Below the pieces are notes generated by a model. The model worked only from the letters and a program-made list of their open reading frames with translations. It was not told where the DNA came from and ran no database searches. This document shows positions 1 through 64,000 of a DNA stretch of 64,000 nt, piece by piece; the first letter of the stretch is position 1; each line of letters opens with the position of its first letter. The position numbers were made by a program, and so were the translations under genes. Origin of the DNA: Thermoplasmatales archaeon (GTDB lineage Archaea > Thermoplasmatota > E2 > DHVEG-1); the NCBI GenBank assembly GCA_020350825.1, contig CP070724.1, positions 718,910-782,909 of the forward strand, given 5' to 3'.

Positions 1-577
1 AACTATTTCTTCTTTGACAAGTTCCTCACTCACGGGCTCCCAAGTAGGAATTTCTTCCTCAGTTTCACCACTGGGAGACTGAATTTCAGTTTCTTCATCA
101 ATTTTTTCAAAATCTGAAATTTTTCCTTCTTTTTTCTCAACAGTTTCTTCTGGTTTCCATTCTGCCTTTGCTTCTAATTTTTTTAAAATATTCTCTTCGC
201 TTTCCTTACCACCGATAACTATCTCGTCACTAAGTTTCTTTGTTTCTTTTTTTTCTAATTCTTCTGACTTCTGTTCTTCTCTTTCTTTCTTTTTTCGTTT
301 GCGTTCTTTTAGAAATGACAAAATTCGGACTTTTTGTTGCTCCCTTTCTTTCTTGGTAATTCTAGATTCTTTTTCTTTTTCCTTCGATATTTTTTCTTTA
401 ACTTCTTCAGGAGGTTTTTCTTCTTTGGATTCTTCAGGCAACTCAACTATTTCTTCTTTGACAAGTTCCTCACTCACGGGCTCCCAAGTAGGAATTTCTT
501 CCTCAGTTTCACCACTGGGAGACTGAATTTCAGTTTCTTCATCAATTTTTTCAAAATCTGAAATTTTTCCTTCTTTT
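1..577. repeat. in-frame direct repeat, 133 bp identical, 444 bp apart
   Basis: Bases 1-133 are identical to bases 445-577. Similarity fades just after 133/577 and continues past the left window edge. The 444-bp offset is exactly 148 codons, so the reading frame is kept. Identity at every base, including third codon positions, points to a recent duplication or to gene conversion. Confidence 0.9.
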
Positions 578-1140
578 CTCTCCACTGCTTCTCCAGGTTT
601 TGGTTCCTCTACTGTTTCCCATTCCGGTAGCTCTTCATCGGTGACTTTCATATCTTCGGCTTTTTCTTTTTGGATAGGTTCTGGGACGGGTAAGAATATT
701 TCAGCTTCTTCGGGGGCTTCCGCTTGTTTTTTTGGTGTTTCTTTAGGCTTAACTTCCAAAAATTCAGGTTCTGAGATATCAACTTTCTCGATTTCATAAA
801 GATCTACGTCATTAAAAAAATCTTCTTCAGGAAATTCGTCTTTAGCCTCTTCGGCTTGTTCATCAGGTTCTAATTTCTTAATTTCTGGTGGAGTGAACTT
901 CTCTTCTTTTTGATAAATTGTGACTCTTGGTTCCAAGTTATCATATTTCTTGGGTAAAAAATCTGACGATACGTGTTTCCCATCCGTTTTTAATGGTTCT
1001 TCAGATAATCTTTGGCGTATTGAATCTAGATTTTTATTTTTTTCAAAAGTGGAAGCTTTAAATTTAGGATCATGAGGATTATCTAAAATCTGACGTAGGA
1101 TTTCTATGATATCTTTTTTAGATTTTTTATCCTTTGGCAT
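1..1140 (-). CDS. Glu/Lys-rich acidic repeat protein, C-terminus cut by window edge
   Basis: The frame is open from an ATG at 1140 (MPKDKKSKKD) to the first base of the window, so at least 380 residues are encoded and the C-terminus is missing. The protein starts with a short basic segment, then becomes dominated by Glu, Lys, Pro and Ser with runs such as EEEIPTWEPVSEELVKEE. I see no signal peptide, membrane helix or catalytic motif, so it is probably cytoplasmic and largely disordered or coiled. A segment around residues 188-232 recurs almost identically around residues 336-380, 148 codons later, so the protein has been enlarged by internal duplication. A TATA-like AATTTATTAA lies upstream on the minus strand near 1180. 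I do not recognise a family; a scaffold or regulatory linker is possible but is not shown by the sequence. Confidence 0.8.
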   Translation of the reverse strand, partial: MPKDKKSKKDIIEILRQILDNPHDPKFKASTFEKNKNLDSIRQRLSEEPLKTDGKHVSSDFLPKKYDNLEPRVTIYQKEEKFTPPEIKKLEPDEQAEEAKDEFPEEDFFNDVDLYEIEKVDISEPEFLEVKPKETPKKQAEAPEEAEIFLPVPEPIQKEKAEDMKVTDEELPEWETVEEPKPGEAVERKEGKISDFEKIDEETEIQSPSGETEEEIPTWEPVSEELVKEEIVELPEESKEEKPPEEVKEKISKEKEKESRITKKEREQQKVRILSFLKERKRKKKEREEQKSEELEKKETKKLSDEIVIGGKESEENILKKLEAKAEWKPEETVEKKEGKISDFEKIDEETEIQSPSGETEEEIPTWEPVSEELVKEEIV

Positions 1141-1298
1141 TATATCATATACCAACTACTGTATAAGATTACTCACATATTAATAAATTTTCCTTTTTAA
1201 TCTTTATTCATTACCTATTTATAAACAAAAAGTAGCTTCTAACTGAGTTTTTATTTTGTGATTCTGTTTGAATAGCTTCCAGGCGTTTTCGCATGTCT

Positions 1299-2006
1299 TT
1301 ATTTGTTTTCAAAATAATGTAGGATTTTCTCTTTATCTAATCTTTTTTTCACCTGCGGATAGAGTTTTATTTCCTCTTCCTCAATCATAACTCTGTCTAA
1401 ATCCATGTCTCTTAATTTATTTAACAATTCGTGATTATTTTTTATGATAGATACTAGTGCGATATTGAAACTCAGACTCTCATCTCTTAAATGTTCAAGT
1501 GCTTTTAACTGGTATTCAAATCCTCCCTCGACTGCTGTAAGCCAGGAAAACTCTCCTGGGGTGGTTCCTTTCAGACACACTCTGATATGAAGATTTTTGA
1601 ATTGAGATAATTCTTCCACATATGTTTTATCAACTCCTAAAAGTATGCCATTAGTCTCAAGAATGAACAAAAACTCTGGATGTATATTTTCTAAAAGTCT
1701 GATTAAATGTTTTCTACCAATAGTGGGTTCACCACCAGATATTCGTAATCGATTATATCCTTTCTTGTTAGCTATTTCATGGAGTTTATTAACCACATCT
1801 TGTGGCGAATAGAATTCACCTGTATTATTTGCGTTCCATACACTCGATCCAGACCAACAAAATTTACATCGAAGATTACATCCAACTGTATCAGCAGTTG
1901 ATATACCTCCATAGAAACCTGTTCCACGAAAACGATAATATTTCTTCATATATCCATCAACAACAGTATTCTCAATTTTTTTAGAAAGTTCAACTGGATT
2001 ATACAT
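1299..2006 (-). CDS. radical SAM protein
   Basis: 235 residues. The radical SAM cluster motif C-x3-C-x2-C is at C43, C47 and C50 (sequence GCNLRCKFCWSG), and a GGEP motif that contacts SAM is at residues 91-94. The protein is therefore expected to bind a [4Fe-4S] cluster and cleave S-adenosylmethionine to a 5'-deoxyadenosyl radical. It has only the radical SAM barrel and no obvious auxiliary-cluster domain, so the substrate is unknown. It resembles the short MoaA/activase-like radical SAM proteins of archaea. The gene is monocistronic, oriented away from pyrB, and a TATA-like element CATTTATAG lies about 30 bases before the ATG, which would make a leaderless or nearly leaderless mRNA. Confidence 0.88.
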   Translation of the reverse strand: MYNPVELSKKIENTVVDGYMKKYYRFRGTGFYGGISTADTVGCNLRCKFCWSGSSVWNANNTGEFYSPQDVVNKLHEIANKKGYNRLRISGGEPTIGRKHLIRLLENIHPEFLFILETNGILLGVDKTYVEELSQFKNLHIRVCLKGTTPGEFSWLTAVEGGFEYQLKALEHLRDESLSFNIALVSIIKNNHELLNKLRDMDLDRVMIEEEEIKLYPQVKKRLDKEKILHYFENK

Positions 2007-2109
2007 TTAAACAAATATTTATGTGAGGGACTATAAATGTTTTTGGGATAGCTTTAAATGTTGGATAAAACATAATTCAGAATAGAAAAAAGAACGCTCG
2101 AGAGGTAAA

Positions 2110-2145
2110 TAATAGGCTAAAATTTATTAACCGGGTAACCTATTA
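2110..2145 (+). promoter_or_regulatory. pyrB promoter with inverted repeat around the TATA box
   Basis: The perfect inverted repeat TAATAGG (2110-2116) and CCTATTA (2139-2145) brackets the TATA-like stretch AATTTATTAA (2121-2130) that precedes pyrB (ATG at 2163). A repressor or activator dimer bound here would overlap the TBP/TFB site. The repeat is seen directly; its role as an operator is inference. Confidence 0.4.
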
Positions 2146-2162
2146 ATCATTTTCTGATGTAA

Positions 2163-3536
<1,374 letters not shown>

Positions 3537-3544
<8 letters not shown>

Positions 3545-4802
3545 TTTCTTCAAATATTTCTTTGGCCCTATCAAGTTTTATCTTCTTTTCTTTGATCATT
3601 TGTTCTGCCACTTTATCTATCTGATCTCCCTTGGCTCCAGCCATGACAGCAATGTTTTTTGCATGAAGAGACATGTGTCCTTTTTGTATACCCACAGTTG
3701 AAAGTGCTAGTAATGCTGCAAAATTTTGTGCAAGTCCTAAACTAGCAACTATTCCAGCGAGTTCTTGTGCCGTCTTTATGTTCAGTATTTTTTTGCAGAT
3801 TCTCGCCTTTGGATGTATATTTCCGGCACCACCAACAATCCCAACCGCAAGAGGTAATTCTAATTCACCAACCAGGTCTCCATTTTTGTCTTTGTGATAT
3901 GTAGAAAGTGAGGTATAAAGACCGCCTCGTGCTGCATAGGCATGCGCACCTGCTTCAATTGCACGGAAATCGTTTCCTGTGGCAATAATTAATGCGTCGA
4001 TACCATTCATAATTCCTTTGTTATGGGTTGCTGCCCGATAAGGATCAATTGATGCTAAGGTATAAGATTCAAGAAAAGCATTGACAACTTGTTCACCACC
4101 CATTTTTTCCTTGTCAAAAACAGCTTTTGATTTTACAATTCGTTTGTCGGCAAGATTTGAAAGTATCTTTAACCTTATTTTCCCACTAGATATCTCCTCG
4201 AGGATTGGAGCTAAAGCCTCACACATTGTATTAACTGCATTCGCACCCATAGCATCGCGAACATCCACAATTAAATGAATCACAATCATCTTCCCGATAG
4301 GGCTGTCAAGAATTCGAATCTCTAGATCCTTTGCTCCACCGCCAAACTCTACAAGAAGCTTATCCTGAGCATTTGCTAGTCGTAAAATCTCTTTCTTATG
4401 ATCCAATATTTTTTGTACTGCACCTATCACATCCTTGACATTCAAAAGTTGAATTTGACCAATCATTAATGGATTCGAACTTTCAGTTGTGAATCCTCCT
4501 TTTATCCTGGCTATCTTGGCTGCATTGCTTGCTGCAGCAACAACACTTGATTCTTCGATAGCCATTGGAATAAGATAATCTTTGCCGTTAACAAGAAAAT
4601 TAACTGCAACACCGAGTGGCAACTCAAACGTTCCCAAAACATTCTCTATCATTCTGTCTGCAGTTTCTATATCTAGTGAAGAAGAAAATATCTTTGTTTC
4701 CTCATCGTTCAAATCAGAAAAATTCTTTACAAATTCTACTCTTTTTTCAACTGGCATTTTATAAAGTCCTGAGACTTTTGATGATTTCTCAACACTTGAC
4801 AT
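3537..4802 (-). CDS. hmgA: hydroxymethylglutaryl-CoA reductase, class II type
   Basis: 421 residues. The enzyme makes or degrades mevalonate (HMG-CoA to mevalonate with NAD(P)H); in archaea the anabolic direction feeds isoprenoid lipid synthesis. The catalytic-Glu region EESSVVAAAS is at residues 83-92 and DAMGANAVN at about 183-191. The GHMSLHAKN region near the C-terminus holds the conserved histidine. Length and the AN-type DAMG motif resemble the short bacterial/Thermoplasma/Archaeoglobus class II enzymes rather than the membrane-anchored class I form. A strong ribosome site (GGAGGCA) lies before the ATG. Cofactor preference cannot be read from the sequence with certainty. Confidence 0.96.
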
Positions 4803-5036
4803 CTTCTAATGCCTCCTATTTTAGCTTTCCAGAAAACAGTTTAATATTTTTATAATTGCGCATTTTAGTTACGTTTATTGTCGATGAATTTCCGATAAGC
4901 AATTCTATTTCTGAGTTTTGTCCTACGATTATTTTAAACTATTAACAAATTCTTTTTATGTTGTTGATTACCTTTTTATAAAGCTTAAAATAATGATTTC
5001 TAAAAAAAGAAAAACAAACGTTTGGCAGTTAAAATA

Positions 5037-6731
5037 TTATGCTTTTATAAAGAACAAAAACACAAACGCGTTAGTATTTTTAATATTTATAGGACCACTT
5101 GGTATCTTTGCGTTCACTGTCACATCTGTTCTACCCATTCCCAATATTAAATTCGATCTTACCGTTACTTGATCCCCTGGGGGTATATTTGGGATTAAAC
5201 CTGAAGTTTGATAACCCCGCAATATTAAACCACCGAGTAAGTTGATATTCCAGCTAATATTTTCAGCATTGCCATCTCCAATGTTTTTGATAATAGCATT
5301 TACCTTAAATAATCCGCCAGTTATATTGCCTATCTCGATTAAAGGTTCTGCAATATGTATTGAAAATGGTTCTGACCAATTACTCTCAGCATAATAAATA
5401 TCCTTAGCTTTAACCTTAATTTCATAATCTCCTCCTGCAACCCATATATGGTTTGCAGTTGTATTTATGCCCTGAAAATATGGTCCAAGCCACTCGCTGA
5501 AATTCCCATCACCCCAATCCCATTTATAAAATACTTGATCATTATCAGGGTCGGTCGTTTTACTCGAAAATGCATATTCAAATCCTACGGCCCCATTAGC
5601 TGGTCCAGATGGTTGTTCTGGTATCTTTGGCGGATCATTTATTCTTGTTGTGAACCACCATATTGGACCAGACGATGAAGTATCATAGTTATCCCAAGCA
5701 ATAATCCTCCAATAATAGGTTGAGTTAACATCAAGTGTACCTGGATCATATGCGGTTGCAGATTGATTATTTACTACTTTGGGTGGTGGGTAAACTGTTC
5801 CAAAGCATACATCATATGTTACAATATCACCAAGATCAGGATCGCCACCAACCCAAGACATGTCTATATTTACATCAACACCTGTTGACCCATTTGCAGG
5901 ATAGGGATCACTTGGTGCATATGGTGGATTATTTGGAATGTGCCCTATCTTTGTTTCATCTACATAACCATTACTGTTGTTATATACTACCATTGTAACT
6001 TGAATATTGTTGGGAAAAATATCACCAAAATTATTACCATGTTCATCTTCATGGTCATTGCCGTTCCAGATAGTGCTATTTATATAACTGGTTCCAGCAT
6101 CTATTGAAATATTTTCATCAAAAGCAAAGTCTAAAAATCCTAAATGATATGGTACACCTAGAGATGTGTTATAACGGGATGAAATCTCAGTAATAAATGC
6201 TTGAATGGTCCCATTATATTGTACTAATTCATTGTTTTGAATAATAATAGAAACATTAATAGTGCCATTTCCCAACCATGATACGGTTATGTTTGCGGTT
6301 ATATTCGTCACCGTTCTATTTCCGCATAGGTTAATGACCCCTGGAAGTTGGGGGAGATTATCACCTACTATTCTCTGATAATCCCCATCAAGAATAGAAG
6401 TTGGGGTGGATGAAAAACCATAACTATTTGACCAATTTTCTGCATCTCTATTTAGAACGTTCCCAAGTTCATCAAACACAATCATCGATGCATACTCAAA
6501 ATCATAGTCTCCTGAAACGTATGTATTATACACGTTTTGACTCCAATTATGACAAGGGCCACAAACTTGGGCAGTTATTATTCCAGCAAAAACGGTATGC
6601 GAATAAACCTGATCGGTCCCTTCACTTATCAAGTTTATTGATGATCTTGTAGATGAAATTGCCACTGAAAAAGTCGAGATAATAAGCATACTAATTAATA
6701 TATAAGTTATCTTCTTTGTCATTTTTATCAT
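5037..6731 (-). CDS. exported protein: thioredoxin-like CGPC domain with Ig/PKD repeats
   Basis: 564 residues. An N-terminal hydrophobic signal segment (about residues 8-25) is followed by a thioredoxin-like region with the redox motif C57-G-P-C60. After it come an Asn-rich beta domain (about 130-260), an Ig/fibronectin-like domain containing YYWRIIAWDN (about 275-365), a PKD domain containing YKWDWGDGNFSEW (about 370-460) and a CARDB-like C-terminal domain (about 465-550). Many N-x-S/T sites suggest an extracellular, glycosylated protein. It probably handles disulfides or redox outside the cell while its beta domains bind surfaces or other proteins; substrate unknown. The promoter TATA (CTTATATATATGG, near 6757) lies so close to the ATG that the mRNA may be leaderless. 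Start could also be the Met at 6722. Confidence 0.85.
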   Translation of the reverse strand: MIKMTKKITYILISMLIISTFSVAISSTRSSINLISEGTDQVYSHTVFAGIITAQVCGPCHNWSQNVYNTYVSGDYDFEYASMIVFDELGNVLNRDAENWSNSYGFSSTPTSILDGDYQRIVGDNLPQLPGVINLCGNRTVTNITANITVSWLGNGTINVSIIIQNNELVQYNGTIQAFITEISSRYNTSLGVPYHLGFLDFAFDENISIDAGTSYINSTIWNGNDHEDEHGNNFGDIFPNNIQVTMVVYNNSNGYVDETKIGHIPNNPPYAPSDPYPANGSTGVDVNIDMSWVGGDPDLGDIVTYDVCFGTVYPPPKVVNNQSATAYDPGTLDVNSTYYWRIIAWDNYDTSSSGPIWWFTTRINDPPKIPEQPSGPANGAVGFEYAFSSKTTDPDNDQVFYKWDWGDGNFSEWLGPYFQGINTTANHIWVAGGDYEIKVKAKDIYYAESNWSEPFSIHIAEPLIEIGNITGGLFKVNAIIKNIGDGNAENISWNINLLGGLILRGYQTSGLIPNIPPGDQVTVRSNLILGMGRTDVTVNAKIPSGPINIKNTNAFVFLFFIKA

Positions 6732-6827
6732 TTATATAACTATTATTAGAATACCATATATATAAGTATTTATGACAAATAAACTAGTTTCTTGCGAAAT
6801 ATGGGGATATAACGTAAATTGGAAGAT

Positions 6828-8774
6828 TTAACTTCTCTTTTTAATCTCTCTTGTTTTAACTGCCAGACCATAGTTAAAGGAAAGCATCTCGCTTTTATTT
6901 AACAGGCATCTTCCAACTGCAAGTAAGTTGTCTTTTTCATTAACAATTAAACATTCATCAAGTGGTATTAATGCTGAATCACAATCTTCTACAAACTTAG
7001 CAAAGACACTTTTTCCTTCTTTAATAAATGGTACAGCAACCTCTCTTATAACAACTCTCAATTTTGGATATTTGAAAAAATCATGTAAAAAACATGCACC
7101 GCCGATTTTTAAAGTAAACATACCATCTGATGCTCGCATAGACAAAATGTGATTTCTATCACAATATATATTACGTATTTTACCAGTCTTTTTTGATTTG
7201 ACAATCTTTATCTTTCCATTAAATAACGCCTTGGAGGCACCATTTCCGAACTGCATGTCCGTAACAGCAGAAATTCTTCTAAGATCCATATCTATTTTCC
7301 TTTCTTCAGATACATCTGTTTCCAGACTAGTTCTACTATCTTTCCAAAGTATTATCTTTCTTCCCAGCAAAAATTCATCGATTATCTTTCTTGACTCTTC
7401 ATCAGTCTCTTTATCTATATTTTTTGGGAATACAGATTGTGCAAACGGATACATTTCATCAAGCTCAAAAGGCACTGGACCCAAATGAGAATGTACCAAG
7501 AGATTTACATTTTTCTTTTTAAGGATTTCTTTTACATATGGAGAATAGTAAGTTGAATATGGTTTATTTCCCTCTGGGAAAATAACAGTAGTATCAAACA
7601 ATTGTTCATATCTATTTAACAAACGTTTATGGGTCCTATAAATAATAGGCCTATGAATAGTATGATCTCCAGTGTAAAATAAAGCTTTATTTTTGCTAAT
7701 CGGCTCAAATTTTTCTAACCAAATCTTATTTTCTGTATTTCTTAATTCTTTTAAAGCATCTAGTAAAAATGGGTTTGAATTGGCACGTCTTTCTACCAAT
7801 TCCCAGAGATTTCCTTCAGAAATAGCAGATCTAATTTTTTTAATCTCAGCAAAACTAATGTAGAGATTATGCTTGGCTAATTGTAAAATAAGATCTGATT
7901 TCTCTAGCTTTTTAAGTTCAGATGCAGTAAATTTTGTACATACGGGACAGCAGCACGGTAGTTCATTTAAATCATCTAATCTCTCTGTTCCCCACGGAAA
8001 AATCATTCTTCTATCATTTGCATATTTTGCATATGCAGAAGAATCAAAGAAGTCACAACCGAGTGCGACAGCCAAAGGAAATATCAATGGATGACCTGCC
8101 CCAAATAAATGAACTGGCTTTGAAGGGTCAAGTCCCCTTTTGGATGAAATGATGCATCCTACTAGGTCTGAATATCTTTGATTTTCCATTAGAGGGACTA
8201 CTCCACCTATTGGATAAAAATCAGCATCGATTTTACTAAGTTCTTTTGCACATTTCACCCTAAGATCAAGATAAATAGAGCCCTGGACAGTACAGGCAAG
8301 CAACATATCGTCTTTTTCAGATGCACTCTTTTTAGAGCGTTTAATCGTTTCTTTAATCCCATGCTCTGCTTCTTTTTTAGTTTGATCAGGTTTTCCAAAA
8401 ACATCTAAGACGGTCCCTACATCACTTCCAATATCTCTTTGGAATTTTACAATCTCGATTGGATCTATATCAATATCACCATATACATAAGACTGAAACG
8501 TACCAGAGTCTGTCATAATGGGACCATCAAAATCTATGAGACGATGAACTCCAATTTTTAAAACTTTCTCTTTATACTCTTTGTGTTTATTTATTATATA
8601 AGAATTAGTAATAACCATCTCGGTGCCAAATATTTTTTTCATTTCTTTTGGAGAGATGAGTATCTTGTTTGGATTTATGACTGGCATCAAATTAGGAGTA
8701 GTTACTGTTCCGTGTTTTGTGGTAAATTTACAAATCCTTCCTGCTGCGTCTCTACCCTTAATTTCGAATTTCAT
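6828..8774 (-). CDS. tgtA: archaeosine tRNA-guanine transglycosylase (full length, with PUA domain)
   Basis: 648 residues, slightly longer than typical single-chain arcTGT. It exchanges guanine 15 in the tRNA D-loop for preQ0, the first tRNA-level step to archaeosine. The catalytic TIM barrel shows DSGTFQSYVYGD (from D89) and a second conserved stretch VGTVLDVFGKPDQ. The zinc site is CCCPVC near residue 275. The C-terminal roughly 80 residues form a PUA RNA-binding domain (from about LSMRASDGMFTLKIGG). All domains are on one chain, unlike genomes where the catalytic and PUA parts are split. It stands alone with a long AT-rich upstream region (8775-8943) holding TATA-like elements near 8795 and 8830. 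Confidence 0.96.
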   Translation of the reverse strand: MKFEIKGRDAAGRICKFTTKHGTVTTPNLMPVINPNKILISPKEMKKIFGTEMVITNSYIINKHKEYKEKVLKIGVHRLIDFDGPIMTDSGTFQSYVYGDIDIDPIEIVKFQRDIGSDVGTVLDVFGKPDQTKKEAEHGIKETIKRSKKSASEKDDMLLACTVQGSIYLDLRVKCAKELSKIDADFYPIGGVVPLMENQRYSDLVGCIISSKRGLDPSKPVHLFGAGHPLIFPLAVALGCDFFDSSAYAKYANDRRMIFPWGTERLDDLNELPCCCPVCTKFTASELKKLEKSDLILQLAKHNLYISFAEIKKIRSAISEGNLWELVERRANSNPFLLDALKELRNTENKIWLEKFEPISKNKALFYTGDHTIHRPIIYRTHKRLLNRYEQLFDTTVIFPEGNKPYSTYYSPYVKEILKKKNVNLLVHSHLGPVPFELDEMYPFAQSVFPKNIDKETDEESRKIIDEFLLGRKIILWKDSRTSLETDVSEERKIDMDLRRISAVTDMQFGNGASKALFNGKIKIVKSKKTGKIRNIYCDRNHILSMRASDGMFTLKIGGACFLHDFFKYPKLRVVIREVAVPFIKEGKSVFAKFVEDCDSALIPLDECLIVNEKDNLLAVGRCLLNKSEMLSFNYGLAVKTREIKKRS

Positions 8775-8943
8775 TTCATTGAAGATATCGAAATATAATA
8801 TTTAGTCTTTAGTTGAAAAGAAATTATATATTTATCTCCAATTGTATCTTTTATAAAACTTCAAATTTTTATTTAGTAAAAATTCTACTATTTAAAAGTA
8901 TTTTTTATCTTTACATGGTTACTTTATTAATGTCCACTCTTTA

Positions 8944-9711
8944 TTAAGCACCTATCTGTATAGGGCTTACGATTCTTTTAAGTGTAGCAATTGCAGACAA
9001 CGATGCCATGTAACTGGACTTTGGATTATTTGGATTTGGCATATTCTCTACCTCTGCCCGTAATCTGCCAAATTTCCCATGAGCTAAAATTTTATGATTT
9101 ATTCTAGTAACAACAGGATCTGCAACTATTTCTACAATTGTATCATCAAAACCTATACCTGCAAGAGATACACTTGCAGCTACATTTATATTCTTTGGGA
9201 ATTTTTTTACCGCATCTCTGGCATTTCCCTCAAAAAGAACTGTTCTTTTATTATAACTTTTACCAAGAGATGACGGCGGCTTTGTAGTTACAAGAGTTAC
9301 TCCATCCAATTCAGCAATACTAGCTGAAGATAATCCATCAATTCCAAATACTGCACCAGATGGGATAATTATTTTACAATTTTTCTCTCTTGCAATTTTT
9401 TCGAGTTTTTTTCTAAAACTATCATCAAATAAGCTCCCCACGCTCATTAAAATTAAATCTCTGCCGGCTCTAAGTATTTTTTCAGCATATTTTATTACTG
9501 CCTGTTGTGAAGCTCCTTCAAAAATTACTTCAACATTTTCCAAAAAATCTTCTACAGGGTTAATTTCTCCCTTATCAATTATTTTATATAGTTTCTTGGC
9601 TTTAGCCATGTTAATATCAAAAAGATATATCTTTTCAATCTCTTCCATCTTATCAGCAGCTTTAGCAACATCAGTTCCAATTGCCCCGCAACCAATTATA
9701 CCAAGATTCAT
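8944..9711 (-). CDS. nadX: L-aspartate dehydrogenase
   Basis: 255 residues. It oxidises L-aspartate to iminoaspartate with NAD(P)+, replacing aspartate oxidase (NadB) as the entry to de novo NAD synthesis, a choice suited to anaerobes. The Rossmann nucleotide motif GCGAIG is at residues 7-12, followed by the acidic residue of the cofactor site (YLFDIN). The family-typical PSGAVFGIDG and the C-terminal MPNPNNPKSSYMASLSA are present. It is divergent from nadC across only 48 bases, which fits a shared promoter region and a shared pathway. nadA is not in the window. Confidence 0.95.
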   Translation of the reverse strand: MNLGIIGCGAIGTDVAKAADKMEEIEKIYLFDINMAKAKKLYKIIDKGEINPVEDFLENVEVIFEGASQQAVIKYAEKILRAGRDLILMSVGSLFDDSFRKKLEKIAREKNCKIIIPSGAVFGIDGLSSASIAELDGVTLVTTKPPSSLGKSYNKRTVLFEGNARDAVKKFPKNINVAASVSLAGIGFDDTIVEIVADPVVTRINHKILAHGKFGRLRAEVENMPNPNNPKSSYMASLSAIATLKRIVSPIQIGA

Positions 9712-9759
9712 ACCACTACCAAAACCTTAAAACGGCAAGCCAATATAAAAAATATTATC

Positions 9760-10575
9760 ATGGACAATATTGATAGATTTCTAAAGGAAGATCTAGGATT
9801 AGAAGGTGACATAACATCTGAGTCTTTGTTTACTAACGAAGATGCTCAAGCAGAAATTATTGCAAAAGAAGATTGTATTGTTGCTGGGCTTGAAGAAATA
9901 GGAATAATTTTTAAAAAAACAGGAGCTGAAACAAAACTACGGATAAATGATGGAGACTTTGTCAAAAAAGACACAATAGTAGCAAAAATTAAAGGACCTA
10001 TATGTTCTATTCTTAAAGGCGAGAGATTAGCTCTTAACATGATAGGTAGAATGAGTGGTATTGCAACAGAAACAAAAAAGCTTGTAAATATCTGTCAAAA
10101 AATTAATCCCAATATAACTATAGCTGCCACAAGAAAAACGACACCGGGATTTCGTAAATATGAAAAAAAAGCTGTCGTGATTGGTGGAGGGGAACCACAT
10201 AGATTTGGATTATTTGATGCGGTTATGATCAAAGATAATCATCTAAAATTAATTGGTTCTGTAGAAGAAGCGATACAGAGAGTAAATAAAAAAATTCATA
10301 ATAAAGTTATTGAAATCGAAATAGAAAATGAAAAAGATGCACTTAGTGCCGCAAAGTTTAATGTAGATGTCATAATGCTTGATAATTTTGATCCATATCT
10401 AGGAAAAAACACTGCAAAAAAAATTAGAAAAACAAATCCAAATATACTTATTGAGGTATCTGGAGGAATTACTAAAAAAAATATTGAAGAATATGCTTCT
10501 TTTGCAGATCGTATTTCACTTGGTTATTTGACACATTCAATTAAAAATAAAGATTTTTCTTTAGAAATTAATTAA
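9760..10575 (+). CDS. nadC: nicotinate-nucleotide pyrophosphorylase (carboxylating)
   Basis: 271 residues, normal for the family. It converts quinolinate and PRPP to nicotinate mononucleotide, CO2 and PPi. Conserved elements are ERLALNMIGRMSGIAT, the substrate-binding ATRKTTPGFR, GGGEPHRFGLFD and MIKDNHL, and the C-terminal ISLGYLTHS. The 48-bp gap to nadX contains an AT-rich stretch (CAATATAAAAAATATT) too close to the ATG for a long leader, so the message is probably leaderless. Confidence 0.97.
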   Translation: MDNIDRFLKEDLGLEGDITSESLFTNEDAQAEIIAKEDCIVAGLEEIGIIFKKTGAETKLRINDGDFVKKDTIVAKIKGPICSILKGERLALNMIGRMSGIATETKKLVNICQKINPNITIAATRKTTPGFRKYEKKAVVIGGGEPHRFGLFDAVMIKDNHLKLIGSVEEAIQRVNKKIHNKVIEIEIENEKDALSAAKFNVDVIMLDNFDPYLGKNTAKKIRKTNPNILIEVSGGITKKNIEEYASFADRISLGYLTHSIKNKDFSLEIN

Positions 10576-10607
10576 TTTTAAGGAAACTTTTAAGAACAGA
10601 AATGTCT

Positions 10608-10635
10608 TTACAATATTGTAAAAAATATATTATTC
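10608..10635 (+). promoter_or_regulatory. ftsZ promoter with 14-bp palindrome
   Basis: TTACAATATTGTAA (10608-10621) is a perfect palindrome that touches the TATA-like AAATATATTA (10623-10632). A transcript starting about 25 bases further on would begin near 10653. It would contain the GGTGA ribosome site at 10664-10668 and use the ATG at 10676. The palindrome is a candidate operator for a cell-division regulator (inference). Confidence 0.45.
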
Positions 10636-10675
10636 ACAAGTGAGGGATTCTTATTATGAGGATGGTGACGTATTA

Positions 10676-11842
10676 ATGAAAAAGATTGTTGAAGATGCAA
10701 TAGCATCTGCCAATAATGAGAAGAATAATAATGTAGAAACTGCTAAAAAAAATGTAAAGACAGTAAAAAAATCCAATAGAGATGATGCTCAAGAAAGTTT
10801 TAAGATAGCCGGTGGTGTTGACAACAAAGAATTAGAGGAAGTTTTGGCGGGACTTACCACAACCATTAAAGTTGTTGGATGTGGTGGCGCTGGAACAAAT
10901 ACAATTGCACGTTGTTTTGCAGAGGGCATTACTGGTGCAGCTTTGATATCTATCAATACCGATGCTCAGCACCTTTTACTATCAGAATCACCCCATAAGA
11001 TATTAATCGGTAGACATCTTACTCGTGGTCTAGGTGCTGGTTCTCTCCCACAGATTGGAGACGAAGCTGCAAGGGAGAGCGAACAAGACATTCGTGGGGC
11101 AATTGTACCCGCCGATATGATTTTTGTTACATGTGGACTTGGTGGTGGAACTGGAACTGGTTCTGCTCCTGTTATAGCTCAGATTGCTAAAGAAACAGGT
11201 GCACTAACCATAGGTGTAGTAACCCTTCCATTCGGTGTTGAAGGCATCATAAGAATGGAAAATGCAGAAGAAGGTTTAAGACGGTTAAGAGAAATCTGTG
11301 ATACTGTCATTGTTATTCCAAATGATAAATTGCTTGATATTGTTCCTAACTTATCATTAAACGCTGCTTTTAAAGTTGCCGATGAAGTGCTTATGCGATC
11401 AATAAAAGGCATAACAGAAATGATAACAATGCCAGGATTAGTCAATTTAGATTTTGCTGATCTTAAAACAGTAATGAAACGAGGCGGAGTAGCTATGATT
11501 GGTCTTGGTGAAGCAGAAGGTGAAAACAAAGCAGTAAATGCTGTTTCTGAAGCCCTTAATTCTCCATTATTAGAAGTTGATATTTCAGATGCAACGGGGG
11601 CTCTTGTCAATGTTACGGGCGGAGATGATATGACCATTAGTGAAGCAGAAAAAGTAGTAGAAGAAATTTATTCTAAAATTGATCAAAATGCACGTATTAT
11701 ATGGGGTACAACCATTGAATCATCGCTCAAAAGAAGTTTACGTGCTATGTTGGTTATTACAGGAGTAAAATCAAAACAGATTCTTGGTCCGTCACAAAGA
11801 TCTTTTGAAAATAAAGAATATGGAATTGATTTTGTAGCATAA
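10676..11842 (+). CDS. ftsZ: cell division protein FtsZ
   Basis: 388 residues from the chosen ATG. FtsZ is the tubulin-like GTPase that builds the division ring. The tubulin signature [13 protein letters not shown] and the N-terminal [10 protein letters not shown] nucleotide loop are intact, as is the T7-loop region. About 55 Lys/Asn-rich residues precede the GTPase domain. A GTG at 10640 would add twelve residues, but it would probably lie upstream of the transcription start and lacks a ribosome site. The ATG at 10676 has GGTGA seven bases upstream, so I prefer it. Downstream secE, spt5 and rpl11 follow on the same strand but secE has its own TATA box. Confidence 0.97.
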
Positions 11843-11855
11843 AAATAGCCAAATT

Positions 11856-11869
11856 CTTTATATATAACC
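11856..11869 (+). promoter_or_regulatory. TATA box of the secE-spt5-rpl11 operon
   Basis: CTTTATATATAACC is a strong archaeal TATA element. Transcription would start near 11888, only a few bases before the secE start. Confidence 0.6.
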
Positions 11870-11895
11870 TAACATTTGACCCTTACTCATCATAG

Positions 11896-12156
11896 GTGTC
11901 TAGGTTGAAAAAGGACGTAGGCGTAATCGAAAGAGCTTGGGAATTACAACACAAAATTGAAGTAAGACAACAAAGGATAGGTAAAGGAAAATACGGGAGA
12001 GTCCTTAAAATGGCTCGTAAGCCGACCAATGAGGAATATGAAAAAACATCTAAGATAACAGGTTTAGGTATACTATTGGTTGGAGCAATCGGTTTTACCA
12101 TATATATCATCAAAGAGTTAGCTGTACCTTGGATATTATCAGCACTCGGTTATTGA
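11896..12156 (+). CDS. secE: protein translocase SEC61 subunit gamma (SecE)
   Basis: 86 residues with one C-terminal transmembrane helix (about residues 54-75, GLGILLVGAIGFTIYIIKE). An amphipathic segment before it contains the family-typical RVLKMARKPTNEEYEKTSKI. SecE clamps the SecY channel of the Sec translocon in the membrane. The GTG at 11896 is nearly leaderless; an alternative TTG at 11905 has AGGTG six bases upstream and would remove three residues. It is the first gene of the secE-spt5-rpl11 run, a conserved archaeal arrangement. Confidence 0.92.
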   Translation: MSRLKKDVGVIERAWELQHKIEVRQQRIGKGKYGRVLKMARKPTNEEYEKTSKITGLGILLVGAIGFTIYIIKELAVPWILSALGY

Positions 12157-12160
12157 ATGG

Positions 12161-12685
12161 TTGGTGCATATTGTGCAGAACAACGATTTTGAAGATTTAG
12201 ATGAGGAACAGTCAAATATATTTACTATCAAAACTCAGGTTGGTAAAGAACAAAATACTGCTGATCTTATCAATAGTAGGGCAGATAAATCGAAATTGGA
12301 AATTCCATCAATACTTGTGACGCCTGAACTTAGAGGGTATATATTTGTAGAAGGCTTTGATGAAGAACGCTTAAAGAATACGATTAAAACAATTTCATAT
12401 GCGCGGAATGTGCTTGAGGGGGACATCCCTATCGATCAAATAGAACATTTTCTTACACCGGCTTCTACAGTCGCAAAGATTACTGAGGGGGATACAGTTG
12501 AGATGGTTGCGGGACCATTTAGAGGGGAAAAAGCAAAGATAACCCATATAGACTATGGTAAAGAGGAAATTACCGTTGAGTTATTGGATTCAATGGTTCC
12601 AATCCCAATCACTGTTAGAGGAGAACAGGTTAGAATCATTAAAAGAAAGAATGAAGAAGACAATAATAAAGAGAAGAAGGAGTAA
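12161..12685 (+). CDS. spt5: transcription elongation factor Spt5 (NusG homolog)
   Basis: 174 residues. An NGN domain binds the RNA polymerase clamp (about residues 18-95, with SILVTPELRGYIFVE) and a KOW domain follows (about 105-160, with GDTVEMVAGPFRGEKAKITHID). A short Lys/Glu tail ends the protein. It promotes processive transcription, normally with Spt4. The start is unusual: TTG at 12161, with in-frame GTG alternatives at 12164 and 12173. An ATG at 12157 is out of frame. Only four bases separate it from secE, so translation is probably coupled. Confidence 0.94.
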   Translation: MVHIVQNNDFEDLDEEQSNIFTIKTQVGKEQNTADLINSRADKSKLEIPSILVTPELRGYIFVEGFDEERLKNTIKTISYARNVLEGDIPIDQIEHFLTPASTVAKITEGDTVEMVAGPFRGEKAKITHIDYGKEEITVELLDSMVPIPITVRGEQVRIIKRKNEEDNNKEKKE

Positions 12686-12691
12686 AATAAC

Positions 12692-13168
12692 ATGGCAGAA
12701 ACATTAGAGGCACTAGTTGAAGGGGGAAAAGCATCTGCAGGTCCGCCATTGGGACCGGCTCTTGGTCCCATGGGTGTGAATATTATGCAGATCATAAATA
12801 CTATCAACGATAAAACCAAGGAGTTCGAAGGGATGAAGGTCCCGGTAAAGGTCATTATTGACCCAAAGACAAAGAATTTTGATATAGAGGTAGGTACTCC
12901 TCCCGCAGCATCATTAATTCTTAAAGAAATGGGCGGAGAAAAAGGATCAGGCTCGCCATCCAAACACAAGATAGGCAATATTACCATCGATCAAGCTATC
13001 AAGGTCGCTAAGATGAAATTTGATAGTCTCTTAGGGAAAGAATTAAAAGAAAAAACAAAAGAAATCATTGGGACCTGCATATCGATGGGTGTTGCTGTTG
13101 AAGGAAAGAATCCAAAAGAAATACAGAAAGCAATCGATGAAGGCGAGTACAACTCTAAATTCGCTTAA
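12692..13168 (+). CDS. rpl11: ribosomal protein L11
   Basis: 158 residues. L11 binds the GTPase-associated region of 23S rRNA. The N-terminal glycine/proline-rich signature (KASAGPPLGPALGPMGVNI) and the C-terminal RNA-binding domain with IGNITIDQAIKVAKMK are complete. A ribosome site GGAG lies eight bases before the ATG. In many archaea L1, L10 and L12 follow; here the operon ends and unrelated small membrane genes on the other strand follow. Confidence 0.98.
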   Translation: MAETLEALVEGGKASAGPPLGPALGPMGVNIMQIINTINDKTKEFEGMKVPVKVIIDPKTKNFDIEVGTPPAASLILKEMGGEKGSGSPSKHKIGNITIDQAIKVAKMKFDSLLGKELKEKTKEIIGTCISMGVAVEGKNPKEIQKAIDEGEYNSKFA

Positions 13169-13229
13169 TAATAAGCCAACTTGAATTTAATTTATTGAAT
13201 TATCTAAAATATCCAAAGAATCGTTACTT

Positions 13230-13267
13230 TTATATACTATGAGCGGTCAAGCAATAGCACGGATTAT
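13230..13267. repeat. 38-bp dispersed repeat, copy A
   Basis: This block matches 35271-35308 at 34 of 38 positions (begins TTATATACTATGA, then CGGTCAAGCA). In both places it lies directly downstream of the stop codon of a minus-strand gene ending in a membrane helix. It could be a shared 3' element or a remnant of duplicated DNA. A short frame (MSGQAIARIIF) exists on the plus strand, but the TATA-like start of the block is too close to its ATG for expression. Confidence 0.7.
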
Positions 13268-13280
13268 TTTTTAATATTAA

Positions 13281-13379
13281 TTATGAAGTTATCCATAGTA
13301 GAAAAACTATCAATAAGAAAGAAAGAATCAAAATTATGATAATTGTTTTATTTGAAAATTGATAAAATATAATTGGCAT
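13281..13379 (-). CDS. 32-residue single-helix membrane protein
   Basis: MPIIFYQFSNKT is followed by a hydrophobic helix (about residues 12-30, IIIILILSFLLIVFLLW) and a TAA stop. The main support is the near-perfect ribosome site GGAGGAGGA a few bases before the ATG, the same as that of the upstream 91-residue gene. The two genes are 27 bases apart and read the same way, so they form a small operon. With one helix and a short polar N-terminus it may be a membrane regulator or assembly partner of the larger protein; function unknown. The 38-bp repeat copy A begins just after its stop. Confidence 0.6.
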   Translation of the reverse strand: MPIIFYQFSNKTIIIILILSFLLIVFLLWITS

Positions 13380-13406
13380 TATTTTTCCTCCTCCAAATCT
13401 ACAATT

Positions 13407-13682
13407 TCATTTCTTTTTGTCCCATTTATCACGATTTGCTAAACCAATTGCTAAATACATTATGCCCAAAGCCATAAAGGCGATGCCAATTGCAGGATTT
13501 ACTGCTATCATAAAAACAACACCAACGGGTAACCATATTATCCCAACGTTAAAAAAGACTTGATAATTTGGTTCGCCCATTTTACCTTCTTTTTTCTTCT
13601 TAAACACTACTAGTGCTAAAACAATTCCTATTAAAACTAATATTGCAATTATTCCTATTGAAATCAATATCCATTCACTCAT
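13407..13682 (-). CDS. small integral membrane protein, three helices
   Basis: 91 residues. A first hydrophobic helix (about 4-27) ends in the charged loop KKKKEGKMGEPNY. Two further helices follow (about 43-62 and 64-82) and the tail is NRDKWDKKK. No enzymatic motif is visible. A strong GGAGGAGGA ribosome site precedes the ATG. Upstream at 13724-13747 is a promoter-like block shared with the next minus-strand gene at 13783, so the two transcripts may be co-controlled. Family not recognised. Confidence 0.75.
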   Translation of the reverse strand: MSEWILISIGIIAILVLIGIVLALVVFKKKKEGKMGEPNYQVFFNVGIIWLPVGVVFMIAVNPAIGIAFMALGIMYLAIGLANRDKWDKKK

Positions 13683-13723
13683 TTTTCCTCCTCCATTTTA
13701 TGATTTCATAACTTCTCCTTAGT

Positions 13724-13747
13724 TAAAAGCCTTTACTCCCCCTACTT
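13724..13747 (-). promoter_or_regulatory. promoter block shared with 14335-14357, copy 1
   Basis: Read on the minus strand, AAGTAGGGGGAGTAAAGGC then TTTTA lies upstream of the 91-residue gene. A near-identical block precedes the 174-residue gene. The trailing TTTTA(A) can serve as a TATA box, making the purine-rich part a BRE/upstream element. Confidence 0.45.
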
Positions 13748-13782
13748 ATCCCCTTAGGGAAAAAATAAAACTTTGAAGCGGA

Positions 13783-14307
13783 TTAAAGATTAAAAAGCTC
13801 ATAATAAAAATCAAATGTGTCTTTTCCTGCTGGTACTTCTTCAATATCTTCTTGTTCTCTAATTGCTTTCTCTAATGGTTCAACATATTTTTTGAGAAAT
13901 TTTATTGTATCTTTTTTAACCATCAATTTTACAAACTTATCATCAACTGTATTCTGCTTTCTTAAGGAGTGAATTGTATAAAGATAATGGGAGAATCTTC
14001 TCCTGTAACTATCTATTTTATTGGCAGTATGTGTTGCGATGTATCTATTTTTTATAAAATCATCTACAGCCCTTTTAGTATTATTATTATGGTTTATATA
14101 CCATTTTCTGATTTCTTTCAAACCTATTATCATATCCTCATGTGCATAAATCTCTCTTAGTTTGATGATATTCTGTGACCACATGGCTTTTTTTATCTGC
14201 AAAGCGTTATACCATCCGTTTATTATAGTTGCAAAAATAGCAGCAAGTGCAATAACTATCGTGGTATAGGATAATATTAATTCAACTTCCACAATATTTT
14301 CTCCCAA
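13783..14307 (-). CDS. membrane-anchored helical protein of unknown function
   Basis: 174 residues: an N-terminal transmembrane helix (about residues 10-30, SYTTIVIALAAIFATIINGW), then a charged, mostly helical cytoplasmic part with many aromatic residues (MWSQNIIKLREIYAHEDM, RRFSHYLYTIHSLRKQ). This layout of one helix plus a helical domain with conserved Trp/Tyr resembles DUF4760-type proteins, but I cannot confirm the family. It is probably monocistronic with the promoter at 14335-14357. Confidence 0.7.
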   Translation of the reverse strand: MGENIVEVELILSYTTIVIALAAIFATIINGWYNALQIKKAMWSQNIIKLREIYAHEDMIIGLKEIRKWYINHNNNTKRAVDDFIKNRYIATHTANKIDSYRRRFSHYLYTIHSLRKQNTVDDKFVKLMVKKDTIKFLKKYVEPLEKAIREQEDIEEVPAGKDTFDFYYELFNL

Positions 14308-14334
14308 ATAATAATTTGTAATCTACTCCCAATA

Positions 14335-14357
14335 TAAAAACTCTTACTCCCCTACTT
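14335..14357 (-). promoter_or_regulatory. promoter block shared with 13724-13747, copy 2
   Basis: On the minus strand it reads AAGTAGGGGAGTAAGAG then TTTTTATATT, that is, the same purine-rich block followed by a clear TATA box, about 30 bases upstream of the ATG at 14307. The rest of 14358-14567 is AT-rich with no gene that I can support. Confidence 0.5.
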
Positions 14358-14567
14358 TAACCCTGTAACTCCCTATGTTTGCATCGAAAACCTATGGTTC
14401 TAAGGAGTTATTTTTATTTATGGCTTATTTAAAAAAAGAATTAGCCATTATGTCATAATAGTTGATATAAAATCATTAACATTTTGTTAAACCTTGTTAA
14501 GCAACAACCTTTACGTTGTAAAATTAAAAATCAAGCTAAATAGTCAATGGTAAATAGATATTTTTTT

Positions 14568-14592
14568 GGTTTTTAGCCCAGAAGAATCAGCA
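14568..14592. repeat. dispersed motif copy a, at the 3' end of an MNKKIL paralog
   Basis: GGTTTTTAGCCCAGAAGAAT then CAGCA. It ends one base before the complement of the paralog stop codon at 14594. Further copies are at 19280, 19965 and 22832, with degenerate relatives at 18160, 18771 and 33190. Confidence 0.85.
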
Positions 14593-14593
14593 A

Positions 14594-15196
14594 TTAGCAA
14601 TTATTCGGCATTAATGTGAGCATTTTTGCTATAATAACAAAAGGTAAAAGTAGTAGAATTTCTACCAAAGCTTTTAACCAGAAAATTATACATTCCCGAA
14701 CATCTAATTGTAAGGTTCTACAGCATTCATCAGCATCTGTAAATCCCGTTGGTGGGTCTACCACGTTTCTTTTTAAATTAAACTGATTTCTTTTAAAAAC
14801 TTCTGGTGTGTACTTAAGATGATATAAAAGTTGTAATTGTTCAAGAGTAACATCTTTCCCAACCGTTTTCCTTTGATATATTCATTTTATTGCAGAGTTT
14901 ATAAATTTATTGAAGGTTTTATCATCCATCTTACAAATCATATCTATTATTTTTTGAATTCTAGATGTTTCACTGTCTCGTTTTGGAATTGATAAAATAT
15001 TTTCTTTTCCTTTTCCTACATAATCACTAGTCAAATCCTTGCTTTCTTTTCCTATTGCTTTGCTACTTCTAATGTTGAATAACGGAGAAACCTTCACATC
15101 AGATTCAATACTTCTATATCCAATTACAGATGTGAATGATACAAGAATAAGTATAACCACGGATACAATACTACATAATAGTATCTTCTTATTCAT
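14594..15196 (-). pseudogene. MNKKIL-family exported protein broken by an in-frame TGA
   Basis: From the ATG at 15196 the frame encodes 104 residues (MNKKILLCSIVSVVILILVS...) and meets TGA at 14882-14884. The same frame then continues without a stop for another 95 codons to TAA at 14594. The continuation (LEQLQLLYHLKY, later a C-terminal membrane helix and a final Cys) aligns in register with the intact paralogs at 19306, 19991 and 20634, where the TGA position falls at an Arg-Leu pair. A single CGA-to-TGA change would explain the break. It begins three bases after the beta-helix gene at 15200, so both share one transcript. A truncated 104-residue product is possible, and so is readthrough, but decay is the simplest reading. 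Confidence 0.75.
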
Positions 15197-15199
15197 ATT

Positions 15200-16390
15200 C
15201 TATCGCACTCTTATGTCATTGGATTTTAGAGCAGGTCGCCAATCAACATCTAAGGTAGGTATCAATCGTTGTAAAAGGGTTGGTTTGAATCCCCAGATAA
15301 GAACGGGAAGCAGCCTAGGTCTGTTCCAAAAATTACCATTCCATTTATTATTTGAATCAACTGAAAAGATACCCTTAAATCTTCGTAAGAAATGAGAATA
15401 TTTGAAATTGTTAAATGAAATATTATTGCATGATGATTTTATGAACATTATATTTGCTTGGGTTTCAAAAGAGTTTTCCGAAATCGTGTTATATCTACTA
15501 GAGAAAAGGAGTGCGTCAAGTCCGTTATCCGAAAGAGTATTACCTGAAATTGTGTTATTGTTTGAATTTGCAAGGAGTATACCTCCCAAAAAGTTATTCG
15601 AAAACACGTTGTCTAAGATATAACAATTTAATGAATTTAGTATTTGTACGCCAATAATCGTGTTAGATAGTTCTAAATTCTCAACAGTAATATTGTTACA
15701 ACCCATAAGAATTACCTGTCCAGCATCATCAATGACTTCATCAGAGGTATTCTCAAAATACACCAGTGGTTTACCATTAACTGTATTATTATAAACAAAA
15801 TTCGGATATGCAGTTAGTATTGCAAAGTAATTAAATGAAATCATATTTAGACCACAATTGAAAAAAGAGTTATTAGAAAAGGTGTTGTAAACCGAATCAC
15901 TAAGAGTGATACCTCCAAATCCATAAAAAGATTCATTTGATTTAAAAATATTACCAGTAATAGTATTGTTATTTGTAACTTCCCGTGAATATGAATCTAT
16001 TGTAATGCCACTGCCATTTTGTATTGTAAAATCGCTAACGCACACCTCAGAAACAACAATCGAAATCCCACTATCATTTATAATCGTGTTATCTTTGTCC
16101 TCACCAGTTAATCGAATAGATTTGTTAATTTTAAGCCTCTCATCTAAATTATACCTTCCAATATATACAAAAACCGTGTCCCCATCACTCGCATTATCAA
16201 TAGCATCCTGAATCCGTGTGTAGTTCCCGGGACCACTACCTCCAACGTAAAATATATTACCATTGTAGAAAGTTGGAACAGTAAGTTTCTTTTCAACTAT
16301 GTTTCCAGTTGAAGGAATAACACTCACACTAACAAACAAAAATATAACAGCAACTACTACTCCTTTCTTGATGAGGTTATTATGTTCCAT
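15200..16390 (-). CDS. exported right-handed beta-helix protein, NosD-like
   Basis: 396 residues. A signal segment of the NNLIKKGVVVAVI type (residues 4-30) is followed by GNIFYVGGSGPGNYTRIQDA and AIDNASDGDTVFVYIGRY, the entry motif of the NosD/pectin-lyase-like family. Many N-N-T-I-x-x-N repeats form the beta-helix coils. It is expected outside the membrane, binding or cleaving a polymer, or serving as a surface protein; NosD itself handles copper, but no such ligand set is evident here. The mature C-terminus (WNGNFWNRPRLLPVLIWG) is typical of archaeal members. Promoter and leader are shared with the gene at 21244. It heads the transcript that includes the broken MNKKIL gene. Confidence 0.88.
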   Translation of the reverse strand: MEHNNLIKKGVVVAVIFLFVSVSVIPSTGNIVEKKLTVPTFYNGNIFYVGGSGPGNYTRIQDAIDNASDGDTVFVYIGRYNLDERLKINKSIRLTGEDKDNTIINDSGISIVVSEVCVSDFTIQNGSGITIDSYSREVTNNNTITGNIFKSNESFYGFGGITLSDSVYNTFSNNSFFNCGLNMISFNYFAILTAYPNFVYNNTVNGKPLVYFENTSDEVIDDAGQVILMGCNNITVENLELSNTIIGVQILNSLNCYILDNVFSNNFLGGILLANSNNNTISGNTLSDNGLDALLFSSRYNTISENSFETQANIMFIKSSCNNISFNNFKYSHFLRRFKGIFSVDSNNKWNGNFWNRPRLLPVLIWGFKPTLLQRLIPTLDVDWRPALKSNDIRVR

Positions 16391-16441
16391 AACTTTCCCC
16401 CTCTAAGTATTAATAATGCACTTCTGATATATTTGTTTATC
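16389..16441 (-). promoter_or_regulatory. conserved promoter/leader, copy 1
   Basis: On the minus strand: GATAAACAAATATATCAGAA (with TATA-like AAATATAT), then GTGCATTATTAATACTTAG and the ribosome site GGGGGAAAG just before the ATG at 16390. The block recurs almost unchanged at 22173-22226 and, without a gene, at 22583-22627. Confidence 0.7.
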
Positions 16442-16503
16442 CCTGCTAGAAGGTAGCATTTATATAATATGTCATCCATGAGAATTTATTGGGAGGTTAA
16501 AAA

Positions 16504-16980
16504 ATGAGAAAGTATTTGTTTAGCACAATTTTCGCAATTGGAGTAATAATCCTAATTGTTGGGGCAGGTATTGTATCAAGTATAAGCGTTAAGAAGAATA
16601 ATGATTCTTCTTTACATATAGATTCAGCTGAAAGAATTATTGTAAATTATAACAATATTGATGATGATAATAGACATTTTTATTTTTTCGTTAGATTTAA
16701 CATTACAATATATAGAAGAATTTTTTGTAATTACTGTATATTTGATATTCAAGGTCTGGAATTCGTGCCATTTTTCACTGCAATAAAACTGGACGCCTCA
16801 TCTGGCATCGTTGTAGATGTAACAATATGGAAAATGAATGGTCAAAAATTAGAATTCTCCCTTAGTAATAGAGTTGTTATATTTGCTTTACAGTTAAAAA
16901 ATGTTGAAACTAATTTACCCAAATTTGATACCGTTTCTAAGGGTTATTTTGAAGGGCGAGCATCATTTATAAAATTTTAA
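16504..16980 (+). CDS. exported or membrane-anchored protein of unknown function
   Basis: 158 residues with an N-terminal hydrophobic segment (about 4-29, YLFSTIFAIGVIILIVGAGI) that is a signal peptide or anchor. The rest is a beta-rich domain containing a single close pair of cysteines (CNYC, near residue 78). A TATA box (GCATTTATATAAT, 16455-16467) and ribosome site GGGAGGT precede the ATG at 16504. It diverges from the beta-helix gene. I do not recognise the family. Confidence 0.72.
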   Translation: MRKYLFSTIFAIGVIILIVGAGIVSSISVKKNNDSSLHIDSAERIIVNYNNIDDDNRHFYFFVRFNITIYRRIFCNYCIFDIQGLEFVPFFTAIKLDASSGIVVDVTIWKMNGQKLEFSLSNRVVIFALQLKNVETNLPKFDTVSKGYFEGRASFIKF

Positions 16981-17018
16981 GGGCAAATGTAATTTAGAGT
17001 TTCAGTATATTTAGATGA

Positions 17019-17049
17019 AAAAATCTTGTTACAAATATTTATATATCAC
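17019..17049 (+). promoter_or_regulatory. promoter of the 105-residue gene, shared element
   Basis: AAAAAATCTTGTTACAAATA runs into the TATA box TTTATATATC. A matching element (GAAAAATCTGTTACAAAAAT then TTATATACC) lies at 18786-18814, and a decayed form at 33202. The shared part covers the TATA box and its upstream flank, suggesting the same activator or TFB paralog. Confidence 0.55.
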
Positions 17050-17082
17050 AGCGTCTATGAGAAAATGAAAGGGAGGTGAAAA

Positions 17083-17400
17083 ATGAGAAAGAAAATATTA
17101 TTTGGAAGTTTGTTGGCAGCTTTTCTTATGATGATGTTGCCAACAGTATCTGCAATTGAATCCGATGCAATGAAAGAAACAATGAAATCATTGCAACCAA
17201 TAATAATTCCAGATATTGATGTTGATGAGTTGAGGTTACAATATCAAAGCGGTTCTGAACCATGGTTTTTTTTGATTTTCATACTTAAACAAATCCTTAA
17301 TATATTGCGTACGATTAAATTTACAGCTTTAGCTTTATTTACAGTTCTATTTGTAATTATTAAAAGAATGTTTGGCAACACCAACGCTACGATAAGCTAA
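17083..17400 (+). CDS. small exported protein with C-terminal membrane helix
   Basis: 105 residues: a signal peptide ending near VSAIES (about residue 24), a short acidic/hydrophobic linker (QPIIIPDIDVDELRLQYQ) and a C-terminal helix (about 62-94). The product would be a small protein anchored at the outer face of the membrane by its C-terminus. A GGGAGGTG ribosome site lies six bases before the ATG and the promoter is the shared element at 17019-17049. Function unknown. Confidence 0.7.
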   Translation: MRKKILFGSLLAAFLMMMLPTVSAIESDAMKETMKSLQPIIIPDIDVDELRLQYQSGSEPWFFLIFILKQILNILRTIKFTALALFTVLFVIIKRMFGNTNATIS

Positions 17401-17405
17401 AACCA

Positions 17406-17428
17406 TCTTCTTTTCTTTTTTTATTCTT
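17406..17428 (+). terminator. T-rich terminator after the 105-residue gene
   Basis: TCTTCTTTTCTTTTTTTATT directly follows the stop at 17400. Archaeal RNA polymerase terminates at such U-tracts without needing a hairpin. Confidence 0.5.
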
Positions 17429-17647
17429 TAAAATATTTATTACCAATATTTTTTGGTTTTTTCCAAACATTTGCCCACTATTTATAAACTCCAATTTTAA
17501 TTGTTTTTAACTTGTTTGTAATTCGTTTTTAAGTCATTTTTTTATAGTTCAGATATAGTAAAGGTGTGAAATAACAAAATGGAGACACTCGGCTTTGAAC
17601 TCCACTATAAAAGCAGAAGTAAAAAATAAAAAAGGAGGTGAAAATTA

Positions 17648-18007
17648 ATGAAGATGAAAATTCTAGCAATTTTTATTGCTATTGGTATGTTATTATCCGT
17701 TGGAATTGCTATTGCAAAAAGAGGCGGGGAAGGAGGACGTGGTGATGGTCCTGTAATATACGTAGAGAATCAAGGATTATTTTATGATTCAATTGTCACA
17801 GCGGAACCTTTACCTTATAATATACACAATGCCCATACATTTCAAGAACTATATATAGGTCCAATGGGACTAACAACTATGTATGGTCCTGGAGACACGC
17901 AATATAATGGCGGTAGGTGGTGGTTTGATGTGAATGGAAACGATATTATGGATCCAGAAGGAACAGATCACTACTTTGGATGTCCCTTGCTTGGTCCAGG
18001 ATATTAA
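17648..18007 (+). CDS. small exported protein of unknown function
   Basis: 119 residues. A signal peptide (about residues 1-22, MKMKILAIFIAIGMLLSVGI) precedes a basic/glycine-rich stretch (KRGGEGGRGDGP). A compact domain rich in Gly, Tyr and Trp follows (GGRWWFDVNGNDIMDPEG), whose DVNGNDIMDPEG is reminiscent of calcium-binding D-x-N/D-x-D loops. A TATA box (ACTATAAAAGC, near 17607) and AGGAGGTG ribosome site precede the start. It ends at a clear hairpin terminator. The calcium suggestion is inference from one short motif. Confidence 0.72.
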   Translation: MKMKILAIFIAIGMLLSVGIAIAKRGGEGGRGDGPVIYVENQGLFYDSIVTAEPLPYNIHNAHTFQELYIGPMGLTTMYGPGDTQYNGGRWWFDVNGNDIMDPEGTDHYFGCPLLGPGY

Positions 18008-18029
18008 ATGGACATGTAATTTATTAAAT

Positions 18030-18081
18030 ACTCAGATTAATAATTATTTAAAAGTTAATCTGAGTTAATTATTTTTTATTT
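18030..18081 (+). terminator. hairpin plus T-tract terminator
   Basis: An 11-bp perfect inverted repeat, ACTCAGATTAA (18030-18040) and TTAATCTGAGT (18055-18065), encloses a 14-base AT-rich loop. It is followed by TAATTATTTTTTATTT. It sits just after the stop at 18007. Confidence 0.7.
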
Positions 18082-18180
18082 ATGGCTTTGCCCTAAAAAT
18101 CAATTTTGCTCCTAAAGTCGGTTTTTTGCTCTTAAAATATATATTTATAAGGAGAGGTTGTTTTTAACCAGAAGAATCTG
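18079..18180. repeat. long regulatory repeat, orphan copy
   Basis: This stretch (TTTATGGCTTTGCCCTAAAA ... ATAAGGAGAGGTTGTTTTTA ... AGAAGAATCTG) resembles 18693-18795, which leads into the gene at 18851. Here no plus-strand gene follows: the DM13 gene on the other strand ends at 18202. It may be a promoter whose gene was lost or replaced. It includes the core AGAAGAATC motif. Confidence 0.5.
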
Positions 18181-18201
18181 AAAGCTGCATCAATGTTGAG
18201 A

Positions 18202-18648
18202 TTAGATAATAAAATCTAATTGGGCATATCCAAATAACACACTAAATGGTTCACACCAGACAAGTACGTTTTTGTATTCATTAAGCTCAATTTCAGTGTT
18301 AATATTATAATTCATGTTCCCCTCTATTGCTTTTAGTTCTCCCAAGCTGATAAAATCTGTTGCCTCTGTATCTCTTGATAGGTATACATATAAACCAGGG
18401 CCATCGTCTGTTTTAAAGTTCTCAAATCGCAATACAAATGTATTATTTACCTCAAGAATCTGTGCTGTCCCTGATGTTGGATGATCTCCTGATTGAAATT
18501 CACCAGTTGCATAAATTATAGCTCCAGAGAGTTCATCTTGATGTAGTTCAGGTTTAACAAAATCTTGCGGAATTAGATATAATAAACTCAGTGTAATAAT
18601 TATTCCAATAATTACAATTATTATTATTATTTTGTTTTGATCCTTCAT
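18202..18648 (-). CDS. membrane-anchored DM13-domain protein
   Basis: 148 residues. An N-terminal transmembrane helix (about 7-26) anchors an extracellular DM13 domain (about 40-148). Family-typical parts are GTAQILEVNNTFVLRFENF, GPGLYVYLSRD, SLGELKA and especially VWCEPFSVLFG with the conserved C132. DM13 domains have been proposed to take part in redox or electron transfer and occur in animal and bacterial surface proteins. It stands alone between plus-strand genes; a promoter is likely in 18649-18690. Confidence 0.88.
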   Translation of the reverse strand: MKDQNKIIIIIVIIGIIITLSLLYLIPQDFVKPELHQDELSGAIIYATGEFQSGDHPTSGTAQILEVNNTFVLRFENFKTDDGPGLYVYLSRDTEATDFISLGELKAIEGNMNYNINTEIELNEYKNVLVWCEPFSVLFGYAQLDFII

Positions 18649-18692
18649 TTCAATTTTTAATTAATTTTTTATCTTTTATGATTTTCTATCAA

Positions 18693-18814
18693 TTTATAGC
18701 TTTGCTCTAAAAGTTTGTTTTGATTTAAATGTCTTGGTTTTGACCTAAAAGTCTATAATTATAAGGAGAGAGTGTTTTTGGACTAGAAAAATCTGTTACA
18801 AAAATTTATATACC
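18693..18814 (+). promoter_or_regulatory. promoter region of the gene at 18851, long repeat copy
   Basis: The upstream part matches the orphan copy at 18079-18180 (TTTATAGCTTTGCTCTAAAA, later ATAAGGAGAGAGTGTTTTTG). Its 3' part, GAAAAATCTGTTACAAAAAT then TTATATACC, holds the TATA box and matches 17019-17049. The gene start with GGGAGGT lies 36 bases further on. Confidence 0.5.
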
Positions 18815-18850
18815 AAGGGGTAGATGAGAATTGGAAGGGAGGTCAATAAA

Positions 18851-19249
18851 ATGAAAAGGAAAATAATAGGTGTTATTGTTTGTACGTTGTTTTTGATAAC
18901 TACAGTATCTTTAACAGAAGCATCAAAGCTTAATGATGATGTAGACGTTAATATATATGCTAGTTTTTTTGGAAATGACATTGGGTTTGGCATTACAGTA
19001 GAGATAATGAATAACAAAAGTGAGAATGTTACTGTTTTCGTTAATTTATCATTTGATTATCTTCTCAGAAATAATTGGGACTATACTTATGATTATAATT
19101 TTACCGCACCGCCAAAAATTCGTAGTGGTTCCAGAATTAACACTAGAATGAGAGGGATTAAACTCATTTCAATAACAGCTGAAGCGGAAGATAAAACAAT
19201 ATCGAGACAGGGCATTGCTATTAGTAAACTCATGATTTTCACTGAATAA
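18851..19249 (+). CDS. exported beta-rich protein of unknown function
   Basis: 132 residues from the ATG at 18851, which has GGGAGGT nine bases upstream. An upstream in-frame ATG at 18824 lacks a ribosome site and would put a charged stretch before the signal peptide. A signal peptide (about 1-23, KIIGVIVCTLFLITTVSL) is followed by an Asn/Asp-rich beta domain (GFGITVEIMNNKSENVTVFV) that resembles a small Ig or CARDB-like fold. Several N-x-T/S glycosylation sites are visible. Its promoter belongs to the shared set at 17019 and 18786. Confidence 0.7.
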   Translation: MKRKIIGVIVCTLFLITTVSLTEASKLNDDVDVNIYASFFGNDIGFGITVEIMNNKSENVTVFVNLSFDYLLRNNWDYTYDYNFTAPPKIRSGSRINTRMRGIKLISITAEAEDKTISRQGIAISKLMIFTE

Positions 19250-19279
19250 TTGATATTGCTAATTCATAAAAATGGTATT

Positions 19280-19308
19280 GGTTTTTAGCCCAGAAGAATC
19301 AGCATCTA
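19280..19308. repeat. dispersed motif copy b
   Basis: GGTTTTTAGCCCAGAAGAAT followed by CAGCATCTA. The last three bases are the complement of the TAG stop of the MNKKIL paralog at 19306. Confidence 0.85.
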
Positions 19309-19926
19309 ACGAGGAGAGTAAAGAGGTGGACAAACCACATCTGAGGTAGCAGGATAACAACCAAAAAGACTCGTAACAAATTGAAGTATAGAACCAACAA
19401 AATCTCCCCAGGTATACAAAATTTTTATTATTATATCGAGAATGTTACATCCAGGAAACCAATCACATGAAATATACCAACCAGTTTCAGGTTTTGGATT
19501 ATTATTAGTGTCATAATGCTTTATATCATTTGGTTTTCTCATTATATTGTTGAGAATTTGTAATGCTTCTGAAGTTTCTTTAGCATCCAACTTCTCTTGG
19601 TATTTCAGTTTAAGAACAACTCTTACAACTATCTTGCTGAATGCTCTATCACTCATTTTACTAATGATGCCAATAGCCTTCTGAATCTGTTCTATTTTTT
19701 TCATTCTGCTTGAGAACTGTATATTAGTTTGCTCTCCATGTCCTAGATAATCTGTAGTTATGTCCTCTTGTCCTTGTCCTATTGCTCTCTTTGTTCTGAT
19801 ACCAAACAATGGGGAGTTTATAGCAGAAGTAGATTTAACACTATCATATCCAACGACAGAAGTAAACGATACCAGTATAAGTATCACAACTGCTATGATA
19901 CTACCAACGAGTATCTTCTTATTCAT
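19306..19926 (-). CDS. MNKKIL-family exported/membrane protein
   Basis: 206 residues. The N-terminal segment MNKKILVGSIIAVVILILVS is nearly identical across the family. Then come the conserved SPLFGIRTKRAIG, DITTDYLGHGE, an amphipathic helical section (QIQKAIGIISKMSDRAFSK), the motif YISCDWFPGC with two cysteines, a C-terminal hydrophobic helix and a Cys-containing tail. The layout suggests a protein held at the outer face of the membrane at both ends, with cysteines that may pair or bind a metal. Family function is unknown. It is the last gene of the minus-strand run that starts at 22176, with a possible promoter of its own (TATA-like CATATATAG near 19944). Its leader ATGAGGGAAGGCT is shared with the next paralog. 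Confidence 0.78.
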   Translation of the reverse strand: MNKKILVGSIIAVVILILVSFTSVVGYDSVKSTSAINSPLFGIRTKRAIGQGQEDITTDYLGHGEQTNIQFSSRMKKIEQIQKAIGIISKMSDRAFSKIVVRVVLKLKYQEKLDAKETSEALQILNNIMRKPNDIKHYDTNNNPKPETGWYISCDWFPGCNILDIIIKILYTWGDFVGSILQFVTSLFGCYPATSDVVCPPLYSPR

Positions 19927-19964
19927 AGCCTTCCCTCATATTTCTATATATGTTCTGATATTTA

Positions 19965-19993
19965 GGTTTTTAGCCTAGGAGAATCAGCGTCTA
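19965..19993. repeat. dispersed motif copy c
   Basis: GGTTTTTAGCCTAGGAGAAT followed by CAGCGTCTA. It ends in the complement of the stop codon of the paralog at 19991 and lies between two paralogs. Confidence 0.8.
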
Positions 19994-20608
19994 AATGGCA
20001 CAATCTGCAGTTTGACAGACGGGATGATAGGGGCTACAAGTAAAAAGATCAATTGTTAATGGACGTAATACAATCATTATTATAACAAGTGTAACTACAA
20101 GAGCCAAGTTTAAAATGTTTAATACATAACATACTGCCTTCCAACGACATGAATAATATTCACTAGTTTCAGGTACGGAACTATTCTCCCCGTCATAATA
20201 CACCATAACATTTGGATTTTCCCTGATATAATGGAGAACCTGTAATATATCTGATGTATCTTTACTATTCGTCTGTCTTTGGCTTTTTATGTGAAGAATA
20301 ATCCTATCAAATAAGTTACTGAATGATTTATCATCCATCGTCCTAATGATGTCTATACCCTTTTGAACCTGCTCAGCTCTATGTATTCTACCTGTTAAGT
20401 GTATATTGGTATCCTCTCCGTGTCCTAGATAATCTGTTGTTATCTCCTGTTGTCCTTGTCCTATTGCTCTATTCGTTCTGACATCAAATAAAGGAGAGTT
20501 TAGAACAGATGCAGACTTGATACTACCATAACTAACGACAGATGTAAATGATACACCAATGAGAATGGTAACTCCTATGATACTACCAATGAGTATCTTC
20601 TTATTCAT
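19991..20608 (-). CDS. MNKKIL-family exported/membrane protein
   Basis: 205 residues, closest to its neighbour at 19306 (shared NSPLFDVRTNRAIGQGQ, TDYLGHGE). It keeps the N-terminal hydrophobic segment, the helical middle (EQVQKGIDIIRTMDDKSF), a YYSCRWKAVC cysteine pair in place of SCDWFPGC, a long C-terminal helix and a Cys-rich tail (DLFTCSPYHPVCQTADC). Only 25 bases separate it from the upstream paralog and its leader ATGAGGGAAGGCT matches that of 19306, so the pair arose by tandem duplication including the leader. Function unknown. Confidence 0.78.
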   Translation of the reverse strand: MNKKILIGSIIGVTILIGVSFTSVVSYGSIKSASVLNSPLFDVRTNRAIGQGQQEITTDYLGHGEDTNIHLTGRIHRAEQVQKGIDIIRTMDDKSFSNLFDRIILHIKSQRQTNSKDTSDILQVLHYIRENPNVMVYYDGENSSVPETSEYYSCRWKAVCYVLNILNLALVVTLVIIMIVLRPLTIDLFTCSPYHPVCQTADCAI

Positions 20609-20633
20609 AGCCTTCCCTCATATATTTCATATA

Positions 20634-21209
20634 CTAACAACATGGCTTTCCTGCAATTGATTGGCAACTTATTAGCTCTGTAAAAAAATGAAGTATATCA
20701 GCCAAAATAAATATAATAGTTAAAATAAGATTACATCCTGGAAACCAATCACATGAGAACTTTTCAGTAGTTTCAGCTTTAGGAATATTCTTTGGGTCAA
20801 AATACTTCATATCATTTTGATTTTCTCTCAAATAATAAAGGTTCTGTAATGTTTCTGATATTTCTTTACTAGTCATTTGCTCTTGGTTTTTTAGACGGAA
20901 AATAATTCGTGCAACAAATTTACTGAATGCTTTATCATCCATATAGTTTATGATGTCTATCGCCTTTTGAGTTCTAGATGTTTCACTTTCTCGTTTTGGA
21001 ATTGATAAGACGTTTTCTACTCCCATCCCAATATAATTAGAATCAATATCTTTCCTTTCTTTTCCTATTGCTTTGCTACTTCTAATGTTGAACAAAGGAG
21101 AAACCTTCACATCAGAACCTACGCTTCTATATCCAATTACAGAAGTGAATGATACAAGAATAAGGATTATCACAGATAATATAGAACCTAATAGTATTTT
21201 CTTATTCAT
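20634..21209 (-). CDS. MNKKIL-family exported/membrane protein
   Basis: 191 residues, closest to the broken copy at 14594: both share SDVKVSPLFNIRSSKAIGKE and LSIPKR-SETSR. Conserved parts are the N-terminal hydrophobic segment, the helical middle (QKAIDIINYMDDKAFSKFVA), SCDWFPGCN, a C-terminal helix and a terminal CC. It follows the 310-residue exported protein by 34 bases with a GAGGTG ribosome site, mirroring the beta-helix plus MNKKIL arrangement at 15 kb. Confidence 0.78.
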   Translation of the reverse strand: MNKKILLGSILSVIILILVSFTSVIGYRSVGSDVKVSPLFNIRSSKAIGKERKDIDSNYIGMGVENVLSIPKRESETSRTQKAIDIINYMDDKAFSKFVARIIFRLKNQEQMTSKEISETLQNLYYLRENQNDMKYFDPKNIPKAETTEKFSCDWFPGCNLILTIIFILADILHFFTELISCQSIAGKPCC

Positions 21210-21243
21210 ATTGATTATACACCTCTAATACCATAAATCGTCC

Positions 21244-22176
21244 TTAAGGCTGAACCTCAACTGTGAAATATTCAGATTGAGGATCTCCATGTAATTCAGG
21301 ATTATAATAATAATATGGGGTGAAAGAAATTATAATCTGTTCACGACCCGTGAAATTTTCAGGAGGCATGATGAACAAAGAAACCTTTTTCACTTCTCCT
21401 ATATCCAAAACTGTTTCAGGTTGGATATAAACCCACCAATCAGGAGAAGGAATATCAATAACTTCAGATTTAACCAAAGTTAAACCATTAGCCAAACTTT
21501 CCATTGTGATATTTTTTTCTACCATTTGCCCTTGTGGTATCTCTATATAATTACCCTCTGGTGTTACATCAATTACTGGCAGATAATCTGGCACAAGCGG
21601 GAACTCCTCCTCACTCTCTAAACCATGTATCCAAGTCAGAAAACCAAAACGTCCTTTTACAGAATCAGATACCCCCACTATTTTATAATATGATATTTCA
21701 AAAGCAGGCGTCATAGGATCTAAAAAAGTAATACTGATAAATGGATTTTCTTTACTTCTCTCCCATTCTGTACTAATATCGAAGTGTAACCTACTACCGT
21801 AAGGAAATTGAATTTCAGCACATTCAGGGACGTCTTTTATAGATAAATCAACGATATTATTACTATAAACCTTCCATATATATCCCCAACGTTCTATAAT
21901 ATGGATTATAATATCGGCGAACATACCAGAAACCTTATAGCTCACATTAAACGGAAAGAAGTATATTCCAAATGGTTTTATCGGTTCGAGAAAATCATCT
22001 AGATTGAAATCAAACTTTAGGTGCCCTTTTAAACCAAATAAGCCAAGAGGTTCCTTTTGAATATCATCTATTGGAGCAACCTTTGAAGTAATACCAATCG
22101 GTATACAAGAAAGCCCTATGAGTAAGAGTATAACAGCAACTACTACTCCTTTCTTGATGAGGTTATTTCTTACCAT
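21244..22176 (-). CDS. exported protein of unknown function, operon leader
   Basis: 310 residues. The signal segment (MVRNNLIKKGVVVAVILLLI) is nearly the same as in the beta-helix protein at 15200 and the two share promoter and leader. The mature part has a hydrophobic/aromatic first half and a C-terminal Ig-like half (VDIGEVKKVSLFIMPPENFTG is close to NEW1/Ig-like bacterial surface domains). It heads the run 21244, 20634, 19991, 19306. I do not recognise the first domain. Confidence 0.78.
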   Translation of the reverse strand: MVRNNLIKKGVVVAVILLLIGLSCIPIGITSKVAPIDDIQKEPLGLFGLKGHLKFDFNLDDFLEPIKPFGIYFFPFNVSYKVSGMFADIIIHIIERWGYIWKVYSNNIVDLSIKDVPECAEIQFPYGSRLHFDISTEWERSKENPFISITFLDPMTPAFEISYYKIVGVSDSVKGRFGFLTWIHGLESEEEFPLVPDYLPVIDVTPEGNYIEIPQGQMVEKNITMESLANGLTLVKSEVIDIPSPDWWVYIQPETVLDIGEVKKVSLFIMPPENFTGREQIIISFTPYYYYNPELHGDPQSEYFTVEVQP

Positions 22177-22226
22177 AACTTTCCCCCTCTATGTATTAAT
22201 AATGCACTTCTGATATATTTGTTTAT
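22173..22226 (-). promoter_or_regulatory. conserved promoter/leader, copy 2
   Basis: Same block as at 16389-16441: TATA-like AAATATAT within GATAAACAAATATATCAGAA, the leader AAGTGCATTATTAATAC, then a GGGGGAAAG ribosome site before the ATG at 22176. Confidence 0.7.
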
Positions 22227-22582
22227 CTGTCTCCACTATTGAATATAGCTGTACTTTATAGATATGATAAAAGGTATTTTATTATTATAAGGGGAGATAC
22301 TTAATTCCCTTTTTACATTTTACAGTAATGGGGGGAAGGAAGGGATAACACAAGGGGATTTAAATATGAATGATTTCATTATGAAACCCTTCCCTCTTTT
22401 CTCCACATAATCATATATTTTGGATTATTTAAATTTTACTATACGAATATGTATGTAACAGATGTAACAATAAAGTTGCTTTTTTCAGTTATAAAATGTT
22501 CTATTGAGGAATATTGTGAAAGGGGAAGGATTTGAGGAACGGAGGAATTAAATGAAAAATTCCAATCTCAAAACGCATAATC
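22227..22582. other. AT-rich stretch with no supported gene
   Basis: No convincing frame on either strand. A 14-codon frame at 22366 follows a purine-rich stretch but is too short to support. An ATTATAAGGGGAG stretch near 22285 resembles the ATAAGGAGAG part of the regulatory repeats at 18.1 and 18.7 kb. It may be the remains of a gene that the orphan promoter at 22583 once served. Confidence 0.4.
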
Positions 22583-22627
22583 CCCTTTCAATATTAATAA
22601 TGCACTTCTGATATATTTGTTTATCTA
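22583..22627 (-). promoter_or_regulatory. conserved promoter/leader, orphan copy 3
   Basis: The TATA-containing part and the leader (GATAAACAAATATATCAGAA, GTGCATTATTAATATT) match copies 1 and 2, ending at GAAAGGGG. The ATG that follows opens only a 25-codon frame with no signal segment. This looks like a promoter left behind by gene loss. Confidence 0.6.
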
Positions 22628-22663
22628 TGGTTTTTCCCTCCTTATTTACATACTAGAACATAG

Positions 22664-22815
22664 AACGAAAAGTATATAAGAGAATTAATAATAGTTTTTA
22701 TTAGAGGCGTAAGATTACTTTGGGGGACTAATTCTTATATTTCTTTCCTTTAAACCTCTCTTAATAATTAAATATGGTATTCTCTTACGTCTCACACCCC
22801 CATTCTTTTCTGTTT
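22664..22815 (+). ncRNA. candidate small RNA, locus 1
   Basis: A strong promoter (CGAAAAGTATATAAGAG, 22666-22682) lies about 29 bases before GGCGTAAGATTACTTTGGG (22706-22724, part of a 21-base block starting at 22704). That block is identical in the predicted transcript at 33.3 kb. There is no reading frame of note. The transcript could fold as an H-type pseudoknot: GGCGTAAGA (22706-22714) with TCTTACGTC (22783-22791), and GGGGG (22722-22726) with CCCCC (22797-22801). Termination is likely in ATTCTTTTCTGTTTATTT just after. Transcription and folding are inference; the shared promoter and block are seen directly. Confidence 0.45.
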
Positions 22816-22831
22816 ATTTACTGCCAATTTT

Positions 22832-22860
22832 GGTTTTTAGCCCAGAAGAAACAGCATCTA
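22832..22860. repeat. dispersed motif copy d
   Basis: GGTTTTTAGCCCAGAAGAAA followed by CAGCATCTA. It lies 22 bases beyond the stop of the truncated paralog at 22883. Confidence 0.85.
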
Positions 22861-22882
22861 AAGTCGGTATTTTGACCTACTC

Positions 22883-23147
22883 TTAACAACAATTGGTAGG
22901 ATAATTAGAACAACTTATTTGACCCGAAATCCAAGCAACTATATAGACAAGTATATCGGCTAAAAGGGTCCAAATCGTAAAAATTATACATATAGGAAAT
23001 CCCCAACATGTAAAATATTCTAAAGTTTCTAAAGGACTATCCTTCGTGTCGTAATATTTCATAATATTTGGATTTATTCTTATACTTTTGAAAGCTAATA
23101 ATATATCTGAAGTTACTATATCATTTAACTGCCCTTGGTTTTCACAA
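22883..23147 (-). pseudogene. 3' fragment of an MNKKIL-family gene
   Basis: The minus-strand frame reads ENQGQLNDIVTSDILLAFKS, then INPNIMKYYDTKDSP, a Cys pair (TCWGFPIC), a C-terminal helix and a CC end. It therefore matches the C-terminal half of the paralogs. The N-terminal half is absent: upstream the frame meets stops and no MNKKIL segment is found before the gene at 23264. It is a 5'-truncated relic, and the fifth family member in the window. Confidence 0.75.
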
Positions 23148-23263
23148 CTTTAATTAACATTTTTTTACTTAAAAATCATAAAAATCAAATCGAACCAGCA
23201 AATCTGGCTTTGTATAGTTATTTTAAGGAATTGAAAAAGAAAAAAGAGGGTTGGTGAGCTACT

Positions 23264-24325
23264 TTATAATCCCAGCACACACCTTAGTATTGGGAACATT
23301 TGTGGGTGTTGCTCAAAGAATCTTAGGAATAACAGGGTCAAGTTAAATATTCTGTTTCTTGGCATGGTGACTTCCAGAGATGCTGTCACTATAGCACCAT
23401 ATTCATCCCTGAGTTTAACTTGGATAATATAATCTCCTTTTTCATCCCAGGTATGAGATGCACAAATGTCTTCTCCAGATATATAGGGGCCCAGCCAGCT
23501 ACTGTTGGTTCCATCTCCCCAATCCCAGAAAACCCAAAGCTCGTCTCCATCTGGATCTGTAGCATTGATAATACAATAGGTATGTTCTACACCTACTTTG
23601 CCTTTGGTTGGGCCATCTATAGTTGGTGTTTCAGGTGGTGAGTTATCCCTTCCATACGTTTTGAAGCACGTATCCCATGTAATGGGATCATCACGTGCTT
23701 GTCCACCGAGGTTAACCCGTGTTTCAACACTATTCGAACTGGATAATGTAGATTTGTTGCTCCATGTACTACCATCATCAATGGATATCCATGCACATCC
23801 ATGGGGATAAGATGTGGAAATATTGTTGGCACCCCATCCATAAAAGTTATCAGTAATATTATCAGTATAAGAAACTATGTAATAAGTCTGACTTGTAGTA
23901 ACCATTATATCGTCAAAATCAATTTCTACCCAACCAAATTCTTCAGTTGGAACTTGTGCTGGTTCTGTATTTGTTAATGTTAGATCTGACCCATTTAACT
24001 CTTCTCTTATTGCTAAGACATAAGGATGCGTCGCTGTTGAGTTTTTACCTATTAATAGTTCAACCCTTGTTAGAATTTCTTTTGTTGGTATAAATGATTG
24101 AGCGGCTTGAACATTAATTGGGTTTTCTGGTACCGGGACTTGGCCAACAGGTAGAAATGCATCTGTTGTCATTACAGCTTGGGATTGGTCTAACTCATCG
24201 CTGAGTGATGCTGTACCTGTTTTATAAACTAATAATTGGCTATTATTGTTCGCGTTTAATGCAACGGCTTCAAGTCCATTTAGGACTAAAAATCCCACTA
24301 CTAATAGTAGTAATATTTTTTTCAT
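23264..24325 (-). CDS. exported PKD-domain protein with conserved C-terminal tail
   Basis: 353 residues. A signal peptide of the MKKIL...LGAVA type (residues 1-23; shared in form with two C25 peptidases at 35603 and 39392) precedes a jelly-roll-like domain (about 60-215, VQAAQSFIPTKEILTRVELL; GWVEIDFDDIMVTTSQTYYI). A PKD domain follows (about 232-318, VFWDWGDGTNSSWLGPY). The end, PRNRIFNLTLLFLRFFEQHP then QMFPILR, is a hydrophobic-basic tail that I recall from many PKD proteins of related archaea. It may act as a sorting or anchoring signal. The promoter at 24361-24378 is palindromic. Confidence 0.85.
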   Translation of the reverse strand: MKKILLLLVVGFLVLNGLEAVALNANNNSQLLVYKTGTASLSDELDQSQAVMTTDAFLPVGQVPVPENPINVQAAQSFIPTKEILTRVELLIGKNSTATHPYVLAIREELNGSDLTLTNTEPAQVPTEEFGWVEIDFDDIMVTTSQTYYIVSYTDNITDNFYGWGANNISTSYPHGCAWISIDDGSTWSNKSTLSSSNSVETRVNLGGQARDDPITWDTCFKTYGRDNSPPETPTIDGPTKGKVGVEHTYCIINATDPDGDELWVFWDWGDGTNSSWLGPYISGEDICASHTWDEKGDYIIQVKLRDEYGAIVTASLEVTMPRNRIFNLTLLFLRFFEQHPQMFPILRCVLGL

Positions 24326-24360
24326 ATTTTATTACCTCCCTTTATATTCTTATATACGGT

Positions 24361-24378
24361 GTAGTATATAAATACTAC
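24361..24378 (-). promoter_or_regulatory. palindromic TATA region of the PKD gene
   Basis: GTAGTATATAAATACTAC has 7-bp arms GTAGTAT and ATACTAC around the centre, so the TATA box is embedded in an inverted repeat. The predicted start of transcription is close to 24343, giving a short leader that carries the GGGAGGTA ribosome site at about 24335-24342. Confidence 0.5.
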
Positions 24379-24479
24379 TCTTTATTACCTTTATATCTTC
24401 TAGCTTATAAATAGCAGTAATTATATTAAGGAATTAAAAAAGTAACTATATTTGTCATTATTATTCATATGACATAAAT

Positions 24480-25151
24480 TTATATTCGCTTGAAACCTCT
24501 TTGAAAAAATTGTTTAAGTGATATAAGCATGCGGTCACGTCTATAATCAACTGGCATGGCATTTCCCTCACCCCATGTTTTTTTCTTGTTTATTTCTGAA
24601 AGAATAGTATCAATAGTTATATCGGTTGAATCCACAGTTGTGTAAGCATATCCCACATACAACAGATCATGTGAGTCACTACCTCCAGTGCCGCCAAGGT
24701 CGAATTCTTTTGCTACCTGTGCTGTTTTTATATTAGTCTTTGGAAGGCTACAGCTGTTATATACTTCTATTGCTGGTATTTTTGAATAATTTTTTTTAAG
24801 TTTTTCCTTTTTGATACCTGACATATTTCTAAAAAGATGGGGGGCTACCGGTATACCGCCTACATCAATAATTATTTCAACAGTCTCCTCAACAGAAAGA
24901 TCTTTAGGAATATCTTCTTTTACATTTAGGCCCAGCATGTGTCCGTCTGCAGTTGATATTTCTATACCTGGAATAACAATGAAATCTTTGGGTGCAACTT
25001 TTAATGCTTTAAGACCACCTTCAACGGTATTATGATCAGTAATAGCCATTCCATGAAGTCCTTCCTTCTTTAGTGATTTAATTATATCTCGAGGACTTCC
25101 TATGCCATCATCTGAATATTGTGAATGAATATGTAAATCCAATTTTAACAT
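24480..25151 (-). CDS. PHP-domain metal-dependent phosphoesterase
   Basis: 223 residues. The PHP signature is plain: DLHIHSQYSDDG near the N-terminus, ITDHNTVEG, a Glu in PGIEISTADGH and the C-terminal GGTGGSDSHD. These His/Asp/Glu residues bind two or three metal ions for phosphoester hydrolysis. Stand-alone PHP proteins of this size include nucleoside 3',5'-bisphosphate phosphatases (TrpH/YciV type) and histidinol-phosphatase-like enzymes; the substrate cannot be fixed here. Monocistronic, cytoplasmic. Confidence 0.9.
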   Translation of the reverse strand: MLKLDLHIHSQYSDDGIGSPRDIIKSLKKEGLHGMAITDHNTVEGGLKALKVAPKDFIVIPGIEISTADGHMLGLNVKEDIPKDLSVEETVEIIIDVGGIPVAPHLFRNMSGIKKEKLKKNYSKIPAIEVYNSCSLPKTNIKTAQVAKEFDLGGTGGSDSHDLLYVGYAYTTVDSTDITIDTILSEINKKKTWGEGNAMPVDYRRDRMLISLKQFFQRGFKRI

Positions 25152-25248
25152 GGTTTAAACGCTCGGTTGAAATTGGTAGATAGATTCTGTATTAGAAATT
25201 TACGGTTAATAAATCGTAGTATAGTTAGATAACATTCTAAAAAAGCTA

Positions 25249-25752
25249 TTATACTGTAAAAACAGCAATCCAAACAATAATGTTTATCAATAATGCAATA
25301 AGACCCATACGAATACTATTAATCCAACTTAATCTGAGTAAATACTTAGAAACAAGCACAAATGATAGGAAAATAAATAACAAAGCGATCATTAATCCCC
25401 CAATCCATGATCCTAATAACAATTCAGAGATTAAACCTAATAAACTAATTATAAATACTGACATAAGTAACGTCGTTTTAGGAAAATCAAATACATATTT
25501 GATTGTGACCAGATTATAATGATATAACAGATATATTCCCCCATATATGATTAAAATATTTATTAAAAAATCCATAATGAATACAATTGCAATCCACGCA
25601 ATATTTAAACTACTCACACTAATTGAATCATAATAAACTGGTTCAGGATCTGGATAAACTGGAATTGGGTTTCCTGCTGACATTGTTACAAAAAAAAATG
25701 GTAAAAATAGAATCAATGAAACTGATAAAACAAATCTAGTATAGTCTTTCAT
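25249..25752 (-). CDS. polytopic membrane protein of unknown function
   Basis: 167 residues with a signal-like first helix (about 7-26), a Pro-rich external loop (NPIPVYPDPEPVYYDS) and four further helices (about 49-75, 90-108, 112-136 and 147-165). No known transporter or enzyme motif is visible. There is no clear ribosome site, so the mRNA may be leaderless. Family not recognised. Confidence 0.7.
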   Translation of the reverse strand: MKDYTRFVLSVSLILFLPFFFVTMSAGNPIPVYPDPEPVYYDSISVSSLNIAWIAIVFIMDFLINILIIYGGIYLLYHYNLVTIKYVFDFPKTTLLMSVFIISLLGLISELLLGSWIGGLMIALLFIFLSFVLVSKYLLRLSWINSIRMGLIALLINIIVWIAVFTV

Positions 25753-26097
25753 ATTTTGTTAAACGAAGTTCATTATATAAAATACAGGGTAATTTGTTAT
25801 AATAAAATGATTAAATCCTTAAAAATAAAAAAGAAAGTGTTATATAATGGAATTTTATTGCACCGCTTGGGAGAGGCGAATTATGTTGAACAATAAGAAC
25901 AGGCATCTTAACAACCATTATTTTGGGGAGTTAGAACTAGTCGATAAAGAGTTGTTTTTTATTTCAGCAAATAGACGAGATAATTAGTATATATTACTGT
26001 TTTAAAATCACAGTAAGTAACCTATTTAAATAATAAAATGACGTTGTCAACTCTCATAATACAACAGATAAAAAATATTTTAGATTATTGAGGTATA
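25753..26097. other. intergenic region with one weak small frame
   Basis: Only a 46-codon plus-strand frame (25847-25987, MEFYCTAWERRIML...) is visible. It has no ribosome site and its ATG overlaps a TATA-like TTATATAATG, so I do not call it a gene. The last 40 bases hold a GAGGT ribosome site for the gene at 26098. Confidence 0.4.
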
Positions 26098-26664
26098 ATG
26101 ATCGGAAATAATCTAACCACTATTCCCTTACAAACATTTTTTGTTTCAAGGGAGATAAGCAAATGTCCTTTAATTTCGGATATCATAAAATTGAGCAAAA
26201 AGATAGATGAGTTAGGGTTAATTGACAATAACGATTATTGCATAAGTCTTGCTTACGGTAAACGTATACTAATTAATGCTAAAAACGTAAACGTTGAAAG
26301 TATGAATCATCAAGACATTATAGAAATCGTGGATTATGACCCTTTGAAAAATATTATTTTGGCAATAGGTATAAAAGATCCAAGCATTGAAACACCGGTT
26401 CATTGGCTCATACATCATGCAAGAGACGATGTAAACGCAATTATCCAGCTTAACGGGGAAAAAGTTGCGAAAAAGTTATCAAAAAATCTACTAATTACTG
26501 AAAAAGAATGCCTATCTGGAACTCTTAAACTGGCAAAGCAAGTTTTAAAAACACTTAGAAGTAGTAAAAAAATCGTGATTAAAAATAGAGGGGGATTGTT
26601 CGTAGGTATAAGTCTAAAAGAAGCCGAAGAACTGGTATTAAAGACATATGGGGTATATAAATGA
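26098..26664 (+). CDS. class II aldolase/adducin-like protein lacking the usual metal-binding histidines
   Basis: 188 residues. The fold is recognisable from the C-terminal half: PSIETPVHWLIHHARDDVNA, then a C-terminal NRGGLFVGISLKEAEELV (compare NHGxxxxGxxLxEA in class II aldolases and MtnB). Where active members have H-T-H after D-V-N-A-I-I (about residues 117-119) this protein has Q-L-N, so two metal ligands are missing. It overlaps mtnA by four bases, the partnership seen in methionine-salvage or DHAP-shunt operons where an aldolase acts after MtnA. Here it may be a non-catalytic partner, or catalysis may work differently. A GAGGT ribosome site precedes the ATG. Confidence 0.75.
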   Translation: MIGNNLTTIPLQTFFVSREISKCPLISDIIKLSKKIDELGLIDNNDYCISLAYGKRILINAKNVNVESMNHQDIIEIVDYDPLKNIILAIGIKDPSIETPVHWLIHHARDDVNAIIQLNGEKVAKKLSKNLLITEKECLSGTLKLAKQVLKTLRSSKKIVIKNRGGLFVGISLKEAEELVLKTYGVYK

Positions 26665-27626
26665 AAGTTGACGGAAAAGATTACAGATCTCTTTGGGTTG
26701 AGGATAATCTTATTAAATTCATTGATCAGAGAAAATTACCATATGTATTCGAGATTTTTACTGCAAAAACTGTGGATGATATTATATTTGCTATAAAGAA
26801 CATGATAGTGCGTGGTGCACCAGCTATTGGAGCTGCAGCTGTATACGGAATGGCTCTTTCAAAAAAAGATTTTAAAAAATCAGCGGAAAAATTAAGAGCT
26901 ACACGTCCAACTGCATATGATCTCTTTTATGCTATAGAATACATGATAGATAAAATAGACAATAATAAGAATGGATTTGACATGGCATCAAAATATGTTG
27001 AAGATATTATTAAGCGGTGTAAAAAAATTGGAGAAATTGGAGAAAAATTGATCAAAGATGACATGAAGATACTTACACATTGTAATGCCGGCGCTCTTGC
27101 AACAGTGGATTATGGGACGGCGCTTGCACCCTTAAGGTTAGCTCACAGAAATGGAAAAAAATTTTTTGTATACGTAGATGAAACAAGACCCCGGCTTCAA
27201 GGACTGTTAACAGCTTGGGAGCTTAAACACGAAGGTATCAAACATGTAGTTATTACTGATAATGCTGCAGGCTATTTCATGAAAAATAAGGATATTGATA
27301 TGGTTATTACAGGTGCAGATAGAATTGCAAAAAATGGTGATTTTGCAAATAAAATTGGAACGTATGAAAAAGCAGTATTAGCCAGGGAGAATAATATCCC
27401 TTTCTATGTCACCGCTCCAATAACTACCTTTGATAATGCCATTAAGGATGGTGGTCATATAATTATTGAAGAACGGGGAAAACGCGAATTATCAGAGATA
27501 AATGGAAAAATGATTATGCCAGATTGGATATCTGTTAAAAATCCTGCTTTTGATGTAACACCTAAAGAGTATGTCACCGGTTATATAACAGAAAAAGGGA
27601 TAATTAAAGGCGATTTTTCATACTAA
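26661..27626 (+). CDS. mtnA: S-methyl-5-thioribose-1-phosphate isomerase family protein
   Basis: 321 residues. Family motifs are VRGAPAIGAAA, LTHCNAGALAT (catalytic Cys), DETRPRLQG and ITGADRIAKNGDFANKIGT (catalytic Asp). It isomerises methylthioribose 1-phosphate, or a related 5-deoxyribose 1-phosphate, to the ribulose form; in archaea the related ribose-1,5-bisphosphate isomerase must be considered as an alternative. It is co-translated with the aldolase-like gene upstream. Length is slightly short of the bacterial enzyme, with a compact N-terminal domain. Confidence 0.9.
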   Translation: MKVDGKDYRSLWVEDNLIKFIDQRKLPYVFEIFTAKTVDDIIFAIKNMIVRGAPAIGAAAVYGMALSKKDFKKSAEKLRATRPTAYDLFYAIEYMIDKIDNNKNGFDMASKYVEDIIKRCKKIGEIGEKLIKDDMKILTHCNAGALATVDYGTALAPLRLAHRNGKKFFVYVDETRPRLQGLLTAWELKHEGIKHVVITDNAAGYFMKNKDIDMVITGADRIAKNGDFANKIGTYEKAVLARENNIPFYVTAPITTFDNAIKDGGHIIIEERGKRELSEINGKMIMPDWISVKNPAFDVTPKEYVTGYITEKGIIKGDFSY

Positions 27627-27723
27627 TGATTAAATTTTTACATAATAGTATATCTAGTAGTACAGTAGAAGAGTATTGAAAGTTTGGACAATGGTTTCAG
27701 TCACCCCTATTTTATTAATATAA

Positions 27724-27903
27724 ATGAAGAAAAGGTTTTTTAAAAAAAATCGAGGATTAATGATGATTACATGGAAATATATAATAAAAGGCGATGCAGG
27801 AACAATTATAACGAAAGATCATAGATATGCAGAAGAGAAAAGCAGAATAGGGTATCGTGTGTTTTGTAAGCGGGAAAAAAATATCTACAAGTATTATCAT
27901 TGA
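27724..27903 (+). CDS. possible small protein of 59 or 47 residues
   Basis: The frame runs from ATG 27724 (MKKRFFKKNRGL) or from ATG 27760/27763 (MMITWKYIIKGDAG) to TGA at 27901. GAGG lies a few bases before the second pair of ATGs, and a TATA-like TTTATTAATATAAATG precedes the first. The sequence (TKDHRYAEEKSRIGYRVFC) has balanced composition unlike random AT-rich DNA. No family recognised. Confidence 0.35.
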   Translation: MKKRFFKKNRGLMMITWKYIIKGDAGTIITKDHRYAEEKSRIGYRVFCKREKNIYKYYH

Positions 27904-28023
27904 TAGTTTTCAGATGATCCTTATGAGTCATTGAGTATTTCTTTAATTATTGGTGATATAATAACCACTCCGCATATGAGATATATATTTAAGGTTTTAA
28001 ATGAAATGTCTTTTTGAAAATTT

Positions 28024-28416
28024 TTATTTTTTTAAATGAAAAACATATAACGTGGGAATCCTTTTTTTCTTACCAGTCCAATATCCGCAGTTAGAACATC
28101 TAAACTCGATAGTTACTTCTCCGCCCCAAATTGTGAGATTTTTTACTCTTTGTAATGAGTTACTACAAACAGGACATCTTGCGAGTATTTTGTGAGGATC
28201 TCCCTCTCTGCTATGGATTTCTATATCTACTAAATTACTTTTTAGAACGATGTTACGTAACCTATGTTCACTCACATGAAACTGTTTCTTCTTAGTTTTT
28301 AATTCTTTTTCTACAAGCTTTTTTAGTTTACGTTGTGAAGAAACGGTGCGATATTTTTTAAAAACATTTTTAACGGATTTTAGGACTGTTTCGTCTGAAG
28401 GAATATGGTAGGCCAT
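28024..28416 (-). CDS. zinc-ribbon protein of unknown function
   Basis: 130 residues. A basic helical N-terminal half (KKLVEKELKTKKKQFHVSEH, winged-helix-like) is followed by a zinc ribbon with CPVC (near residue 88) and CSNCGYW (near residue 110). This combination suggests nucleic-acid binding, either a transcription or translation-associated protein conserved among related archaea. It stands alone before two CBS genes on the same strand. Confidence 0.8.
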   Translation of the reverse strand: MAYHIPSDETVLKSVKNVFKKYRTVSSQRKLKKLVEKELKTKKKQFHVSEHRLRNIVLKSNLVDIEIHSREGDPHKILARCPVCSNSLQRVKNLTIWGGEVTIEFRCSNCGYWTGKKKRIPTLYVFHLKK

Positions 28417-28451
28417 AATATAGTAGAATTGTCTTAATTACTTATAATCTT

Positions 28452-29231
28452 TTATAAAGATACGGTCTTCAAAAGATCCGTTCTTGTAACAATTCCAACA
28501 AGAACGGTATCTTTTATCACAGGTAGAGCCCCAACATTATGTTTGGTCATAAGTTTTGCTGCATCAGCAGCCGTTATAGATTGTATTGTCCAAACTACTG
28601 GAATCTTCATAACATCCTTTACTAATAGTTCATCAAGCCGATGTTTCTGATGTCCTAAAGAAAAAGATTTTTTTAATAAAGCAAATGCAAAAGCAATTTC
28701 AGCATCTGATATTATACCAACAAGTTTTCCCTGGTTTAGGACAGGTAGGCGTGCAACATTTTCATTTATCATAACCCTTCTTGCATGTACTACTCTATCA
28801 TCTGCTGATACAGAAAAAACATTTCTTTGCATCAGAGCACTTAGAGTTTTTTTACTATTAACAAGATGCAAAAGATCAGCCTTTGTGACAACTCCTACAA
28901 GCTTATCTTTATCTACAACTGGAAGCATAGTTGGTCCAGGTTCACCGACCTTTTTTAAAATGTCTTTAACGTCTGTATTTGGGGAAATTGTAACAAAATT
29001 TTTTTCATTAACTGATGAAGCATGTAATCTTGAAGTAGAAATGCTTCTTTTTCTTATTGATCCTAATTTATATGCTATTACATTGTCGGTTATTATACCA
29101 AAAAGTTTTTTATCTTCAACAACAGGAATTTTTGTAATATTATGCTTCTTCATAAGATCAAGAATATACTTTAAATCCTGGTCTTTATCAACATAAATAA
29201 TGTCTTTTGTCATTATCTCTTTTACTTTCAT
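28452..29231 (-). CDS. four-CBS-domain protein
   Basis: 259 residues from the ATG at 29231, preferred because GGGATGA lies just upstream; the longer frame starts at a TTG (29249) with no ribosome site. Four CBS motifs are visible: KEIMTKDIIYVDKD, VTISPNTDVKDI, LMQRNVFSVSADDRVVHA and VKDVMKIPVVWTIQ, each with a closing G-I/V-V/I-T/S-D-x-x. They form two Bateman modules that bind adenine nucleotides or SAM and report energy state. No effector domain is attached, so it probably acts on a partner protein. It is in an operon with the CBS/zinc-ribbon gene upstream. Confidence 0.9.
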   Translation of the reverse strand: MKVKEIMTKDIIYVDKDQDLKYILDLMKKHNITKIPVVEDKKLFGIITDNVIAYKLGSIRKRSISTSRLHASSVNEKNFVTISPNTDVKDILKKVGEPGPTMLPVVDKDKLVGVVTKADLLHLVNSKKTLSALMQRNVFSVSADDRVVHARRVMINENVARLPVLNQGKLVGIISDAEIAFAFALLKKSFSLGHQKHRLDELLVKDVMKIPVVWTIQSITAADAAKLMTKHNVGALPVIKDTVLVGIVTRTDLLKTVSL

Positions 29232-29258
29232 TATTTCATCCCGTTTCAATCAAAAATA

Positions 29259-29813
29259 TTATTGATATTTTAATGCATCCATGCAATTCTCACACAACAA
29301 ACGTCCGTCAATATTTTTTAGGTTGGTAGATAGTGAACTACAATCTTCACATTTACCAGAAAAGATCTGAGCTCTAAGATGAGATTCATCTTTCTTTGAT
29401 ATATTATACCACTCTCTAGCTATCTCGTTCAATATGGGGGAAATTCGTGTTATATCTTTATGGGTTATTATACCAATTAATTCACCGTTTTCAACTACAG
29501 GCAGCCTTCTAATGTTGCATTTACCCATTGTTTTCATAGCTTTTTCAACTGAGATATAGGGGTCAGTCACTATAATCGGTGTGCTCATGACTTCTTCCAC
29601 CAGTATCACATTTGCATTCTTTCCTTCAGCTACAACCTTTTTTAATATATCACTTTCTGTTAATATGCCGGTAGGCTGTTTTTTTTCTACGACTATTACG
29701 TTTCCGATTTTTTTTTCTCTCATGAGTTTAGCTACTTCTAAAACTGTAATTGTGGGTTTTACTATGACAGGATTACTTTTCATCGCTTCCTTTACAATGA
29801 CTTCTTTCTTCAT
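29259..29813 (-). CDS. CBS-pair protein with C-terminal zinc ribbon
   Basis: 184 residues: one Bateman module (CBS 1 about 5-60, KEAMKSNPVIVKPTITV; CBS 2 about 70-125, EEVMSTPIIVTDPYISV) and a C-terminal treble-clef/zinc ribbon with C-x2-C at CEDC and CENC (about residues 156-178). CBS proteins with such a ribbon are common in archaea and are thought to be nucleotide-sensing regulators. It precedes the four-CBS gene by 27 bases, measured to that gene's ATG, on the same strand. Confidence 0.9.
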   Translation of the reverse strand: MKKEVIVKEAMKSNPVIVKPTITVLEVAKLMREKKIGNVIVVEKKQPTGILTESDILKKVVAEGKNANVILVEEVMSTPIIVTDPYISVEKAMKTMGKCNIRRLPVVENGELIGIITHKDITRISPILNEIAREWYNISKKDESHLRAQIFSGKCEDCSSLSTNLKNIDGRLLCENCMDALKYQ

Positions 29814-30029
29814 TTGATAGTCACCTTATAATCACTTTAAACTCAGAGTTAAGAACTACCAGCCCAAACATTAAAAGATTTTCAAGTATTTTACCTTTTT
29901 CGTATGATTGATAATTGTGAACAAAGATTTAAAAGTATACCAGATAGAAAAGAAACTCTTTCAAAGACGAATACATTTTATTCTGTCATATGTGGAGATT
30001 TGGATTAACTGTAAAAGGTGAAAATGAGT

Positions 30030-30470
30030 ATGGTAACATTTGTAATTAAAGGGGTTCCAAAGGTAAAGAAAAGACCTGTGTTTTCTACTCAGGGTGGAAA
30101 GGTGAGGACGTACACTCCAAAAACAACAGCAACGTATGAGAACTTAGTAAAACTTAAAGCAGAAGAACAATTTAAACATCCACTCGACGGTTCAATAAGT
30201 TTGGCTATACGATTCTATCTTCCAAGACCAAAAAGATTAATCTGGAAACGAAGATCCATGCCTGAAATTTTTTCGGATAAAAGACCTGATATAGATAATC
30301 TTGCTAAAGCAGTAATTGATGGATTGAATGGCGTTGCCTTCAGAGACGATGGACAGATAGCAGATTTACATATCACAAAAAAATTTCACGCAGGAGATGA
30401 TGAACCAAAAACAATAGTTATGGTTAATAATGTCAAAGAAGGTTTTAATCAATCATCATTAGATATATAA
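30030..30470 (+). CDS. RusA-family Holliday junction resolvase
   Basis: 146 residues from the ATG at 30030, which has AGGTGA eight bases upstream; a GTG at 30018 lies inside that ribosome site and is not a likely start. The RusA core is present: VPKVKKRPVF, RPDIDNLAKAVIDGLNG with D87, D89 and D97, and FRDDGQI. The acidic residues bind magnesium for symmetric cleavage of four-way DNA junctions. Archaea normally resolve junctions with Hjc; RusA enzymes are best known from lambdoid phages, so this may be an acquired or supplementary enzyme. Confidence 0.88.
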   Translation: MVTFVIKGVPKVKKRPVFSTQGGKVRTYTPKTTATYENLVKLKAEEQFKHPLDGSISLAIRFYLPRPKRLIWKRRSMPEIFSDKRPDIDNLAKAVIDGLNGVAFRDDGQIADLHITKKFHAGDDEPKTIVMVNNVKEGFNQSSLDI

Positions 30471-30532
30471 GTTCATATTGGATGATACGAAATCTTTTTA
30501 GTTAGTTGTATATTACTGCTCCTTTGATTACA

Positions 30533-30973
30533 ATGAAAAAATTACTAATTGCCTATGATGGCTCAGAGGCTTCAACAAAAGCTATTGATATGGCACTAAA
30601 ATGTTCTAATAAAGGAGACGAAATAATACTTCTTACAGTGATACCTGCTGCACTGGTAGAATCGGCTTTTACAGATATGTTGCTTCCAACGATTGATCTA
30701 AGCTCTGTAGTAAGATCAGGTAGTTTTAAAGAAAAAGCCATGGAAAATATGAACAAAGTTGCAAAAGAAATGGAAGGTAAAATAGATAAAGTAGATATTG
30801 TCGTGGAATCAGGCGATGCTGCAGATGAGATACTTCTGACTTCAAAAAAACATGAAGTTGATATTATAATCATTGGATACAAAGGATATGGAAAAGAAGG
30901 TAGATTTCTACTTGGTAGTGTTACCGATAAAGTGGTAAGACACGCAAGCAGATCTGTTCTAGTTGTAAGATAA
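30533..30973 (+). CDS. universal stress protein, UspA family
   Basis: 146 residues from ATG 30533 (MKKLLIAYDGSEAS). A longer frame from a TTG adds residues that do not belong to the fold. The ATP-binding motif G-x2-G-x9-G-S (GYKGYGKEGRFLLGS) and the VVRHASRSVLVV end are complete. UspA proteins bind ATP and respond to stress or starvation. The mRNA may be leaderless. It precedes coaBC by 14 bases, so the two may be co-transcribed. Confidence 0.92.
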   Translation: MKKLLIAYDGSEASTKAIDMALKCSNKGDEIILLTVIPAALVESAFTDMLLPTIDLSSVVRSGSFKEKAMENMNKVAKEMEGKIDKVDIVVESGDAADEILLTSKKHEVDIIIIGYKGYGKEGRFLLGSVTDKVVRHASRSVLVVR

Positions 30974-30987
30974 AAAATTGTGATTAA

Positions 30988-32181
30988 ATGCATCCTGCAA
31001 ACGAGATACGCGGGATTAAAAGCAAGAAGCTTTCTAAAAAGAAAATTGTTCTTGGTGTAACCGGAAGTATAGCAGCTACTGAATCAATTAAATTATCACG
31101 AGAGTTGATTCGTCATGGCGCAGATGTTTATCCTGTTATGACAAAAGCAGCAACAAGAATTATTCATCCTGATTCTTTAGAATTTGCCACGTCCCATCTA
31201 CCAATTATTGAATTAACTGGAAAAACAGAGCATGTTTCATTTTGTGGCCTTACGAAAGACCGCGTAGATCTATTTCTAATTTCTCCCTGTACTGCTAATA
31301 CTATCTCAAAGATTGCACTTGGTATTGATGACACACCGGTGACAACTTTCGCAACTACTGCGATTGGATCAGGTATGTCAATAGCAATTGTGCCGGCTAT
31401 GCACCTTTCGATGTATAATCATAAAATCGTACAAAAAAACATCGATAAATGTAAAAGAATCGGTATATCTTTTATTGACCCTGTTATTCAAGGGAACAAA
31501 GCCAAGATGGTTGATGTGGATGAAATAGTTGAACATATAATAAGATTGATTGGAAAACAGGATTTAGGAAAAAAAAATCTTCTAATTATTGGTGGGGCTA
31601 CTGCCGAAGCAATAGATGATATAAGGATACTAACAAATAGAAGTTCTGGTAAAACTGCTGTTGCTCTGGCAAATACTGCGTTTGAGCGAGGTGCAAACGT
31701 TGAGTTATGGTGTGGACATTCAAAAGAGGTTGTTCCTTCATATATACCAGTTAAAAATTATGAATCAGTAGAAGATTTATTGAATTTATTGAAGAATAAT
31801 GATATAAAATTTGATTTAATCATTGTCTGTGCAGCGATTGCAAATTATCTTCCAAAAAAACAAAAAGGAAAAATTTCCTCTGGAAGGCCCAAGCTTGATT
31901 TAGAGCTTCTTCCTGCACCAAAAATTATTCAAAAAATTAGATTGATTGCACCGAAATCCAAAATTATTGCCTTTAAAGTGGAAGGAAACAAGAAAAATTT
32001 GAAAGAAAAATCATATCAATTACTAAAGAAAAATCAACTAAATTTTGTTATCGCCAATACTGTTTCTGCTTTTGGTAAAGATGAAAATGAGATTTTGATT
32101 ATTAATAAAAAAGGCAGGAGTTATCATAGAAAAGGAAAAAAAGAAGATCTTGCTGATTTTATTCTAGATATTACTAGTTGA
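30988..32181 (+). CDS. coaBC: bifunctional phosphopantothenoylcysteine decarboxylase/phosphopantothenate-cysteine ligase
   Basis: 397 residues. CoaC half (about 15-190): flavin-binding VTGSIAATESIKLSREL, ISPCTANTISKIALG and VPAMHLSMYNH. CoaB half (about 195-397): NRSSGKTAVALANTA, CAAIANYLP, KLDLELLPAPKII. It couples 4'-phosphopantothenate to cysteine and decarboxylates the product on the way to CoA. With the archaeal pantoate kinase at 42747 it supplies two parts of the CoA route. About 15 extra basic residues precede the CoaC fold. Confidence 0.96.
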   Translation: MHPANEIRGIKSKKLSKKKIVLGVTGSIAATESIKLSRELIRHGADVYPVMTKAATRIIHPDSLEFATSHLPIIELTGKTEHVSFCGLTKDRVDLFLISPCTANTISKIALGIDDTPVTTFATTAIGSGMSIAIVPAMHLSMYNHKIVQKNIDKCKRIGISFIDPVIQGNKAKMVDVDEIVEHIIRLIGKQDLGKKNLLIIGGATAEAIDDIRILTNRSSGKTAVALANTAFERGANVELWCGHSKEVVPSYIPVKNYESVEDLLNLLKNNDIKFDLIIVCAAIANYLPKKQKGKISSGRPKLDLELLPAPKIIQKIRLIAPKSKIIAFKVEGNKKNLKEKSYQLLKKNQLNFVIANTVSAFGKDENEILIINKKGRSYHRKGKKEDLADFILDITS

Positions 32182-32403
32182 TTTAAATCATATTCAATAT
32201 GTTTCTTATCTTGCAGTGATTGCTTTAATAAAATACCAAAGATATTTCTGGTTATGCCCGAACAACATATATACAGCTTATCCATTAGTTTAACTTGGAA
32301 TACTTAGCTAAATAACTGAGGGATACTTTAAAGAAAAAAGTGAAGTATTACCTATTGAACTCTGGTGCAATAATGAATTTAGAATATTGGAGTAGGGTTA
32401 TAA

Positions 32404-32613
32404 ATGAATGAAAAAGACAAAAAAGAATTTCTGGAAGAATTCGGAAAGGCTGATGGACCAAAAAAACTTGATATGTGGTACTATGCATTGGAACAAGAAG
32501 TTTTATGGGAACAAATATTGTCTGAGATGTCGGAAATAGCAAAGGAACAGAAAATGGATAAAAAATTAGATAAAATGATGCAAGAAGAAATGAATGGTAT
32601 AACAGGTAAATAG
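32404..32613 (+). CDS. small charged helical protein of unknown function
   Basis: 69 residues, strongly helical and charged, with an aromatic core (KKLDMWYYALEQEVLWEQIL). No signal peptide or membrane helix. A weak ribosome-like GGAGTAGGG lies ten bases upstream. The composition is typical of a real small cytoplasmic protein, perhaps one that dimerises through the helix. Not recognised. Confidence 0.6.
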   Translation: MNEKDKKEFLEEFGKADGPKKLDMWYYALEQEVLWEQILSEMSEIAKEQKMDKKLDKMMQEEMNGITGK

Positions 32614-32857
32614 ATCTTGATTAAATTTATTGTACTATTTTACGATAATTATAACATAACTATAAGAACGAGGTAGGTTTTTTTTAAGATTGTATTAGAC
32701 TTTTTGATTTCATCTTTCCAACCCAAAACAAATATGGTATGCTTTTTGAATCTCAGTCTAAGGGTTATAGCATTGTGGAAATGAAATCATTGGAGTAATA
32801 CTAGGTTTTGAGATAATATTATAATCTAAAATCTCTTATAGGTATTGAGGTGTTTTG

Positions 32858-33103
32858 ATGAATGAGAGAGGAATACAAGGTTTTGAAGATTTACCTGCGG
32901 AAGAATATAAAACATTAGAAACAAGATTATATGGAGAATTAATGAGATCTTGTCAGAGATATGTCACTAAACTAAGATTAATATCTATCCTTGGCATCCT
33001 TGATTTTGTAAAACAAGAGATTATGGATTTTGAAAAGGAAAATATGAAATTTATGGATGATGAAAGTCCTGAAGGGGAATCAAATATTACTTTTGATAAA
33101 TGA
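32858..33103 (+). CDS. small helical protein of unknown function
   Basis: 81 residues from ATG 32858, which has GAGGTG six bases upstream; a TTG codon directly before it is not needed. The sequence is helical (EDLPAEEYKTLETRLYGELM, LISILGILDFVKQEIMDFEK) with an acidic tail. No catalytic motif. It is followed by a region of decayed repeats. Confidence 0.65.
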   Translation: MNERGIQGFEDLPAEEYKTLETRLYGELMRSCQRYVTKLRLISILGILDFVKQEIMDFEKENMKFMDDESPEGESNITFDK

Positions 33104-33188
33104 TAATAAAAAAGGGTAACTATTCCTTTTTAACTCCTTATGGAAATGTAGAAATGAAATCATTCCATCTTCAATAATTAATACCAAT

Positions 33189-33292
33189 TAGTTTTAACTA
33201 GAAGAATCTGTGGCAAAAATTTGTGAAATGAGGCGCAGATCACACCAAATTTTAATATTAAGGGAGGAGGTTAGAAATGAATTCAAAATAAC
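33189..33292 (+). pseudogene. relict of a small-gene promoter and start
   Basis: The stretch TAGTTTTAACTAGAAGAATC then TGTGGCAAAAATTTG is a decayed form of the promoters at 17019 and 18786; the TATA box is lost (TTTGTGAAATG). It leads to a perfect ribosome site (GGGAGGAGG) and an ATG at 33278 that opens only four codons (MNSK) before TAA. This looks like the 5' end of a lost exported-protein gene. Confidence 0.45.
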
Positions 33293-33353
33293 TCCCAAAG
33301 TAATCTTACGCCTCAAACTAACTATTAATATCGATGCTCTTATATACTTTTCG
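33205..33353 (-). ncRNA. candidate small RNA, locus 2
   Basis: Read on the minus strand, the promoter CGAAAAGTATATAAGAG (33337-33353) is identical to that of locus 1. At the same distance (about 30 bases from the TATA centre) the predicted transcript begins with the same 21 bases (33294-33314). Further down, weaker similarity to locus 1 continues. TGAGGCG near the 5' end can pair with CGCCTCA about 80 bases later (33228-33234). No protein frame of note. Transcription is inferred. Confidence 0.45.
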
Positions 33354-33355
33354 CA

Positions 33356-33751
33356 TCTCCGGGCAAATGTTTTATAAAATTATTTAATTCACCACTATTT
33401 CGTTATTTTACCGATACATCTGTAATGATATATAGTACTCACAAAAACAAAAACTTATATAATCAGATGTTCGACAAATTACAAACACTCCAATAAGATT
33501 ATCATGGTGTAATGTTAAGTAAGTTTGGTAATAGTGGTCTCAAAGGTAAAATATGTGGAAAACGGGGAGAACCATTTAATTATTAAATAAAGAGTAACAT
33601 TCTCTCTCCAGAAAAATATTACCGATATCTCTTGACTCTACAGATAGGTTAGGTTTATATACTATGAGAAAATCCATTAAATGTGGGTGTTTCACTAATC
33701 ATAAAGTATAGTTAATTCAACCATATAATAGAATATAGATTTGATGAAAAT
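33356..33751. other. AT-rich intergenic region, no supported gene
   Basis: No frame on either strand is convincing. A TATA-like AGGTTTATATACTATG at 33650-33664 may be the threonine aldolase promoter, giving a leader of roughly 70 bases. The rest shows only AT-rich sequence. Confidence 0.4.
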
Positions 33752-34789
33752 ATGTCAAATAATAAAGGATTTGCTAGCGATAATCATTCTGGTATCCACC
33801 CAGATATTCTTAAAGCGATTGTATCTGCAAACGTAGATTATACCATTGCATATGGAGATGACGAGTATACAGAACGGGCCATTAAAAAATTCAAAGAACA
33901 TTTCGGTGATAGTATCGAAGTTTTCTTTGTCTATAACGGTACTGCAGCAAATATACTAGGATTAAAAACAGTTACCAATTCTTTCAATTCTATAATCTGT
34001 GCTGAAACTGCTCATCTTAATGTTCATGAATGCAGTGGCCCAGAGAAATTTACAGGTTGCAAACTAATAACCATTCAAGCAAATAACGGAAAATTAACTA
34101 TCGATCAGATAGAACCATATATTGTTGGTTTTGGAGATCCACATGTTGCTCAGCCAAAGGTCATTTCTATAACACAACCAACTGAACTTGGTACAATTTA
34201 TACTCCTAAAGAAATCAAAGAACTTTCTGATTTTGCTCATAAAAATGGAATGTTAATCCATATAGATGGCGCGAGACTTTGCAATGCTGCTGCCTCACTT
34301 AATGTAAGAATGAAGGAAATTACCAAGGATGCTGGTGTTGATATACTTTCTTTTGGGGGTACAAAAAACGGAATGATGCTTGGGGAGGCAGTTGTTTTTT
34401 TCAGTAAAAATTTATCAAAGGACTTTGCTTACATAAGGAAACAAGGGATGCAGTTAGCATCAAAGATGAGGTTTATTTCAGCACAATTTGAAGTATTTTT
34501 ATCCAATGATTTATGGTTAAAAAATGCAAAACATGCAAATAAAATGACTCAATTATTATACAAAGAACTCAAAGATATTCCGCAAATAAAGATAACCCAG
34601 AAAGTAGAAGCAAATGCTATATTTGCAATCATTCCAAAGGAACATATCATTCCATTACAGAAAAAATATTTCTTCCATGTATTTAATGAACGTACCTCAG
34701 AAGTGAGATGGATGTGCTCATTTGATACAACTAAAGAAGATATTATGAATTTTACTGAAATAATAAGAAAAACTATAGCTGAAAAATAG
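33752..34789 (+). CDS. ltaE: low-specificity L-threonine aldolase
   Basis: 345 residues, the family length. A PLP enzyme that splits L-threonine (or allo-threonine) to glycine and acetaldehyde. The N-terminal FASDNHSGIHPDIL, the HIDGARL motif (Asp contacts PLP) and SFGGTKNGMM with the Schiff-base Lys are present. Family-typical AETAHLNVHECSGPEKFTGC is also visible. It appears monocistronic. In an amino-acid fermenter it would feed glycine or acetaldehyde into catabolism (inference). Confidence 0.95.
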   Translation: MSNNKGFASDNHSGIHPDILKAIVSANVDYTIAYGDDEYTERAIKKFKEHFGDSIEVFFVYNGTAANILGLKTVTNSFNSIICAETAHLNVHECSGPEKFTGCKLITIQANNGKLTIDQIEPYIVGFGDPHVAQPKVISITQPTELGTIYTPKEIKELSDFAHKNGMLIHIDGARLCNAAASLNVRMKEITKDAGVDILSFGGTKNGMMLGEAVVFFSKNLSKDFAYIRKQGMQLASKMRFISAQFEVFLSNDLWLKNAKHANKMTQLLYKELKDIPQIKITQKVEANAIFAIIPKEHIIPLQKKYFFHVFNERTSEVRWMCSFDTTKEDIMNFTEIIRKTIAEK

Positions 34790-34885
34790 AAATAATAGAA
34801 TTTTGAAAAGTAACTTCATTTATATATTATATAAAAAGGTCAGTTAAAATTGTTTTTAGGGATGACATATTAATTTTAAAAGTGA

Positions 34886-35230
34886 ATGAATATATATACG
34901 AAAAAAGAATACATAGAACTAGTGGCCATCAGGGAAACCAAAGCAAAATCTATATTACGTAAAAGCAAAAAAATTGACTCGTGGTTTATCTCTCATTATA
35001 GAATGAACCTTTATAGAGGATGCAATCATAACTGTGTATATTGTGATGGTCGATCAGAGGGATATTATGTAGAAAGGGAGTTTGGAAGAGATATTTCGGT
35101 GAAAGTAAACGCGATAGATGTTTCACGTAAGGAATTGAATCCAAAAGGAAAACGTACTCCTTTTAAGCGAAGTTTTATTATGATAGGTGGGAGCGTGGGT
35201 GATAGTTATCAAAATGATAAAGGGTTGTAA
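34886..35230 (+). pseudogene. 3'-truncated radical SAM gene (spore photoproduct lyase-like type)
   Basis: 114 residues. The N-terminal half of a radical SAM protein is complete: MNLYRGCNHNCVYCDGRSEG carries the C-x3-C-x2-C cluster motif, and SFIMIGGSVGDSYQ is the start of the next strand. The frame then ends (NDKGL, stop) where relatives continue for another 150 or more residues. The sequence after 35230 leads at once into the dispersed 38-bp repeat at 35271. A deletion or insertion boundary near 35215-35270 probably removed the rest. A single truncated product cannot form the full barrel. Confidence 0.7.
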
Positions 35231-35270
35231 TATTACACATTTTTTAAAAATATCGTGAAAAACATTAGCT

Positions 35271-35308
35271 TTATATACTATGAACGGTCAAGCATTAACA
35301 CAGATTAT
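35271..35308. repeat. 38-bp dispersed repeat, copy B
   Basis: Matches 13230-13267 at 34 of 38 positions. It covers the stop codon (35305-35307) of the minus-strand coiled-coil gene and extends downstream of it, as copy A does for the 32-residue gene. Confidence 0.7.
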
Positions 35309-35613
35309 GGTGGGTTATAAAGAAGATAAATTTGAAAACCTGCAATAATTATTAATAAAATCGTTACAATTATCAATATGAGTGTTAAAGAACCTAATCT
35401 TTTAGTTTGTTCATTTAATTTTTCATTTTGATCTATAAGTTTACTTGTCTGTGTATTTAATTCTTCAAGTAATTTTATAGGCACAATCTTTCTTTCTATT
35501 TCAAATTCTCGTTCTTCTTTGCACAGGAAACTCTGCTTATTATCAAAAATTATTAGTTGGATGAATTCAGAAAATAGTTGAGAAAAAAGAAAAAGGGTAT
35601 TATTAATACCCAC
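35305..35613 (-). CDS. tail-anchored coiled-coil membrane protein
   Basis: Up to 102 residues. A heptad-like region (LLEELNTQTSKLIDQNEKL, then NEQTKRLG) precedes a single C-terminal helix (about 75-97, LTLILIIVTILLIIIAGF). The predicted start overlaps the end of the upstream C25 peptidase gene by eleven bases and its first 20 residues are unlike the rest, so the true start may lie further in at a non-ATG codon. It may oligomerise at the membrane. It could be co-transcribed with the peptidase. Confidence 0.55.
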   Translation of the reverse strand: MGINNTLFLFSQLFSEFIQLIIFDNKQSFLCKEEREFEIERKIVPIKLLEELNTQTSKLIDQNEKLNEQTKRLGSLTLILIIVTILLIIIAGFQIYLLYNPP

Positions 35614-37507
35614 CTAGTTTTAAGCTTGGATCTCCTATAAGTATCGAACAATCAATGGTTTTTCTATCTATATTATCGTCGTTAACCCCGCCTACTATGT
35701 TGATATAATCTGTTATTGCCTGACTATGCATTTCTCCTACGATTTCCTTACTTTGATTGGCGTAGGCATTGAAGTGCTGTGTATCAAGAAAACCACTATA
35801 TACTCCAGTAGTCCCTGGGCCGCTGATTCCATATCCAAGCGCAGAATATCCAATAGAAGCAATAGCTCCACCGCCTTTTCTTAATACCTGGACTGAACAC
35901 CAATCATGAGGTACCCACTCATAATAATAAAATCGGCTTGTAGCGCCTTCACCCAAGCCAAAGAAGCTCAAAAATCCATCTCTTTTAATGCCTACTAGAA
36001 TGTTCGACAAGGTTACATTGAACATGGCGTTGTGGCATCCTCCCACATATACAAAAGGAGTTTTATCGCCATTTCTTAACTTCCACGCATCAAAAATTTT
36101 AAAACCTGTAATCCATGAGTGTTCATGTGGAGGATGGGTCGACCATGATGAAGGATTACCATGACCTGCGAAAAAAAGAATACCCGCACCATCATTGTAA
36201 GCACTTATAACATCTGAGACACCGTTCAAAGTTCCTAAAGATGCCCATAGTTTTTCGATAGAAAAACCAATGCCTTCTAACCAATCTATTGCAACTTGAT
36301 TCTCTATTTCTCCCTCATAGTATGAATCAGGCGATGGGGATGTATCTCCACCGATAAATACAGCTTTCTTGAACCACGAGTCGTCAGCAGTAGTCTCGTA
36401 TGTAATGATCTTATTAATTACTCTGTCTACTTCAGACGAATATCTTAAGGGAATTCTACCTATGTGGACATCAGGATAGAAGTCCATCACGTCTTTATAA
36501 AGCCCTTTAAATTCTGCAAAAACGTCATTTCCATTGGAATCCCAATCATCAAAAACAGTTATATTTCCATCCAATTTATAAATGTCTGCATAGTAGAGGT
36601 CACTAGCATATCCTGGTTCTGGATAAGTTGGATTAATATCTGCATTGTTGGTTACCCGCTCTGGTAAATCCCAACCAAGTGATTGACCTTTTCTACCGCC
36701 AAAAAGTAAAACATAGTCAATACCCCAATCCTCAATAGCGTCTTTGATGAACAATTTTATATCTTCAGGATCGTCACGGCCAGAGTACTCGGAATAAATA
36801 TCTTCAACGGTCTTAACCGTTGTCTCTATCCCCATAGCATTTTTATGAGTTACCAATGCTTGAAGTTGTGTTTCAAACTTTTCAGGGGTTATAATAACCA
36901 TATCATAGATATCAGGAAATATCACAGGGTTCTTTGGTGGTTGATATTTGACGTCAATGTCAATACTGTTTGCAACATAAATGGTGTTTTCTAATGGTGC
37001 ATATTGAACCGGATAACATCGAACAGTCAGGTAGATAACATGATCATTATCTTCTAAACCAACACCTTTTCTAACAACATACCTTTCTTCTGGATAGAGT
37101 TCACTACTAGAATAGACATTTTCATCTATTATATCTTTAGAAAGTTTTATGGATTCCATTTCACTAGCCAACAAAGGAACAGGTTCTGGTGAAGGCATGA
37201 TCTTTTTTGATAAAACTTGTTGGTTTATTTCAGAAAAAGTCACGGCTACATCATCAATCTTTGTTCCTAATGGAAATGTATAAACCTTTGTTACAACTGG
37301 CAACATAGGTTTCCCGGTATCCAAAAGCATTGATGTTGCCTCCTTAAAATCTACAGTTAAATAACTATCTTCCTTTTTAAAAATGGGTGCTGAGAGCAAC
37401 ACAGATTCTTCGTTTAATAGTTTTTCATCTGATTCAGTTACGGCTACAGCTCCAAGTCCACTTAGGACTAATATAAATACTGCCAGTATTGGCAAAATTT
37501 TTTTCAT
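35603..37507 (-). CDS. secreted C25 (gingipain-like) cysteine peptidase
   Basis: 634 residues from ATG 37507, preferred over 37522 because GGAGAGG lies between them and works as its ribosome site. Order: signal peptide (KKILPILAVFILVLSGLGAV), a propeptide-like domain (about 30-190), and a C25 catalytic domain (about 205-630) with FFAGHGNPSSW (catalytic His, about residue 450) and VYVGGCHNAMF (catalytic Cys, about residue 490). It ends in IGDPSLKLGGY, as do its two neighbours. C25 peptidases cleave after Arg or Lys; specificity here is unknown. It probably degrades extracellular protein for nutrition. Confidence 0.92.
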   Translation of the reverse strand: MKKILPILAVFILVLSGLGAVAVTESDEKLLNEESVLLSAPIFKKEDSYLTVDFKEATSMLLDTGKPMLPVVTKVYTFPLGTKIDDVAVTFSEINQQVLSKKIMPSPEPVPLLASEMESIKLSKDIIDENVYSSSELYPEERYVVRKGVGLEDNDHVIYLTVRCYPVQYAPLENTIYVANSIDIDVKYQPPKNPVIFPDIYDMVIITPEKFETQLQALVTHKNAMGIETTVKTVEDIYSEYSGRDDPEDIKLFIKDAIEDWGIDYVLLFGGRKGQSLGWDLPERVTNNADINPTYPEPGYASDLYYADIYKLDGNITVFDDWDSNGNDVFAEFKGLYKDVMDFYPDVHIGRIPLRYSSEVDRVINKIITYETTADDSWFKKAVFIGGDTSPSPDSYYEGEIENQVAIDWLEGIGFSIEKLWASLGTLNGVSDVISAYNDGAGILFFAGHGNPSSWSTHPPHEHSWITGFKIFDAWKLRNGDKTPFVYVGGCHNAMFNVTLSNILVGIKRDGFLSFFGLGEGATSRFYYYEWVPHDWCSVQVLRKGGGAIASIGYSALGYGISGPGTTGVYSGFLDTQHFNAYANQSKEIVGEMHSQAITDYINIVGGVNDDNIDRKTIDCSILIGDPSLKLGGY

Positions 37508-37819
37508 ATTTTTCCTCTCCATTTTATTATAAATTATATTATAAGTATAAGATAATATACTAGATAAAGTTTGTCATTAGGATTTTGTACGAAATTGTAA
37601 AACATTTTCAAACAAAAGCTGTAATGTATAATATTGTGGATAAGTTTTCCAATAGACGTATTTATAAAATATTTAGTTAATAATGGAAAGTCCAAACTAG
37701 TAATAACAGATAATGTAAATAGTCCATGGGATAAAATGTTTCGGCATCTACTCATATTTTAAAATATGATGGCAAATTAGTATTATAAACTAATTTTATT
37801 CTTAAAATAATGGAAAAAT

Positions 37820-39301
37820 TTATTCGTATCCGCCTATCTTCAAGCTTGGATCACCAAATAGGGCCCATGACTCTACAACCTGGGCATCGATCCATGAGTC
37901 ACTAACTGCCCGCCATGAATCACTATTTACCTGGGTATTCCATTGTACTGGGTATGTATTAACATACCATTTTATTGCTGCAGTCCAAGTATCCCCAAGA
38001 ATATCAATATTGTTCTGTCCATATTGCTTAAAAAACTCTACTTCAAGTTCATTGACTCCGCCCATTCTGGACCCTTTATCTTCTCTTATACATCCAAGAC
38101 CAGTATTTCCTATGGTTGCTATAGATCCGCCACAAATTTTCCGTGTTAATCTCCAGCCCAAACACTCAAGAGTCCCCTCCATATGCTTTCGAGTAGTTTT
38201 ATTAAACATTTTAAAAACTGATACATCGAACTGGAGGCAATGACATCCACTGAGGACAACAATTGGTAGCATATATCTGTTTCTTAGCCTATGTACACTC
38301 CATACCGTTAAACCAATAATAAGTCTCTCCCCATATGGCGCATAAGTACCCCACATTTGAGGGCTTCCATGTCCTACAAAATATACAAATCCACTTCCTC
38401 TACTGAACGCTTTTATAACATCAGATTGCCTCCTAAACGTTCTATCTGAAGTGTAGAATCTATATGAGTTGAAACTTTTCATATTACCTATTGCAAGATC
38501 ACCAAAATATTCTCCTTCATATGCGGGGATTGAGCTTAAACTCTCATATCCAACCAAAAATTGATTCGTATATTTTGGCATAGTGTCCCCAGCAAACACA
38601 AGCATGTCATAAAACCATGTTTGACCATAGGTATTGGTTTCATAATTGATGATCTTGTCAACCATTATTTTTACTTCTATTTTATTTCTACAAGGAAGTC
38701 GTCCAACTGCAACGTCCGGACTCAAATCTATGTCTTTGTCTTCTGGTTCCTTTCCATAACACCACTCACCATACAGACCGTCTCCATCAGAATCCCAACT
38801 TGAAAAGTTACCTTCTGAATCATAGATGTCTGCATAATAGAGATCACTAATGTAATGAGATTCCAATATATTCTCCATATTTACATATCTGACTGGAAGA
38901 TACCACGATGGGAATTGCCCTTTTTTACCACCAACCAAAAGAACATATTCTATTCCCCATTCTTCAATAGCTATTTTTATAAAATATTTGATTTTCTCCG
39001 CGTCATCTCTACCTTGCAAATACATTTCCCCATATAGCTCTGATAAAGTAATAATATAGGTAGAAACACCAAATTTCTCTTTATGAGCTACTAGTGGAAT
39101 TAGCTCTTCTTTAAATTTCGTGGGGGTTATTATAAGGAGTTCGTAGGTGAGATCTTTATTAAAAATTTGAGTTTGATATGTATCCTTCGAAGTTTGATCA
39201 ATTTTTTTATTTTCTGCATTAATTGTTGGAACTACCGTTACTCCAATAAATAAAAGTACTGTTATACACACCAACATTTTATTTTTGATATTCTTTTTCA
39301 T
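37820..39301 (-). CDS. secreted C25 peptidase lacking the propeptide domain
   Basis: 493 residues. A different signal segment (KMLVCITVLLFIGVTVVPTI) is followed almost directly by the catalytic domain (YELLIITPTKFKEEL). The active-site regions YFVGHGSPQMW (His) and VLSGCHCLQFD (Cys) are intact and the end is FGDPSLKIGGYE. It lacks the roughly 150-residue propeptide-like part of its neighbours, so it may need no prodomain or use a partner's. The 297-base gap to the previous peptidase gene shows no supported gene. Confidence 0.92.
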   Translation of the reverse strand: MKKNIKNKMLVCITVLLFIGVTVVPTINAENKKIDQTSKDTYQTQIFNKDLTYELLIITPTKFKEELIPLVAHKEKFGVSTYIITLSELYGEMYLQGRDDAEKIKYFIKIAIEEWGIEYVLLVGGKKGQFPSWYLPVRYVNMENILESHYISDLYYADIYDSEGNFSSWDSDGDGLYGEWCYGKEPEDKDIDLSPDVAVGRLPCRNKIEVKIMVDKIINYETNTYGQTWFYDMLVFAGDTMPKYTNQFLVGYESLSSIPAYEGEYFGDLAIGNMKSFNSYRFYTSDRTFRRQSDVIKAFSRGSGFVYFVGHGSPQMWGTYAPYGERLIIGLTVWSVHRLRNRYMLPIVVLSGCHCLQFDVSVFKMFNKTTRKHMEGTLECLGWRLTRKICGGSIATIGNTGLGCIREDKGSRMGGVNELEVEFFKQYGQNNIDILGDTWTAAIKWYVNTYPVQWNTQVNSDSWRAVSDSWIDAQVVESWALFGDPSLKIGGYE

Positions 39302-39391
39302 CCTTTCCCTATAGGAGTGGTAATATATTATATAGTTTATATATTTTTACATATACAATAAATTTGAATATTTCAGATAACCTAGCATCAA

Positions 39392-41395
39392 TCAATTAGG
39401 ATATCCTCCTATTTTCAGACTTGGATCTCCAAGTAACGCCCATTCTTCAACAACTTTAGCATCCCATTGAAAATCCATACCTGGATATGTATCAAGGTAT
39501 TTGTTTATTGCGCCCCCCCATACTTCTCCAAGAATGCCACCACTTTTATTAAATGTGTCGTAAAAACATCTCTCAAGATATCCACCATAGGCTTCAACAC
39601 AATCTGGTTCATTCACCCCATCACCATCTCTATCGCCATATTCCCATCCTGCTTCATAACCAAGACCAGTATTCCCTATGGTAGCAATAGAACCGCCACC
39701 AATCTTACGGGTAAGATGCCAACTCCAACATTCGGGAACTGGTAAACCATGTGTCCACATAAATGGTTTTTTTAACAAAGTGGCAATTAATGATACGTTA
39801 AACTGGCTGTTATGACAACCACCAACAACACATACAGGTAGTTTTCCACCATTTCTAAGTATAGGGAAGTCGTAAATACTTATACCTCCATCCAAAATCA
39901 AATGATCAAATTCACCGGGCCAACCGGTGTTCCAATTTCCAGGGTGGGCATGCCCATCAAAAAAAAGATGGCCACAGCCAGCATTTATCTCTCGTTTAAT
40001 ATTTGTTGTTAATGGTGTATAATCGGGATTAATATATCGGTTAGATCCATAAAGTTTTATAGGTTCAAAATCAAGCATATATGACAATGCTTTATCACAT
40101 ATTAATTCGCCTTCAATATAATTCGTTCCAGTATCATTAAAGGGATCACCACCACTAACAACCATTTTATTATACCAGGATGGATCAGCAGGTGTACTTT
40201 CGTATTTAATTATTTTATTGACTATTATTTAGACTTCGAAGTTGTTTCTACAAGCCAACCTTCCAACATAGACATCTGGATAAAAATTTATGGTATCCTT
40301 ATCATCACCAAGCCCCGACCACTTGGCAAAGATACCATCTTCATTGGAATCCCAATTTGAAAAATTACCCTCGCCATCATATATATCTGCGTAGTACAAA
40401 TCACTAATGAACCCTGGGTCATAGATTTCTTCGTTTTCTTTTAGATTTGAATATCGTACCGGTAGATGCCAATCTTTTGTACCCTGATTCTTATCGTCTC
40501 TTGGATTTCCCCACAAAAGTGATTTCAAACCACCAACCAAAAGCACATAGGTTATGTTCCAAGTTTCCTTAGCATATTTGATGAAATATTTGATCTGCTC
40601 AGGTCTGTCTACACCACTATACTCCTTATATATATCTCCAGTTATTTTGAGTGTGGTAGGGACATTATGATTATTCTTATGATCGACCAGTTTTTGCAAA
40701 TCATCAGAAAACGTTTTTGGAGTAATAATCACCAAGTCATATATACTATTTGTTGGGAATGGACTTGTCTTAGGTTCTATATAGGTAATTGTTAGAGCAA
40801 GGTCTTCAACATATTGTATAATATTTGTCGCTGGGCTATAACGTACTGGATAAACCCTTATATTGCAGAAAGTTTTATGTTCGTTGTTTTCATTAAGCCC
40901 TCCACCTGTATAAAAGCTAAACCAGTTCTTAGGATATAATTCATTAGAGTTGTAGATGGTTTCATCCATTTCGCATTTTAAGACGTTTTTTTCCATACCT
41001 CGTATAACAGGCGGAGGAGCAGGTACAATCTTTTCTGATAAAACCATGCTTTTAACTTCCTGAGTTTCATAATCAATATTAACAATTTTTGTCCCAAATG
41101 GAAAACTCATCGTTCTAGTATAAATAGGTAGTATTGGTTTGCCTGCATGACATAAACGTGCGTTTGCACCTTCAATATTTAATTCTACATATGAATCTCT
41201 TTCGATAACATCTGGTTCTAAAAATTGTAGATTCACGGTTGCATATTGATCATTGATTTTTATGTGCGATGTTGAGGATAAGATTGGTTCTGGATTTTCG
41301 ATTAGATTATTCTCTTCTGCTTCAGGTAAGGCAACAGCCCCAAGGCTATTAAGAGCTAAAATTCCTGCGAACAATAATGGCAACACCTTCTTCAT
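39392..41395 (-). pseudogene. C25 peptidase gene split by one in-frame TAA
   Basis: From ATG 41395 the frame gives a signal peptide (MKKVLPLLFAGILALNSLGA), propeptide and the first part of the catalytic domain, ending ...CRNNFEV at TAA 40229-40231. The same frame continues at once with IIVNKIIKYEST, then WYNKMVVSGG and runs to 39392. It holds the catalytic His (FFDGHAHPGNW) and Cys (VVGGCHNSQF) and the GDPSLKIGGY end. In the neighbour at 37820 the TAA position is Lys (NKIEVKIMVDK), so one AAA-to-TAA change explains the break. The full reading would be 667 positions. Either a recent pseudogene, a sequencing error, or translational readthrough. Confidence 0.85.
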
Positions 41396-41486
41396 ATTTT
41401 TACTCCCAATCTTATATGTATCGGTAATTTAATATGTGTATAAGTTTTTTTAAATTCTTACAAACACCTTGTCATTTGTATAATTG

Positions 41487-41508
41487 TATATCGATATATA
41501 TAAGAACT
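41487..41508 (+). promoter_or_regulatory. palindrome and TATA box of the Lrp-type gene
   Basis: TATATCGATATA (41487-41498) is a perfect 12-bp palindrome merging into the TATA box TATATATAAG. A second palindrome, TTGTACAA, is at 41521-41528 near the predicted transcription start. Lrp-family regulators often bind such sites in their own promoters; the region is also upstream of the divergent C25 gene. Confidence 0.45.
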
Positions 41509-41549
41509 TTTATTAAAAAATTGTACAAAATAGTAAATGTTTTTAATTA

Positions 41550-42539
41550 ATGAATACTATGTACAATTTCATGATTAAAATTGATCTAAAAGATAGGAAA
41601 ATATTATATCAATTAGATATAGATTCAAGACAACCTTTATCAACAATTGGAAAGAAAGTCGGGTTACCTAAAACTGTAGTGGCTTATAGAATAAACAAAC
41701 TTAAAGAAAAAGGTATAATAAAAAGTTTTTATACAGTTATTGACGCTTTTAAATTAGGCTACACCAGTTTGAGATTCTACTTGACTTATCAATATACAAC
41801 TCCTGAAATCGAAAAAGAAATAGTTGATTATTTTAAAAAAAATAAACATACCTGGTGGCTAGGCACATTTGAAGGAAGATTTGATTTAGCAGTTATTATG
41901 TGGGTAAAAGATCTTAACGACTTTTATTCTTTCTGGAAAAAAACTCTAAAGAAATTTCGATATTATTTTCAAGAACAAGTTTTTTCTCTCTATGTTATGT
42001 TGTATCTTTATAGATATTCGTATTTATTAGAAGACTATGTTGAATCTGATAGAACAAAGTTTGAAATTACAGGAGGGGGAAAGAAAGTAAAAACCGATGA
42101 TTTAGATTTTCATATATTAAAATTAATGGCCGAGAATGCAAGAATGCCAGTAACAAAGATTGCTAAAAATCTTAATTCAACGGTTACAGTAATAAATTAT
42201 AGAATAAAAAAATTAATGAGATTGGGTGTAATTCAAGGATTTAGAGTTAATTATGATTTTTCAAAATTAGGTTATCAATGGTTCAAACTAGATATTGATC
42301 TTAAAGAGTATGAAAAAAAAGAACAGATTATCGATTATATAAAATCCAATCCACATTTAATAATAATAGATGAATCGGCAGGTGTCTCTGATTTGGAATT
42401 AGAATTTCATTTAGAAAGCTTAAATAAATTACATGATATTATGGAGGATATCATTGCCAAATTTCCCAACGTCGTAAAGAATTATAGATACATTTATGCT
42501 GTAAAAGTTCACAAAATGCATTATATGCCTGAAGAATGA
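41550..42539 (+). CDS. tandem Lrp/AsnC-type transcription regulator
   Basis: 329 residues made of two Lrp-like modules. Module 1 (about 1-165) has the winged-helix IDLKDRKILYQLDIDSRQPL with PKTVVAYRINKLKEKGII, and a RAM-like ligand domain. Module 2 (about 180-329) has DDLDFHILKLMAENARMPVT with VINYRIKKLMRLGVI, and a second RAM-like domain. Each half is complete, so one chain can act as a built-in dimer. Lrp proteins sense amino acids; its position beside secreted peptidase genes suggests control of peptide use (inference). Start could also be the Met at 41571. Confidence 0.9.
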   Translation: MNTMYNFMIKIDLKDRKILYQLDIDSRQPLSTIGKKVGLPKTVVAYRINKLKEKGIIKSFYTVIDAFKLGYTSLRFYLTYQYTTPEIEKEIVDYFKKNKHTWWLGTFEGRFDLAVIMWVKDLNDFYSFWKKTLKKFRYYFQEQVFSLYVMLYLYRYSYLLEDYVESDRTKFEITGGGKKVKTDDLDFHILKLMAENARMPVTKIAKNLNSTVTVINYRIKKLMRLGVIQGFRVNYDFSKLGYQWFKLDIDLKEYEKKEQIIDYIKSNPHLIIIDESAGVSDLELEFHLESLNKLHDIMEDIIAKFPNVVKNYRYIYAVKVHKMHYMPEE

Positions 42540-42746
42540 AGAAATTTTCTTCAAACTTTCCTCAATTATTTCGTTCCAATCTTCTATGATGCTGTTTAAA
42601 ACTATTAACTCTCCATTATGTTGAACCTAACCAAAAGTTTTGTGTGATATAAAAGATAAATATTTCTGAAAAAACAAAAAAAATATTAAAAGGATATAAT
42701 CAAATATAACAAACTATATTCCAGATACTATAAAAACGGGATTCAC

Positions 42747-43616
42747 ATGAAAGCTATATCCTTTGCTCCAGGGCACATATCAGGTTTTTTTGAACCAATA
42801 TATAGAGGAAATGATGCCGACAGATCAGGTTCTCGTGGTTCTGGTATCAATGTATCTCTTGGAGCCTTTAGTGATATAACAATTGAAAGTTCTTTAAAAC
42901 AGAGTATTGATATATATATAAACAACAAAATATCAAGAGCTCCCGTTACAAAATTAGCAATTAAACGTTTAATTGAAAATACTCCACTAAATGTCATAGT
43001 AAACACCAAACTAGACCTTCCTGTAGGTCAAGGATTTGGTATGAGCAGTGCAGGTGCCCTAAGTGCAACAACAGCACTTGCAAGGTTGCTAAAAATACCA
43101 AAAGAACATGCAATTAAAACGTCACATTATGCAGAGGTACAATTGGGTACTGGTCTTGGGGATGTAATAGCAAGTAGTTTCGGCGGTATTGAAATCAGAA
43201 GAGAGGCAGGACTACCTCCTTGGGGCACGATAGAGCATATCCCTGGAAAGTATGAAGTGGTTTTATGTGTCGTAGGGGGAAAGATTGACACAAAAAAAAT
43301 ACTATCTGACTCTGCAAAAATAAATGAAATCTCTTCTTACGGAAGATATTGCATCAAAAAAATACTTGAAAATCCATCTATAAAAAACTTTTTTTCATTA
43401 TCACAGATGTTTACAATGAAAACAGGTCTTGCAGATAAAAAGGTCCTGAAAGCCATTAAATCTGCAAATCGTCATGGCATGGCAAGTATGTGTATGTTAG
43501 GCAATTCTGTGTTTGCCATTGGCGATACAAACATGCTACGTGAAACACTCTCGGTATTTGGAAAAACATATGTCTGCACCGTAGACAGATATGGGGCCCA
43601 AGTTTTAAAAGAATAA
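42747..43616 (+). CDS. pantoate kinase (archaeal CoA pathway, GHMP family)
   Basis: 289 residues. The GHMP-kinase ATP loop PVGQGFGMSSAGALSAT is intact, with the N-terminal SFAPGHISGFFEP and DRSGSRGSGINVSLGA typical of archaeal pantoate kinase rather than homoserine or mevalonate kinases. It phosphorylates pantoate to 4-phosphopantoate, which a separate synthetase joins to beta-alanine. The downstream enzyme CoaBC is at 30988. Monocistronic, cytoplasmic. Confidence 0.9.
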   Translation: MKAISFAPGHISGFFEPIYRGNDADRSGSRGSGINVSLGAFSDITIESSLKQSIDIYINNKISRAPVTKLAIKRLIENTPLNVIVNTKLDLPVGQGFGMSSAGALSATTALARLLKIPKEHAIKTSHYAEVQLGTGLGDVIASSFGGIEIRREAGLPPWGTIEHIPGKYEVVLCVVGGKIDTKKILSDSAKINEISSYGRYCIKKILENPSIKNFFSLSQMFTMKTGLADKKVLKAIKSANRHGMASMCMLGNSVFAIGDTNMLRETLSVFGKTYVCTVDRYGAQVLKE

Positions 43617-43632
43617 AAAATTTGTTTTAAAA

Positions 43633-44214
43633 TTATATCTTGTTTGATTTACCCTTTGCAAGATCTACAAGATGTTTTTCTCCATCCTCAGGTCCTTTTG
43701 CAAATAGGATATCATGAGGATCAACTTTTGTGTTTTTATTTGGACCGTATATCCACTTATCCTTATGTCGCATCGCTATCACCATCATCCCTGTTTCACT
43801 AGCAAGTTTGAGTTGTCCCAATGTCTTTCCACATAATATAGACTGAGATTCAACTTCTACTCGAGTAAATACAACATCAGATTCACGAATGCTCATCTTG
43901 AGTATAGGATGGGATTCTACATCTCTAAGTTCTACGTCAGCTATCTCTTGAGCAGCATCAGCTATCTGCTCTCCAGCATGTGCAATTCTCAAAAGTGTAA
44001 GAGCATCGTCTATGTTGTGCTTTCCCTTTTTAACATCTTCTAAAGATTTTTTTTGAAGGGTTCTGTAAAGATTATCAACTAAATTCTCTAAATCATATAC
44101 TTCTTCCGCAATTGTCTTATTATCATATAATACTGAAGAATAGGCAAGATCTACCATCAATTCTGATTTATCTTTTATCTCTAGAACAATATCTTCAGCT
44201 GTTTTATCTATCAT
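43633..44214 (-). CDS. PhoU-like/RCK_C regulatory protein 2
   Basis: 193 residues. A helical PhoU-like domain (about 1-105, LMVDLAYSSVLYDNKTIAEE) is followed by a TrkA-C/RCK_C ligand domain (about 110-190, VESQSILCGKTLGQLKLAS). RCK_C domains bind small ligands or cations and gate transporters. It is last in a four-gene operon of two MgtE halves and two such regulators, each overlapping the next by four bases. It pairs with the similar protein at 44211; the two probably form a heteromeric regulator of the channel. Confidence 0.88.
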   Translation of the reverse strand: MIDKTAEDIVLEIKDKSELMVDLAYSSVLYDNKTIAEEVYDLENLVDNLYRTLQKKSLEDVKKGKHNIDDALTLLRIAHAGEQIADAAQEIADVELRDVESHPILKMSIRESDVVFTRVEVESQSILCGKTLGQLKLASETGMMVIAMRHKDKWIYGPNKNTKVDPHDILFAKGPEDGEKHLVDLAKGKSNKI

Positions 44215-44870
44215 TCTAACACCCTCAACTGTCCCTTTAAAAATTTATTGAGATCTTCATAACCAGCATCTGTACCTCTTACAATCAACCAGTCTTCAGC
44301 TTTGATGCTTGTATCGGATTGAGGATTATATATCCAACATTCTCCACGACGTATTGCAATTATTCTCATCCCCGTCTCAGATTCTATTTTAAGATCGCCT
44401 ATTTTTTTATCGCATGCTCTTGATTTTGCTAATACTTCAATTCTAAATATCTTCTCATCAGCTTTGCTTAATAACTTTGGTAAAATCGGTCTAGTTTTTT
44501 CCTTGAGTGTTAAAAGATTTGCGATGTCTCCCGCAGCATTTGAAATGCTTTCAGCCGCTTCCGCAATTTGCAGAATGCCTGCTAGCTGTTCAGCATCTTC
44601 CTTAGTTCGAGCAGCCATCATAGAAATCATCCTAATATCGTAGTTCATCTTGTCCATTCGCACCTCCAAATATTTGACCTCTTCGGCTATCTCATCGTTA
44701 TCTAAAAGAACTGCAGAATATGCTAGGTCAATAATAAGTTCAGAGATATCTTTCATCTCTGTTAAGAGTTCTTTGACAGTCGTAGGTTCATATTCAATCT
44801 CAGTGAATTCCTCTTTTTTCCACTTTGGTGTTCTTTGTAATCTTCCAAAAATACTTTTTCTTTTCATCAT
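44211..44870 (-). CDS. PhoU-like/RCK_C regulatory protein 1
   Basis: 219 residues with the same layout as its neighbour: a basic N-terminal stretch (about 1-30), a PhoU-like helical domain (about 35-135, LIIDLAYSAVLLDNDEIAEE) and RCK_C (about 140-215, AKSRACDKKIGDLKIESETG). The two proteins share the LAYSxVLxDNxxIAEE helix and the GMRIIAIRRGECWIYNPQ strand, so they are duplicates. It overlaps the MgtE half gene upstream by four bases. It probably senses a cytoplasmic ligand and controls the transporter. Confidence 0.88.
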   Translation of the reverse strand: MMKRKSIFGRLQRTPKWKKEEFTEIEYEPTTVKELLTEMKDISELIIDLAYSAVLLDNDEIAEEVKYLEVRMDKMNYDIRMISMMAARTKEDAEQLAGILQIAEAAESISNAAGDIANLLTLKEKTRPILPKLLSKADEKIFRIEVLAKSRACDKKIGDLKIESETGMRIIAIRRGECWIYNPQSDTSIKAEDWLIVRGTDAGYEDLNKFLKGQLRVLE

Positions 44871-45424
44871 ACTCCAACTACTCCAATTAACAAAAATAAA
44901 AATATGATTCCTAGAGTATCACCAACAGTTGTAACGACTGGTGCAACTACATCATCAGGATCAAGTCCTTTTTTAAAAGACAAAAAAGCTGTAAAGATGC
45001 TAATTATAGAGATCACAAAAATAAGTAATATCCCTGTACCCAATACTATAGATACAAATCCCATTAAACCTACACTCATTTGTATGTTGCCAAAATATGC
45101 TATGTAGTATATAAATATCGCCAATATTGCATAAGTAACAAAGCCTATAAAAAGGGAATTGAAAAAATTTTCATGCATATTTTTATCTTTAATATTCAAC
45201 TCTATATGGCCCATATGGAGACCCGAAGCAAGTCTCGCTCCTAAAATACTACCAATATTTCCACCAACCCCATTTATTACTGGGATAGAAATTAGAAATA
45301 CCGGAATGAGTAACAACTTTTGTTGATTACCCTGGAGAATTTGGCCTGCAAAGATTTCAATAAAAATGCAAACAGTGAGTAGAGGAATACTGGTTTTTAC
45401 AATTTTTTTCCAGCTATAAATCAT
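44867..45424 (-). CDS. MgtE/SLC41-type cation transporter half 2
   Basis: 185 residues, about five transmembrane helices. The MgtE membrane-domain motif GVGGNIGSILGARLASGLHMG (read in two parts: GGNIGSILGA and RLASGLHMG) lines the magnesium pore in relatives. The final loop GLDPDDVVAPVVTTVGDTLG is the second signature. Unlike bacterial MgtE it has no N-terminal N/CBS cytosolic domains; those sensors are replaced by the separate PhoU/RCK_C proteins. It pairs with the half at 45421 to build a pseudo-symmetric channel. Confidence 0.9.
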   Translation of the reverse strand: MIYSWKKIVKTSIPLLTVCIFIEIFAGQILQGNQQKLLLIPVFLISIPVINGVGGNIGSILGARLASGLHMGHIELNIKDKNMHENFFNSLFIGFVTYAILAIFIYYIAYFGNIQMSVGLMGFVSIVLGTGILLIFVISIISIFTAFLSFKKGLDPDDVVAPVVTTVGDTLGIIFLFLLIGVVGV

Positions 45425-45975
45425 GTTATTCCTCCTATTAAAATGGCACTACCAAAAATACAAAGCATTGAAAAAACATCTCCAAATGTAGCCAGTGCAG
45501 GACCCGTGATATTGTCTGGATCATATCCTCGCTTGAAAACAAAATATATAATAATAATTGTCAAAAGTGTTAAAATTAAACCTGATAACACACCTGCTAA
45601 AACTACTATAGCAATCAATTTCACTGGATCAGGCTGAACATTTAAAACTAAAGAGCTTGCATATGCAAGAACCCCGATAATAAAAGTCATTAGAAAACTC
45701 AATACCAGTGATCCAATAATATTTTGCTTAAGTTCCTCATTCCACAAATTATTTGCATCAATTATACCAAGATGATACGCTGATCCCAACCGGGAGCCTA
45801 AAGCTGTGCTGATATTTCCTCTTAAAGCTATAACCGCTGGAATTACAACAATAAGTCCTGGAATATCTTTAAAGATACTTACCATCGCACCAAGAGTGTT
45901 TCCTGCAACAATTCCTCCAATGCCACAGACAATAAGTAGGGGGAGGCTCTGTTTCAACATTTCCTTTGCAAACAT
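45421..45975 (-). CDS. MgtE/SLC41-type cation transporter half 1
   Basis: 184 residues, first gene of the operon. Membrane-domain signatures are LRGNISTALGSRLGSAYHLG and RGYDPDNITGPALATFGDVF, with about five helices. It differs clearly from its partner, so the duplication is old. Mg2+ or another divalent ion is the likely cargo; some relatives carry Co2+ or Zn2+. A GGAGGC ribosome-like site is upstream at about 45984. Confidence 0.9.
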   Translation of the reverse strand: MFAKEMLKQSLPLLIVCGIGGIVAGNTLGAMVSIFKDIPGLIVVIPAVIALRGNISTALGSRLGSAYHLGIIDANNLWNEELKQNIIGSLVLSFLMTFIIGVLAYASSLVLNVQPDPVKLIAIVVLAGVLSGLILTLLTIIIIYFVFKRGYDPDNITGPALATFGDVFSMLCIFGSAILIGGIT

Positions 45976-46011
45976 TTCTCAAAGCCTCCATTTATATTCA
46001 CACTCCAGTTA

Positions 46012-46917
46012 TTAAAGGTAACATTTTCTATATCGCTCCCACATCTGATCTATATGATCTTCAATGGCCTTGATTCTTTTAATATCCTTCTTTGGTTTAA
46101 AAAGATGCCTGAAACGTCCTTGATATTTAATCCAATCCTCGATAGGTTTACGCTCAACTTTCCCTTCCATAATTAATTTACTCCTACCATTAAAAGTTAC
46201 TTTATCATTTTCAACCTCATACAAAGCCCATGCACCCGTTTCTACAGCCATAGTACCCATTTCAACTGTTTTCTCCATTGGGAAACGCCATCCGGGAGGA
46301 CACGGTGCCATTATCTCAATATATCTTGGGCCATGAATAATTTTTGCCTTCTGAAGTTTTTTGAAAAGATCCTCAGGATAGGCAATACAAGCCTGTGCAG
46401 CATATGGTATATGATGTGCCTGGATTATTTCCCCCATTTCTTTTCTAAATTCTGTTTTACCACTAACCGTTGTGGTGGTCCATGCACCATATGGTGTTGC
46501 ACCGCTACGCTGAATACCAGTATTTGAATATATTTCATTATTATAACATATATAGATAAAGTTGGTATTACGTTCAAGCGCACCAGACAAAGCTTGTATA
46601 CCAATGTCATATGTTCCACCATCACCTGCCCAAGCAACAACCGTTATATCCGTTTTACCCTGCATTCTAAAACCTGCCTCTACACCACTTGCACCCGCGG
46701 CTGCTGCTTCAAATGCAATGTTCATAGTTGGAATATCAAACGATGTATATGGATGAAGACTCTCAATTACAGCAGTACAACAAGCAGGAACAATTTTAAC
46801 AGTGTTTTTACCAAGAGCTTTATAGACAATTCGAAGCGCCATCGTGGCAGGACACCCGGGACATGCTGCACTTCCTGGAATATAACACTCTTCAATTGGT
46901 AAATCTTTAATCGCCAA
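46012..46917 (-). CDS. porB: pyruvate:ferredoxin oxidoreductase beta subunit
   Basis: 301 residues. It binds thiamine diphosphate and one [4Fe-4S] cluster. The CPGCPATMALR start with further conserved cysteines (VPACC; ACIAYP), the TPP-Mg2+ site GDGGTYDIGIQAL and NEIYSNTGIQRSGATPYGAW are typical of Por beta chains rather than VOR or KGOR. The start is a TTG at 46917, well supported by a GGGGGTG ribosome site six bases upstream; the alpha stop lies only three bases before it. The enzyme decarboxylates pyruvate to acetyl-CoA and reduces ferredoxin. Confidence 0.94.
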   Translation of the reverse strand: MAIKDLPIEECYIPGSAACPGCPATMALRIVYKALGKNTVKIVPACCTAVIESLHPYTSFDIPTMNIAFEAAAAGASGVEAGFRMQGKTDITVVAWAGDGGTYDIGIQALSGALERNTNFIYICYNNEIYSNTGIQRSGATPYGAWTTTTVSGKTEFRKEMGEIIQAHHIPYAAQACIAYPEDLFKKLQKAKIIHGPRYIEIMAPCPPGWRFPMEKTVEMGTMAVETGAWALYEVENDKVTFNGRSKLIMEGKVERKPIEDWIKYQGRFRHLFKPKKDIKRIKAIEDHIDQMWERYRKCYL

Positions 46918-46920
46918 ATT

Positions 46921-48081
46921 TTACACCCCCTCAAGACCAAACCATTCAATATGTCTTGCTTTACCATTAATTACTTTTTTGCACATTTTCTCAATATCCC
47001 CAAATGGTACATCTTTTCCACCAAGACCTGCGATAAAACCACACACTTTAGCATCGGTGTTATCATACAATGAGGCTTTCACCTCTGTAAACAAAGCACC
47101 TTCCATACCAGGTGAAATATTCCGATCAATAACAATAAGATCTGCTTTTTTACTAAGTTTCAAGATTTCTTCTTTTGGGAAAGGCCTAAAACATCTAACC
47201 CGTGCAAGGCCAAATTTTAAACCTTCTTTTCGCAAGTTATCAATTGCAGCTTTGCTTTCGGCACCAATAGCACCCATAGAAAGAAGAATATAATCGGCAC
47301 CATCACACTTATAAAATTCTAAAAGATCACCGTGATAACGTCCAAAACGTTGCTTCCATTCTTTTGATATCTCAAGTATCAACTTCTTTGCATATTCATG
47401 AGATTTCTGCATATCCAAACGCACTTTTTCATACTCAGCAGGCAATATTATATTTCCGAAAGTAATCGGATTATCTGGATCCAATTTCCACTTAGGTGCC
47501 CTATTCGGCAAGAAAGCATCAACATCTTTTTGATTCGGAACAAAAACAGGCATACTGGTATGGGACAGTATAAAAGCATTATAACTAATCATTACAGGGA
47601 GCGATATTTTTTCATGTTCACCAAGTTTGAATGATTGAATTATTGTATCAAAAATCTCTTGATTACTACTACAATAAAATTGAATCCAACCTGTATCGCG
47701 CTGAGAAATACTATCATTTTCATCAGCCCAAATATTCCAACCAGGTCCAACGACTCGGTTGATATTACACATAATAACCGGGAGTCTTGCAAGAGCTGCC
47801 CAATGAAGCATCTCATGCATTAATAAAAGACCATGAGAAGAGGTACCTGTAAACGTTCTTACTCCTGTTGCACTAGCACCGATACAAGCAGCCATTGCAG
47901 AATGCTCACTTTCAACACAGATATATTCACCCTTGTACTCACCCGTAGCAAGATATTTTGCAATACCTTCAACAAGGGTTGTTTGAGGGGTAATAGGATA
48001 CGCTGCAACCACGTCGGGTTTGCACATAACAGCTGCTTTTGCAGCGATATAATTTCCTGTGTCGATCATAACCTCGGTCAT
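46921..48081 (-). CDS. porA: pyruvate:ferredoxin oxidoreductase alpha subunit
   Basis: 386 residues, the standard length. It contributes to the active site with the beta chain; AAYPITPQTTLVEGIAKYL (about 25-43), ESEHSAMAACIGASATGVRTF and TGTSSHGLLLMHEMLHWA are conserved. The C-terminal CoA-binding domain is complete (IVIDRNISPGMEGALFTEVK). Translationally coupled to the delta gene (overlap of four bases). Confidence 0.95.
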   Translation of the reverse strand: MTEVMIDTGNYIAAKAAVMCKPDVVAAYPITPQTTLVEGIAKYLATGEYKGEYICVESEHSAMAACIGASATGVRTFTGTSSHGLLLMHEMLHWAALARLPVIMCNINRVVGPGWNIWADENDSISQRDTGWIQFYCSSNQEIFDTIIQSFKLGEHEKISLPVMISYNAFILSHTSMPVFVPNQKDVDAFLPNRAPKWKLDPDNPITFGNIILPAEYEKVRLDMQKSHEYAKKLILEISKEWKQRFGRYHGDLLEFYKCDGADYILLSMGAIGAESKAAIDNLRKEGLKFGLARVRCFRPFPKEEILKLSKKADLIVIDRNISPGMEGALFTEVKASLYDNTDAKVCGFIAGLGGKDVPFGDIEKMCKKVINGKARHIEWFGLEGV

Positions 48082-48350
48082 TTTTTCTTTCCCTCCCGCT
48101 CAAGAATTATAGCTTTAACTTTACACACATCTGCACAAATCCCACAGCCTTTACAATACACGTAGTCAATATCAACACTATCATCCTTGTGACGTGTAAT
48201 TGTAGCCTCGGGACAAAAAATCCAACAACGCAAACATTTCACGCATTTATCTTTATCAAGAATTGGTCTGAAAACACGCCAGTTACCTGTTTTACCCATC
48301 GCGCCTTTCTTAGGATATGAAATCGTTGTTACAACATCGTATTTTTTCAA
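48078..48350 (-). CDS. porD: pyruvate:ferredoxin oxidoreductase delta subunit
   Basis: 90 residues: two [4Fe-4S] clusters of the bacterial-ferredoxin type, CVKCLRCWIFCPEA and CKGCGICADVCKVKA. These pass electrons from the TPP site to external ferredoxin. The N-terminal GNWRVFRPILDKDKC is typical of POR delta. It overlaps the genes on both sides by four bases. Confidence 0.96.
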   Translation of the reverse strand: MKKYDVVTTISYPKKGAMGKTGNWRVFRPILDKDKCVKCLRCWIFCPEATITRHKDDSVDIDYVYCKGCGICADVCKVKAIILEREGKKK

Positions 48351-48922
48351 GATTTCACCTCAACCTTATCATATGCATCTTGAGTTGCTTTGACGTTTCT
48401 TTCAGCAAGTTCACCTTTCCATTTATCAAGCACTATATCTTGTATTGATTTCAGGGTAACTCGATCAAGTATTTTTGGTACAGCACCAAGAATAGGGGTG
48501 TTAACAACAGGAATCCCCCCAACAAGGATCTCATGTTTGAGTGCAATATCTGTTGCATCAACAGTTGCAACAATAAACTTTTTTGAAAAATCAAATTCAC
48601 CAGGTTTCGTCCTGGTGTTAATTAAAATTTTACCATTTTTTTTCAAACCCTTTAAAACATCTACAATATCCATAATGCTTTCATCAAGCACAATTACTAT
48701 ATCAGGATTATAGATTTCACTACGGAGATGTATTTCATCATGTGAAATCCGAGCAAAAGCACGTACTGGTGCACCACGTCGTTCAGCACCAAAAAAAGGG
48801 AATGCTTGGACCCCTTTGTTTCCATCTATCAACGCTGCTGCAACAAGTAGATTCGCTGCTGTGACCGCACCTTGACCGCCTCTACCGTGAAAACATATTT
48901 CCACTAAATATCGAGATGCCAT
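48347..48922 (-). CDS. porG: pyruvate:ferredoxin oxidoreductase gamma subunit
   Basis: 191 residues from ATG 48922 (MASRYLVEICFHGRGGQG), supported by AGAGG upstream; a longer frame to 48961 has no ribosome site and no matching family sequence. Conserved: GRGGQGAVTAANLLVAAA and GAERRGAPVRAFARI. First gene of the order gamma-delta-alpha-beta, common in archaea. The upstream flank 48923-48995 presumably carries the promoter. Confidence 0.94.
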   Translation of the reverse strand: MASRYLVEICFHGRGGQGAVTAANLLVAAALIDGNKGVQAFPFFGAERRGAPVRAFARISHDEIHLRSEIYNPDIVIVLDESIMDIVDVLKGLKKNGKILINTRTKPGEFDFSKKFIVATVDATDIALKHEILVGGIPVVNTPILGAVPKILDRVTLKSIQDIVLDKWKGELAERNVKATQDAYDKVEVKS

Positions 48923-48995
48923 GGTAATGCCTCTACCCAGACCTCGGAATGAAAATATCACATATAACTGTTTTGAATAGTTTGAAAACCAAAAT

Positions 48996-49283
48996 TTATT
49001 GGATAGATTTTATTTTCGATTCTATTGTCGCGTTTTTATCTCTTCTTTCATCGATTTTTAATTCTGTTATTACTCTTCTCACCCCACATGATAAAACTGC
49101 ATTATGTGCTTTCTGAACTGCGTTAAATAATTTATTCAAGTCATCTGTTTCAATAACAGTTGCCATTGCATTTGTTTCAAATTTTATATTTTCACTTTTT
49201 AGAGTTTCGATAGCAAATTTAACATATTTACTTAAACTAGTGCTTTCTCCGACTGGTGAAATACTTAGTTGTGCAATGATCAT
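48996..49283 (-). CDS. MTH1187/YqgV-type thiamine-binding protein
   Basis: 95 residues of the MTH1187 (COG0011, DUF77) family: AQLSISPVGESTSLSKYVKF, NAMATVIETDDLNKLFNAVQ and VRRVITELKIDERRD. The fold is ferredoxin-like and members bind thiamine or related pyrimidine compounds. It lies just upstream of the por operon on the same strand, a sensible neighbour because the enzyme needs thiamine diphosphate. Coupling through shared transcription is inferred. Confidence 0.92.
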   Translation of the reverse strand: MIIAQLSISPVGESTSLSKYVKFAIETLKSENIKFETNAMATVIETDDLNKLFNAVQKAHNAVLSCGVRRVITELKIDERRDKNATIESKIKSIQ

Positions 49284-49362
49284 ATTATTACCATATACTT
49301 TAACTTCTTGCTACTAATTAACCTTGTGAATAGAGGATCTTGGAAGAAAATTATTCGAAACC

Positions 49363-50523
49363 CTATTCGAACGACTCTTGAATTCTCATTATTGCTGCAC
49401 TAATATTTTCCAGAGTTGTTGCATAAGAAAATCTGAGGTATCCCTCTCCATATGGGCCAAAGGCAGTACCTGGAAGAATTGCCACTCCGGCTTTATAAAG
49501 CAAATGCTCAGCACAATCCTGTGAATTCATATTAGTTTTCTTAATATTTGGAAAAGCATAGAATGCACCTTTAGGAGCCTGACAGCTAAAACCGGGTACA
49601 GAATTTAGTCCTTCAACAATCTTATCTCTCCTCTCTTTGAATCTCGTCATCATATCATGTATAAAACTCTGACTCCCAGTCAATGCTTCTATGCCTGCCC
49701 ATTGCGTAAATGCTGCAGTACATGAAATGGCACTAACAAGGAAATCCTGTAATCTCCCAGCCATTGTAGGTGGCACTACCATATAACCTAGTCGCCAGCC
49801 TGTCATGGCATAATATTTTGAGAAACCATCCAAAAGCACGGTCCTTTCTTTTGCTTTATCCCTTGCTGTTGGGGTGTAGTGGCATGTTTCGTATGTCATC
49901 TTTGAATATATCTCATCTGATATTACATAGATGTCGTGTTCCTCAGCCAGTTCTGCAATAGCCTCTATTTCAGATTTTGTCATCACCGATCCTGTTGGAT
50001 TTTGAGGGGAATTTACTATTATAAGTTTAGTTTTTTTAGTTATCTTATTCTTAATATCATCAGGGTTCATACGGAACTCGTTCTCTTCCAAAAGGGGTAT
50101 CATTACTCCTTTTGCCCCAATTAAGGATGTAACAGATCCATACGTTGGATAGCCAGGATCTGGATATATGACTTCGTCCCCAGGGTTAACAATAGCTAGC
50201 ATTGAAAAAAATATGCCCGGTTTCAAACCGGGAGTGATAATGACTTGTTCTAGGTCGGGTCGATAGCCTCGGGTCTTCTCTATCTCATCCTGCACCGCCT
50301 TCCTGAGTTTCAAGATCCCAATTGACGGAACATAATGTGTCTTTTTGTCTTGGATTGCTTGTATACCTACATGAGCAATGTTTTTAGGGGTTTCTATGTC
50401 TGGTTCTCCAATCTCAAAATGTAATATGCTTTTACCCTGCTTTTCTAATTCCTGGGCCTTTGCAAGTACCTCAAATGCCGCCTCCCCATATATCCTATTT
50501 GCCCCTTCGCTTAATTGTATCAT
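49363..50523 (-). CDS. class I/II aminotransferase
   Basis: 386 residues, fold type I PLP enzyme. N-terminal LHFEIGEPDIETPKNI, PDPGYPTYGSV, NSPQNPTGSVMTK, SDEIYSKMTYE and the Schiff-base Lys in LDGFSKYYAMTGWRLGY are intact. Similar to aspartate/aromatic aminotransferases of the I-gamma type; substrate not determined. It is last in the run unknown-424, hom, AOR, aminotransferase (31-base gap to AOR), so it may act on an oxoacid or amino acid of that pathway. Confidence 0.92.
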   Translation of the reverse strand: MIQLSEGANRIYGEAAFEVLAKAQELEKQGKSILHFEIGEPDIETPKNIAHVGIQAIQDKKTHYVPSIGILKLRKAVQDEIEKTRGYRPDLEQVIITPGLKPGIFFSMLAIVNPGDEVIYPDPGYPTYGSVTSLIGAKGVMIPLLEENEFRMNPDDIKNKITKKTKLIIVNSPQNPTGSVMTKSEIEAIAELAEEHDIYVISDEIYSKMTYETCHYTPTARDKAKERTVLLDGFSKYYAMTGWRLGYMVVPPTMAGRLQDFLVSAISCTAAFTQWAGIEALTGSQSFIHDMMTRFKERRDKIVEGLNSVPGFSCQAPKGAFYAFPNIKKTNMNSQDCAEHLLYKAGVAILPGTAFGPYGEGYLRFSYATTLENISAAIMRIQESFE

Positions 50524-50554
50524 TTTCTAATCACCTATTTACAACATGTTTATA

Positions 50555-52387
50555 CTATCTTGTTGCTAACGCGTAGTTGGACAAACCAAGTTCTTTGATT
50601 TTTTTTGCTGTGGGAATACCATTTTTGTCCCATCCACGGAGAGAGTAATATTCTTGTAGACTCTGCTGGAATCCTCCGGGAGGTAAGACAACCTCTTTAG
50701 CGGGTCCTTTTGTAAAAGAGTTCTTAAAGAATCTAGTTGGTAGTTTGTCCCCGGTTGAATTTAGCCCTTCTCGAAGATTGAACAGCCGAACAAGGTTCCA
50801 TACTCGTTCCCCAGCTAACAGATAGCTCTCAACTGTATGATCAAATCCAGTGGCAAGGTTCCACATTCCAACGCAGTCCTCTTCAGATATTGGAGCAAAA
50901 TCGCAAAGCACAAGAGAGAAGAACGCAGATCTTTCATCCTGAATTTTTTTAACGAGTTGCGCTTTTTTTTCAAAAGAAAACCTATCAAAATCAGGATTGT
51001 TAATCTCGATTGTGACAGTCCATGCTCTCTGATGGCACCCGCCTCTGTCCGATGTTGCATAAGCGAGGCCCATGCCGAAAGCACCTCTGGGATCATAACC
51101 AGGTATTTCAAGTCCTTTAGCATGTACAGCATACTTTTCCGAGTTTTTTCCCAGCTTCTCCGCAGCAATTCGAACACCCTCCGCCAACAGATTTCCAGCT
51201 TTACTCCTCCGGTGGGCAATGTCATCAATGAGTACTGCCAGATCTTCAGTCTTACCCCAACCAATCTCATTACCCTTAAGATCTTCGTCGGAAATTACAC
51301 CTTTCTCATATGCTTCAATTGCAAAGCCTAATACACCGCCTAAAGAGATAGTATCCATGCCAAGCGCGTTACACCTTTCATTAAGATATACCACATTCTC
51401 GACAGAATCTACACATAAATTAGAACCCATGAGCGCTAAGGTCTCGTATTCAGGCCCCACTAACGAAATACCCTTATGAGATCCTGACTTGATAGAAGAT
51501 TTATTCCAACATGCAATAACACAATTCCAACAAGCTCCAGAATCGTCTACTATTCTCTTCTGCATAGTCTCAGCATTGATTGCATCACCGTGTTCGAAGT
51601 ATCCCTCCTGGTAATTCTTTGTTGGAATAAATCCCCAGTCATTAACGGGTTTAACCCAATATGGTGTTCCATACCGTCTTCTTATAGGGACGAAATTATT
51701 TTCCTTAATCTTCCTCAACACCTCTCTTGTTCTTATACGGAACCTCTCTGGGTCATGTATTGGTATATTACTAGTACCAGTAATTGCAATAGCTTTAAGA
51801 TTCTTGGAACCCATAACTGCTCCGGACCCACCTCTTCCTGCATGCCTATGTCCATCTACGGTAATGGCAGAAATTTTAACGAGATTTTCTCCAGCTGGCC
51901 CGATAAGGGCAGTTTTTACCTTGCCTTCATTTTGTTGAAGCCAGTAATGAGTCTCAAGACATTCTTTCCCCCAAATTTTAGAAGCATCCTTAAACTCAAC
52001 TGAATCGTCCTTTATAACACTGTAAACCGGATTATCAGATCGTCCTTTTATTATTATGAAATCCCAGCCGGCTTTCTTTATCTCCACAGCAAAACTACCA
52101 CCAAAATGAGAATCTAAAAAAAGATCAGTCTGAGGAGATTTGGTAACTACAGTTCCTCGGCCTGATGTCTGAGCTTGAGTACCAGTAAGTGGTCCGGTAG
52201 TAAACATCAAAATATTCTCAGGAGACAGAGGAGCAGTTCCTTTTGGAAGTCTATCGAAGAGAATTTTGGCTCCAAGTCCTTTAGCTCCGATAAAATTCTT
52301 TGCAGCATCCATATTTGTATCTTCAACTGCTGTAGAATGAAAATTTAAATCGATGATGAGCATTTTTCCTGTATATCCGCCACTCAT
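50555..52387 (-). CDS. aor: tungsten-dependent aldehyde:ferredoxin oxidoreductase family protein
   Basis: 610 residues, the AOR length. It has the N-terminal pterin-binding start (GGYTGKMLIIDL), TGPLTGTQAQTSGRGTVVTK, DSHFGGSFAVEIKKAG, the [4Fe-4S] ligands CWNCVIACWN (near residue 292) and a distal Cys in LVLCDF (near 500). The family oxidises aldehydes to acids or does the reverse with ferredoxin. Because it is in an operon with homoserine dehydrogenase and an aminotransferase, it may handle an amino-acid-derived aldehyde rather than a general detoxification substrate (inference). The gap to hom is 14 bases. Confidence 0.93.
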   Translation of the reverse strand: MSGGYTGKMLIIDLNFHSTAVEDTNMDAAKNFIGAKGLGAKILFDRLPKGTAPLSPENILMFTTGPLTGTQAQTSGRGTVVTKSPQTDLFLDSHFGGSFAVEIKKAGWDFIIIKGRSDNPVYSVIKDDSVEFKDASKIWGKECLETHYWLQQNEGKVKTALIGPAGENLVKISAITVDGHRHAGRGGSGAVMGSKNLKAIAITGTSNIPIHDPERFRIRTREVLRKIKENNFVPIRRRYGTPYWVKPVNDWGFIPTKNYQEGYFEHGDAINAETMQKRIVDDSGACWNCVIACWNKSSIKSGSHKGISLVGPEYETLALMGSNLCVDSVENVVYLNERCNALGMDTISLGGVLGFAIEAYEKGVISDEDLKGNEIGWGKTEDLAVLIDDIAHRRSKAGNLLAEGVRIAAEKLGKNSEKYAVHAKGLEIPGYDPRGAFGMGLAYATSDRGGCHQRAWTVTIEINNPDFDRFSFEKKAQLVKKIQDERSAFFSLVLCDFAPISEEDCVGMWNLATGFDHTVESYLLAGERVWNLVRLFNLREGLNSTGDKLPTRFFKNSFTKGPAKEVVLPPGGFQQSLQEYYSLRGWDKNGIPTAKKIKELGLSNYALATR

Positions 52388-52401
52388 TAGAACACGTTCC
52401 T

Positions 52402-53433
52402 TTACGACTTTCTATTTATTTCTAAAAGATCGATTAACAATGAGAAACCTGTTTCACGACGACCTGCACCAGGTCCAACTATGGTAATTGGACCTAATTC
52501 ATCAGTGTGATAAGTCAACGCATTAATAGCTTCATTCACACTTGCCAGTGGATCACTAAGAGGTAATTTTTCCGGCCAAACCTTTGCCTTCACGGAACCG
52601 TCTGATTGAATCTCTGCACTCCCTATGAGTTTCCAACGTTTTCCTTCAGCCTTTGCCTTTACAATTTCATCTTTTGTTATTTCAGTTATTCCTTTTCTTT
52701 CTACATCTTTCCAACCTATATTCTTGCCCAATACAACGTTTGATAAAATGACTACTTTACCAAGGGCGTCTAAGCCTTCCACATCACCAGTTGGATCTGC
52801 TTCAGCATAGCCTAAAACCTGTGCCTTCTTTAATGCATTGTCATAAGACATGCCTTCTTCCATCCGTGTAAGAATATAGTTGGTGGTACCATTCAATATA
52901 CCTTTGAAACCATTGATCTTATTTCCAGCCAGAGAGAACCTGGCAAGATTTAATGCTGGAGTTCCTGCTAATACAACGCCTTCAAAACCATAGTGTGCAT
53001 TATTTGACTCTGCCATTTTTAAAAGTTCCACAGCCTGCTTTACCACAGGACCTTTGTTCGTAGACACCACGTTCTTACCCGCACCGAGAGCAGTTTTTAT
53101 GTATGTAATAGCTGGCTCCCCTGTTTTGATATCAGTATAGGTGACCTCTACAATCGTATCGGCATTAGATTTCTTGATAGTAGCGAGGCTGTCCAAATCC
53201 TTAATCCCAGTGGGATACTCATCCAACTTCTTACCATTTTTTACTAGATCAAGTATCTTGTACATGTCAAGACCATACTTCTCGTAGACTGACCCTTTCA
53301 TGATGTCAGAAATAGCAACTATTATGTAATTAAAGTCATACTGTTCCGCAAGCATATCTTTTTTTTCCAAAAGTATCTCTGTCAAACCTTGACCAACGGT
53401 ACCAAATCCTATGAATGCTAATTTAAAGTGCAT
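52402..53433 (-). CDS. hom: homoserine dehydrogenase
   Basis: 343 residues. Rossmann motif FGTVGQG at the N-terminus, VVSTNKGPVVKQ, FEGVVLAGTPALNLAR, LNGTTNYILTRMEEG and ADPTGDVEGLDALGKVVIL are typical. It interconverts aspartate semialdehyde and homoserine for threonine and methionine metabolism. There is no ACT domain, so threonine feedback is not expected. It starts two bases after the unknown 424-residue gene and precedes the AOR gene, an unusual neighbourhood: no aspartate kinase or semialdehyde dehydrogenase is nearby. Confidence 0.95.
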   Translation of the reverse strand: MHFKLAFIGFGTVGQGLTEILLEKKDMLAEQYDFNYIIVAISDIMKGSVYEKYGLDMYKILDLVKNGKKLDEYPTGIKDLDSLATIKKSNADTIVEVTYTDIKTGEPAITYIKTALGAGKNVVSTNKGPVVKQAVELLKMAESNNAHYGFEGVVLAGTPALNLARFSLAGNKINGFKGILNGTTNYILTRMEEGMSYDNALKKAQVLGYAEADPTGDVEGLDALGKVVILSNVVLGKNIGWKDVERKGITEITKDEIVKAKAEGKRWKLIGSAEIQSDGSVKAKVWPEKLPLSDPLASVNEAINALTYHTDELGPITIVGPGAGRRETGFSLLIDLLEINRKS

Positions 53434-53435
53434 AT

Positions 53436-54710
53436 TTATGAACCTCTGTGATGTAGTTTAGGTGCAGCAATAAACGTTAAGCCTTTCTCGGTCAGTGCTC
53501 TAGCGGTATTGTTAATAGTCTCGTGCTTGTCCAAGTAATTTTGGATTAAAGCTGGCATGAGCCCCTTCTCATTTATATCTATTTTAGGAAGGAAATAGTC
53601 AAGAATATCGGAAGGATGTTCTCGTTTCTCCTCCACTGCAATTTCTCCTCCTTCATGTTTAGCACTAATATTCTTCACCTTTGAAGCAATCTCTACAAGC
53701 TCATCCCTTCTATCATAGGGCTGAATCACGATACTTTTCCATGTTTCAAGAATGTGATGTTCGAACCGAACGAATTCTTCCAATCCAAGAGATCTCCTTA
53801 TGTCGCTGCTCATTTCTATTGTTACATTGTTTACAGAATTTGAGAAATTGAATCCTATTAGTGATGTAGAACCATCCTCTCTTGAAAATAGCCGTGCTGC
53901 CATAAGTGTCCAAAATACTGAATATGGATTATCGTTGCCCATAAAAACAGAAACCTTGAACTCGACATCTATCCCAACTTTGTGTAAAAGGTAGGCTAGA
54001 AGTATAGTACCAGGATTAATATTAAGAACTTGCTTCACACCATAGTTGGTATAATAGTAAAGGAACTCATTTACCCACTTAATTGGATAATCGTTCGGTT
54101 GGCCAACTCCTCCAAAATAACCCGTAATCGTTTCTGGTCCACCTAAATGAACGTTGGTCCCGTCAGTACCCTTCGTATCAAGTGTTTCACACCAACTTGC
54201 CCCAATAATTTGCATAGCCGCTGTTACTGCCAATAAGTCGTCGTCCTCTTCCTGTTCCTTCATACACCGTACCCGTATAAAACGACCTGGCATTAACTCT
54301 CCATTTTCAACAGCCTGTCGAGCTTGTTTCATAAAAGAAGGAAAGTACTGGCAAGCGCTTATTTCTAAGGTAACTGCAAAATCCTCGTTGAAATCTATTT
54401 CCTCCACTTTGTCACCCAGAATCTTTTTTCGGTATTCATCAACAGTAATGAAATTTCCCTTGTCTCTTTGCTCTATAAGCCACTTTAGATCTTCTAAGTA
54501 GGGAGAGTCATTCTCCCTCAATCTTGCCATTAAATTCTCTATCTTGCTTGCTTTTCTGGCCTTTCGGTTTATCTCCTCAGATCCGCCATATTTTTCAATC
54601 ACAGTCAAAAGATTATTGACTATCTTGTTCGCTGGATCCATCAAAAAAGCGTTTATTTCATCTAGCCTTTTAGCTTCTATAGCTAGCTTGCTTCGAATAT
54701 CCATAGACAC
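53436..54710 (-). CDS. conserved-looking 424-residue protein of unknown function
   Basis: A soluble protein with no signal peptide or membrane helix. The start is GTG at 54710 with GGGGGA seven bases upstream. A helical N-terminal region (about 1-105) precedes an alpha/beta core: ISACQYFPSFMKQARQAVEN, TDGTNVHLGGPETITGYFGG, YGVKQVLNINPGTILLAYLL and SLIGFNFSNSVNNVTIEMS. The core resembles a TIM-barrel-like enzyme, with charged/polar strand ends that could form an active site (E in TLEIS, H and E in NVHLGGPET, N in GFNFSNS). I do not recognise the family. It is the first gene of the operon with homoserine dehydrogenase, AOR and an aminotransferase, so a metabolic enzyme is likely. Confidence 0.85.
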   Translation of the reverse strand: MSMDIRSKLAIEAKRLDEINAFLMDPANKIVNNLLTVIEKYGGSEEINRKARKASKIENLMARLRENDSPYLEDLKWLIEQRDKGNFITVDEYRKKILGDKVEEIDFNEDFAVTLEISACQYFPSFMKQARQAVENGELMPGRFIRVRCMKEQEEDDDLLAVTAAMQIIGASWCETLDTKGTDGTNVHLGGPETITGYFGGVGQPNDYPIKWVNEFLYYYTNYGVKQVLNINPGTILLAYLLHKVGIDVEFKVSVFMGNDNPYSVFWTLMAARLFSREDGSTSLIGFNFSNSVNNVTIEMSSDIRRSLGLEEFVRFEHHILETWKSIVIQPYDRRDELVEIASKVKNISAKHEGGEIAVEEKREHPSDILDYFLPKIDINEKGLMPALIQNYLDKHETINNTARALTEKGLTFIAAPKLHHRGS

Positions 54711-54765
54711 GTACTATTCCCCCTATGTAATACAATTTTTTGTCGGGTAAAACAAATAAAACAGC

Positions 54766-54777
54766 GCTATAAATAAT
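54766..54777 (-). promoter_or_regulatory. TATA box of the unknown-hom-AOR-aminotransferase operon
   Basis: Minus strand ATTATTTATAGC lies about 60 bases before the GTG start at 54710, giving a predicted leader of roughly 30 bases with the GGGGGA ribosome site. Confidence 0.45.
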
Positions 54778-54911
54778 GTTTGATTTTGTAATTTATAGGG
54801 GCTATATGACCTATTGTTCTTCCATCTAATATAAGAAATATCATTTGTTATAATAGTTTACAAATCAAAAAAAATAATTCACAGAAGATATTGAAGATTG
54901 TTAAAAAAAAA

Positions 54912-56114
54912 TTACCTAAGTCTTTTTTTCATAAATTTTTCTAATTTTTCAAATGCTTTCTCCAATGTTTCCATTTGTGGAAGAATAACAGCTCTAAAGT
55001 GACCTTTACCATAAGTAGAGCAAAAACCAGAACCGTGTACGACTAAAACGTGCGCTTCATGTAAGAGGTCCAAAACAAATTCTTTGTCGTCTTTCCAAAG
55101 CCTTTTTTCCATTGCTTCAATCTTTGGAAATATGTAAAATGCTCCATCTGGCTTAGCGGTAGAGATGCCTTCTATTTCATTAAGTCTTTTATATGAGAAA
55201 TCCCGACGTTTTCTTAATTTTTGGTTCACCTTTTCAATATGATCCTGCGGACCTTTTAATCCCTGAATACAAGCAAGTTGACAAACAGAATTTGCACATA
55301 ATCGGGAACGAGCTATGCGCATGAATGCATCTTGTATTTCATCAAGTTCTCCAGAATGATGAAACATAACATATCCAATACGCCAACCTGGTACAAGATA
55401 TACTTTGGAAAAACCATTGAAAGTTATAATTGGGACATCTTTAGCAAGGGTTGCAGTTGCATATTGTTTACCATCAAATGTTATATCATCATATATTTCA
55501 TCAGAGATAACCGGGACTTGATACTCACCTGCAATATCAAGAATTTCTTTTATTACCTTTTTTGAATACAAAGCCCCTGTTGGATTATTTGGGTTAATAA
55601 CGACAATGCCTTTAGTGTGCTTTGATATCTTTTTGCGAATATCATTTACATCTGGTTGCCATCCACATTCCTCAACGCAATGATATGCTATTGGTTCTGC
55701 ACCATTAAAACGAGTAATTAATGTATATTGTGGATATGTAGGTCCAGGTATCAAAAGTTCATCGCTAGTATTAAGTGATGCATTAAGAAGAATCTGCAGT
55801 GATTCTGTTACTCCTGTGGTAATACAAATATCATCAACTTTATAATCCATATTATTTCTTTTATGTTCGCGATTAACTATGGCATCTCTGAGTTCCAAAT
55901 AACCTTCAGAAGGAGCATAACCGTTATTACCTTCATTTGCAACTTTATAAAGAGTATCTTTCATATGTTGTGGAGTGTCAAAATCATATTTGTTTGGATC
56001 TCCAATATTAAGATGTAAAACTTCTATGCCTTTTTTTTCTAAGTCTTTTGCAGGCAACACTACATCTCTAATAGCATAAGAAATCCCTTGAGAGCGTTTC
56101 GAAGCTTTTATCAT
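54912..56114 (-). CDS. class I/II aminotransferase, alanine-aminotransferase type
   Basis: 400 residues from ATG 56114 (MIKASKRSQGISYAIRDV); a longer frame from 56147 adds hydrophobic residues not expected in this cytoplasmic family. PLP features: NIGDPNKYDFDTP, NEGNNGYAPSEGYLELR, INPNNPTGALYSK, SDEIYDD and FNGFSKVYLVPGWRIGY (Lys Schiff base). It resembles archaeal AlaT-type enzymes moving amino groups between alanine/glutamate and pyruvate/oxoglutarate. It is clearly different from the aminotransferase at 49363. Monocistronic; probably leaderless. Confidence 0.9.
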   Translation of the reverse strand: MIKASKRSQGISYAIRDVVLPAKDLEKKGIEVLHLNIGDPNKYDFDTPQHMKDTLYKVANEGNNGYAPSEGYLELRDAIVNREHKRNNMDYKVDDICITTGVTESLQILLNASLNTSDELLIPGPTYPQYTLITRFNGAEPIAYHCVEECGWQPDVNDIRKKISKHTKGIVVINPNNPTGALYSKKVIKEILDIAGEYQVPVISDEIYDDITFDGKQYATATLAKDVPIITFNGFSKVYLVPGWRIGYVMFHHSGELDEIQDAFMRIARSRLCANSVCQLACIQGLKGPQDHIEKVNQKLRKRRDFSYKRLNEIEGISTAKPDGAFYIFPKIEAMEKRLWKDDKEFVLDLLHEAHVLVVHGSGFCSTYGKGHFRAVILPQMETLEKAFEKLEKFMKKRLR

Positions 56115-56240
56115 AAATATCAAAAATCGGACATATGAAATCAACATAAATAGTTGATGGTCGATTTAAGTAAAATTAATATTAAAAGTAAAAAATTTCT
56201 CATATGTATTCAAAAATTAGTAATACACTCTCAAATTATA

Positions 56241-57044
56241 CTAAAGATCTTCTTTTACAATGCATTTAAACATGTTTTTATCTTTTAAATATTGTATATT
56301 TTCACTGACAAAGATTGAAGAGCCGTTTTTCTTTTTATGAATCGTTTTTAAATTAATTTCCCCCTGTTTTTTTATTTTGAATATTTTATCTTTAAAATCT
56401 TTTTTGGTCTCAAGATAATCAAAATCTGAGAGTTTTAGCGAAAGCATCTCATCTTTTTTATAACCTAATTTCTCATACATGTTCTTATCACAATCGACGA
56501 TGTTGGCGTTTTCATCGAAGATATACATAGCGTTAAATTCTTCTTCAGTCAACTTGTCCATGGTTCTTTTCCTAGATTGTTTGTATTTGAATTTTTCCAG
56601 TTCATTAAGAACATCACGCATTCTTTCTTTCATATCTAATAATTCTTTATTTAATTCTTTAATTTTTTCTTCTGCTTCTTCTTTTGCTTTAATAGTTTCT
56701 TCAAATATCTCGCTTTTTTTCACACCTACTTTATGTATTGCTAATTTCAAGCTAACCATAACTCTTTTTAAAGAATTTGTTAGTTTATTCACCTCAAATA
56801 TCTCGCTTTTTTCCATTTCAACTTCGAGATTACCCCTACTTCTCTCATCAATATTTTTTGTTAATTTCTCCAATGATCTAGAGATAAAATAAGACATGAT
56901 AAGTGAAACAAAGAATGTAACTAAAACAATAAGTCCAAGAAATGCAGTTGCAATTTCAAAACCTTGAAAACCTCCAATTATTGCAACAGGTATCATAGAA
57001 ATTGCAAGACACATAATTATCAATAAAGCCCTTAATCTCATCAT
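56241..57044 (-). CDS. membrane PAS-domain sensor without kinase domain
   Basis: 267 residues: two transmembrane helices (about 5-27 and 33-56), a HAMP-like linker (about 55-100), a coiled coil (about 112-158, EAEEKIKELNKELLDMKERM) and a PAS domain (about 165-267, AMYIFDENANIVDCDKNMYE; LGYKKDEML). It stops after the PAS fold with no kinase, cyclase or methyl-accepting domain. Its ATG follows the TGA of the histidine kinase gene by one base, so the two are co-translated. It probably supplies signal input to that kinase. Confidence 0.85.
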   Translation of the reverse strand: MMRLRALLIIMCLAISMIPVAIIGGFQGFEIATAFLGLIVLVTFFVSLIMSYFISRSLEKLTKNIDERSRGNLEVEMEKSEIFEVNKLTNSLKRVMVSLKLAIHKVGVKKSEIFEETIKAKEEAEEKIKELNKELLDMKERMRDVLNELEKFKYKQSRKRTMDKLTEEEFNAMYIFDENANIVDCDKNMYEKLGYKKDEMLSLKLSDFDYLETKKDFKDKIFKIKKQGEINLKTIHKKKNGSSIFVSENIQYLKDKNMFKCIVKEDL

Positions 57045-57045
57045 T

Positions 57046-58455
57046 TCACCTTTTTAAAACTTCTTTTTCACTTACATCATTAGAAGTATAATCCCCAAAA
57101 ATTTTACTAATATTTGTCTTAAATTCGTCTGCAATCAAATCATTGAATATATTTAGCTCTTTTAATGAATCGATATACTTAAATAGATCATACCGTCCAA
57201 TCGCGTTTTTGTTTTTTAAATCATTAAATTCAACAATTCCCATCGGCCCTAACAATAAAATAAATTCTTCTTTTAATTCCTTTTCTATTTCTGTTTTTAA
57301 TGAGAAAAGCACCTTTATCGGTTCAATTTCCTTTACAGGTTTAAGTGGAACTGTAAAAAAGAAAGTGCTACCTTGACCCAAAATGCTTTCAATCCAAATT
57401 TTTCCTTTTTGCGATTCGACTATTCCTCGACAAATTGCAAGTCCCAAACCTGTTCCCTCATATTTTCTATTCAGCGTCTCTTCGATTTGATAAAAAGGCT
57501 CAAAAACTCTTACTTGGTCCTGAGGGAGCATACCTATACCATAGTCTTTAACACTAAACAAAATATGATCTTTTTTAGGAATAACGTTTATTTCAATTTC
57601 ACTATTGTTTTTAGAAAATTTTATTGCATTATGTATAAGATTTCTCAAAACCTGACTAAATCGATCAGGATCTACCTCTATTATTGGTATAGGACCAATG
57701 TTTGAGGTAAGTTTTATGTTTTTTTCTTTTGCAAAACCTTTCATTAGACCAATTGTTTCTTCGACTGTTACTTTTAGATTCATTTTCCTGAAATTAAATT
57801 TTAATCTAGCGGCTTCTATTCTTGAGATTTCCAAAAAATCCTCTATCATCTTATTTAATCGTTCAGTATTTTTTAGTACGATGCGAAGACTTGCTTTCTG
57901 TTTTTCTGTGAGTTTTCCAAAAAATTGCTGCTGTAGCATTTGAATTTGTGCCTTCAATGGAGTAATTGGTGTTTTCAGTTCATGAGAGGTTATATTTAGG
58001 AACTCTGATTTTATTTTATCTAATTGCTTTCTTTCTTCCTCCATCTTCCCCAATGTAATGGCACTCATATTTAAGGCATCACCTAATTTTGCTATCTCGT
58101 CATTTGTTTTGATATCTGTCCGTACGTTAAAGTTTCCTTTTTCAATTTCTTGTGCTACCTTATGTAACTGCTTAATGGGTTTTGTTATAGAGCGTGAGAT
58201 AAAAAATCCTACAATCCCCATATTTATAGCTATAAGAGTTATTATCAACATAGTGGCTGTATCAAGTAATAAAATTTGTTCTGCAAAAATCTCTTGATCG
58301 GAACTAAGAAGAGAAAATGAAATTGAATAGAAATAATAAATACCTATCGAGGGAGCAGCTATTCCAACAATCAAAAAAAGGAGGGTTATCTTTCTGCTTA
58401 ACTTACTAAACAAGAACTTCTGTAAGTCAAATGGCTCCTCATCCACGCCTAACAT
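57046..58455 (-). CDS. membrane sensor histidine kinase
   Basis: 469 residues: two helices (about 23-45 and 66-88) with only a 20-residue external loop, HAMP (about 88-140), HisKA with the phospho-acceptor H158 in TSHELKTPITPLKAQ, and HATPase_c (N-box NLIHNAIKFS, G1 DYGIGM, G2 GTGLGLAIC). A C-terminal extension of about 95 residues (from about 375, including EFILLLGPMGIVEFNDLKNK) has no known domain. The tiny external loop suggests sensing within the membrane or through the co-translated PAS protein. No response regulator gene is adjacent. Confidence 0.93.
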   Translation of the reverse strand: MLGVDEEPFDLQKFLFSKLSRKITLLFLIVGIAAPSIGIYYFYSISFSLLSSDQEIFAEQILLLDTATMLIITLIAINMGIVGFFISRSITKPIKQLHKVAQEIEKGNFNVRTDIKTNDEIAKLGDALNMSAITLGKMEEERKQLDKIKSEFLNITSHELKTPITPLKAQIQMLQQQFFGKLTEKQKASLRIVLKNTERLNKMIEDFLEISRIEAARLKFNFRKMNLKVTVEETIGLMKGFAKEKNIKLTSNIGPIPIIEVDPDRFSQVLRNLIHNAIKFSKNNSEIEINVIPKKDHILFSVKDYGIGMLPQDQVRVFEPFYQIEETLNRKYEGTGLGLAICRGIVESQKGKIWIESILGQGSTFFFTVPLKPVKEIEPIKVLFSLKTEIEKELKEEFILLLGPMGIVEFNDLKNKNAIGRYDLFKYIDSLKELNIFNDLIADEFKTNISKIFGDYTSNDVSEKEVLKR

Positions 58456-58541
58456 CCCATCCTGAACATATGTGACCTTTAACTAAGCTCACTTTATACT
58501 CTAATGAGTTTTTGCGTATAAAGTTTTTATGTGTAAAATGA

Positions 58542-58685
58542 TTAGATTTTTCCTATACGACATTGATTGCATACACCGTGTTCTTCATCAAAACAACTAG
58601 TACACACAAGTTTTCCACATATATGGCAAGTAAACATAGCACAAGGTTTTCCGCATATGCTACAGAGACCGAGTAAATCAGTCAT
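58542..58685 (-). CDS. 47-residue double zinc-finger protein
   Basis: The frame encodes MTDLLGLCSICGKPCAMFT, then CHICGKLVCTSCFDEEHG, then VCNQCRIGKI. Cysteine pairs C8-x2-C11, C20-x2-C23, C28-x2-C31 and C38-x2-C41, plus a Cys at 15 and a His at 36, fit two interleaved zinc sites as in B-box or HIT-type fingers. Its ribosome site AGGTGAT overlaps the stop of the XRE regulator gene, with only six bases between the genes, so the pair is co-translated. It may be a partner of the regulator. Confidence 0.8.
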   Translation of the reverse strand: MTDLLGLCSICGKPCAMFTCHICGKLVCTSCFDEEHGVCNQCRIGKI

Positions 58686-58691
58686 TTTTAA

Positions 58692-59393
58692 TCACCTTCC
58701 TAATGAAATAAGTTTTTTCTTTAATTCATCCAATGGAATATTTATTACAATAAGTGGCATATTCTCTTTTTCCGCAAGTTGTATTGCTAGAGGATCGACT
58801 GCACCTGGTTGATGATAAACGACAATTGATGGTTTAACAGGATGAATCCTAATTGCAATCATAGGGCTTCTTCCATATTTTATATTTGTAAAAATCAAAG
58901 CTCTTTCAGTACTCCATCCATAAAGATTTGGATAACCTGCAGAGCTTATTGTCTTAATTGTCTCGATACCATCTATTAACGTGAATCCCTTCACATTTTT
59001 TCTATTATCAATAGCTTTTGTGGTTAATAGATTACCACCAATTTCTTCAATAAATTTTTTAATAGGTATTGAATATGGATATTCCATAATATCCAATACA
59101 CCCTCCTGGTTTTTGGCAATAAATTGATATTTTCTTATTATTTTGCTATTGTTTTTCTTTACATCTATCTTTAAAAAGGCCTCGATTATCCTTTTCACAG
59201 CCTGTATACCAGGTGATTTTCTCCTTCCTGATTCATAATCACTTATTACACTGGGAGATAAATTTAAAAAATCAGCCAGTTCAGTTTGCGAGATATCAAA
59301 TGCAGTACGCCATTTTTTTATAGTCTGACCTGGTTTAGAACTTAAAGTAATTTCTCCAGCTATCTTTTCGGCCAATACATCTTTAACATTCAT
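58692..59393 (-). CDS. XRE-family transcription regulator, archaeal type
   Basis: 233 residues. A helix-turn-helix (about 22-75, SQTELADFLNLSPSVISDYE then GRRKSPG) precedes a C-terminal domain (about 85-233, GFTLIDGIETIKTISSAG and YHQPGAVDPLAIQLAEKEN) that is found on archaeal regulators of the COG1709 type. The C-terminal domain probably binds a ligand or mediates dimers. A palindrome at 59435-59450 at the predicted transcription start suggests autoregulation. Co-translated with the zinc-finger protein. Confidence 0.9.
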   Translation of the reverse strand: MNVKDVLAEKIAGEITLSSKPGQTIKKWRTAFDISQTELADFLNLSPSVISDYESGRRKSPGIQAVKRIIEAFLKIDVKKNNSKIIRKYQFIAKNQEGVLDIMEYPYSIPIKKFIEEIGGNLLTTKAIDNRKNVKGFTLIDGIETIKTISSAGYPNLYGWSTERALIFTNIKYGRSPMIAIRIHPVKPSIVVYHQPGAVDPLAIQLAEKENMPLIVINIPLDELKKKLISLGR

Positions 59394-59434
59394 GGAATAT
59401 CATAGCCTCAACATTGATATGTTCAACTACTATC

Positions 59435-59470
59435 TATGTCGATAGACATATCGGCAATATATAAAAATAT
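59435..59470 (-). promoter_or_regulatory. XRE gene promoter with operator-like palindrome
   Basis: TATGTC, GATA, GACATA (59435-59450) is a perfect 6-bp inverted repeat with a four-base spacer. The TATA box (minus strand TATATTTTTATATATTG, about 59454-59470) is just upstream, so the palindrome covers the predicted start of transcription. This is the layout expected for repression by the XRE protein itself (inference). Confidence 0.5.
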
Positions 59471-59636
59471 ATCTAAAATGGGATAGGTTGAAAATCTTAT
59501 CAATTAACTCCAGAAAATACTTGAAAAACCAATACATATAAATTTGACTGGGGAAAACCATAACCGAAACAGCGTTAATCTCATTTTTTATATCGTTATC
59601 ACAATCCACTTTTGGCTGAAGGCCTTTATATCTTGC

Positions 59637-59879
59637 CTAATAAAACCAATCTGATCCATAATTCAATTCCCACTGAACGCCGTAAATCTCACTATTATCA
59701 TTTCGTTCAGATATCTCGCATTTCTCTGGAATACTGAACTCGTTTTCAAATGCAATTGCTATTCCAAAAATAAATATGGTAAAAGACAATACTAAATTTA
59801 TCGCAGTAATTTTCTTACCTATGGTGTACCCTATTATATTTATCCTATATTTCTCATATAAAGGTCTTGTCCTATTCAA
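59637..59879 (-). CDS. small single-helix membrane protein
   Basis: 80 residues: a basic N-terminus, one helix (about 27-45, INLVLSFTIFIFGIAIAF), and an acidic C-terminal part (SIPEKCEISERNDNSEIYGV). No clear ribosome site. It is divergent from alaS. Composition favours a real gene, but support is modest. Function unknown. Confidence 0.45.
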   Translation of the reverse strand: MNRTRPLYEKYRINIIGYTIGKKITAINLVLSFTIFIFGIAIAFENEFSIPEKCEISERNDNSEIYGVQWELNYGSDWFY

Positions 59880-59945
59880 AATAATTTGTCGAGATAATTG
59901 TTAGGATAAAACTTTAAACCTTTTTTACATTCCTGACAAGTCAAC

Positions 59946-62681
59946 ATGATAGACGCGCTACTTAAACAAGAATGCAACTTGCAATTCTTCCATAATAATG
60001 GATATATACGCAAGAAGTGTAGATCTTGCGGAGGGTATTTTTGGACGTTAGATAGCAGTGCAGAACTTTGTGGAGATCAACCATGCGTAGAATTTAACTT
60101 TATCGACAATCCTATCACAAAAAAATCTTTCTCTCTTCCAGAGGTTCGAGAAAGTTTTTTATCCTTTTTTGAAAGGCAAAATCATTCTAGAGTTAATTAT
60201 CCAGAAATAGGAGATCGCTGTCCGGTTATCGCACGATGGCGCTCTGACATTTATCTAACAATTGCATCAATTGCAGATTTCCAGCCACATGTAACTTCTG
60301 GTGAAGTACCACCACCAGCAAATCCATTAGTAGTATCACAACCGTGCATCCGATTGAATGATCTCGAAGAAGTAGGAAGGAGTGGTCGTCATCTCACAAT
60401 GTTTGAAATGATGGGGCATCATGCATTTAATAAAAATATAGATGAAATATATTGGAAAGAAGAAACAGTTGCTTATTGTGATGAGTTTTTCAGAAAAAAC
60501 ATTGGCGTTCCGAGTGAGATGATAAAGTACAAGGAGCAATTATGGGTTGGTGGAGGAAATGCAGGTCCATGCCTTGAAGTAATTGCTGGGGGTCTTGAGA
60601 TTGCAACGCTTGTCTTTATGAACATGAAGGAAGATGAAAGTGGAGAAATAACTATAGAAGGAAAAAAATACGCGCAAAATCCATTAAACATAGTTGACAC
60701 GGGTTACGGTCTAGAAAGAATAGCTTGGTACACTAAAGGCACTCCAACCATTTATGAAAGTGTATTTCCAGAAATTGTAGACTTTCTGTTAGAAAATACC
60801 AAGGACGATTTTGAGATGGCAAATGTTTACGCTTTAGCTGACCATTCAAAATGCCTTGCATTTATGCTTGGGGATGGTATAGTCCCATCAAATGTCAAAG
60901 CTGGTTATCTTGCTAGACTTATAATCCGAAGATCACTTCGTTTTCTAGAAAAATTGGAACTTAGTGTTTCGTTGAAAGAACTAGTAGATTTACAACTGAA
61001 ATTACTTGGAAAGGAATTTCCTTCATTAATACAAAGAAAAAATCAAGTTAATGAAATTTTAGATATGGAAACAAAAAGATTTTTTAAAACTCTTTCTAAA
61101 GGAAAAGGATTAGTTAAAAGAATTCTCAAAGAGAAAGAAACCATTGATAAAAATGAGCTTATTATCTTGTATGACACACACGGTATGCCTCCAGATGTAG
61201 TAAGAAATATCGCCAAAAAAGAGGGAATAAAAGTTACTATCCCAAAGAATTTTGACTCAATGATTGCAGAATTACATTCACACGAAAAAAAGGAAGAAAC
61301 AAAGCATGAAATAAAAACAGTTCTTCCAGAAACTAAATCTATATACTACGAGGATCACTATTCCAAGGAATTTGATGCCAAAGTATTATGGAAAAACGAT
61401 ACTGACAATGGAACTAAAGTTATACTTGATAAAACCACATTCTATCCCGATGGTGGGGGCCAACCAGGAGACATAGGAGTTCTTTCTTCAGATAAAAAGC
61501 AAGTATTTGTTAAATTGGTTGAAAAAGAGGGTAATTCTATATTACACATTATTGATGATGATTTGGAAATCGGAGAGAAGGTACATGGAAAAATAGATTG
61601 GGATCACCGTTATTCATTAATGAAACATCACACTGGAACTCATGTTGTAAATGGGGCTCTCAGAAAACTATTTGGAGAACACATATGGCAGGCAGGTTCG
61701 CAATTAGGTGTAAATGAGGCTCGTTTTGATTTCTCGCACTACAAATCGATTTCTGAACAAGAAATAAAAGAAATTGAAAATTTGACAAACGAATTTATCA
61801 AACAAGAGATTCCAGTAGAGAAAAAAGTAATGACAAGAAACGACGCAGAAAGAACTTATGGTTTTAGACTATATCAAGGAGGAGTGCCCCCAGGAAATAA
61901 AATACGTGTTCTGAATATTCCAGGAATAGATGTTGAGGCTTGTGGTGGAACACATTTAAACAACATAAAAGAAGTTGAAAAAATTCGTATTTTAAAGACA
62001 GAACGAATTCAAGATGGCGTAAATCGAATTATTTTTGCGGCGGGGAAGATGGTTGATGCCTATCAAAAAGAAGAAAACGAACTTTATAAAAAAATTGTAA
62101 AAAATCTTGGTAAAGTTTATGAGATAAAAGAGCAGAAAAATGTTACTAATGAATTAAAGGATGCAAGTAAATTACTCTCTGTATCAATGGATCAACTCGA
62201 TAAAACAATAAAACGATTTTTAAAAGAAATTGGAAAAAAAGAAAAAACAATTGTAATTGATCTTACTGAAGCGTGCAAACATTTATTTAATGAATGGAAA
62301 AATGTACAGAAAAAGAAAAAGAAAGTTTCTTCAGATGAAATTGACCTTTTGAAGAGTCAAGCTGCAACAATTTCTGGAACTCGGATAAAAGTAATCACGG
62401 GATTAACCGAATTTGATTCAATTGCTACTGCTGGAACAATAACTAATGAAGAAGGGTATGTAGCGCATATCTATGATGGGAAAAAATTAACATCCTCTGC
62501 CTCTGAAAATGTGGATATTGACTTAAGAGAAATTGCACCTGAAATAGGTAAAATTCTAGGGGGAAGTGGCGGTGGAAATAAAAAACTTACACAATGCGGT
62601 GGACCCAAGAAAAACAATATTAAAGAAGCTTTAGCGTTAGCTAAGAAAATGACTATTAAATTATTAACTAGAGATTTATAA
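59946..62681 (+). CDS. alaS: alanyl-tRNA synthetase, archaeal type
   Basis: 911 residues. An archaeal N-terminal extension with a zinc-like CRSCGGYFWT, the class II catalytic core (VRESFLSFFERQNHSRV; RPxx-like LARLIIRRSLRF), the editing domain with HHTGTHVVNGALRKLFG and the CGGTH zinc motif (VEACGGTHLNN), and a C-terminal dimerisation/C-Ala region ending ILGGSGGGNKKLTQCGGPKK. It charges tRNA-Ala and removes mis-charged Ser/Gly. Its TATA region is near 59912. Complete and typical. Confidence 0.97.
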   Translation: MIDALLKQECNLQFFHNNGYIRKKCRSCGGYFWTLDSSAELCGDQPCVEFNFIDNPITKKSFSLPEVRESFLSFFERQNHSRVNYPEIGDRCPVIARWRSDIYLTIASIADFQPHVTSGEVPPPANPLVVSQPCIRLNDLEEVGRSGRHLTMFEMMGHHAFNKNIDEIYWKEETVAYCDEFFRKNIGVPSEMIKYKEQLWVGGGNAGPCLEVIAGGLEIATLVFMNMKEDESGEITIEGKKYAQNPLNIVDTGYGLERIAWYTKGTPTIYESVFPEIVDFLLENTKDDFEMANVYALADHSKCLAFMLGDGIVPSNVKAGYLARLIIRRSLRFLEKLELSVSLKELVDLQLKLLGKEFPSLIQRKNQVNEILDMETKRFFKTLSKGKGLVKRILKEKETIDKNELIILYDTHGMPPDVVRNIAKKEGIKVTIPKNFDSMIAELHSHEKKEETKHEIKTVLPETKSIYYEDHYSKEFDAKVLWKNDTDNGTKVILDKTTFYPDGGGQPGDIGVLSSDKKQVFVKLVEKEGNSILHIIDDDLEIGEKVHGKIDWDHRYSLMKHHTGTHVVNGALRKLFGEHIWQAGSQLGVNEARFDFSHYKSISEQEIKEIENLTNEFIKQEIPVEKKVMTRNDAERTYGFRLYQGGVPPGNKIRVLNIPGIDVEACGGTHLNNIKEVEKIRILKTERIQDGVNRIIFAAGKMVDAYQKEENELYKKIVKNLGKVYEIKEQKNVTNELKDASKLLSVSMDQLDKTIKRFLKEIGKKEKTIVIDLTEACKHLFNEWKNVQKKKKKVSSDEIDLLKSQAATISGTRIKVITGLTEFDSIATAGTITNEEGYVAHIYDGKKLTSSASENVDIDLREIAPEIGKILGGSGGGNKKLTQCGGPKKNNIKEALALAKKMTIKLLTRDL

Positions 62682-62695
62682 GGAGGGAACGAGAT

Positions 62696-62809
62696 TTGTT
62701 ACTTTTACTGTTAAAAAATAATGATTTAATTCTTTTGGATTTAAAATTTAGAATATTACAAAGATATATTGATGTATTTACTAATATAACTAACGACAAG
62801 TTTTGTTAA
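62696..62809 (+). CDS. possible 37-residue protein after alaS
   Basis: A TTG at 62696 opens a 37-codon frame (MLLLLLKNNDLILLDLKF...), preceded by an almost ideal ribosome site AAGGAGGG seven bases upstream. It begins 15 bases after the alaS stop. The sequence is rich in Leu and Asn as expected by chance in AT-rich DNA, so only the ribosome site supports it. Confidence 0.25.
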   Translation: MLLLLLKNNDLILLDLKFRILQRYIDVFTNITNDKFC

Positions 62810-62844
62810 AAATGGTTGTTATTGATTGCAATTAGGGGGAAAAA

Positions 62845-63897
62845 ATGAAACCTGAAGAAAGAATAAAATTGTTTAAAGATGTATTTGAACCAAAATCTGG
62901 AGAAAAAGTGTTGTTTTTAATAGATATTCCACATGGAAATTTAAAAGATAATAAAAAATGGGCTGAACGTAGAGAGATGGCAAAAGAATGGTATCAAACA
63001 TTTAAAAAGATGGGTGATGAAACCGGTTTTTTAGTACGTATGATGGAATTTAACGCTACCGGCATGCATAATAAACCAATTCCAGAAGAAGTCTTAGAAA
63101 CAGTTCGTAAGTCAAATCTGGTACTTGCTATGACTGAATTTTCTGTGACTTCATCAATATTGCCAATATGTAGAGCTGAAGGTTCAATTATTCGTGGTGC
63201 TAGTATGCCTAGTGTGGAAAGGAGAATGGAGAATACAGCATTCAAAGCTAACTATAAAGATGTAAAAAAGTATGCATTAGCAATTGAAAAAATGTTAAAC
63301 AAGGCTGTCAGCGCTGAGGTTTTATTCTCCACAGGTGATAGTTTACATATTGATTTGAGAAATCGTGTCGCCCATGCAGACACTGGTGATTGTAGTGAAA
63401 AGGGGCATGGAATTAATTTTCCAAGTGGTGAATCATATAAGACGCCATATGAGGCTGCATCTGATGAGCTCGATGAGTTTGGGGAGAGTAAAACTGAAGG
63501 TGTTCTCCCTGTAATTATAGATGGTGAACTTGTAAAATATGTTATAAAAAATAACAAAATCGTTGATGTTGTTGGAGATGATGAGAAAGCAGAAAAGATG
63601 CGAGGTTTCTTTGCAGAAAACGATACCCGTAGAAACATTGCTGAGTTAGGTATTGGTTGTAATCCTAAAGCAGTTGTAACCGGCAATATCCTAGAAGATG
63701 AAAAAGTTGGAGGATTACATATCGCATATGGTATGAGCTCGCATCTGGGTGGAAAAGTAAAAAGTGATATGCATCAGGACATATGCTACCCTAAGGAATC
63801 ACCTGTTGAAGCAAAAACACTTACTCTTATAAATAAAGATGGTACCAAAACTGAGCTTATACAAAATGCAATGTTACGATACGAATTATTAAAATAA
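62845..63897 (+). CDS. M29-family metalloaminopeptidase
   Basis: 350 residues. M29 signatures are INFPSGESYKTPYEA, RNIAELGIGCNPKAVV, EDEKVGGLHIAYG and KSDMHQDIC; these supply the Glu, His, Tyr and Asp ligands of the dinuclear metal site. Family enzymes remove N-terminal residues from peptides in the cytoplasm. In this window it could complete breakdown of peptides released by the C25 peptidases (inference). A GGGGGAA ribosome site precedes the ATG. It is slightly shorter than the roughly 400-residue bacterial enzymes. Confidence 0.85.
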   Translation: MKPEERIKLFKDVFEPKSGEKVLFLIDIPHGNLKDNKKWAERREMAKEWYQTFKKMGDETGFLVRMMEFNATGMHNKPIPEEVLETVRKSNLVLAMTEFSVTSSILPICRAEGSIIRGASMPSVERRMENTAFKANYKDVKKYALAIEKMLNKAVSAEVLFSTGDSLHIDLRNRVAHADTGDCSEKGHGINFPSGESYKTPYEAASDELDEFGESKTEGVLPVIIDGELVKYVIKNNKIVDVVGDDEKAEKMRGFFAENDTRRNIAELGIGCNPKAVVTGNILEDEKVGGLHIAYGMSSHLGGKVKSDMHQDICYPKESPVEAKTLTLINKDGTKTELIQNAMLRYELLK

Positions 63898-63899
63898 AC

Positions 63900-64000
63900 A
63901 CTTGCAGCAGACAAATGAGATTTGAACTCGAGTTTTCTCCTGCTAGGGCTATAAAACAAAATCCTCTTTCTTTTTATTTTTTTATTCCATAAAATAATTA
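63900..64000. other. 3' flank with hairpins and T-tract
   Basis: CAGCAGA (63906-63912) can pair with CCTGCTA about 35 bases later, with two small GAG/CTC hairpins inside, and TTCTTTTTATTTTTTTATT follows. This may be the terminator of the aminopeptidase gene. It also contains a TTCAAAT-like T-loop on the minus strand, but the stem does not pair as in a tRNA. Confidence 0.3.

Follow-up and report, generated by a model that had tools for sequence, protein, structure and literature searches.

The window analyzed here is a stretch of 64,000 nucleotides from the 2.32-Mb archaeal contig of genome G000. Between the gene for ribosomal protein L11 (12692–13168, plus strand) and a PHP-type gene (24480–25151, minus strand; family read by eye), it contains a series of genes for exported and membrane proteins. 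Both flanking genes have orthologues in the four congeners used for comparison (G001, G002, G003, and G004), with identities of 89–94% for L11 and 83–92% for the PHP-type gene. The host belongs to an uncultured genus of Thermoplasmatota. All relatives are represented by MAGs, of which three are fragmented, and the named records retrieved in a search with the MN protein family described below are MAGs of Candidatus Thermoplasmatota.

Downstream of L11, ORFs for a small membrane protein of 91 aa (13407–13682) and a membrane-associated protein of 174 aa (13783–14307) are found on the minus strand; neither matched a family above its cut-off. They are followed by the first of two similarly arranged groups, both read from the minus strand. 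This group starts with a promoter-like repeat, termed E1 (16408–16438), continues with leader 1, an exported NosD-type beta-helix protein of 396 aa (15200–16390; PF05048, E = 4.6e-13), and an MN copy with an in-frame TGA after codon 104 that is then open to NNC* (14594–15196), and ends with a 20-mer repeat, termed E2, that is matched exactly (14569–14588). Four small exported genes follow on the plus strand, encoding proteins of 158 aa (16504–16980, no family), 105 aa (17083–17400, with copies of 78–90% DNA identity elsewhere in G000), 119 aa (17648–18007), and 141 aa (18824–19249). Between the last two lies a minus-strand gene for a DM13 protein with an N-terminal membrane segment (18202–18648; PF10517, E = 8.3e-21). 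The second group consists of E1 (22194–22224), leader 2, an exported protein of 310 aa (21244–22176), and three intact MN genes of 191 aa (20634–21209), 205 aa (19991–20608), and 206 aa (19306–19926), all five MN copies of the window being supported by a profile match. An E2 repeat with two mismatches separates the latter two genes (19966–19985), and another E2 follows the last one (19281–19300). Further to the right, also on the minus strand, there are an E1 core without a long ORF after it (22592–22622), an E2 with one mismatch (22833–22852), a 5′-truncated MN copy (22883–23126), and a gene for an exported PKD-domain protein (23264–24325; PF18911, E = 4e-9). The two leaders have a promoter/signal-peptide block of 104 bp in common (93% identity), behind which their bodies are unrelated. 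No family match was obtained for leader 2 or for the remaining single genes tested, and Rfam gave no match in the window from 13 to 25 kb. The inventory in the preliminary description was accurate: it had listed five MN members (three intact, one broken by a nonsense codon, one 5′-truncated), which lie between 14594 and 23126, two leaders with the same promoter and signal segment, several single small exported genes, the DM13 protein, orphan promoters, and repeated regulatory blocks. We located E1 at three sites, one of them an orphan, and E2 at four.

The distance between L11 and the PHP-type gene is 11.3 kb in G000, compared to 0.8–1.4 kb in all four congeners, in each of which both genes reside on one contig. 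Alignment to the empty site of G004 placed the junctions at 13171 and 23126, which abut there within a few bases; the site is also empty in G002. It is at the right junction that the truncated MN copy starts to match the coding sequence, and the profile match extends at most 20 bp beyond this point. The PKD gene is found in the same gap in two relatives (G002 and G004); inspection by eye revealed another small exported gene in one relative and a regulator-like gene in one. Therefore, the interval from 13230 to 24325 that had been described as one island consists of a species-specific insertion of 9.96 kb (13171–23126) and one ancestral gene, the PKD gene, which has to be removed from the island. 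Apparently, the gap is a permissive site that accommodates different genes in different species. The insertion junctions have no direct repeat longer than 8 bp and no target duplication, the insertion contains no recombinase (PF00589), terminal repeat, or replication gene, and the window contains no tRNA that could have served as a target. The insertion as a whole thus lacks the integrase and the terminal direct repeats of a tyrosine-recombinase element.

The blocks of the insertion have their best matches at different loci, with identities of 86% in G003, 93% in G004, and 83% in G002, and, within G000, at 1180 kb, where 99 bp are identical, and at 1849 kb (90%). The DNA match of leader 1 to G003 (L235, 86%) stops at the 3′-end of the leader, and the 93% match of the 141-aa gene to G004 (contig C35) stops at the edge of E2. 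Relatives of leader 2 with 77–83% identity are found at 1620 kb in G000 as well as in G004 and G002. The three tandem MN copies are only 42–51% identical and are not sisters in the phylogenetic tree (internal supports moderate), but branch with copies elsewhere in G000. The dissimilarity of the tandem copies and the different best-matching loci of the blocks suggest that the 10 kb were assembled from dispersed cassettes, and the insertion looks like a mosaic of several of them. The local expansion that had been proposed is not borne out by these data; genome-wide, the idea of a cassette system with birth and death is supported by copy number, species-specific clades, loci that mostly lack synteny, the empty site, and the swaps described below.

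A profile built from the window copies yielded 47 to 50 matches in G000, depending on the threshold. Since some genes are hit in more than one piece, the matches correspond to about 45 genes, which are distributed over about 25 places. The congeners have 13 to 26 matches and genus g12 has 7 to 8; the search of the remaining relatives gave few matches or none. Intact ORFs were found for 29 of 47 matches. Common to the members are a signal helix, the motifs SPLFxxR and YxGxG, and a hydrophobic stretch at the C-terminus with cysteines on either side, which results in a layout of signal peptide, SPLFxxR motif, helical domain, and Cys-flanked membrane segment. Hydropathy analysis recovered both the signal helix and the C-terminal membrane segment in most intact members, whereas the 206-aa copy of the window passed for the signal helix only. 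AlphaFold models of both subfamilies introduced below were helical but too weak for a fold search (mean pLDDT 68 and 61, pTM 0.32 and 0.29); one of them has a terminal helix at 158–188. MN is an unregistered exported family: comparisons with Pfam and NCBIfam gave only sub-threshold matches, sequence comparison with solved structures gave only chance-level matches, and no homologues were found in IMG/VR or in phage and plasmid collections at the sensitivity used. The proteins are likely anchored by the C-terminal Cys-flanked hydrophobic helix, and we favor the view that MN would be the membrane-anchored partner of the adjacent exported leader. Surface exposure of the exported proteins, as well as any function they may have, is a prediction from their sequences.

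The family comprises two subfamilies with different histories. Subfamily II is distinguished by a conserved C-terminus of its own, forms 1:1:1 groups across G000, G001, and G004, is syntenic at its main locus (three genes at 70–80 kb), and exhibits dN/dS values of 0.16–0.31 over whole genes. The tree of subfamily I, in contrast, is dominated by species-specific clades, including a G000-only clade of 10 genes (support 99/99) and a G001-rich clade, with only two clear orthologue-like pairs of G000 and G004. The flanks of congener subfamily I genes mostly had no match to the fetched MN loci of G000, and a few were syntenic on one or both sides. Single copies in stable synteny, which would have spoken against the birth-and-death idea of the preliminary description, are thus not the rule in subfamily I, and, to judge from trees and flanks, subfamily I turns over while subfamily II is stable. 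Altogether, many paralogues, species-specific clades, pseudogenes, and loci absent in relatives support birth-and-death evolution.

The two repeats were analyzed genome-wide. E1, AAACAAATATATCAGAAGTGCATTATTAATA, is a 31-mer with 27 occurrences in G000 at up to three mismatches; it is present without mismatch in G002, G003, and G004, but absent from G001 and from all 32 searched genomes outside the genus. A longer query comprising the leader block had 33 matches in G000. E2, GATTCTTCTGGGCTAAAAAC, the 20-mer after MN genes, occurs 56 times in G000, compared to a single occurrence of a reversed-pattern control, and 4 to 19 times in the congeners. The two repeats are restricted to the genus, save for one E2 match with three mismatches in each of two other relatives. 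Their association with MN is strong. Of 47 MN matches, 28 are followed on their own strand by E2 at a distance of up to 300 bp (0.2 expected; no more than 3 in any of 300 rotations), and 24 are preceded on that strand by E1 at a distance of up to 3 kb (0.8 expected; rotation maximum of 6). Where MN genes stand in tandem, a TATA-like stretch and the start of the next MN gene come after E2; outside of tandem arrays, E2 has a different conserved tail behind it. E1, which includes a TATA-like stretch, is, from its sequence and position, a putative promoter. For E2, we considered an attC site or a structured RNA, and both were rejected: the RYYYAAC..GTTRRRY core is missing around all 47 copies, and folding is not unusual (z about −0.3). 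Among 71 distinct homology ends, several of which are not independent, 7 lie no more than 20 bp from the edge of an E1 copy (0.3 expected) and 4 equally close to an E2 edge (0.4 expected). E1 and E2 may be a cause, and not just a correlate, of exchange.

Mosaic genes and units were found at several loci. On contig C88 of G004, the leader shares 94.5% identity with the one at 1384 kb of G000, and the match stops 37 bp into the MN gene. The MN protein of C88 is 76% identical to the MN protein at 1660 kb, versus 36% to the one beside the 1384-kb leader. Apparently, leader and MN partner were swapped. In addition, MN genes of G004 and G002 are 94 and 92% identical to the G000 gene at 1848801 from nt 115 onward, whereas their first parts are closer to other members, which is best read as a replacement of the 5′-end. 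Contig C96 of G004 carries three tandem leaders with relatives (86–88%) at 388, 1620, and 585 kb of G000. In member 1386308 of G000, an MN start is fused to a different exported sequence, and of MN, member 584747 has the signal segment only, which together suggest an exchange of bodies. Rearrangements were also observed: two sequences that are 93 bp apart on contig C7 of G004, and adjacent in G001, are separated by 179 kb in G000, where both broken ends have MN genes nearby. The MN copy at 1209666 is truncated approximately at the point where ancestral sequence starts.

One MN gene of G000 resides on an element of 6.7 kb (1816757–1823455) with a phage-type integrase (PF00589). The element is flanked by a 15-bp direct repeat, and its site is empty in G001 and G004, while G003 has about 2 kb of other sequence in the same gap; a tRNA target is missing at the site. 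By its integrase, its terminal direct repeats, and the empty sites, it is an integrative element. Four of the seven tyrosine recombinases of G000 have an MN gene at a distance of no more than 3.5 kb, and one has E2 beside it. The proximity has a P value of about 0.004 for G000 with a limit of 4 kb that was chosen after seeing the data, and inspection of the congeners suggested little or no enrichment.

Sequence comparison shows insertion, dispersal, shared elements, mosaics, pseudogenes, and one integrated element. We regard it as probable (about 65%) that exported-protein cassettes of a dispersed, recombining family with exchange at shared sequences landed in this interval recently and in this species only. 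In a typical cassette, an E1 promoter and a signal segment would precede a variable exported leader, in many cases a beta-helix protein of the NosD type, and at least one MN gene and E2 would follow. Whole or partial cassettes would be copied and moved between loci, some of them as cargo of tyrosine-recombinase integrating elements. Recombination in E1, the signal-peptide codons, and E2 would then re-pair cassettes, swapping leaders, MN partners, and 5′-ends of MN genes, and copies would decay by nonsense mutation or be cut at rearrangement junctions. As to the route by which the insertion at L11 arose, we infer that the permissive gap received a mosaic of several cassettes. Several observations count against this reading, i.e., a recombinase, terminal repeat, or target duplication is missing at the insertion, some subfamily I loci are syntenic, the set of breakpoints is partly non-independent, recombinase proximity was assessed formally in G000 only, the relatives are MAGs and mostly fragmented, and the protein models are weak. 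Selection for cell-surface diversity may be the driving force. It is a rather doubtful extension that leaders and MN genes are re-paired within populations at E1 and E2, aided by tyrosine-recombinase elements, so that this free-living sediment archaeon would have an antigenic-diversity-like system with surface variation from cell to cell.

The most serious competitor of the landing-site reading, albeit clearly the less probable of the two, is ordinary lineage-specific duplication with slow decay and no special shuffling, in which the shared ends would be promoters and terminators inherited and kept by selection. Indeed, the positions of E1 and E2 are those expected of a promoter and an end signal, respectively, and large paralogous families of exported proteins with pseudogenes are common in prokaryotes. 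However, duplication does not readily account for a leader and an MN gene of one unit that have different nearest relatives, for MN genes that are mosaic at the 5′-end, for tandem neighbors that are not sisters, or for an MN gene that rides an integrating element.

Two further explanations invoke dedicated mobility. The single, cleanly inserted block at a site that is syntenic in other respects, together with the MN-bearing element at 1816757–1823455, could suggest that the 10-kb block is a single decayed mobile element (the remnant of an integrative element or provirus) that arrived once with its genes as cargo. This is improbable in view of the missing integrase, replication gene, and terminal repeat, the different chromosomal loci at which the nearest relatives of its parts are found, and the searches of viral, phage, and plasmid collections, which gave no MN homologue at the sensitivity used. 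Units of gene and E2 in tandem on one strand, and the recombinases near MN genes, one of them with E2 beside it, are also reminiscent of an archaeal integron-like array in which a dedicated integrase would recombine at E2. Yet the units are dispersed and not in one array, E2 lacks the attC core (0 of 47) and folds ordinarily, and the 15-bp site of the integrated element is not E2, so that we consider an integron very improbable.

The cassettes can be compared to several known systems. In Vpma systems, a conserved 5′ region and signal segment precede divergent bodies. The Vpma family of Mycoplasma agalactiae is a multigene family of variable surface lipoproteins that varies between genomes and is linked to recombination (PMC2268961, PMC5634654). 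MN is likewise an exported multigene family with members that differ between genomes and a link to recombination, and the 104-bp block before unrelated leader bodies resembles the 5′ region of the Vpma/vsp type. In contrast to Vpma, the MN genes are dispersed, most units have their own promoter block, the window has no dedicated recombinase (no PF00589, the nearest matches in the genome being located outside of it), and the system is known from its sequence, not from switching of the Vpma type. Archaeal integrons (PMC9668308) share with it gene units followed by a short repeat, the occurrence in archaeal MAGs, and tyrosine recombinases near some units, but differ in that E2 has no attC-like core or fold, MN units are dispersed, and no IntI-type integrase was identified in our search, which covered PF00589 only. 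The element at 1816757–1823455, but not the window insertion, resembles integrative elements with tyrosine recombinases. Known domains are present in leader 1 (NosD-type), in one single gene (DM13), and in the ancestral neighbor (PKD); MN matches no Pfam or NCBIfam family above its cut-off. An archaeal system of this kind was not found in the literature searched, the coverage of which was incomplete.

Taken together, the results add an unregistered exported family with an unusual cassette layout to a poorly known archaeal group. The stable subfamily II, residing in the same genome as the fast-shuffling subfamily I, provides an internal control. The short repeats and the apparent partner swaps offer handles on the question of whether archaea, like some bacteria, may generate surface diversity by recombination.

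In the source genome, an MN gene, that is, a member of the family of exported or membrane proteins with a signal peptide, an SPLFxxR motif and a Cys-flanked membrane segment, is carried by a 6.7 kb integrated element (G000:1816757-1823455) that has a tyrosine recombinase and 15-bp repeats (TTTACAAAAAGTATA). Its cargo consists of exported genes and this one MN gene, and the element also contains small ORFs and a weak match to a cold-shock domain. A remnant of a tyrosine recombinase, containing a stop, adjoins a copy of E2, the 20-mer repeat found after MN genes, at G000:136950-136969; the same sequence follows this copy and the one at 1387036-1387055. Longer MN relatives of 302-306 aa are encoded in another genus, g12 (L282:747-1652 and L283:1392-2309), and have an evenly spaced row of cysteines (CNITSG..CQITSQPICQITTQPIC) ahead of the membrane segment.

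Near the left junction of the species-specific insertion in the window, a 99-bp segment (13244-13342) recurs without any difference at G000 1179972-1180070. At that second locus the match extends to the edge of a masked stretch; the segment is a recent copy. On the minus strand at window positions 39392-41395, two ORFs of 388 and 257 aa together make up one split peptidase C25 gene; they match positions 2-137 and 173-373 of the PF01364 profile. Two intact C25 genes adjoin this split gene, which appears to be a broken copy.

Two further gene-upstream blocks, at window positions 13681-13754 and 14315-14408, are repeated at many sites in G000, and thus several promoter-like blocks seem to be reused in this genome. 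For E1, the promoter-like 31-mer upstream of the cassettes, a similar stretch (ATCGGG..TCTCAGCACA) follows the repeat at both G000:230027-230084 and 1314248-1314320, without a long ORF on the same strand. Across the source genome and its four congeners (G001-G004), E1 occurs in two forms, with AAG or TTC as three adjacent middle bases; the AAG form predominates in G000, and the TTC form in G002 and G004. These forms could correspond to two regulators or two subsets. One TTC-form E1 (G000:646216-646244, in L098) lies directly ahead of an ORF read as a radical-SAM-type enzyme, and therefore E1 is not confined to exported genes.
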